From a virus, in IMG/VR virus record IMGVR_UViG_3300010368_000131, positions 1-21,843 of that record: DNA of 21,843 bases; one strand, written 5' to 3'. Below, in pieces: positions 1-21,843 of this stretch (position 1 is the first letter of the stretch; each line of letters begins with the position of its first letter). Made by a program: the position numbers and the translations under genes. A model generated the notes under the pieces. It was given only the letters and a program-made list of their open reading frames with translations, did not search any database and had not been told where the DNA came from.

Positions 1-269
1 CCGCTCATCAATGAAGTCATACCGCCAGCCATACCGCCCGCCGTAGTGCCGCGAGTACCACCGCTCATGCCACCCATACCACCACGACCTGCCGCCTCGC
101 CACGTGTTCGGGGTGCGCCAGCTAATAGGCTAGATCGGCCTAGCTTGCCACGAGACAAGGCACGGAAACGATCTTCCTGCTCTTCAATTTCTTTGTCCAA
201 CATTATCGTCTGACGGCGCTCGACTGCTACTTCCTGCGCCGTCTTCTTCGGTGCCTTTGGCTTCTTCAT
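1..269 (-). CDS. Small basic then Gly/Met-rich phage protein (3' end cut by window)
   Basis: The frame is open from an ATG at 269 to the left edge (89 codons seen, C-terminus missing). A GAGG Shine-Dalgarno lies 7 nt before the ATG, which decides the start. The N-terminus is Lys/Pro/Ala-rich (MKKPKAPKK). It is followed by a charged helical stretch (about residues 13-45, with VERRQTIMLDKEIEEQEDRF) containing LSRGKLGRSSLLAG, and then a Gly/Met/Thr-rich low-complexity tail from about residue 60. Small proteins of this shape sit beside the terminase in many podovirus-like phages; their function is unknown to me. It overlaps the end of the upstream gene by 86 nt in another frame and lies in the same late operon. 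Confidence 0.6.
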   Translation of the reverse strand, partial: MKKPKAPKKTAQEVAVERRQTIMLDKEIEEQEDRFRALSRGKLGRSSLLAGAPRTRGEAAGRGGMGGMSGGTRGTTAGGMAGGMTSLMS

Positions 270-585
270 GTTTCAACCTCGTATACAGTTGATAAGGTGT
301 AAGAATCAACGGATCATTGATTCCTAGAATTTGTTTTGCGTGACCTACACATGTGTTCAACATGAATAGATTACGCCTTGATTGTCTCCGCTTGGCTTTG
401 ACAATTATCACCTCGTCAAGTTTAAACGGTTGGTCGTCAATAGTAAAAAGATCAAAGTATTGCCTGGTCTTGCCGTAAACAATCCACCTACCTCGATCCG
501 GTATTAACACGTAACAGTGTCTAATGAATGGATGCAGGAACGGCGACCACCAATGCCGATCATCATCGGTGAACACTATGTACAC
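184..585 (-). CDS. Phage protein of unknown function downstream of terminase
   Basis: The frame is open further upstream (to 690), but that part runs inside the terminase gene. I place the start at the GTG at 585, one base after the terminase stop, giving 133 aa. The protein begins MYIVFTDDDRHWW, then has PFIRHCYVLIP (His-Cys pair, about residues 20-30), a basic patch KAKRRQSRR, and later a Cys-containing helix (NTCVGHAKQILGI) followed by LTPYQLYTRL. Such His/Cys-plus-late-Cys proteins next to terL recur in podovirus-like genomes. The pattern recalls papain-like or NlpC-like folds, but that is only an impression. The last 28 codons overlap the next gene and look low-complexity. The start codon is uncertain. 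Confidence 0.65.
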   Translation of the reverse strand: MYIVFTDDDRHWWSPFLHPFIRHCYVLIPDRGRWIVYGKTRQYFDLFTIDDQPFKLDEVIIVKAKRRQSRRNLFMLNTCVGHAKQILGINDPLILTPYQLYTRLKHEEAKGTEEDGAGSSSRAPSDDNVGQRN

Positions 586-586
586 A

Positions 587-2047
587 TCAGAAGACACTAA
601 ACGCCACCTTTGCGGTTGTAGGACGATCAAAGCCGTGCGCCCTAGCCAATGCCTGCCTGCCTTCACCTTCGCCCTGTAAAGCGTATTCAAGAGCCTCTAC
701 GGGGTGTGAGTATTCGTTCTTATCTGGCTCGTCAGTGTAGCGATCGCCTGAAACTTGGATACGCCGATAACAGAAGCCGCCTTGTAACCCCTTGCGAATC
801 ATCTTGGCCTTCGGGGTTAATAGGAACCTCGGCTTGCCATCCATACAATTTTCTTTCATTGGCAGTTCAAGTGCAGCCCTTCGCATTGCAGGATCGTTTG
901 TATTCGTAGGTGAGCAGGGAATACCTGCCGCCCTAATAATCTTAAATGGCGTATCTGCATTCGCCTGGTTCTTGTTGTCGCCCGATGGGTCGCCCCAACC
1001 TTTGAACTTATGCTCTGGATAGTTGGCGTCGATATACCGTTTTAGTTGTGGTGCAAAGTCTACCGCCCCACTATCGGTTAGACAGAACTCATCGAAGCAT
1101 ACCCACCGCCCCATACTTGTACGCTGTAGGAATGCACAAGCAGGTGTTCGACCAAAGTCGAAGCCGAGTATTATCGGGATGTCTTTCGATGGCTCGAAGT
1201 CAGTAGGTGAACAGTGCACGGAGTCTACATACATCGGGTGGACAGGCTTACCACTTGATACAAAGCCGTATTCGTTCGCTAGGTTTACTTTAATCCAATC
1301 ATCTGTCTTGCCTTGCAGACCTCGGTAATAGTAAGCAGTCGGTAGGTTGGTCAGGTTCTCAGCGTCTGGATTAACTACCCACTTCTCACCGTCCCTGTAG
1401 ACGCCGCCTGGTTGCCGATGGAAAGCCCAACCCTCTGGCCGCTCTTCTTCAGCGAGCTTGTAGTACCAATGGTCTTCGTCGGGTGCGTTCGAGTCGCCAA
1501 CAATACCGTAATGCGTAGGTCGCGCGCCCTCTTTCGGTGATGGGTATCGACCCGCCCGCAGGTCTAGCATATCGACGACGGCCTTGCTGTGCTCTTTAGC
1601 TTCGTTCAACCATACCCATGTTGTCTGTATACCTCGGGCCTTCTTAACGTGATCGGGTCGATCAAAGGCGATGAAGATGACCTCACACCTAACACTCGTA
1701 CCATCTTCTAGCTGAAAGGCTATGCGATGAGTAGGCGGCTCCTTGTTGCCCTGCTTAAACTCACCGAGGTCGCCCAGTATTTCGATCCAGTCTTTAATGG
1801 TGGTGCTGAACAGTTCAGAGTAGGTATTACGAGCCGCAATGATTCGAGTTAAGCGTACACCGTGATTAGGATGGCGCTCATCCTTCACTGGCGCTTGTTC
1901 GCACATTAGATCGAACAGTTTGAGAATGGTCTGGACTGTCTTGCCTGAACCCAGTGGGCCCATGATGAATGAGTTACGCTCGCGACAATCTGCGAACTCT
2001 TGTAATACTCGGCCTTGTGGCTTTAAGTGATATTCAATAGTTGGCAT
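587..2047 (-). CDS. terL: Terminase large subunit
   Basis: This is the packaging motor: an N-terminal ATPase drives DNA into the prohead and a C-terminal RNase-H-fold nuclease cuts the concatemer. At 486 aa it has a normal length. Visible motifs are Walker A GPLGSGKT at residues 30-37, a Walker B-like strand TTWVWLNEA at 142-150 with the catalytic Glu at 149, the nuclease Asp in GFDFGR (D297), a second acidic site WGDPSGD (D353), and HPVEALEYA near 448-456. The last is the region that usually supplies the third nuclease carboxylate. The ATG shares one base with the small-terminase stop (TAATG), so the pair is probably translationally coupled. No frameshift or missing motif is seen. The family assignment is firm; the packaging mode (cos, pac or direct repeats) cannot be read from here. 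Confidence 0.95.
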   Translation of the reverse strand: MPTIEYHLKPQGRVLQEFADCRERNSFIMGPLGSGKTVQTILKLFDLMCEQAPVKDERHPNHGVRLTRIIAARNTYSELFSTTIKDWIEILGDLGEFKQGNKEPPTHRIAFQLEDGTSVRCEVIFIAFDRPDHVKKARGIQTTWVWLNEAKEHSKAVVDMLDLRAGRYPSPKEGARPTHYGIVGDSNAPDEDHWYYKLAEEERPEGWAFHRQPGGVYRDGEKWVVNPDAENLTNLPTAYYYRGLQGKTDDWIKVNLANEYGFVSSGKPVHPMYVDSVHCSPTDFEPSKDIPIILGFDFGRTPACAFLQRTSMGRWVCFDEFCLTDSGAVDFAPQLKRYIDANYPEHKFKGWGDPSGDNKNQANADTPFKIIRAAGIPCSPTNTNDPAMRRAALELPMKENCMDGKPRFLLTPKAKMIRKGLQGGFCYRRIQVSGDRYTDEPDKNEYSHPVEALEYALQGEGEGRQALARAHGFDRPTTAKVAFSVF

Positions 2048-2337
2048 TAATTATCGCCGTCGAAACGCTTCTTAAGTATCGACACAACCAAAGCATCACC
2101 GCCTTCGCCTGTCATTTCAGTAGCCTTTAACTCTGGTAGATACTTATTAATCAGCTTCAGCCTAGCATCGGTGGCATACTTAATAGCATTCAACTCATTG
2201 GTTTCCATTGATGCCCCCTCCTTTTCCATTTTTATAATATTATCAATAACATGCTCGAGTCGGCATTTCTCGGATAAGTAGGTTCTAAGATGCTCCTGGC
2301 GCATAGCCCTTTGCTTGGCTGGATTGTTAGCAGACAT
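2047..2337 (-). CDS. terS: Putative terminase small subunit
   Basis: A 96-aa, mostly helical, charged protein placed directly before the large terminase and joined to it by a TAATG overlap. That is the usual position and coupling for the DNA-recognition subunit. The sequence starts MSANNPAKQRAMRQEHLRTYL, has a long central helix (about residues 20-70, with HVIDNIIKMEKEG and ELNAIKYATDARLKLINKYLPEL), and ends in a short basic segment ILKKRF. The central motif resembles T7-like and other small podovirus small-terminase proteins in length and helix pattern. The call rests mainly on synteny and size; I do not see a clear classical helix-turn-helix. Confidence 0.75.
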   Translation of the reverse strand: MSANNPAKQRAMRQEHLRTYLSEKCRLEHVIDNIIKMEKEGASMETNELNAIKYATDARLKLINKYLPELKATEMTGEGGDALVVSILKKRFDGDN

Positions 2338-2489
2338 TACTTATTACCCCAATTGATCTTGTCGTAATTAACCTTGAACTTGTCGCGTGATTCAGGTGTG
2401 CTCTTACGTTGGCGTGAGCCTTTGCCCCCATCGTATTCGGGAAAGTGTCGCTGTCGTGTCTCTTTATCCAGCTTGTGTCGCATGTCCAT
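2337..2489 (-). CDS. 50-aa basic microprotein, first gene of the terminase operon
   Basis: An ORF of 50 codons starting at the ATG at 2489, preceded at 7 nt by a near-perfect GGAGG (complement of 2496-2500). Its TAA overlaps the terS ATG by one base (TAATG), the same junction used between terS and terL. The product is very hydrophilic and rich in Lys, Arg, Asp and Gln (MDMRHKLDKETRQRHFPEYD at the N-terminus, ending YDKINWGNK). It has no membrane segment or recognised domain. A strong ribosome site, the coupling and its place directly after a divergent promoter support a real gene. Its function is unknown; a packaging accessory role is only inferred from position. Confidence 0.7.
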   Translation of the reverse strand: MDMRHKLDKETRQRHFPEYDGGKGSRQRKSTPESRDKFKVNYDKINWGNK

Positions 2490-2501
2490 AGTAAACCTCC
2501 G

Positions 2502-2531
2502 TTATAACCTTATTTTATAGACTGGTTATAA
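2502..2531. repeat. Perfect 8-bp inverted repeat in the divergent promoter region
   Basis: TTATAACC at 2502-2509 is the exact reverse complement of GGTTATAA at 2524-2531, with 14 nt between them. The centre-to-centre distance is 22 bp, about two helical turns. It sits just upstream of the terminase-operon start and overlaps the likely minus-strand promoter, so it could be an operator for a dimeric regulator or a DNA loop seed. There is no direct evidence of binding. Confidence 0.5.
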
Positions 2532-2553
2532 GATCGGCAAACGTTATGACAAA
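2510..2553 (-). promoter_or_regulatory. Possible sigma70-type promoter for the terminase operon
   Basis: On the minus strand the gap 2490-2560 contains TTGTCA followed after 16 nt by TATAAC. An alternative pair, TTGCCG and TAAAAT, is spaced by 17 nt. Either would start transcripts a few tens of bases before the 50-aa gene at 2489. Neither pair is close to full consensus, and a phage-specific late promoter could be used instead. The two alternatives cannot be separated by reading alone. Confidence 0.35.
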
Positions 2554-2581
2554 TTGATCTAAGTAATGTGTAAAGATTTAT

Positions 2582-2611
2582 TTGACACGTGTAAAAGGTT
2601 TGTTGTTTAAT
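2582..2611 (+). promoter_or_regulatory. Sigma70-type promoter for the plus-strand early block
   Basis: Perfect -35 TTGACA at 2582-2587, an 18-nt spacer, and a -10 TTTAAT at 2606-2611, with the first gene beginning 44 nt further on. The -35 lies inside a near-palindrome at 2581-2596 whose core ACACGTGT is perfectly symmetric, and GTGTAAA occurs at 2568 and again 21 bp later at 2589. This layout fits a host-RNA-polymerase early promoter whose -35 is covered by an operator. Promoter strength and the regulator are inferred. Confidence 0.65.
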
Positions 2612-2654
2612 TCACTCATCGGCACACAGGGTGCCACTAACTGAGAGGGAAACA

Positions 2655-2867
2655 ATGATGGAATTAATCGCAACTTACCGCAATGATGCCGATGGCCTTG
2701 AAGCGTTGATCATGGACGGCAATGACAAGTTCAACTATCGAGTAGTGTTCCGCGACTTTGATGCTGATGAAACTCTTTTGGTTCGCTTCAAGCACAGCTA
2801 CTTTGCTTGCATGGAAGACATTAAAGAGTTTTTGTTAGACGATTATGTTCACGTTGAGGCCGCATAA
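2655..2867 (+). CDS. Small acidic early protein, unknown
   Basis: First gene behind the early promoter, 70 aa from the ATG at 2655. The frame is open to a GTG at 2631, but GAGAGGG at 2643-2649 just before the ATG favours 2655. The protein is acidic (about 16 Asp/Glu against 7 Lys/Arg), with runs such as FRDFDADETLLVRF and a C-terminal YFACMEDIKEFLLDDYV. There is no signal sequence or membrane segment. I do not recognise a family. The first position after a strong early promoter is typical of host-takeover or anti-defence proteins, but that is an inference from location only. Confidence 0.7.
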   Translation: MMELIATYRNDADGLEALIMDGNDKFNYRVVFRDFDADETLLVRFKHSYFACMEDIKEFLLDDYVHVEAA

Positions 2868-2897
2868 GCGGCCACACACTGACTGGAGGGTCAAACA

Positions 2898-3131
2898 ATG
2901 AACGGATGGACTAACAGAGAAACTTGGGTAATCAATCTACACCTTGGCGATCACATCACCGAGATCTTCGACGAGACCAATGTTGAGACTCTTGCTGATT
3001 GCCTAGAAGAATACGTTTACGACCTGCTTGATCAAGAAGAGATCAGTGGATTGTTTGCAGACCTGATCGACTTGACTTGCGTTAACTGGCGCGAACTTGC
3101 CGAACATTACGTTTACGATATGGCCGCCTAA
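2898..3131 (+). CDS. Very acidic small phage protein with an N-terminal TNRETW motif
   Basis: 77 aa with an excellent ribosome site (TGGAGGG about 8 nt before the ATG). The N-terminus NGWTNRETWVINLHL matches a pattern I associate with a family of small phage proteins (NGW-N-ETW-V-L) whose function is not established. I count 18 Asp/Glu and only 2 Lys/Arg. The rest appears helical (ETLADCLEEYVYDLLDQEE; WRELAEHYVYD). Its leader resembles that of the preceding gene (both end in a purine-rich site followed by CAAACA or AAACA). Extreme acidity is compatible with a DNA-mimic or protein-inhibitor role, but no experiment-linked motif is visible. Confidence 0.75.
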   Translation: MNGWTNRETWVINLHLGDHITEIFDETNVETLADCLEEYVYDLLDQEEISGLFADLIDLTCVNWRELAEHYVYDMAA

Positions 3132-3154
3132 TTTCGACTTCGGAGGATTTAACA

Positions 3155-3349
3155 ATGCTTGATGAGACCAAAGCTATAGAACTAAAAATGTTATACGAAA
3201 ACCGCGACTCGTATGTGCGAATCGGTAGAAACCTAACAGGCAAGTTCTGGCAGGAATACAGAAAAAAACGCATAGACCCTATTGAAAGACAAATAGAGGA
3301 GCTTGAAAACGCTATAAAACTTGGCAGGCGAGAGGGGCAGTGCAAATGA
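3155..3349 (+). CDS. 64-aa charged helical protein, unknown
   Basis: Starts at the ATG at 3155 after CGGAGGA (3141-3147). It is strongly charged and probably entirely helical: an N-terminal segment MLDETKAIELKMLYENRD, a basic middle (KFWQEYRKKRIDP), and a heptad-like C-terminal helix (ERQIEELENAIKLG) that could form a coiled coil. Its TGA overlaps the next ATG by ATGA, so the two are coupled. No family recognised. Confidence 0.65.
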   Translation: MLDETKAIELKMLYENRDSYVRIGRNLTGKFWQEYRKKRIDPIERQIEELENAIKLGRREGQCK

Positions 3350-3486
3350 CTTACTACGACGGCGTGATTCACGAGGACTTGCACAGCAAAACCTTTGATG
3401 TGTTCATTGGTGGATGGACGCTTGAATGTCAAACTCTGGAAGAGGCGAAGGCATACATTCGGGATTTTATGGGGATCAGCAAATGA
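3346..3486 (+). CDS. 46-aa microprotein, unknown
   Basis: Short ORF beginning at the ATG at 3346, overlapping the previous stop (ATGA) and itself ending in an ATGA overlap with the next gene. The sequence reads MTYYDGVIHEDLHSKTFDVF, then IGGWTLECQTLEEAKAYIRDF. The second half alternates like a small beta-hairpin plus helix, as in mini alpha/beta phage proteins. Overlaps at both ends and continuity of the operon support translation. Function unknown. Confidence 0.55.
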   Translation: MTYYDGVIHEDLHSKTFDVFIGGWTLECQTLEEAKAYIRDFMGISK

Positions 3487-3671
3487 AACGATATCAAATT
3501 ATTCTAGGCGCTTGCGCCTTTTTCCTCGCTCTCGGTCTGGTCGGCTCGATGGACGTAGCCGAAGCCGAAGCCCAGGCTAAAGTGTACGAGAAAATGGTGT
3601 GTGCGGGTCATTGGCCAGATTACGAAGGGAGAAAGCCGTCATGCGATACGGTTCAGTCTGCAGCGGAATAG
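3483..3671 (+). CDS. Small membrane-anchored or exported phage protein
   Basis: 62 aa from the ATG at 3483 (ATGA overlap with the gene before). A longer in-frame start at 3426 would run inside that gene and add a soluble, charged N-terminus before the hydrophobic stretch, so it is rejected. The N-terminus MKRYQ is followed by a hydrophobic segment at about residues 6-22 (IILGACAFFLALGLVG), then an Ala/Glu stretch AEAEAQA and a periplasm-like tail with two cysteines (MVCAGHWPDYEGRKPSC) that could form a disulfide. The tail motif (C-G-WPDY-N-C) recurs, from memory, in short phage membrane proteins. The hydrophobic segment may be an uncleaved anchor or a signal peptide cut near the AEA. The last 31 nt overlap the methyltransferase start. 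Confidence 0.7.
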   Translation: MKRYQIILGACAFFLALGLVGSMDVAEAEAQAKVYEKMVCAGHWPDYEGRKPSCDTVQSAAE

Positions 3672-4774
3672 AAGCCGCAACGGTAGCTTGGCACTCACTC
3701 GGTTGGGTGCCTTCGTTTTTTTCAGAGATAGAGAAATTTCCCCGCGAAGTGTTAGCCCATCACTATCCAGATGTGCCACTTCATGGAGACTTTACAACAA
3801 TAGGAGCAGACCAATATGGATCAATTGACCTTCTTGTCGGAGGAACCCCCTGTCAATCCTTCTCAATCGCAGGACTCAGAGGCGGCTTGGATGACGACCG
3901 TGGCAACCTGGCACTCGAATTCCTTAAACTTGCTCAACGCACACGCCCACGATGGGTGGTTTGGGAAAACGTCCCCGGCGTCTTGTCATCTAACCGAGGG
4001 CGGGATTTTGGAACCTTCCTCGGGGCGCTGGGCGAAATCGGGTATGGGTTCGCATACAGAGTTCTTGACGCTCAATACTTCGGAGTGGCCCAAAGACGCA
4101 GACGTGTGTTTGTTGTCGGATACGTTGGAGACTGGCGACGTGCCGCCTCGGTTCTATTTGAGCGCGAGAGCTTGTCAGGGAATCCTGCGCCGAGCAGAGA
4201 ATCGCGGGAAGAAGTTGCCGGAACGATTGCGGCTCGCTTTGGAATCAGTCGCAACAACCACGAAGAATGCGTAGCAGAGGTGTCCCCTGCGGTGTCCACT
4301 GGTGTGCCATTCTCTAAAACAGGGAATGAGCGTGTTGAGTGTGATGCACTGGTCACTGCAAGGATGGTTGCGTTTGGTGAATATTCAACGGACGGGTCTG
4401 CCAGTGCGTTAAAGGCGAGGGACTACAAAGATGCGACAGATTTGGTTGCTTACCCACTAAATACAATGACAATGCAAGGAAGGCCGAGCGACAATGGAAG
4501 AATGGGGCTGGGTATCGGGTCGGAGACAGACCCATCACCAACGCTCACAAAGGCGCACAGTCATGCGGTTGCAACATCTATGGCTGTCCGTAGGTTAACC
4601 CCAACAGAATGCGAGCGCTTGCAGGGATTTCCAGACGGCTACACGAACATTAAGGATAAATGCCCAGACGGGCCTCGATACAAAGCTCTGGGCAACTCAA
4701 TGGCAGTGCCTGTAATGCATTGGATCGGCAAACGAATTCAGATGGTGGAAGACTTATGCCAAAACGAAAACTAA
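3641..4774 (+). CDS. C5-cytosine DNA methyltransferase (phage, orphan)
   Basis: 377 aa starting at the ATG at 3641, with AAGGGAG 10 nt upstream; an earlier in-frame start at 3599 lacks this. It transfers a methyl group from S-adenosylmethionine to cytosine C5. Motifs in order: I (SVCSGIEAATVAW, residues 5-17, cofactor binding), IV with the catalytic Cys71 in GGTPCQSF, VI WENV (108-111), VIII QRRRRVFVVGY (151-161), a variable target-recognition region (about 165-315), IX RRLTPTECERLQGFPDGY (317-334) and X RYKALGNSMAVPV (347-359). No partner restriction gene is visible, so it is an orphan enzyme. The usual inferred roles are protection from host restriction or gene regulation; the target sequence cannot be read. 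A second ORF of 152 codons lies entirely inside it in the +1 frame. Confidence 0.95.
   Translation: MRYGSVCSGIEAATVAWHSLGWVPSFFSEIEKFPREVLAHHYPDVPLHGDFTTIGADQYGSIDLLVGGTPCQSFSIAGLRGGLDDDRGNLALEFLKLAQRTRPRWVVWENVPGVLSSNRGRDFGTFLGALGEIGYGFAYRVLDAQYFGVAQRRRRVFVVGYVGDWRRAASVLFERESLSGNPAPSRESREEVAGTIAARFGISRNNHEECVAEVSPAVSTGVPFSKTGNERVECDALVTARMVAFGEYSTDGSASALKARDYKDATDLVAYPLNTMTMQGRPSDNGRMGLGIGSETDPSPTLTKAHSHAVATSMAVRRLTPTECERLQGFPDGYTNIKDKCPDGPRYKALGNSMAVPVMHWIGKRIQMVEDLCQNEN
3816..4274 (+). CDS. Nested +1-frame ORF within the methyltransferase, possible overprinted gene
   Basis: 152 codons fully inside the methyltransferase gene, in the +1 frame, covering its residues about 59-211 (motifs IV to VIII). 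It has its own ATG with AGGAG at 3802-3806, a 9-nt spacer. The product starts MDQLTFLSEEPPVNPSQSQ, has TSPASCHLTEGGILEPSSGRW in the middle, and ends LSARACQGILRRAENRGKKLPERLRLALE, a basic amphipathic helical segment. From memory, similar sequences (FLSEEPP, TSPASC, and ACAGILRRAEKRGK-type endings) are annotated as hypothetical proteins in other phages, sometimes on their own. If so, the frame is conserved as protein. I cannot verify this here. The alternative is an unselected shadow of a conserved enzyme gene. Confidence 0.5.
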   Translation: MDQLTFLSEEPPVNPSQSQDSEAAWMTTVATWHSNSLNLLNAHAHDGWFGKTSPASCHLTEGGILEPSSGRWAKSGMGSHTEFLTLNTSEWPKDADVCLLSDTLETGDVPPRFYLSARACQGILRRAENRGKKLPERLRLALESVATTTKNA

Positions 4775-4908
4775 CAGCAGCCCAGGTCGAGGCTATTCGA
4801 ATTAATCGCAACGGGTTGACCTATCAGCAGCTTGCCAAGAAATACGGAGTGCACCGCAACACAATCGCATTAGCGCGGTCGGGTGCTACGTGGGCGAAAG
4901 TTTACTAA
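4756..4908 (+). CDS. 50-aa helix-turn-helix protein
   Basis: Starts at the ATG at 4756 inside the end of the methyltransferase (19-nt overlap). GGTGGAAGA upstream is a usable ribosome site. The product MPKRKLTAAQVEAIRINRNG is followed by a recognisable helix-turn-helix: LTYQQLAKKYGVHRNTIALARSG (residues 21-43), with the tight turn at YGVH, then TWAKVY. This is a minimal homeodomain/resolvase-like DNA-binding unit. A regulator of the small phage operon is plausible, but its operator is unknown. Confidence 0.75.
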   Translation: MPKRKLTAAQVEAIRINRNGLTYQQLAKKYGVHRNTIALARSGATWAKVY

Positions 4909-5132
4909 TGTCAAAAAAGGATAGTACAATGGAAAGCGAATTTGATGAGATGATTGAGGATATCATCGTTTCAATTCAGGCAGCGCAGACTATGGCCGAC
5001 CGATTCAATAAAGAGTTTGCCATGATGGATGATCTGAGCGTACAAGAGGCAACCGAGTACACAAGGCAGAGGGCGGTCGAGATCGTCAAGCCAAGGCGAG
5101 GTGTTTATGTATGTGGTAGAGATGAAAGATGA
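4908..5132 (+). CDS. Small acidic helical protein, unknown
   Basis: 74 aa if started at the ATG at 4908, which shares a base with the preceding stop (TAATG). A second in-frame ATG at 4929 has the better Shine-Dalgarno (AAGGA at 4917-4921) and would give 67 aa, so the start is uncertain. The product is acidic and helical (ESEFDEMIEDIIVSIQAAQTMA) with a more basic C-terminus (TRQRAVEIVKPRRG). No family recognised. Its end overlaps the next gene by 26 nt. Confidence 0.6.
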   Translation: MSKKDSTMESEFDEMIEDIIVSIQAAQTMADRFNKEFAMMDDLSVQEATEYTRQRAVEIVKPRRGVYVCGRDER

Positions 5133-5304
5133 TTACGGCCATAACTATGTGGTCGGCGTTTACGCGGATATTGAACACGCGAAGTTTGCAGCCTGGTGCG
5201 AAGAGGCAGCGACTGAGCATTGGAGTTACTCAATATCCTGGCATGAACTTAACTACATTGACCCAGTTAAGCAAGACGCATTCGAGGATTGGATAGATGA
5301 GTGA
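5107..5304 (+). CDS. 65-aa protein, unknown, aromatic-rich
   Basis: The ATG at 5107 lies after AAGGCGAGG. Two codons upstream, the in-frame GTG at 5101 is less well placed. The product begins MYVVEMKDDYGHNYVVGVYAD, suggesting a short beta-hairpin, followed by a helix (IEHAKFAAWCEEAATEHW) and an acidic end (DAFEDWIDE). It resembles other mini phage proteins with a beta-beta-alpha arrangement, but I cannot name a family. The stop overlaps the next start by 8 nt. Confidence 0.6.
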   Translation: MYVVEMKDDYGHNYVVGVYADIEHAKFAAWCEEAATEHWSYSISWHELNYIDPVKQDAFEDWIDE

Positions 5305-5392
5305 CGAAGAATGGATCGAGTTAATGGCGTGGCTACTAATGACCTTGCTTTGCGTCGTAGTCGGGAGCGCGCTACTCAATTGGACACTATAG
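5297..5392 (+). CDS. 31-aa single-span membrane peptide
   Basis: A 31-codon ORF whose ATG at 5297 lies 8 nt inside the end of the preceding gene (coupled start). After a short acidic head (MSDEEWIELMA) nearly all of the rest is hydrophobic (WLLMTLLCVVVGSALLNWTL), one clean transmembrane helix. It is the last gene before a 255-nt gap. Membrane microproteins of this size are common in phages, where they affect lysis timing, superinfection or host membrane enzymes. Which of these applies is unknown. Confidence 0.5.
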   Translation: MSDEEWIELMAWLLMTLLCVVVGSALLNWTL

Positions 5393-5404
5393 TAAACAGA
5401 TAAG

Positions 5405-5450
5405 TATATATTTGCGCATATAAGATACATAAATATATATATTTGCACAT
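5405..5450 (+). repeat. 15-bp AT-rich direct repeat, two copies
   Basis: TATATATTTGCGCAT at 5405-5419 recurs as TATATATTTGCACAT at 5436-5450, one mismatch, 31 bp apart. It lies in the AT-rich gap behind the 31-aa membrane peptide. It could be part of a regulatory or origin region together with the two other repeat pairs further down the same gap. Confidence 0.45.
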
Positions 5451-5524
5451 TAAAGCCACATTTATGATGCTTTAAAGCGGAAAGGTGGGAAGTTTTAGTA
5501 AAAATCTATGCAAAACTAACATCG

Positions 5525-5555
5525 GATTCCGAGATTGCATAGAACAGATTCCGAG
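5525..5555 (+). repeat. 9-bp direct repeat with 22-bp period
   Basis: GATTCCGAG occurs at 5525-5533 and 5547-5555. The 22-bp period puts both copies on the same DNA face. The first copy is preceded by CG, making the near-palindrome CGGATTCCG. A paired operator is possible; no protein is assigned. Confidence 0.4.
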
Positions 5556-5590
5556 TTTTTCGGCACTGTGAGTAACCAAATAATAAAAGA

Positions 5591-5622
5591 AACGCTTTAC
5601 AACATAACAAGAACGCTTTACA
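5591..5622 (+). repeat. 11-bp perfect direct repeat with 21-bp period
   Basis: AACGCTTTACA occurs at 5591-5601 and 5612-5622. The copies coincide with the -35 and -10 parts of the candidate promoter at 5596-5624, so a protein bound to them would compete with or contact RNA polymerase. The shared core TTTACA is the complement of TGTAAA in the GTGTAAA pair near 2568-2595, which also has a 21-bp period. Confidence 0.5.
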
Positions 5623-5624
5623 GT
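5596..5624 (+). promoter_or_regulatory. Candidate promoter for the recombination operon
   Basis: TTTACA (5596-5601), a 17-nt spacer, and TACAGT (5619-5624) stand 24 nt before the ATG at 5648, whose ribosome site is CTGGAGGG. Both hexamers lie in copies of the same 11-bp repeat. The -10 match is moderate. The rest of the gap 5393-5647 has no ORF of note and is AT-rich with repeats. Confidence 0.45.
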
Positions 5625-5647
5625 TAAGTTGTCTGGAGGGACAAATT

Positions 5648-5812
5648 ATGGATGAACTAAATCAAGTTGAGTATTCGGAGTGGCTGCGCTGGTGCGGCTA
5701 CGAAGACGCAATGATGTACGCAAATCCCCTGGATAGCGATCCAGATTATCTAGCGGGTTATGCAGAGGGTTATGTTGAACTAGAAATGGAGGGTGCAAGA
5801 AATGAAATGTAA
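5648..5812 (+). CDS. 54-aa acidic protein, unknown
   Basis: ATG at 5648 after CTGGAGGGACAAATT. The product is acidic and aromatic: MDELNQVEYSEWLRWCGYED, then YANPLDSDPDYLAGYAEGYVELE. The D-P-DY-AGY-EGY spacing looks like a small helical bundle. I recognise no family. It overlaps the next start by 11 nt and begins the operon that leads to the ERF recombinase. Confidence 0.65.
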   Translation: MDELNQVEYSEWLRWCGYEDAMMYANPLDSDPDYLAGYAEGYVELEMEGARNEM

Positions 5813-6098
5813 TGGATGCGGGACTGCGGTGGTCGATAACGACAAATACTGCTGGGATTGTGCGAACACTATACTGGTCGATAACGCACGCGAGAACATG
5901 AACTACCTTTGGGAGTTAATGCTTGGCGAATACCTGCCAGCTAAAGACAGCAAGGAAGCTGTCAAGCTCATGGAATCGCGTATGCGTGACATATTCGAGG
6001 CGTGTATTGATGAGAATAAAGAGGCGCTATTTCGCGCTGTAAACCGAGTGCTTCTTGAAGAGGCATTTCAAATCAAGGAGGGTCACAATGAAATCTAG
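5802..6098 (+). CDS. Small zinc-ribbon protein
   Basis: 98 aa from the ATG at 5802, with GGAGGG at 5788-5793 as ribosome site. The first 20 residues hold two CxxC-type knuckles (CNGC at 3-6 and CWDC at 17-20), a typical short zinc ribbon. The rest is helical and charged (ENMNYLWELMLGEYLPAKD; KEAVKLMESRMRDIFEACIDE). A nucleic-acid or protein adaptor role is the usual inference for such phage proteins. It lies 11 nt into the ERF gene start, implying coupled expression with the recombination genes. Confidence 0.7.
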   Translation: MKCNGCGTAVVDNDKYCWDCANTILVDNARENMNYLWELMLGEYLPAKDSKEAVKLMESRMRDIFEACIDENKEALFRAVNRVLLEEAFQIKEGHNEI

Positions 6099-6711
6099 TG
6101 AATCAATCGAAAAGCTGGCATTAGCATTATGCTCAGCACAGGGTGAGATGGGTGGAGCCGTTAAGGGCTCCGCTAACCCATTCTTTAAATCAAGCTACGC
6201 TGATCTTACGAGCGTAATTAAAGCAATCAAGGAGCCATGCTTTAAACACGGTTTGAGTTATGTGCAGCTACCACATCGAGACGGCAATTCAATCGGGGTT
6301 ACGACTCGATTGATTCACACCAGTGGCCAGTGGATCGAGCACGAGTTCACCTTACCGATGGTCAAGGGTGACCCACAGGCGGCGGGCTCTGCAATTACCT
6401 ATGCGCGTCGATACGCTCTACAGGCCCTGTTTGGAATTCCTGCGGTCGATGATGATGCGGAAAGCTCAATGCTTAGAGGTAATCAGGTTGATGAGTACCA
6501 GGCATTGTGCGACCAACTAGCCGACAGCATCGAAGCAATTAAAACAGGCATTGAAATCGGTGACTTAGTCATGGCGAAGGAAGCCTGGGACGAACTAACC
6601 GAAGAAGAAAAGATTGGTATTTGGAAGGCACCAAGCAAGGGTGGATGTTTCACCACCGAAGAACGGGCGATCATGAAATCGTCTGAATTTAGACAAGCAG
6701 CAGGAGAGTAA
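6088..6711 (+). CDS. erf: ERF-family single-strand annealing protein
   Basis: 207 aa from the ATG at 6088, preceded by AAGGAGGG. ERF proteins (prototype in phage P22) bind single-stranded DNA and anneal complementary strands, promoting genome circularisation or recombination. Diagnostic pieces are the N-terminal helix ESIEKLALALCSAQGEMG, NPFFKSSYADLTSVIKAI (30-47), LIHTSGQWIEHEFTLP (75-90), DPQAAGSAITYARRYALQALFGI (95-117) and the acidic DDDAE that follows. The C-terminal third (about 130-207) is helical and less conserved in the family. The next gene carries an SSB-like tail, a common partner arrangement. The longer frame upstream (from 6055) lacks a ribosome site. Confidence 0.92.
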   Translation: MKSSESIEKLALALCSAQGEMGGAVKGSANPFFKSSYADLTSVIKAIKEPCFKHGLSYVQLPHRDGNSIGVTTRLIHTSGQWIEHEFTLPMVKGDPQAAGSAITYARRYALQALFGIPAVDDDAESSMLRGNQVDEYQALCDQLADSIEAIKTGIEIGDLVMAKEAWDELTEEEKIGIWKAPSKGGCFTTEERAIMKSSEFRQAAGE

Positions 6712-6713
6712 TT

Positions 6714-6974
6714 ATGGAATACGATAACACTAATCGCGGGGTTTTATTTCGCAACGATAAGAAGGAAACTGAGAAGCACCCAGACATGACCGGAAGCCTA
6801 GACGTGGATGGGGTTGAATACTATCTATCTGGCTGGACAAAGACGTCGAAGCAAGGCAAGAAGTTTCTAAGTGTATCTGTATCACCGAAGCAGAAGGTGG
6901 CACAGCAACACGTACAGAAAGCCAAGCAGCAGTTTGAGCCAGAGGAGGACTTTAGTGATGACATCCCATTCTGA
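6714..6974 (+). CDS. Small protein with SSB-like acidic C-terminal tip
   Basis: 86 aa, two bases after the ERF stop, with AGGAGAG just upstream. The N-terminal part contains NRGVLFRNDKKETEKHPDMTGSLDVDGVEYYLSGW and TSKQGKKFLSVSVSPK, an OB-like beta pattern I associate with a small conserved phage protein family of unknown function. The last eight residues are DFSDDIPF, nearly the DDDIPF tip by which bacterial SSB recruits its partners. From this I infer a single-strand-binding or SSB-mimic role with the ERF protein. It is shorter than true SSB (about 170 aa). The next gene starts inside its last 17 nt. Confidence 0.75.
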   Translation: MEYDNTNRGVLFRNDKKETEKHPDMTGSLDVDGVEYYLSGWTKTSKQGKKFLSVSVSPKQKVAQQHVQKAKQQFEPEEDFSDDIPF

Positions 6975-7158
6975 CATCGGGAAGTTCATCAGGGTTCTTC
7001 AGGCAGAGCGCGGTATGACAAACGAACAATTGGCAGATCATTTAGGTGTGTCACGTCAAACGGTGACCAACTATCGAAACGCTAGTGATATGAAAATATC
7101 AACGTTTGTCAGTGTATTGAGTGTTCTAGGTGCTAAGCCTGGGGATTTCTTTAAGTAA
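6958..7158 (+). CDS. XRE-family (Cro/CI-type) DNA-binding regulator
   Basis: 66 aa from the ATG at 6958, with GAGGAGG at 6942-6948. The frame runs further upstream but only inside the previous gene. A lambda-repressor-type helix-turn-helix covers nearly the whole protein: IGKFIRVLQAERGMTNEQLADHLGVSRQTVTNYRNASD (7-44), with the recognition helix near SRQTVTNY, and a last helix ISTFVSVLSVLGAKPGDFF. No oligomerisation domain is present, as in Cro-size regulators. It is followed by a 306-nt non-coding gap with inverted repeats, so autoregulation or control of the next operon is plausible. Confidence 0.85.
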   Translation: MTSHSDIGKFIRVLQAERGMTNEQLADHLGVSRQTVTNYRNASDMKISTFVSVLSVLGAKPGDFFK

Positions 7159-7166
7159 AAAGAGGT

Positions 7167-7182
7167 GCCCCCCGAAGGGGGC
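7167..7182 (+). terminator. Strong GC hairpin, possible attenuator rather than classical terminator
   Basis: GCCCCC (7167-7172) pairs perfectly with GGGGGC (7177-7182) around a CGAA loop, 9 nt after the regulator stop. It lacks a following U-tract (TTGCAC follows), so intrinsic termination would be weak. The C arm could instead pair with the G7 run at 7200-7206, giving two mutually exclusive structures. A termination or RNA-stabilising role is inferred. Confidence 0.4.
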
Positions 7183-7432
7183 TTGCACTGGAGGGGTGCG
7201 GGGGGGTATCATTGATGTGCGAAGCAATGATGTAGTAAGTTTACCACACAGTTAACCAACCACAACATTGAATCGCAGAGATTAACGGGCGTTAGGCCGA
7301 GGAACCTGAGAACCTCGGAGCGGAGTTGACCCTCTCCATGATGCGCCCCTAGATGCCGAGAGCAGGTAGCTAGGATAGATGTCAAGATTCGATACGTTAA
7401 TCAAAGCTCGTCATTACTAAATTTGTTATTGT

Positions 7433-7446
7433 TGTCCGATAGGACA
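7433..7446. promoter_or_regulatory. 14-bp palindrome, candidate operator
   Basis: TGTCC-GATA-GGACA is a perfect two-fold symmetric site 18 bp before the next ATG (7465). It is near the right size for a small XRE-type dimer, and such a protein is encoded 275 bp upstream. I found no second copy close by and no clear promoter hexamers around it. Confidence 0.4.
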
Positions 7447-7464
7447 TCAAAAGGGTAAGTGTGG

Positions 7465-7638
7465 ATGGATATTTATGAAAGGATTGTTAATGGTATGAAA
7501 GATAAAGATACAGATTATGTCTCTATCTTAGTTACCGAAGATGGTATTGATCTATTCACATCGTTAGATTCAGAGGACTTAGGTAACTTGTTAACCGAAA
7601 TCCTTATGATGCAAAAGGAAGCAAGTACAGTTCATTAA
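7465..7638 (+). CDS. 57-aa acidic protein, unknown
   Basis: ATG at 7465 with AAGGG about 8 nt upstream; first gene after the structured gap. The product begins MDIYERIVNGMKDKDTDYVS, followed by a beta-like ILVTEDGIDLFTSL and an acidic helix (DSEDLGNLLTEILMMQKEA), suggesting a beta-hairpin with flanking helices. No family recognised. It precedes the winged-helix gene by 12 nt and probably shares its transcript. Confidence 0.6.
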   Translation: MDIYERIVNGMKDKDTDYVSILVTEDGIDLFTSLDSEDLGNLLTEILMMQKEASTVH

Positions 7639-7650
7639 GCTGGAGGGCGT

Positions 7651-7842
7651 ATGAATCAGAATCAACAAATCCTAAAACACATTCAAGAGCATGGCTCTAT
7701 CAATCCCCTAATGGCGCTAGAACGATATGGGTGTATGCGCCTGGCTGCACGTATATCTGAATTACGTGAGAAGGGACACAAGATAGAAACCAGAATCATG
7801 AAGTCACATAACAATAAAGCGTATGCGGAGTATTACCTATGA
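7651..7842 (+). CDS. Small winged helix-turn-helix protein
   Basis: 63 aa with CTGGAGGG before the ATG. The sequence follows a well-known short phage wHTH pattern: ILKHIQEHGSINPLMALERYGCMRLAARISELREKGHKIETRI. Helix 1 is followed by S-NP-ALE-YGCMRLAARI as the recognition region, and then by a beta-wing around GHKIETRIM. Proteins of this type sit in replication and recombination operons of many Gram-negative phages; their DNA targets are mostly unknown. The TGA overlaps the next ATG (ATGA). Confidence 0.8.
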   Translation: MNQNQQILKHIQEHGSINPLMALERYGCMRLAARISELREKGHKIETRIMKSHNNKAYAEYYL

Positions 7843-8129
7843 ATGCCACGGACATAATGAAAATTGCCAGTGAGTTTGGCTTTAAAATTATTGACGAATT
7901 TGATACTTGGGCTAGATCAGATTGTGATGATTACCGTTTTAATGAGGAAAAATCTAAAGCGCTATACACCGATGGAGACATGGGAGTCGCAATCATTCAG
8001 CTAAGCGAGATTGATGCAGATGCTGGTCTTATGGTTGAGTTGGTTGATTGTAGATATTGTAATTTTGATATGTTGCAACTCGGCTGTCTGCACTTTTTAC
8101 TTCTGGAATCACAAGATGATATTGAATAA
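7839..8129 (+). CDS. 96-aa acidic protein, unknown
   Basis: Starts by an ATGA overlap at 7839. The product has a helix (DIMKIASEFGFKIIDEFDTWA), an acidic loop (RSDCDDYRFNEEKSK), a probable sheet (GVAIIQLSEIDADAGLMVELVDC) and a C-terminal helix (MLQLGCLHFLLLESQDDIE). Net charge is clearly negative and it has four cysteines without a CxxC pair. No family recognised. It overlaps the following gene by 14 nt. Confidence 0.6.
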   Translation: MNATDIMKIASEFGFKIIDEFDTWARSDCDDYRFNEEKSKALYTDGDMGVAIIQLSEIDADAGLMVELVDCRYCNFDMLQLGCLHFLLLESQDDIE

Positions 8130-8493
8130 TGGAGAGGAGTGGGAAGCAGATGACACAGACATTATACAGTGGCAAAAGGTTTATCCAGCGGTCGATGTAT
8201 TCGCGGAACTTGCAAAGATGGAGAGTTGGCTCGACGCGAACCCCAAAAAAAGAAAGACGAAGACTGGCATCAAAAAATTTGTTAACTCTTGGTTATCACG
8301 AGCGCAAGACCGAGGCGGCTCATCTCCTCTTGCGAGTCCTACCAAGAAATCCCTACGCGATAGATCGAATCTGGACGATCTTACTGACGTGACTTGGGTA
8401 GAGGGGCCTCTCAAAGCACACATGATTAACTACTTTATTAATAAATACGGACAGGCTTATGACGGGGATACCGTCTATAGAGAGGGCTCATGA
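8116..8493 (+). CDS. Phage protein resembling the C-terminal part of replication (O/DnaT-type) proteins
   Basis: 125 aa from the ATG at 8116. The conserved core is WQKVYPAVDVFAELAKMESW followed by LDANPKKRKTKTGIKKFVNSWLSRAQDRGG (about residues 20-70). This YP-VDV-EL-KM-WL-ANP-KRKT-GI-WL-R-QDRGG pattern is one I know from the ends of phage replication-initiation and primosome-loader proteins. Here the N-terminal DNA-binding domain of those proteins is absent, so it may be a stand-alone loader fragment or a distinct small protein. The upstream ribosome site is weak, which makes coupling to the gene before likely. A competing ORF at 8129-8392 in another frame was rejected. Ends in ATGA with the next gene. 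Confidence 0.65.
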   Translation: MILNNGEEWEADDTDIIQWQKVYPAVDVFAELAKMESWLDANPKKRKTKTGIKKFVNSWLSRAQDRGGSSPLASPTKKSLRDRSNLDDLTDVTWVEGPLKAHMINYFINKYGQAYDGDTVYREGS

Positions 8494-8864
8494 AGCCACG
8501 ATACAAACTTCAGGATGCCGTTGACCAGGTTCTTAACTCCAACCTATACAAATCCGGTGAAGCGTTCACTATCACCGAGATGTTTGAAATTTGTACAACG
8601 GTTGGATATGAAAGTAGAATGTCCGAAGTTTTGCGTATTATGCACGAGCATGGGCAGGTATCCGCGATCGGTGCAAAGATGGATTTAATGTATCGAAAGC
8701 CTGGGGAAAACTACATGAGGAAACCGATAGTCAGTGAAGTGGCCGAGACATTACGCGATGGAGATATTGTCGGAGCCCTCACGGGAGAAGCGGCAAGAGA
8801 TGCTCTTATCCGTGCCGGAGTGTTATCGAGAGTTAGTTCGCTTGCATGTGGTGATAGCCTATGA
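8490..8864 (+). CDS. 124-aa protein, unknown, possibly winged-helix-like
   Basis: Starts by an ATGA overlap at 8490. The first 75 residues look ordered: YKLQDAVDQVLNSNLYKSGEAFTITEMFEICTTVGYESRM, then SEVLRIMHEHGQVSAIGAKMDLMYRKPGENY. This helix-helix-strand pattern could be a winged helix. The last 40 residues (from about 8740) are Ala/Gly/Asp-rich and overlap a different frame (8758-8919) that itself looks protein-like. The C-terminus could therefore be a frameshift remnant or part of a true overlap. Ends in ATGA at 8861. Function unknown. Confidence 0.6.
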   Translation: MKPRYKLQDAVDQVLNSNLYKSGEAFTITEMFEICTTVGYESRMSEVLRIMHEHGQVSAIGAKMDLMYRKPGENYMRKPIVSEVAETLRDGDIVGALTGEAARDALIRAGVLSRVSSLACGDSL

Positions 8865-8919
8865 ATCCGCAAAGCGTTTACGAAAAGCTAACAAAGGTGG
8901 GAGAAGAGTGGGCCGATAG
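8758..8919 (+). CDS. Alternative-frame small ORF overlapping two genes (uncertain)
   Basis: 53 codons from an ATG at 8758 (frame open to 8734) overlapping the end of the 124-aa gene and the start of the 108-aa gene in the third frame. The product SEPSREKRQEMLLSVPECYR, then ELVRLHVVIAYESAKRLRK, has the R-L-VPE-R-V-HV-A helix pattern of small phage proteins I have seen, more protein-like than the overlapping tail of the 124-aa frame. No good ribosome site is visible. It may be a genuine overlapping gene, or the original C-terminus displaced by a frameshift. Confidence 0.35.
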   Translation: MEILSEPSREKRQEMLLSVPECYRELVRLHVVIAYESAKRLRKANKGGRRVGR

Positions 8920-9187
8920 GGAACAGGCCGCTAATATCCTTGAAGGTACTTTGAAATCTGTTAAAGCCAGCATCGCATTACAACACAAAGACAAAGGGTG
9001 TGGTGTGGCTGAAGCAGAGATGCGAGCGGAGTCTGACGAGCAGTACATAGAAACCCGCTTTAAAGCCATAGAGGCGCGCTCAGAGGCGATTAAAGCCAAG
9101 GTAAGGTATCAGGCCGCCCAAGCCTATATCGACGCTTGGAGAACCGTAGAAGCCTCAGAACGTGCAGCTAATAGAGTGCAGGTATAG
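8861..9187 (+). CDS. Coiled-coil phage protein, unknown
   Basis: 108 aa starting by ATGA at 8861. It is nearly all helix: EEWADREQAANILEGTLKSVKASIAL, then EAEMRAESDEQYIETRFKAIEARSEAIKAKVRY, and AYIDAWRTVEASERAA, rich in Ala, Glu, Lys and Arg with heptad-like spacing, so a long coiled coil. Helical proteins with an EEWAD-A-LLE-T-K and AEAEM-A pattern are common in Gram-negative phage early regions; no role is assigned. The next gene starts 3 nt after the stop. Confidence 0.75.
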   Translation: MNPQSVYEKLTKVGEEWADREQAANILEGTLKSVKASIALQHKDKGCGVAEAEMRAESDEQYIETRFKAIEARSEAIKAKVRYQAAQAYIDAWRTVEASERAANRVQV

Positions 9188-9189
9188 TT

Positions 9190-10365
9190 ATGAGTGATTG
9201 GGGTGGATTGCTAGAGTTCTGTGAGACAGATAGGCAAAGGGAAATAATCGAACTAAGACGACAGGGCTTATCTGTTAGACAAGTTTCCGAAAGAGTCGGG
9301 ATTGCTGGGCGCAATGTTCAATCGGCTTGCAGTAGAGTAAGGGCAGCCGCCGCTAGGCAAGGCTATTCCCCTGAGCACGATATGCACCACACGGTGCCCG
9401 ATGGCTATAGAGTCAAGGGAACGTCCACGTTATACAAAGATGGCGAGCCTACAATCCAGTGGGTCAAGTCTGACATAGACAATGAGCGTCAAATGCAATT
9501 GATGCGCGAAGCTATTGAGGCGCTCACTGAAGAGATCAAGCCAGAGCCAAAGGTAGATAAGCCAAAGGTTAAGAAGTCCGAGCTGTGCAACATGTACGTT
9601 ATAACGGACTACCATGCAGGGCTCTTGGCCTGGCATGAAGAGACCGGAGCTGACTGGGACTTGCAGATAGCCGAGGACACTTTGGTTAAATGGTTTGCCC
9701 AAGCTATTGAGCAAAGCCCACAAGCCGATGTCGCAGTGTTCGCTCAACTCGGTGATTTTTTGCATTTCGATAGTCTAGAAGCAGTCACTCCCGCAAGTCG
9801 GCATATTCTTGATGCAGACAGTAGATTTCAAAAGCTGGTCAGGACAACCATTCGTGTGATTCGTAGGGTTATCAGAATGCTTTTAGACAAGTATCCCAGC
9901 GTTCATGTGAAGTGGTGTGACGCAAACCACGATCCCGCCAGCAGCGCTTGGATGCGTGAATTCCTAGTGGCTCTGTATGACAATGAGCCGAGGATTGAGG
10001 TCGATAATACGGCTGACACTTATTACTGTTTTGAATGGGGCAAGACGGCCCTATTTTTTCATCACGGCCACAAGCGCAAGGTGGCTAATGTGGACTCGGT
10101 ATTCGCGGCAAAGTTCAGAGAGGTATTCGGCAGGACTGAACACGCCTACGCGCACATGGGTCACTACCATAGCATTGACGTTAAAGAGACAAACCTAATG
10201 CTTGTCACTCAGCACAGGACGCTCGCTGCACCCGATGCTTATGCAAGCCGTGGCGGTTGGATGTCAGGCCGAGAGGCGCAAGTGATTACTTATCACAAAG
10301 AGTTTGGCCAAGTGGGTAGCCAAACTATCAGCTATAAAATGATCGAAAGGGAGACAGTAAAATGA
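9190..10365 (+). CDS. Helix-turn-helix / calcineurin-like metallophosphoesterase fusion
   Basis: 391 aa. The N-terminal 55 residues form an HTH (REIIELRRQGLSVRQVSERVGIAGRNVQSACSRV). A linker with a Lys/Pro/Glu-rich stretch (116-130) follows. The C-terminal metallophosphoesterase domain shows the two-metal motifs in order: DYH (D140, H142), GDF (G188-D189), NHD (246-248), HHGH (291-294) and GHYH (324-327). The motifs are complete, so it should be catalytically competent as a phosphodiesterase or phosphatase; the substrate is unknown. Such HTH-phosphoesterase fusions occur in many phages and are sometimes labelled oxidoreductase by database carry-over, which the motifs do not support. It lies between a helical protein and two small zinc proteins. 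Confidence 0.88.
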   Translation: MSDWGGLLEFCETDRQREIIELRRQGLSVRQVSERVGIAGRNVQSACSRVRAAAARQGYSPEHDMHHTVPDGYRVKGTSTLYKDGEPTIQWVKSDIDNERQMQLMREAIEALTEEIKPEPKVDKPKVKKSELCNMYVITDYHAGLLAWHEETGADWDLQIAEDTLVKWFAQAIEQSPQADVAVFAQLGDFLHFDSLEAVTPASRHILDADSRFQKLVRTTIRVIRRVIRMLLDKYPSVHVKWCDANHDPASSAWMREFLVALYDNEPRIEVDNTADTYYCFEWGKTALFFHHGHKRKVANVDSVFAAKFREVFGRTEHAYAHMGHYHSIDVKETNLMLVTQHRTLAAPDAYASRGGWMSGREAQVITYHKEFGQVGSQTISYKMIERETVK

Positions 10366-10544
10366 TTGCACTTATGATTTGCGACGATTGTAATCAGCAG
10401 ATGACTGAAATATTTACAGCGCAGGATGACTTTCGATTAAAGGGCTGGATGTGCGAGTCGTGCTTTCACTTCGCCCCAGCAATCGGCAGAGAAAAAAAAT
10501 GGACAATGGAGGATAGGGATGGCGATCAAGAGGGACGCAGCTGA
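10362..10544 (+). CDS. Small zinc-finger protein
   Basis: 60 aa starting by ATGA at 10362. Two CxxC knuckles are present, CDDC at residues 7-10 and CESC at 31-34, separated by about 20 residues, consistent with one zinc ribbon. The C-terminus is hydrophilic (EKKWTMEDRDGDQEGRS) and overlaps the start of the next gene by 26 nt. Likely a nucleic-acid or protein adaptor; no family name can be given. Confidence 0.7.
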   Translation: MIALMICDDCNQQMTEIFTAQDDFRLKGWMCESCFHFAPAIGREKKWTMEDRDGDQEGRS

Positions 10545-10902
10545 CAAATGGTTTAGCGATGTTGTAAGGTTTAAAGGATACTGTGAGCACTGTGGTCGAT
10601 CAGACCTTAGACTTGAGTGTTGTCATATTCACGGCAGACGTAAGAAGATATTACGATGGGACTTAATGAATGCAGTTTGTATGTGTAGTGGGTGCCATAG
10701 ACATATGACAGAAAATCCGACTAAGTTTGTTAAATGGTTAGAGCAATACTTCGGCCCCGCCCATTTAGATATACTCCAAGAAAAAAGCAATGGAATACTA
10801 AAAGCAAACGAAACAGTTAAAAAGGATATTGCAAAACACTATCGAGAGGAGTATAAAAAGATGGAGTGTGACCAATCCTATTCCCCGCAGAGTTACACTT
10901 AG
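10519..10902 (+). CDS. ninG: NinG/HNH-like zinc nuclease
   Basis: 127 aa from the ATG at 10519, with GGAGG 9 nt upstream. It has CEHC (22-25), a CHIHGRR segment (35-41), RWDLMNAVCMCSGCHRHM (46-63) and then helices (FVKWLEQYFGPAHLDILQEK). This is the arrangement of the phage NinG (Rap) and small HNH-type proteins: two zinc-binding Cys pairs around a His-rich catalytic loop. NinG of lambda supports Red/RecBCD-type recombination as a Holliday-junction or branched-DNA nuclease. With ERF and an SSB-like protein upstream, a joint-molecule processing role is a fair inference. A generic HNH endonuclease is the alternative. It is the last gene of the plus-strand block. Confidence 0.75.
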   Translation: MAIKRDAADKWFSDVVRFKGYCEHCGRSDLRLECCHIHGRRKKILRWDLMNAVCMCSGCHRHMTENPTKFVKWLEQYFGPAHLDILQEKSNGILKANETVKKDIAKHYREEYKKMECDQSYSPQSYT

Positions 10903-10911
10903 TTACTCCAT

Positions 10912-10931
10912 GCCCCTTCGGGGGCTTTTTT
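10912..10931 (+). terminator. Rho-independent terminator ending the plus-strand block
   Basis: GCCCC (10912-10916) and GGGGC (10921-10925) form a 5-bp GC stem around a TTCG loop (the very stable UUCG tetraloop), followed by six T's (10926-10931). It lies 10 nt after the last plus-strand stop. The T-tract overlaps the stop codon of the converging lysozyme gene (10930-10932), so read-through in either direction should be limited. Confidence 0.85.
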
Positions 10932-11343
10932 ATTTCAGATACTGACCAGTTTCAACCATGTAAGCAAGCTCGGTTGCTCGGTCACCAACCTGCCTAGCCC
11001 ACTTACTATCTAACATCTCTTCGGCAGCTTGCGAATAAGCGCCTTCAGCCATGAACTTGAGGGTTCGTTTAAATTCTAGGAATGTAGGTAGGCCAAGGTT
11101 GAATAGCATGTTAACCATTGCCTCTTGCCTAACCTGGTCTAAGTCATGGAACCAAGAGAACACATCGAGTTCTTCATAGCATCGTTGAATGTCGGACATT
11201 AATAACATCTCAGCCTCTTTCTCAGAGATGCCCATGTCCTCCAAATTCCTGCCAAAACCAATGGTTATTTTACCTTCAGAGCATAAGTAGGGCTTTAGCC
11301 TTAACCCTTCATGTCTCTTAAGATTTTCGATCAATTTTATCAT
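10930..11343 (-). CDS. T4-type lysozyme endolysin (GH24)
   Basis: 137 aa. It cleaves the beta-1,4 bond between MurNAc and GlcNAc of peptidoglycan at the end of the cycle. The catalytic region is RHEGLRLKPYLCSEGKITIGFG (10-31): Glu12 corresponds to T4 Glu11 and Thr27 to Thr26, but the position of T4 Asp20 is Cys21. The E-C-T version is known in natural phage lysozymes. The rest has normal family features (MLFNLGLPTFLEFKRTL; WARQVGDRATELAYMVETG). There is no N-terminal signal-anchor, so it needs a holin to reach the wall, and a holin gene lies two genes upstream. Start by ATGA with the 52-aa gene before. Confidence 0.9.
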   Translation of the reverse strand: MIKLIENLKRHEGLRLKPYLCSEGKITIGFGRNLEDMGISEKEAEMLLMSDIQRCYEELDVFSWFHDLDQVRQEAMVNMLFNLGLPTFLEFKRTLKFMAEGAYSQAAEEMLDSKWARQVGDRATELAYMVETGQYLK

Positions 11344-11498
11344 CCAATAAGGCGCTTTCTTTGCTTTAGCTTTTCTTTAAGCTCATCCTTTTTTTTCATC
11401 GCTTCTTCTGCTCCGAATCCAGACAGCAATGACTTCATAGGAGATTTAGAGTAAATTTTGTCCGTTATTTTTTTGGACAATAATCCAAGCCCAATCAT
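11340..11498 (-). CDS. 52-aa basic protein in the lysis cassette
   Basis: ATG at 11498 with AAGGA about 8 nt upstream; overlaps the stop of the 40-aa gene (ATGA), and its own TGA overlaps the lysozyme ATG. The product is MIGLGLLSKKITDKIYSKSP, then MKSLLSGFGAEEA and a Lys/Arg-rich tail (MKKKDELKEKLKQRKRLIG). It could be a short amphipathic helix bound to membrane or nucleic acid. No family recognised. Confidence 0.65.
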   Translation of the reverse strand: MIGLGLLSKKITDKIYSKSPMKSLLSGFGAEEAMKKKDELKEKLKQRKRLIG

Positions 11499-11617
11499 TT
11501 CTTTTTCCTTTTTGATATCGCAATGGCTACAGCTTGCTTCTGGGGGTAGCCTTCGGACAACAAAGTCTTAATGTTCTTTGATACAGTTTTATCTGACCGA
11601 CCTTTTAGTAATGGCAT
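11495..11617 (-). CDS. 40-aa basic conserved phage protein (MPLxKGxS type)
   Basis: ATG at 11617, sharing a base with the holin stop (TAATG). The sequence is MPLLKGRSDKTVSKNIKTLL and ends in YPQKQAVAIAISKRKKK. The pattern MPL-KG-S-K-VSKNI-L---G-P-KQAVAIA-- is very recurrent in phage genomes, from memory, usually beside structural or lysis genes, and of unknown function. Very high Lys/Arg content suggests nucleic-acid contact, perhaps as a virion component. Confidence 0.8.
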   Translation of the reverse strand: MPLLKGRSDKTVSKNIKTLLSEGYPQKQAVAIAISKRKKK

Positions 11618-12006
11618 TAGTCTCTCACCGTCTTAATGACTTTCTCAGCGCTTCTACCGACAACGTAACCGCCTAGCCCTATCTGCAATAACATCCACGC
11701 CTCATCCCTTAGAGGGCTTGCTAGAAGACCTAGTGAATCACCAACAGCCAAACCCAGAAAGGTCAGCATGGTAATGGGTCGCCAGGTTGCAGTTAGCCAG
11801 TGTTCAGATTTTGCTTCGGAGTTTATGATTTGAGCCTTGGCAGTCATCATCTCCTTCTCATATTCAAGGGATGAATCTAAGACCATAGCTTGAATTTCCA
11901 ACAGCTTTCTTTGCTGTATTATTCTTTCCTCTTCAGACGTATGAAGCTCGTCGATTAACTCGGCAGCAGGTTTAAATATTCCCGCTATGAGATCGAGGAA
12001 TTTCAC
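11617..12006 (-). CDS. Holin of the three-TM / gene-transfer-agent type
   Basis: 129 aa with a GTG start at 12006 overlapping the previous stop (GTGA). Holins time lysis by permeabilising the inner membrane so that endolysin escapes. The signature AKSEHWLTATWRPITMLTFLGL (65-86) and LLQIGLGGYVVGRSAEK (106-122) is that of the 3TM holin family first noted in gene transfer agents (Pfam family Holin of 3TMs). Before it is a long charged helix (about 20-60, EEERIIQQRKLLEIQAM). Two clear membrane spans are near 77-96 and 103-119; a third is weak, so topology is uncertain. It sits two genes upstream of the lysozyme. Confidence 0.88.
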   Translation of the reverse strand: MKFLDLIAGIFKPAAELIDELHTSEEERIIQQRKLLEIQAMVLDSSLEYEKEMMTAKAQIINSEAKSEHWLTATWRPITMLTFLGLAVGDSLGLLASPLRDEAWMLLQIGLGGYVVGRSAEKVIKTVRD

Positions 12007-12179
12007 TTTGGTATATTGCCGCCAGCCATCCAGACTAAAGAGCCAACGCTAACAACACCGATAAACCAAACGATACGTTTAACAACCGATTCGCCAATTG
12101 ATGTGTAAACTTTTTCAATGGCTTTTTCTGCTGCGCGTTCCGCAATGATTTCCATTTGATCTTCGGTTAGTTGGCTCAT
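12003..12179 (-). CDS. 58-aa single-span membrane protein of the lysis cassette
   Basis: ATG at 12179 with AAGGA 8 nt upstream. A charged helix (MSQLTEDQMEIIAERAAEKA) is followed by a single hydrophobic span VVKRIVWFIGVVSVGSLVWMAG (about 32-53). Similar proteins (MS-LT-EQ-E-IAE-AA) adjoin holin genes in other phages, but the role is not established; candidates are a pinholin, an antiholin or a structural anchor. No Rz/Rz1 spanin pair is visible in this cassette. Confidence 0.65.
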   Translation of the reverse strand: MSQLTEDQMEIIAERAAEKAIEKVYTSIGESVVKRIVWFIGVVSVGSLVWMAGGNIPK

Positions 12180-12181
12180 AA

Positions 12182-12334
12182 TTAATTCCTTGCAGTCCTT
12201 GCCGCAGCTTTAAAGTCAGAAGCCGATGGCGCACCTTTCTCGCCTGGCTTTCTCATGCGTTCACCTGAACCGCTAGCAATGCGCTCGCGCTTCTTTTGTA
12301 TGTTGTAGTACAAACCCTTCTTAGGTTTTCTCAC
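12182..12334 (-). CDS. 50-aa basic conserved phage protein
   Basis: GTG start at 12334, overlapping the previous stop by GTGA. The product MRKPKKGLYYNIQKKRERIA, then GSGERMRKPGEKGAPSASDF and AAARTARN, is a sequence pattern (KKGLY-NI-KRERI-GSGE-MRKPG-KGAP) that I recognise as common beside structural genes of Gram-negative phages. Function unknown. Its length and positive charge are typical of virion-associated or DNA-contacting minor proteins, which is inference. Confidence 0.8.
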   Translation of the reverse strand: MRKPKKGLYYNIQKKRERIASGSGERMRKPGEKGAPSASDFKAAARTARN

Positions 12335-12609
12335 CACTTCACCCTGTCTGCCCAATAAGCCGCAGACATTCTGCCCTTGGCTATGTTTCTACGATGCCGA
12401 GCCTTGAACGACTCGCGCCTCTTTCTTTGTGACTCTGACTCACCTTCTTTCTTTGGCGAACCAGATACGCCTTGTTGACCAAAACGTATGGTTCTAATTT
12501 TATCACCTTCTTTCGCTACAACAACATGCGATTTTGTCGGGTGACCAGGTGTTCTTTTCGGTTTGTTATAACCGCTAACACCTATTCTTTTTAGCAGCGA
12601 ATCTTTCAC
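12331..12609 (-). CDS. Conserved basic phage protein (92 aa)
   Basis: GTG start at 12609, overlapping the preceding stop. The first part contains LLKRIGVSGYNKPKRTPGHP then TKSHVVVAKEGDKIRTIRFG, and the end is SFKARHRRNIAKGRMSAAYWADRVKW. The SGYNKPKRTP, IRFGQQG and KARH--NI-KG-MSAAYWA segments belong to a small protein repeatedly seen in podovirus-like phages. It has no assigned function. It is strongly basic, which fits a DNA-binding or virion-linked role, unproven. Confidence 0.8.
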   Translation of the reverse strand: MKDSLLKRIGVSGYNKPKRTPGHPTKSHVVVAKEGDKIRTIRFGQQGVSGSPKKEGESESQRKRRESFKARHRRNIAKGRMSAAYWADRVKW

Positions 12610-13019
12610 AGAAATACACGGCTCGGTGAATTAGGTGTAACGCCATACGTTACATCAATCGCTTCAACGTCTTCTCTACGCGCATCACCAACCAGCCGAA
12701 CATTTACATGCCATCCATCAACAGGTGCAGTCTCAGGATACTCGTTGCCTTCATCGTCCGTCAGCATATTACCCGTAGGCTCGTAGATGACACCGACAAG
12801 ATCAATGGCGTAGTCGTGAGTGTGTGTTACGAGATAAGGTTCGCCTTCAGGTGTCTGCGTAGACTCGCTCGTCTCTTCGTCAACAACGGTTACGTAGTCC
12901 TGCTGATAGAATGCCGCAAACGCTGTAGGCAGGTCTGCTTCTGAGCTTAGCTTGATGTAGAAGTCAGTCTTCTTAGGCTCGACCGCTTCTTCTACTACTT
13001 CTTCGATAATGTCTGTCAT
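12606..13019 (-). CDS. Acidic 137-aa late protein, probably structural
   Basis: ATG at 13019 overlapping the stop of the fibre gene (ATGA). An acidic head (MTDIIEEVVEEAVEPKKTDF) is followed by alternating beta segments (YQQDYVTVVDEETS; THDYAIDLVGVIYEPTG; GWHVNVRLVGD) and a C-terminal PNSPSRVFL. Between tail fibres and small basic late proteins, it is likely a virion or assembly protein (chaperone-like small protein of the fibres is possible). I do not recognise the family. Confidence 0.6.
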   Translation of the reverse strand: MTDIIEEVVEEAVEPKKTDFYIKLSSEADLPTAFAAFYQQDYVTVVDEETSESTQTPEGEPYLVTHTHDYAIDLVGVIYEPTGNMLTDDEGNEYPETAPVDGWHVNVRLVGDARREDVEAIDVTYGVTPNSPSRVFL

Positions 13020-14596
13020 GATGTAATCTCAACTAACTGTGAATTCGTTAATCTGCGCGGATAGTATTTGATGGATTTTAGGTGACCGTTTAAATAGTTT
13101 GCGGTAACAGAAGGCTTCCCAATTTCAAGCTGTGTATATGTGGTAATGCTTCCAGACGTATCTGGAGTACCTAATATACCATTACATGCTGAAGAAAAGT
13201 CGTTATCTTTATAGCAAGCGGCATGAGAAATTCCACTATTTAAAGATGAAACTGTCTGCACAATATTGGCTTGTGATGAAAGCCCCGTTGTCACATCAAA
13301 CCCAAATGACGTATCTGAATTGTTTTTGTAAGGCTGTACTCTATTATTTGATGTGCCATCATTTAACGAATACGGGCTAGAATATGACGATAAAAATCCG
13401 CTTGCCTCAACAAACAGCGTACCCTCACTCTGATTAAATCCAAACTCACTCACACCTATGCTTGCTACATCAGCAGAGCGTGTTGTAGTACTGCCGGAAT
13501 TGCTGGGTATGTAGCTTGTGGGGAATGATCCAGCTTCGAGTTGTGCGCCGTAGATATAAGTGCTATCAGTGTTTGTTTCAGCAAACGCTGGAGAAACGCG
13601 AATATCGGTAAAAGTGTCTCCACTAAGAGTGATAGCTATACGATACCAACCATTGTTTAATTTTTGATATGTTGAAGTTGCACTTGTTCCGCTTGTCGTA
13701 GCAAAACTTTCGGTAGCAAATTCAAAACTAGTTACAGAAATTGTACCGCCAACTCCTGCAAAATTTGTTCCTGCAAATCTTATAAAAATATTGTCTCCGG
13801 TATTTTCTTTTACATAAATAGAAAATGTCAGTGTGGTTGGACTTGATATACTTAATGATTCATTTATTCTCGGAAAGGCTGACGATCCTGTTGATGCTAA
13901 AAGCGTAGCGTTTTCATTTCCATCTGGACTTTGAGTTGCATCTACTGTTAATGACACGTCCAAAGATGTCCACTGAGTAAAGTCTTCAGAATACGTCAAA
14001 AGGTTCGACCGAGATTCTTCAACCAACAGCCCCAACCTATTACCATCCGAATCATACTCAATGCGCGGTATGTTTGTTGGATGGTTGAAAAGCGTGAGTG
14101 TGCCGTTTGGCTGATCGAATAGGACTTCGCGTACGGAGATGTTGTCGAAAGCACCTGATCCAGCCCCTCCAGCATACTGCACTAATTGGATATTTATTAC
14201 TGTTTGCGTAGCAACAAAAGCGCCTATAAATGTTTCATTAGATGTTGATGTAAAGGTTTTAGCACTGAGAGTCCCATAAGGATTAGATGCCTCTCTTACT
14301 TGTATGCGCATATCGCTTGTAATTTTTCGGCCTACTGCTTGAACACGATAAACTTTGCCAACTTCCACAGATACTTGTTGTTGTATAGCATCGTTGTAAC
14401 CACCATCTCCCGTAATTTGAACCTCCCCGTTTGTTACTACGGCAGTTGCATTTGATTGAACGCTCCACCCGCTAACATCCGTATCAAAAGTCCCATTCGT
14501 TACCAACTCATCACCATAGCTAATCGGCCTCAAAGCAGTACCGCTGGATGCTCTGGTAAACGTGATCAAATCTGCATAGTTATTGTACTGCTTCAT
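13016..14596 (-). CDS. Modular tail-fibre / receptor-binding protein with carbohydrate-binding modules
   Basis: 526 aa from the ATG at 14596 (ATGA overlap with the stop of the gene before); a GTG three codons upstream is less likely. Module order: a head NNYADLITFTRASSGTALRP; a jelly-roll-like module beginning GDELVTNGTFDTDVSGW (about 30-160), as in carbohydrate-binding CBM_4_9-type domains; a second module beginning SNLLTYSEDFTQW (about 200-380) like those of phage spike fibres, whose repeat unit ends GAQLEAGSFPTSYIPS; and a last beta-rich part (about 385-526) like a Concanavalin A/LamG fold. These usually bind surface glycans. The same two N-terminal motifs recur in the adjacent 759-aa gene, implying module duplication. 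Host receptor unknown. Confidence 0.8.
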   Translation of the reverse strand: MKQYNNYADLITFTRASSGTALRPISYGDELVTNGTFDTDVSGWSVQSNATAVVTNGEVQITGDGGYNDAIQQQVSVEVGKVYRVQAVGRKITSDMRIQVREASNPYGTLSAKTFTSTSNETFIGAFVATQTVINIQLVQYAGGAGSGAFDNISVREVLFDQPNGTLTLFNHPTNIPRIEYDSDGNRLGLLVEESRSNLLTYSEDFTQWTSLDVSLTVDATQSPDGNENATLLASTGSSAFPRINESLSISSPTTLTFSIYVKENTGDNIFIRFAGTNFAGVGGTISVTSFEFATESFATTSGTSATSTYQKLNNGWYRIAITLSGDTFTDIRVSPAFAETNTDSTYIYGAQLEAGSFPTSYIPSNSGSTTTRSADVASIGVSEFGFNQSEGTLFVEASGFLSSYSSPYSLNDGTSNNRVQPYKNNSDTSFGFDVTTGLSSQANIVQTVSSLNSGISHAACYKDNDFSSACNGILGTPDTSGSITTYTQLEIGKPSVTANYLNGHLKSIKYYPRRLTNSQLVEITS

Positions 14597-16872
14597 TCTG
14601 ACCACCCTTTATCAACGAATGATGATTCTGTGCTGTCAAACGATAAACTCAATGACGGCTCTAGCGATGGCGCTGTGGCTTCTGCTATACCCGTGTCGGT
14701 CAAGTCTTTGTCCCAGATGCGGAAGGTCTTGATTGTTCCCATGTAGTTAGTTGCAATAGGCAAGTCTGTCGTAGATAAATCAGGTAAAGATGTTGGCGTT
14801 GTATTAACTGTTAGAGCCACACCGTCTATTGCGCCGTTTATAAAAGTTGAGCCATAGCGACCTGCAACATTAAATGGAACATAAATATTAGGCGAATAAA
14901 TATCTCCATCAGATGCAACTGAGTCATAAACGCCACTAGAAGACATTTCAAAAACTATTTGTCCAGTTTCAGTTGATCTAGTATCTAAATAAATGCCGAG
15001 CCAATTTGATCCGTCTGCTTGCCACAATGGAATTCTTGCTTTAAGCGAATCAGTATCAGCATACGTAATTCGACCTTGTTGCTGTATAGATACAGACAGT
15101 GGGTTAACCTCGCGTACGGAGATGGCGTCTATTGAGCCTACAAAATCACCACTAACATCTACAATTAAATTTGCATTTGCACCACTGGGTATTACAAAAG
15201 CACTGCTGTAAGTCCCGTCAGATGAAGCGCCTATCGTGCCGCCAGCGGTAGTGCCACCTTGTCTTAACTTTACACTTCCTGACGTTACGTTGCTTACTGT
15301 AAAAACGCCCCAATAAACTTTACCTACAACTAAGCCGATATTCTGATACGTATCTCCATTTCCTGATCCGCCAGAATAGTTTAATTTCCCGCCAGAGATG
15401 CTAGCATTTGTCCCTAACGTCCAATCAGACGCATCATCAAACGTCCCATTAGTAACAAGCTCATCACCAATGTACTGCGGTGTAGGCCATGGGAGTTTTG
15501 CCGATGGGATTGTGAATGTCTCAGCGGCTCTTGTTACAGAGGAGCCTGACGTTGGGATTAGTGATGAAGGTGTGGAGGCGGATTCAAATTGAGCGTTGTA
15601 TAAAAAAACGCCTGACACTCCGTCACCTGCCCAGTTTGCAAAACTTGTACCATCATCATCAATAATAACATTGAGTCTCGGAGTAGACGTTGGAGATGCG
15701 TTATCATCCATAGTGCATGAAATTGAACATCTATACCATCCACTCCCAATATCTTGAATATTTGTGGATAAATTTGCACTTCCAGTTACTCTACCATTCA
15801 GTTCTGCTACGCCATTATCAAGATCAAATTTTGCCACACCAACATAATTGCTATTAAATCCTAAAACTTCAATCGAAATGTGCGAATAGCCAGAAGCCTT
15901 TGCGTAAATTGATGCTGTATTAGCCGTATTTGCAGTTGGCGTAGCGGATGCGATACTAAAAAAATGTAAAGCAGTGTTTATGCTCGGAATTGCTAAAATA
16001 GCATCTGATAATCCAGTTATAGAATTGGCCGTATATGATGATGATATTTCAACGTCAGTCCAGCTTGCTACTGAATTTGAATACGTAATTAAATTCGTCC
16101 TTGCCTCTGACTCCGCAAGCACACCCTCATTAACCCACTCGTAACCGTTGTATACGTGATGGCCTCTTCGCGGGAGATACACTGCCGATGATGTGGTGGG
16201 TACGTATGAGTCTCCGCGATCTGGGTTGTCAACCATGCCGCCTAAGTCTGAGCGGTAGAGGTGTGCGCCATATACGTAGAAGCGATCACCGGTGCCTCCA
16301 GATGAATCAAAAAATCCAATAGTATATGTTCCTGAAGGCATTAATTGTTGTGATGTAATTAATGTCCAACCACTAGAAGCTAATATATCTATCTCTTCAT
16401 CCCATGGAGAAGACAGGGAACGTATTTTTATTTTTGTATCAACAACTGCCTTTACCCAAATGGCAAAAGTATAGTTTGCCTCTGAAAATGTTATGGACTG
16501 ATCTACCGCTCTAGATACCGACCCAGCAATATTATAAAGAGTAGCGCTTGTCCCACTTTCTGGATCGCTTTGCCCGTCCGTTAAATTTACATTTGCCTGA
16601 AGACTCCACTGACTAAAATCTTCAGAATACGTCAGCAGATTATGCGGTGCCCACTTAATCAGACCGTCAGAGTCGGTCATTGTGGCGTTACCAGCTCTGG
16701 CGTGAGTGATTAGATCGGAGAATGTGGTAGAGCCACCATTGGCACGGTAGTATTCGTCGTCAAAGTCAGCGACGAGTTTCGGGTCTTTGCCTTCAACGGA
16801 ATAAAGTGACCGAATAGCCGAAGCCATTCGATTCTTAATATCGGGAATACGTACACTAATGCCAATGCTCAT
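14593..16872 (-). CDS. Large modular fibre / spike protein with duplicated carbohydrate-binding-like modules
   Basis: 759 aa from the ATG at 16872, one nucleotide after the preceding stop. Modules seen: an N-terminal adaptor (IRSLYSVEGKDPKLVADFDDEYY, FSDLITHARAGNATMTDSDGL); module A starting NLLTYSEDFSQW (about 78-225, ending YVYGAHLYRS); module B starting TNLITYSNSVASW (about 262-440, ending YNAQFESASTPSSLIPTSG); module C starting IGDELVTNGTFDDASDW (about 470-590); and a C-terminal ConA/LamG-like domain (GRITYADTDSLKARIPLW, NYMGTIKTFRIWDKDL). The FTRA-ATM-DSDGLI type of start and the GAxLxxS endings are typical of virion spike fibre repeats. It probably forms part of the adsorption apparatus with the adjacent 526-aa protein. 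Trimeric assembly is inferred. Confidence 0.8.
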   Translation of the reverse strand: MSIGISVRIPDIKNRMASAIRSLYSVEGKDPKLVADFDDEYYRANGGSTTFSDLITHARAGNATMTDSDGLIKWAPHNLLTYSEDFSQWSLQANVNLTDGQSDPESGTSATLYNIAGSVSRAVDQSITFSEANYTFAIWVKAVVDTKIKIRSLSSPWDEEIDILASSGWTLITSQQLMPSGTYTIGFFDSSGGTGDRFYVYGAHLYRSDLGGMVDNPDRGDSYVPTTSSAVYLPRRGHHVYNGYEWVNEGVLAESEARTNLITYSNSVASWTDVEISSSYTANSITGLSDAILAIPSINTALHFFSIASATPTANTANTASIYAKASGYSHISIEVLGFNSNYVGVAKFDLDNGVAELNGRVTGSANLSTNIQDIGSGWYRCSISCTMDDNASPTSTPRLNVIIDDDGTSFANWAGDGVSGVFLYNAQFESASTPSSLIPTSGSSVTRAAETFTIPSAKLPWPTPQYIGDELVTNGTFDDASDWTLGTNASISGGKLNYSGGSGNGDTYQNIGLVVGKVYWGVFTVSNVTSGSVKLRQGGTTAGGTIGASSDGTYSSAFVIPSGANANLIVDVSGDFVGSIDAISVREVNPLSVSIQQQGRITYADTDSLKARIPLWQADGSNWLGIYLDTRSTETGQIVFEMSSSGVYDSVASDGDIYSPNIYVPFNVAGRYGSTFINGAIDGVALTVNTTPTSLPDLSTTDLPIATNYMGTIKTFRIWDKDLTDTGIAEATAPSLEPSLSLSFDSTESSFVDKGWSE

Positions 16873-16873
16873 A

Positions 16874-17146
16874 TCAAACTACCAGGGCGAATATGCCAGT
16901 TGCAGAGGTTCCGGTGCTCTTAACTCGACTAACGCTGCAAGTTAAGTAAAAGTAATCAGGTACCGTTACCGTCCTTTCTGTGCCATCTTTAGTCAGAAAC
17001 ACAACATCGCCGCCAGTCTCAATGTAAAGACCTACAGCAACGTTTCCATCGCCAACGTTATCGGTTCCGTCACTCGGTGTTACTGGGTAGAAGTCGTAAA
17101 CCAAACCGTTTAAGTGAGAGCCTACGCCTTTAAATGGATTTCCCAT
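16874..17146 (-). CDS. Spike-base-like protein (90 aa)
   Basis: ATG at 17146 with AAAGGAGATAG just upstream, in a 23-nt gap after the tail-fibre gene. The sequence is nearly all beta: NVAVGLYIETGGDVVFLTKDG, then VPDYFYLTCSVSRVKSTGTSATGIFALVV. The pattern A-GLYI-T-GDV-- with VP-Y--L-VSRVKSTGT-A--I-AL corresponds to a small family I know as the spike base protein found near gene-transfer-agent and phage fibres. It should form the adaptor on which the following spike proteins sit; this is inferred from family and synteny. Confidence 0.7.
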   Translation of the reverse strand: MGNPFKGVGSHLNGLVYDFYPVTPSDGTDNVGDGNVAVGLYIETGGDVVFLTKDGTERTVTVPDYFYLTCSVSRVKSTGTSATGIFALVV

Positions 17147-17169
17147 TGTCTATCTCCTTTTGTGTAATT

Positions 17170-19836
17170 CTATCTCATTGCGGTAAATGATACATCAGTT
17201 GGCAGGTTTGTATTTACTGCCTGACCGGATGCGTTCAATACCTGAACTTCAAAGTATGTGGTTGTCTTTGCGCCATACTCAACCTTCCTGTCCGTTAACG
17301 ATGCAGGAGAGCAAGAGGCCAATACACTGTAGTTTGTATCAGCCTGGGCAGAATCAAATGTCACCCGATAAACACCCGCCGCACTATAAGTTACTGTAGC
17401 GTTTGTACCGAACTGGCTTGTAACAGCAGCCGCCGCAGGTACGAAACTACCATGACAAAATATCGGTGAAGGGTATGGGCCACTAGAAATAACAGCAGGG
17501 GCAATTCCGGTAGATGAGTCCTTAGCCACAATAGTGGCAGCACCAACACCCATAACCTTAATGGTGTATTCACCTTGAAATGCGCCATAAGCGTCTGTGG
17601 TGGTTCCGGCGGTCTTTCTAATTGTGGTTCGGTATAAACCTGTATCCGCATCTTGTCGGTTAATGTCGCCAACAATCTGCCAAGTGCCACCCTGAGAGCT
17701 TACCTGCTGATCTAAAACATTAATGTAGCGCTGGCCAGCAAGCTCGATATCATTAACCCAAGCAGAGTAACGCGACACCAACGGGGTATTCGGGGCATTT
17801 GTTCTTCGAGTAAACGCAGCGTCGATGCGAAAGAGACCGTTGTGTTCATGCAAAACATCGAACTCAACGACCTCCGTATTCAGTGCTTTGCCCAAAACAA
17901 TATCTTCACTGTTGTAATCAACAACCTTAGAAGAACCCGTCTTATCATCTACCCTGTAAACAAATGTCGGCGTTGTGATGCCGGACGTGCTTGAGGTTGG
18001 GATCGCCTCTTTATCTCGAATAGAGCACCCTTTGATCGTAATGTTACCCGCAAAGGTTGTTGCCCCGCCTGGCGTGTTTGATGTGTCATTAGTCAATAGG
18101 ACAATCTGATCGGCATCCTCAACATAGTTATTCAATATGTTGAACTGCTCAAACTGTTTCTCGCCAGTAGTACCAATTAAGAAGCCCCACCCAAACTGTT
18201 TAACGGGGCCTTGTATTGTGTTGTTCTCTACCGTAACCGTACCGAAGTTAGACCAGAATGAATCATCGGCAGCAACTCGGTTCTGCAATAAGACAATGGT
18301 TCTCTGACTTCCGGATCGAATAGTGTCGTCGCCAATGTAAACAGTGTTGTCTACGATATTGCTATTGTAGTTACGCTTACCTGTAGATGAGATTGAGCCG
18401 CCTTCTTCTAGTGTCATCTTACAGCTTACTACAGCAAACGATGTTGGGGCGTATGACCCAGACTCCCAAACCGAAGTATTGCCCGCAATATAAGCACCAC
18501 CATATTGGGCGTCGAAGTCTACACCAAAAGGCTGAGTAGTTAGATCGCTTAGGTCAAATGCGCGTGTTCTGAATACCTTGTTGTTTGTAGCAACAAAGAT
18601 GGGAACCTGGCTCTTAACGGCGCGCTTCTCACAGTTTACGAACGTACAGTTATTTACCGTAAGTGAATTGTTGTTTACATACTCGTACGGGCTTTCTTGA
18701 GCAAAGATGCCATCCGCTTCAGACGCAGGGGTTAGGTCTTCAATATGGCAAGACTGAACAATATTCTCTTTCGATACTAATCCAGTAGACGATAGGTATC
18801 TGAATAAAATACCACGTGCAATAGCACCACCTGCAACCGTGTCAGGGCCATTACTGGCAACGCCATTAATCGTACAGTCTTGGATTAAGCTACCAGCAAA
18901 CCCGCCCCAGATAACGATACCGTTAGCCTGAGTAGATGTTAGGGCTGTATCCTGAAAGACATTTAATATCTTCATGCCTTCAATCAGGTTTGTCTCAGCT
19001 TCACTGGCATCGTCGTTGTAAACCATAATGCCAGCCGCATAATTATCCTGGCAGTTTATTGTGGCCTTTCCAGTGATCGTTACTTTCTTTGCGTTAAACT
19101 TAAAGAACGCATCGCCAACACCGTCATCAGCACCCAGAATGGTTGCGTTGTTAAATGACAAGGTTACAACATCGGATGTAATTTCAGTGGAGTTAAACTG
19201 GTATGTGTTGCTTCCGCTAACAGGGTAATGACCAATGGCAACAGTGCCGCCATCCGAAGCTGCTACAGCGGCAATCAATGCAGATGTGTTTTGTGCAGCG
19301 CTAACATTTACACCACCGCCATATTCTTCTATGTATATGGTTCCTGAATCGGCAGCAGATGATGTTGCTACAGCGACCACTTCACCATTGCCGCCAAACT
19401 TCAGATACTTGTTAGCCCTATCGCTAGCAATGGGCAGTTCCATGTTAATGCTGTCTAGGTCGGTAACAGGCTTTCTTATAGATCGAACGTCAGAATCTTC
19501 ATTCTGCTGAACGGCCAACCACAAGCGATCAAAGTCGTCGTTTACTTCTTGGGCTAGAAAGTCACCTGAAGTTTGATAATCAGTTAAACGCTGATACGCC
19601 ATGTCCCGATAGATTGTAAGGATTTCACCAGCGGTTGCGCCAACAAGCAGAGTAATATTTCCACCACCCTCACTGCCAACACCTGATACGGTATAGTTTG
19701 TGCCTTCAGCAAGAATGGTAGAGCCTTTAATAACGACTACATCATTCTTATCGAATATCTCAAACGTATATGGGAATACCGTCTGACCACTGGTAGCGGT
19801 ATATTGGTTACGGCTTGTGTTGCTTGCTACTGTCAT
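17170..19836 (-). CDS. Tail fibre/tailspike with T7-fibre-type N-terminus and beta-helix body
   Basis: 888 aa from the ATG at 19836, overlapping the stop of the gene before (ATGA). Residues 1-125 have the T7 tail-fibre N-terminal signature (NQYTATSGQTVFPYTFEIFD, GTNYTVSGVG, GGNITLL, YRDMAYQRLTDYQTSGDFLAQEVNDDFDRLWLAVQQ), which attaches the fibre to the tail stub. After a linker the long middle (about 170-640) has short beta-strand and turn repeats with many Asn/Asp (VTITGKATINCQDN, QDCTINGV, VNNCTFVNCEKRAV), a right-handed beta-helix as in tailspikes that bind or cut polysaccharide. I see no sure catalytic acid pair. The C-terminal 200 residues are beta-sandwich-like. This is probably the main receptor-binding fibre. 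Confidence 0.85.
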   Translation of the reverse strand: MTVASNTSRNQYTATSGQTVFPYTFEIFDKNDVVVIKGSTILAEGTNYTVSGVGSEGGGNITLLVGATAGEILTIYRDMAYQRLTDYQTSGDFLAQEVNDDFDRLWLAVQQNEDSDVRSIRKPVTDLDSINMELPIASDRANKYLKFGGNGEVVAVATSSAADSGTIYIEEYGGGVNVSAAQNTSALIAAVAASDGGTVAIGHYPVSGSNTYQFNSTEITSDVVTLSFNNATILGADDGVGDAFFKFNAKKVTITGKATINCQDNYAAGIMVYNDDASEAETNLIEGMKILNVFQDTALTSTQANGIVIWGGFAGSLIQDCTINGVASNGPDTVAGGAIARGILFRYLSSTGLVSKENIVQSCHIEDLTPASEADGIFAQESPYEYVNNNSLTVNNCTFVNCEKRAVKSQVPIFVATNNKVFRTRAFDLSDLTTQPFGVDFDAQYGGAYIAGNTSVWESGSYAPTSFAVVSCKMTLEEGGSISSTGKRNYNSNIVDNTVYIGDDTIRSGSQRTIVLLQNRVAADDSFWSNFGTVTVENNTIQGPVKQFGWGFLIGTTGEKQFEQFNILNNYVEDADQIVLLTNDTSNTPGGATTFAGNITIKGCSIRDKEAIPTSSTSGITTPTFVYRVDDKTGSSKVVDYNSEDIVLGKALNTEVVEFDVLHEHNGLFRIDAAFTRRTNAPNTPLVSRYSAWVNDIELAGQRYINVLDQQVSSQGGTWQIVGDINRQDADTGLYRTTIRKTAGTTTDAYGAFQGEYTIKVMGVGAATIVAKDSSTGIAPAVISSGPYPSPIFCHGSFVPAAAAVTSQFGTNATVTYSAAGVYRVTFDSAQADTNYSVLASCSPASLTDRKVEYGAKTTTYFEVQVLNASGQAVNTNLPTDVSFTAMR

Positions 19837-21843
19837 AAGTCACCTACCTTTTCCTCTATTGTATCAAAACCTTGTCTAATGAACGTTAAATTTTGATACG
19901 GTATCAATCTTCTAAGAGCCCGTGTATCTGTTTCATCCCAGCCATCTTCCTTTAGCCCTGCGTTTGCGACTCGTAAAGAAGTATCAAGAAAGCTACCAAA
20001 GGTAGGCCCAAGTAAGTTTTCTGACATACTTCTTGAAACAAATCGTGCAGCGCCTCGCTCAACGCCAAGTAAGGGTCTTAGTCCGAAATTGTTACTGGAT
20101 AGTTTCTCAAGCGTGTTATTGATTTCCATGACGCTACCAAGAACACCCGATCTATCCATTCCTTCAATTATAAGCTCAACAGGATCATCCCCTATTTCGC
20201 GCTTTGCATCCCACTGTTTAAATGCGTAGGCCATCATTCCAATACTGGTTAACATCATTACGCCAGCAACAGCATTATGATCTTGACCTTGTAGTGCCGC
20301 AATGGTCATTCTTTGCGTGGACGAAAACATAAAAGATCGGAATTGAAGTATTGTCTTACCCAGTTCACTGGACATAAACAAAGGCTTTTCTTGGCCTGGC
20401 ACAACAATTACTCGGTCAGATTCTTTCCTAATGGCCGCGCCCCACTTCTCATACAAAGCAGGTGAGTCCCAGTTCTTAGCGTTTGATATCCATACGCCAT
20501 CAACTTTCTTGGCATGCTTCTGAAGCTGTCTCGCTATACCCTCAGCGTCAGCGTCACTAATACCTAGTCGATTTAGTCGCTTATCAATTTTGCCTTTTAA
20601 CAAATCATCAATAACGCCGTTCTGCATTGTTACTGCATGAAGCTGTTTAACGCTAGCCGTCCAATAATCCATCATATTGATGCGGCCAAAGTTATCAGTC
20701 ATCGACTGTAAGCCGCGCTCAAACGCTGTGCCTGGCTGTGTGTAGTCAACAATATCCGCAATGATTTGAGATCGACCACCCATTAATGCGTCGACACCAA
20801 CGCCATATCTTTTAGCTTCAGCGGCAGATACTTTGAAGGTTTTTAGATTCTTAGCCAATGGCAATAAGCCCTTAGAGAATGTCCGACCAATACCTTCAGC
20901 CATAAAGATTCGAGCAACGTCAGGAACGGACGAGGCCACAATGCCACCCATAAACCGAAGGTAGTTTAAGTTTCTAGCAGCACGCCCAGTTCTAACCCAA
21001 ATATTATCAGGGTCTATATCGCCATACACTCCACGTATTCTATCGCGCATTGCTGTAACATCGCGGATATCAGCATCTTTAGACTTTTGCAGAGCAAGGC
21101 GTTGCTTTTCATTTTTAGCCGCAGCCATCGCATTGCCATACCAATCTTCTATTTCTTTTAACTGGGCGGTCATGCCAACATCGCCAAACTCTTTAACTAG
21201 CTCCAAGTCAGCGGCAGTTTGTCTTAAATACATCCGGCCCAAGTCTTCGATATTGTTATCCAGAAAGTCATCAATCATGTTATCTGGAATCTGAAAAACT
21301 CTAGCCTTCAACGGGCCTCTCAGTCCCTTCACACCATTAAAATTAGATCCAGATGAGCCTTCACCTATCTTCCAATCATACGGGAGCTTTCCATCAGGAG
21401 TTCCCATAATTCTTTGGGATATCTGTCTGGCTATGTCTTCGTAATCAAAGTCTTCTAACTCTTTGGCCTCTTTGAATTCAGCCTTGTCAATAATCTTTTG
21501 TAGCTGTGTTTTCTCTGCGCCAGTGGCTTCACCAATTTTGATGCGAGCATCTTCGGCTTTAGCAAATAGTTTTAAGTCTTCATCCTTTAGCCAAACAGAA
21601 ACTCGATTGATAAAGTCTGGCATGTTTGCCGCAACTTTTTGTTTATTCCATCTACGGTTTAAATAGTTAACAGCGGTAGTAACATCAACATCTTCAGGCA
21701 ACAGCTTTGCTTCAATGAGTTCATTTTTAATAGGGTTATACAGCTTTTCTTGCCACGCTTTAGCGGCGGCATCCACTTCTGGTATATCCGATTTTCCTTC
21801 TCGAATAGCGCGAGCCACAGCCTCATTAAACTGTAGCTTTTTC
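19833..21843 (-). CDS. Internal virion / DNA-ejection-type protein, C-terminal part (N-terminus outside window)
   Basis: The frame is open to the right edge. The GTG at 21818 is not treated as the start because the reading frame continues upstream of it without a stop (KLQFNEA precedes). About 669 residues are seen. It is largely helical: coiled-coil segments (LKLFAKAEDARIKIGEA; ETTGAEK-type region to LEDFDYEDIARQI), a long central helical region, a probable membrane-associated stretch AVAGVMMLTSIGMMAYAFKQW preceded by LQFRSFMFSSTQRMTIAAL, and a C-terminus LIPYQNLTFIRQGFD. This C-terminal layout resembles large internal virion proteins (T7 gp16-type) that form the ejection channel. In T7-type genomes such a gene directly precedes the tail fibre, as here. 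Catalytic domains, if any, would lie outside the window. Confidence 0.75.
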   Translation of the reverse strand, partial: KKLQFNEAVARAIREGKSDIPEVDAAAKAWQEKLYNPIKNELIEAKLLPEDVDVTTAVNYLNRRWNKQKVAANMPDFINRVSVWLKDEDLKLFAKAEDARIKIGEATGAEKTQLQKIIDKAEFKEAKELEDFDYEDIARQISQRIMGTPDGKLPYDWKIGEGSSGSNFNGVKGLRGPLKARVFQIPDNMIDDFLDNNIEDLGRMYLRQTAADLELVKEFGDVGMTAQLKEIEDWYGNAMAAAKNEKQRLALQKSKDADIRDVTAMRDRIRGVYGDIDPDNIWVRTGRAARNLNYLRFMGGIVASSVPDVARIFMAEGIGRTFSKGLLPLAKNLKTFKVSAAEAKRYGVGVDALMGGRSQIIADIVDYTQPGTAFERGLQSMTDNFGRINMMDYWTASVKQLHAVTMQNGVIDDLLKGKIDKRLNRLGISDADAEGIARQLQKHAKKVDGVWISNAKNWDSPALYEKWGAAIRKESDRVIVVPGQEKPLFMSSELGKTILQFRSFMFSSTQRMTIAALQGQDHNAVAGVMMLTSIGMMAYAFKQWDAKREIGDDPVELIIEGMDRSGVLGSVMEINNTLEKLSSNNFGLRPLLGVERGAARFVSRSMSENLLGPTFGSFLDTSLRVANAGLKEDGWDETDTRALRRLIPYQNLTFIRQGFDTIEEKVGDL

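Follow-up and report, generated by a model that had tools for sequence, protein, structure and literature searches.

The noncoding gap at positions 7159–7464 (306 nt) appears to encode two RNAs, one per strand: a small RNA of ~75 nt on the minus strand and, on the plus strand, a folded RNA, here called module A. The window, by which we mean the whole stretch of DNA analyzed, is an IMG/VR virus record of 21,843 nt. From comparison of related sequences, we put at somewhat better than even (roughly 0.55) the probability that the gap works as a control locus of two RNAs, in which the small RNA would repress genes of the phage itself and would lie next to a structured leader. The presence of two RNAs, and the assignment of the terminator hairpin to the strand opposite the leader, went unnoticed in the original prediction for this DNA.

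Results

Setting and conservation of the gap

In the open reading frame (ORF) list of the window, most genes between ~2631 and 10902 lie on the plus strand, and the packaging, tail, and lysis genes lie on the minus strand; we label genes early or late by where they lie and what they probably do. A terminator-like hairpin with a TTCG loop is found at 10912–10925, where plus and minus genes converge. The gap is bounded on one side by the gene at 6958–7158, whose 66-aa product is a Cro/C1-type helix-turn-helix (HTH) protein, the Cro-size regulator that had been recognized earlier. On the other side is a 57-aa ORF (7465–7638, plus strand) in an interchangeable slot behind module A, the close relatives of which make up cluster 2 of clusters 0–15. 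A winged-helix gene at 7651–7842 (plus strand; Pfam HTH_39, PHROG 4973) lies 3' of the RNA locus in the phage group of the window and 5' of it in other groups.

The original prediction held that no ORF or tRNA fits the gap and that no known family matches it. ARAGORN finds no tRNA or tmRNA gene in the window, in agreement with the tRNA part of this statement. The ORF part needs qualification, as a 58-aa minus-strand ORF (7209–7385) overlaps the gap, although single-base indels between relatives and the pattern of base pairs argue against its being coding. Rfam 15, the search that had been suggested, gives no match in the whole window at the gathering score and none in 6900–7700 even at E ≤ 10. 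Two relatives that were also scanned, L258 (which carries module B, described below) and L064, yield chance-level matches, the best score in a relative being STnc100 at 17.9 bits against a cut-off of 47, aligned mainly at the terminator. The fold z-scores of the gap are −2.45 (plus) and −3.82 (minus).

An Erf protein search provided a starting set of 22 loci, and nine of them, on eight contigs besides the window, align with the gap over 284–307 nt at 82.7–95.8% identity. In the six more distant of these contigs the identity of the gap is 82.7–89.8%, compared with mostly 69–75% in the flanks (one 148-nt stretch reaches 82%, and some flank alignments extend through the gap). By these alignments, conservation in the more distant relatives is higher in the gap than on either side of it. 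Its first ~90 nt recur in the alignment of L006, L011, and L018, whose remainder is unrelated, indicating that the gap is modular. Blastn of module A and of the alternative module B against named phages returned no matches, and the only match to the window stretch, 37 nt long (E 0.01), fell outside the gap. When 84,980 species genomes were scanned with exact patterns in two rounds, the first gave no matches and the second four, all rejected as chance.

A predicted small RNA on the minus strand

Comparison of relatives predicts a minus-strand small RNA of ~75 nt (7231–7157) composed of three hairpins and a U-run. SL1 (AUCAUUG/CAAUGAU) occupies 7208–7231, and SL2 (GCAC/GUGC) occupies 7185–7199 and presents a C-rich loop, CCCUCCA at 7195–7189, which is the proposed seed. 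The SL3 terminator hairpin (7167–7182) is followed, after a 5-nt spacer, by a T-run at 7161–7157. All of the sequence features named in the original prediction are present, including this GC hairpin, seven G residues at 7200–7206, further inverted repeats, and a TGTCC/GGACA palindrome at 7433–7446; the reading of two of them has changed. The CGAA hairpin had been described as lacking a U-tract, which is correct for the plus strand, whereas on the minus strand a T-run follows, so the element can be taken as a minus-strand terminator. The idea that the G7 run and the same C arm form two exclusive structures was dropped, the run not being conserved in relatives.

The candidate promoter of the small RNA has a −10 box, TAAACT, at 7238–7243 (minus strand) and a weak −35 element, TTGTGG, read by eye at 7265–7260; neither is in the output of the promoter scan of the window. 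The −10 box ends 6–7 nt from the SL1 dyad in 46 of 54 relatives, a spacing that was not imposed. The boxes in these 54 loci read TATACT (22), TATAAT (14), TAAACT (7), and TACACT (4), with two others and none in five; five of 59 regions were left out of this set for want of a dyad, and L083, L097, L128, and L140 were given a wrong one. Wobble pairs in the SL1 dyad across the 54 relatives are valid only on the minus strand in 11 instances and only on the plus strand in one. GTTAC/GTAAC repeats, seen by eye in L083, L097, and L119, cluster near the small RNA promoter and are possibly operator sites.

A minus-strand intrinsic terminator lies 103–206 nt upstream of module A (one at 396) in 62 of the 70 loci with enough sequence. 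The terminator of the window, with its five T residues after a 5-nt spacer, is weaker than that of most relatives, and under the stricter terminator script the window itself is unscored, being one of the eight of 70 without a terminator. Of 63 regions examined with a spacing of 5–8 nt imposed, 59 of them carrying module A and four module B, 57 allow the full small RNA to be drawn; of the six dropped, four had no −10 box plus hairpin and two had no usable T-run. The close relatives L002 and L009 have no usable T-run. Lengths in relatives are 75–105 nt, apart from two ends that look misplaced (L128 and L112), and the three-hairpin fold is found in 55 of 56 small RNAs, a count that excludes only L128 (142 nt). 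The strands cannot be told apart by folding energy, the minus strand being the more stable in 20 of 56. The C-rich motif is present in all 57 small RNAs, compared with a mean of 40.4 and a maximum of 47 in shuffles, and it is unpaired in 56 of them. The comparison of relatives supports a predicted small RNA made from the minus strand, running from SL1 to the terminator beside the Cro-like gene.

Module A, a folded RNA on the plus strand

A pattern for module A, run over the gathered loci, gave at least 114 matches (some contigs being counted repeatedly), of which at least 75 are distinct; six chance matches were rejected. One of the source scans contributed 80 of 102 stretches among the matches listed. 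Alignment A2 contains 71 of the 75 distinct sequences, four having been left out as too short. In the window, the core defined by covariation occupies 7280–7402 on the plus strand, with extensions to 7455. It is built from P1 (8 bp, 7280–7287/7395–7402), P2 (5 bp, 7288–7292/7343–7347), P3 (6 bp, 7297–7302/7313–7318), P4 (4 bp, 7322–7325/7334–7337), P5 (5 bp, 7348–7352/7370–7374), and P5b (3 bp, 7355–7357/7365–7367). A 3' hairpin, GTCC/GGAC (4 bp, 7434–7445), is the weakest helix, with 79.4% of cells paired.

Covariation among homologous gaps had been named as the check on a structured RNA here, and among the 71 distinct relatives it is strong. Both sides have changed in 24 of 35 pairs, double-changed cells number 266 against 68.8 in shuffles, and five of five measures exceed all 500 shuffles. 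Cells are paired at 95.3%, compared with 36–43% when partners are slid by 1–3 columns, and matched left/right changes sum to 109 on a tree built from unpaired columns only. Covariation thus shows the fold of module A. Conserved G·U pairs assign its strand: columns 28–80 are U·G in 64 of 70 sequences and valid on the plus strand in 68 of 70 but on the minus strand in four of 70, and columns 92–104 are G·U in 68 of 71 and valid in 71 of 71 versus three of 71, so that the plus strand is the strand of module A. Many of the unpaired nucleotides are invariant. A group I intron, whose core contains a conserved P7 (R/S elements), was considered when a P7-like motif was noticed, and was rejected because the P7-like helix varies freely (seven of eight pairs double-changed) and there is no Rfam match.

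Several features around the core are less certain. A possible pseudoknot between TGATG (7339–7343) and CATCA (7445–7449) adjoins the Shine-Dalgarno sequence; it is 94.2% paired and covaries modestly (two of five pairs double-changed), and its last pair competes with P2. Upstream, a helix P0 (7230–7236/7262–7268, plus strand) is weak in the window and reaches 9–13 bp in the best relatives, with a mean score of 16.9 over 53 loci against 12.6 (S.D. 3.2) for mismatched partners; P0 is also an inverted repeat on both sides of the minus-strand promoter. A possible plus-strand promoter consists of TTGCAC (7183–7188), 18 nt, and TATCAT (7207–7212), which would place the start at ~7219. This candidate is absent from the output of the window promoter scan. 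Relatives have TAnnnT ahead of the dyad together with TTG in 32 of 54 cases; the script took the best spacing among 15–19, and the elements overlap SL2 and SL1, so this count provides no independent proof.

Position, downstream genes, and distribution of the modules

The conserved block continues beyond the fold into AAAAGGG and AAGTGTGG (7449–7465, plus strand), which runs to the start codon, ATG at 7465 or GTG at 7459. Among the downstream proteins listed, 29 of 39 start 80–87 nt after a fixed position in the core. The 77 distinct proteins encoded downstream of module A fall into 16 clusters without mutual blastp links at 1e-3, a diversity that argues against a riboswitch. The gene slot behind modules A and B looks like an accessory-gene site, and some of its occupants are, at a guess, counter-defense genes.

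In some relatives the place of module A is taken by a second folded RNA of ~290 nt, module B, members of which include L006, L011, L018, L046, L189, L253, and L258. A pattern scan for module B gave 22 stretches, 16 of them distinct, and two more are included in alignment A4 (n = 18). Its helices covary, and in most cases the plus strand fits better than the minus. A long-range TTTAGAGGAC/GTCCTCTAAA match in module B was seen by eye.

Homologues of the window gene at 8116 provided 80 loci, of which three were already known and 77 were searched with the R1 model. Module A was found in 66 of these, three of them cut by a contig end; many of the 66 sit in contigs already in the module A set. Seven of the remaining 11 carry module B (some nearly identical), and four carry neither, namely L181, L227, and L250, which start near a contig end, and L233. 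This last locus has a gene often seen behind module A or B plus ~2 kb of upstream sequence, yet neither module was detected. Searches of whole records showed that 11 of 15 hold exactly one module A, the other four holding module B. A weak module A match (2799–2974, 53.6 bits) in L014, a distant relative, could extend the family.

Plus-strand terminator-like sites are scarce in the first 2 kb behind module A (two over 56–72 loci), and 16 lie at 2–3.5 kb, including seven in one 250-nt bin. Ten such sites fall in two bins at 2.25–2.75 kb, possibly marking the end of an operon or a target of antitermination. Eight plus-strand terminators lie in the 250 nt before module A (73 loci), and 17 minus-strand terminators lie in the 2 kb behind it.

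The seed loop and predicted target sites

In the window, the best predicted target of the small RNA loop is the ribosome-binding site of the winged-helix gene (CTGGAGGG, 7637–7653, plus strand; −19.0 kcal/mol). The sites of the genes at 7651, 2898, 5648, and 5802 contain CTGGAGGG or TGGAGGG, to which the loop is complementary, and Erf at 6088 has a weaker predicted match. The 21 early sites pair better than the 15 late sites (mean −10.5 versus −7.1 kcal/mol, one-sided p = 0.013). The module A operon has AAAAGGG as its own site, which the seed matches poorly (−7.6 kcal/mol).

Any C-rich loop will match some Shine-Dalgarno sequence. The comparisons between small RNA classes, whose counts exclude the small RNA locus itself, involve loci related by descent, so the counts are not independent and the tests overstate certainty. 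With that reading, TGGAGGG is present at 23 of 206 plus-strand sites in the ATCATT class (seeds CCCUCCA or similar) and at five of 494 in the other four (ATCTTC 1/185, GTCT 1/164, ATCTTG 3/71, CCCCC 0/74). AAGGGAG (GTCT 21/164, ATCTTC 11/185, CCCCC 5/74, ATCTTG 4/71, ATCATT 3/206) is clearly raised only in GTCT, ATCTTC being no higher than CCCCC or ATCTTG. ACGGGAG occurs at six of 74 sites in the CCCCC class, whose small RNAs have CUCCCGU, versus three of 626 elsewhere, a match that rests on about two phage groups. Measured by duplex energy, only two of the five classes (ATCATT and ATCTTC) pair best with their own sites; for GTCT, ATCTTG, and CCCCC, other classes pair equally well or better. 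By 7-mer matches, the own seed exceeds the mean of the other classes in 32 of 39 genomes, and in 29 of 39 after correction for the number of seed words.

Agreement between seed and site is clearest for the winged-helix gene: with classes grouped by seed, its site has TGGAGGG in 8/12 versus 0/35, ACGGGAG in 6/10 versus 0/37, and AGGGAG in 10/19 versus 5/28. For Erf the corresponding values are 6/10 versus 1/25 (TGGAGGG) and 4/17 versus 1/18 (AGGGAG), and the SSB and exonuclease sites show no agreement with seed class. Minus-strand sites also match (9/32 in the ATCTTC class; 7 of 12 genomes), so the set of targets may exceed the early genes. Taken together, the sequence comparisons suggest that, from one phage group to another, a change in the loop tends to go with a change in the Shine-Dalgarno sites, although some measures do not show this.

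Discussion

In the mechanism that we favor, a minus-strand small RNA of ~75 nt would be made from SL1 to the terminator, and its CCCUCCA loop would pair with the Shine-Dalgarno sequences of several mRNAs of the same phage, keeping ribosomes off. The matches and the co-variation of seed and target suggest an RNA repressor of early genes; most likely, once accumulated, it would block translation of a subset of phage genes. Module A, from its position and the attached Shine-Dalgarno sequence, would be the compact 5' leader of the operon starting at 7465. If the plus-strand promoter is placed correctly, the two promoters are convergent, and the 5' ends of the RNAs overlap by ~12–20 nt, so that each RNA may limit the other. 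Transcripts reading through from upstream genes would carry the complement of the whole small RNA, which could restrain it while early transcription is strong. Further roles considered for module A are control of translation via the pseudoknot, RNA protection, and antitermination. The original prediction had offered a leader, attenuator, antisense, or anti-termination RNA; comparison of relatives points to a structured leader on the plus strand and a small RNA on the antisense strand, and the terminator count does not favor anti-termination.

Two other readings of the minus strand need to be weighed. The minus-strand RNA could act in cis as an antisense regulator confined to the plus-strand leader, in the manner of ColE1 RNA I or P22 sar, with the Shine-Dalgarno match a by-product. 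In its favor, the RNAs are read from opposite strands and overlap in their 5' regions, and the small RNA is found next to module A and module B alike. However, the overlap is short, the proposed seed falls outside it if the plus-strand RNA starts at the candidate promoter, and the seed tends to co-vary with the phage's own ribosome-binding sites, and we consider this explanation unlikely. More doubtful still is the view that there is no small RNA, the dyad serving instead as an operator on the DNA, bound by the Cro-like protein encoded next to it, and the hairpin as an insulating terminator. That the HTH gene adjoins the dyad, which covers the possible plus-strand promoter, fits such an arrangement. 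Yet wobbles in the dyad favor a minus-strand RNA stem by 11 to 1, the −10 box stands at a fixed distance, SL2 and the C-rich loops are kept, and the gene on the HTH side of the dyad differs between phages.

For module A, the most serious competitor to a leader is a free-standing RNA (a ribozyme, a protein decoy, or a host-directed RNA) with the gene behind it incidental, a reading that we regard as having a modest chance of being correct. The 16 unlinked gene clusters and the invariant unpaired nucleotides would suit it, whereas the extension of the conserved block into AAAAGGG and AAGTGTGG, the narrow +80 to +87 range of starts in most of the listed examples, and the contact of the possible pseudoknot with this same part speak for a connection to the downstream gene. 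Processive antitermination at an early promoter, as for HK022 put, is somewhat less probable. Module A does sit directly behind a possible promoter and ahead of an operon with a variable first gene, it can be replaced by another folded RNA, and terminator-like sites are found at 2–3.5 kb. But there are only two such sites on the plus strand within the first 2 kb, and this scarcity led us to downgrade a put-like function; put RNA, moreover, is ~70 nt with two stem-loops in the available part of its description (PMC9378689), as against six helices in module A. Identity with put itself is ruled out by size and fold.

With these alternatives weighed, the proposed two-RNA control locus can be set beside known systems, the papers cited here being available in part. 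Phage λ OOP is a familiar small regulatory RNA of a phage, and large structured RNAs such as GOLLD and ROOL have a link to phages. Staphylococcus RsaA is a small RNA whose C-rich stretch pairs with Shine-Dalgarno sequences (PMC3961350). The exposed C-rich stretch here invites comparison with such RNAs in mode of action, but ours is phage-encoded, it is proposed to target genes of the same phage, and its seed varies between phage groups. In phage T4, RegA has ~30 mRNA targets, and RegA and RegB act on many early mRNAs, at their initiation regions (PMC3014915); there the phage factors are proteins, whereas here an RNA is proposed. The phage RNAs c4 (P1/P7), P22 antisense RNA, VpdS, and PreS have particular phage genes as targets, or else genes or small RNAs of the host (PMC12197685). 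These too are phage-encoded regulatory RNAs, some of them cis-antisense, in contrast to the many own ribosome-binding sites proposed here, and no phage RNA with many own targets was found in the available part of that source. Like HK022 putL and putR, module A would be a cis-acting folded RNA behind an early promoter, but it differs in having six helices over ~166 nt and few plus-strand terminators nearby. Relative to GOLLD and ROOL, described as large structured RNAs with a conserved fold (PMC2864571, PMC12286853), module A is smaller, lies in a leader position beside a small RNA, and has no Rfam match. RNAs of the ColE1 RNA I type are short, end at an intrinsic terminator, and lie antisense to a longer regulatory RNA over its 5' portion; here, too, the strands are opposite, and the overlap hinges on the candidate plus-strand start. 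We found no comparable locus in the literature searched, coverage of which was partial.

A broader proposal is correspondingly more tentative, and we judge it possible but well short of even odds. The small RNA would repress the phage's own genes globally, as an RNA counterpart to RegA of T4; its seed and the cognate Shine-Dalgarno sites would co-evolve into translation codes private to each phage group, and the unrelated RNAs A and B would be interchangeable parts with the same leader function. Modules A and B are two folded RNAs without an Rfam match, module B having been scanned in one member. If the proposal is correct, a group of uncultured phages relies on an RNA, not a protein, to tune its own genes, and the paired changes in seed and ribosome-binding sites would be a natural record of a small RNA and its many targets evolving together.
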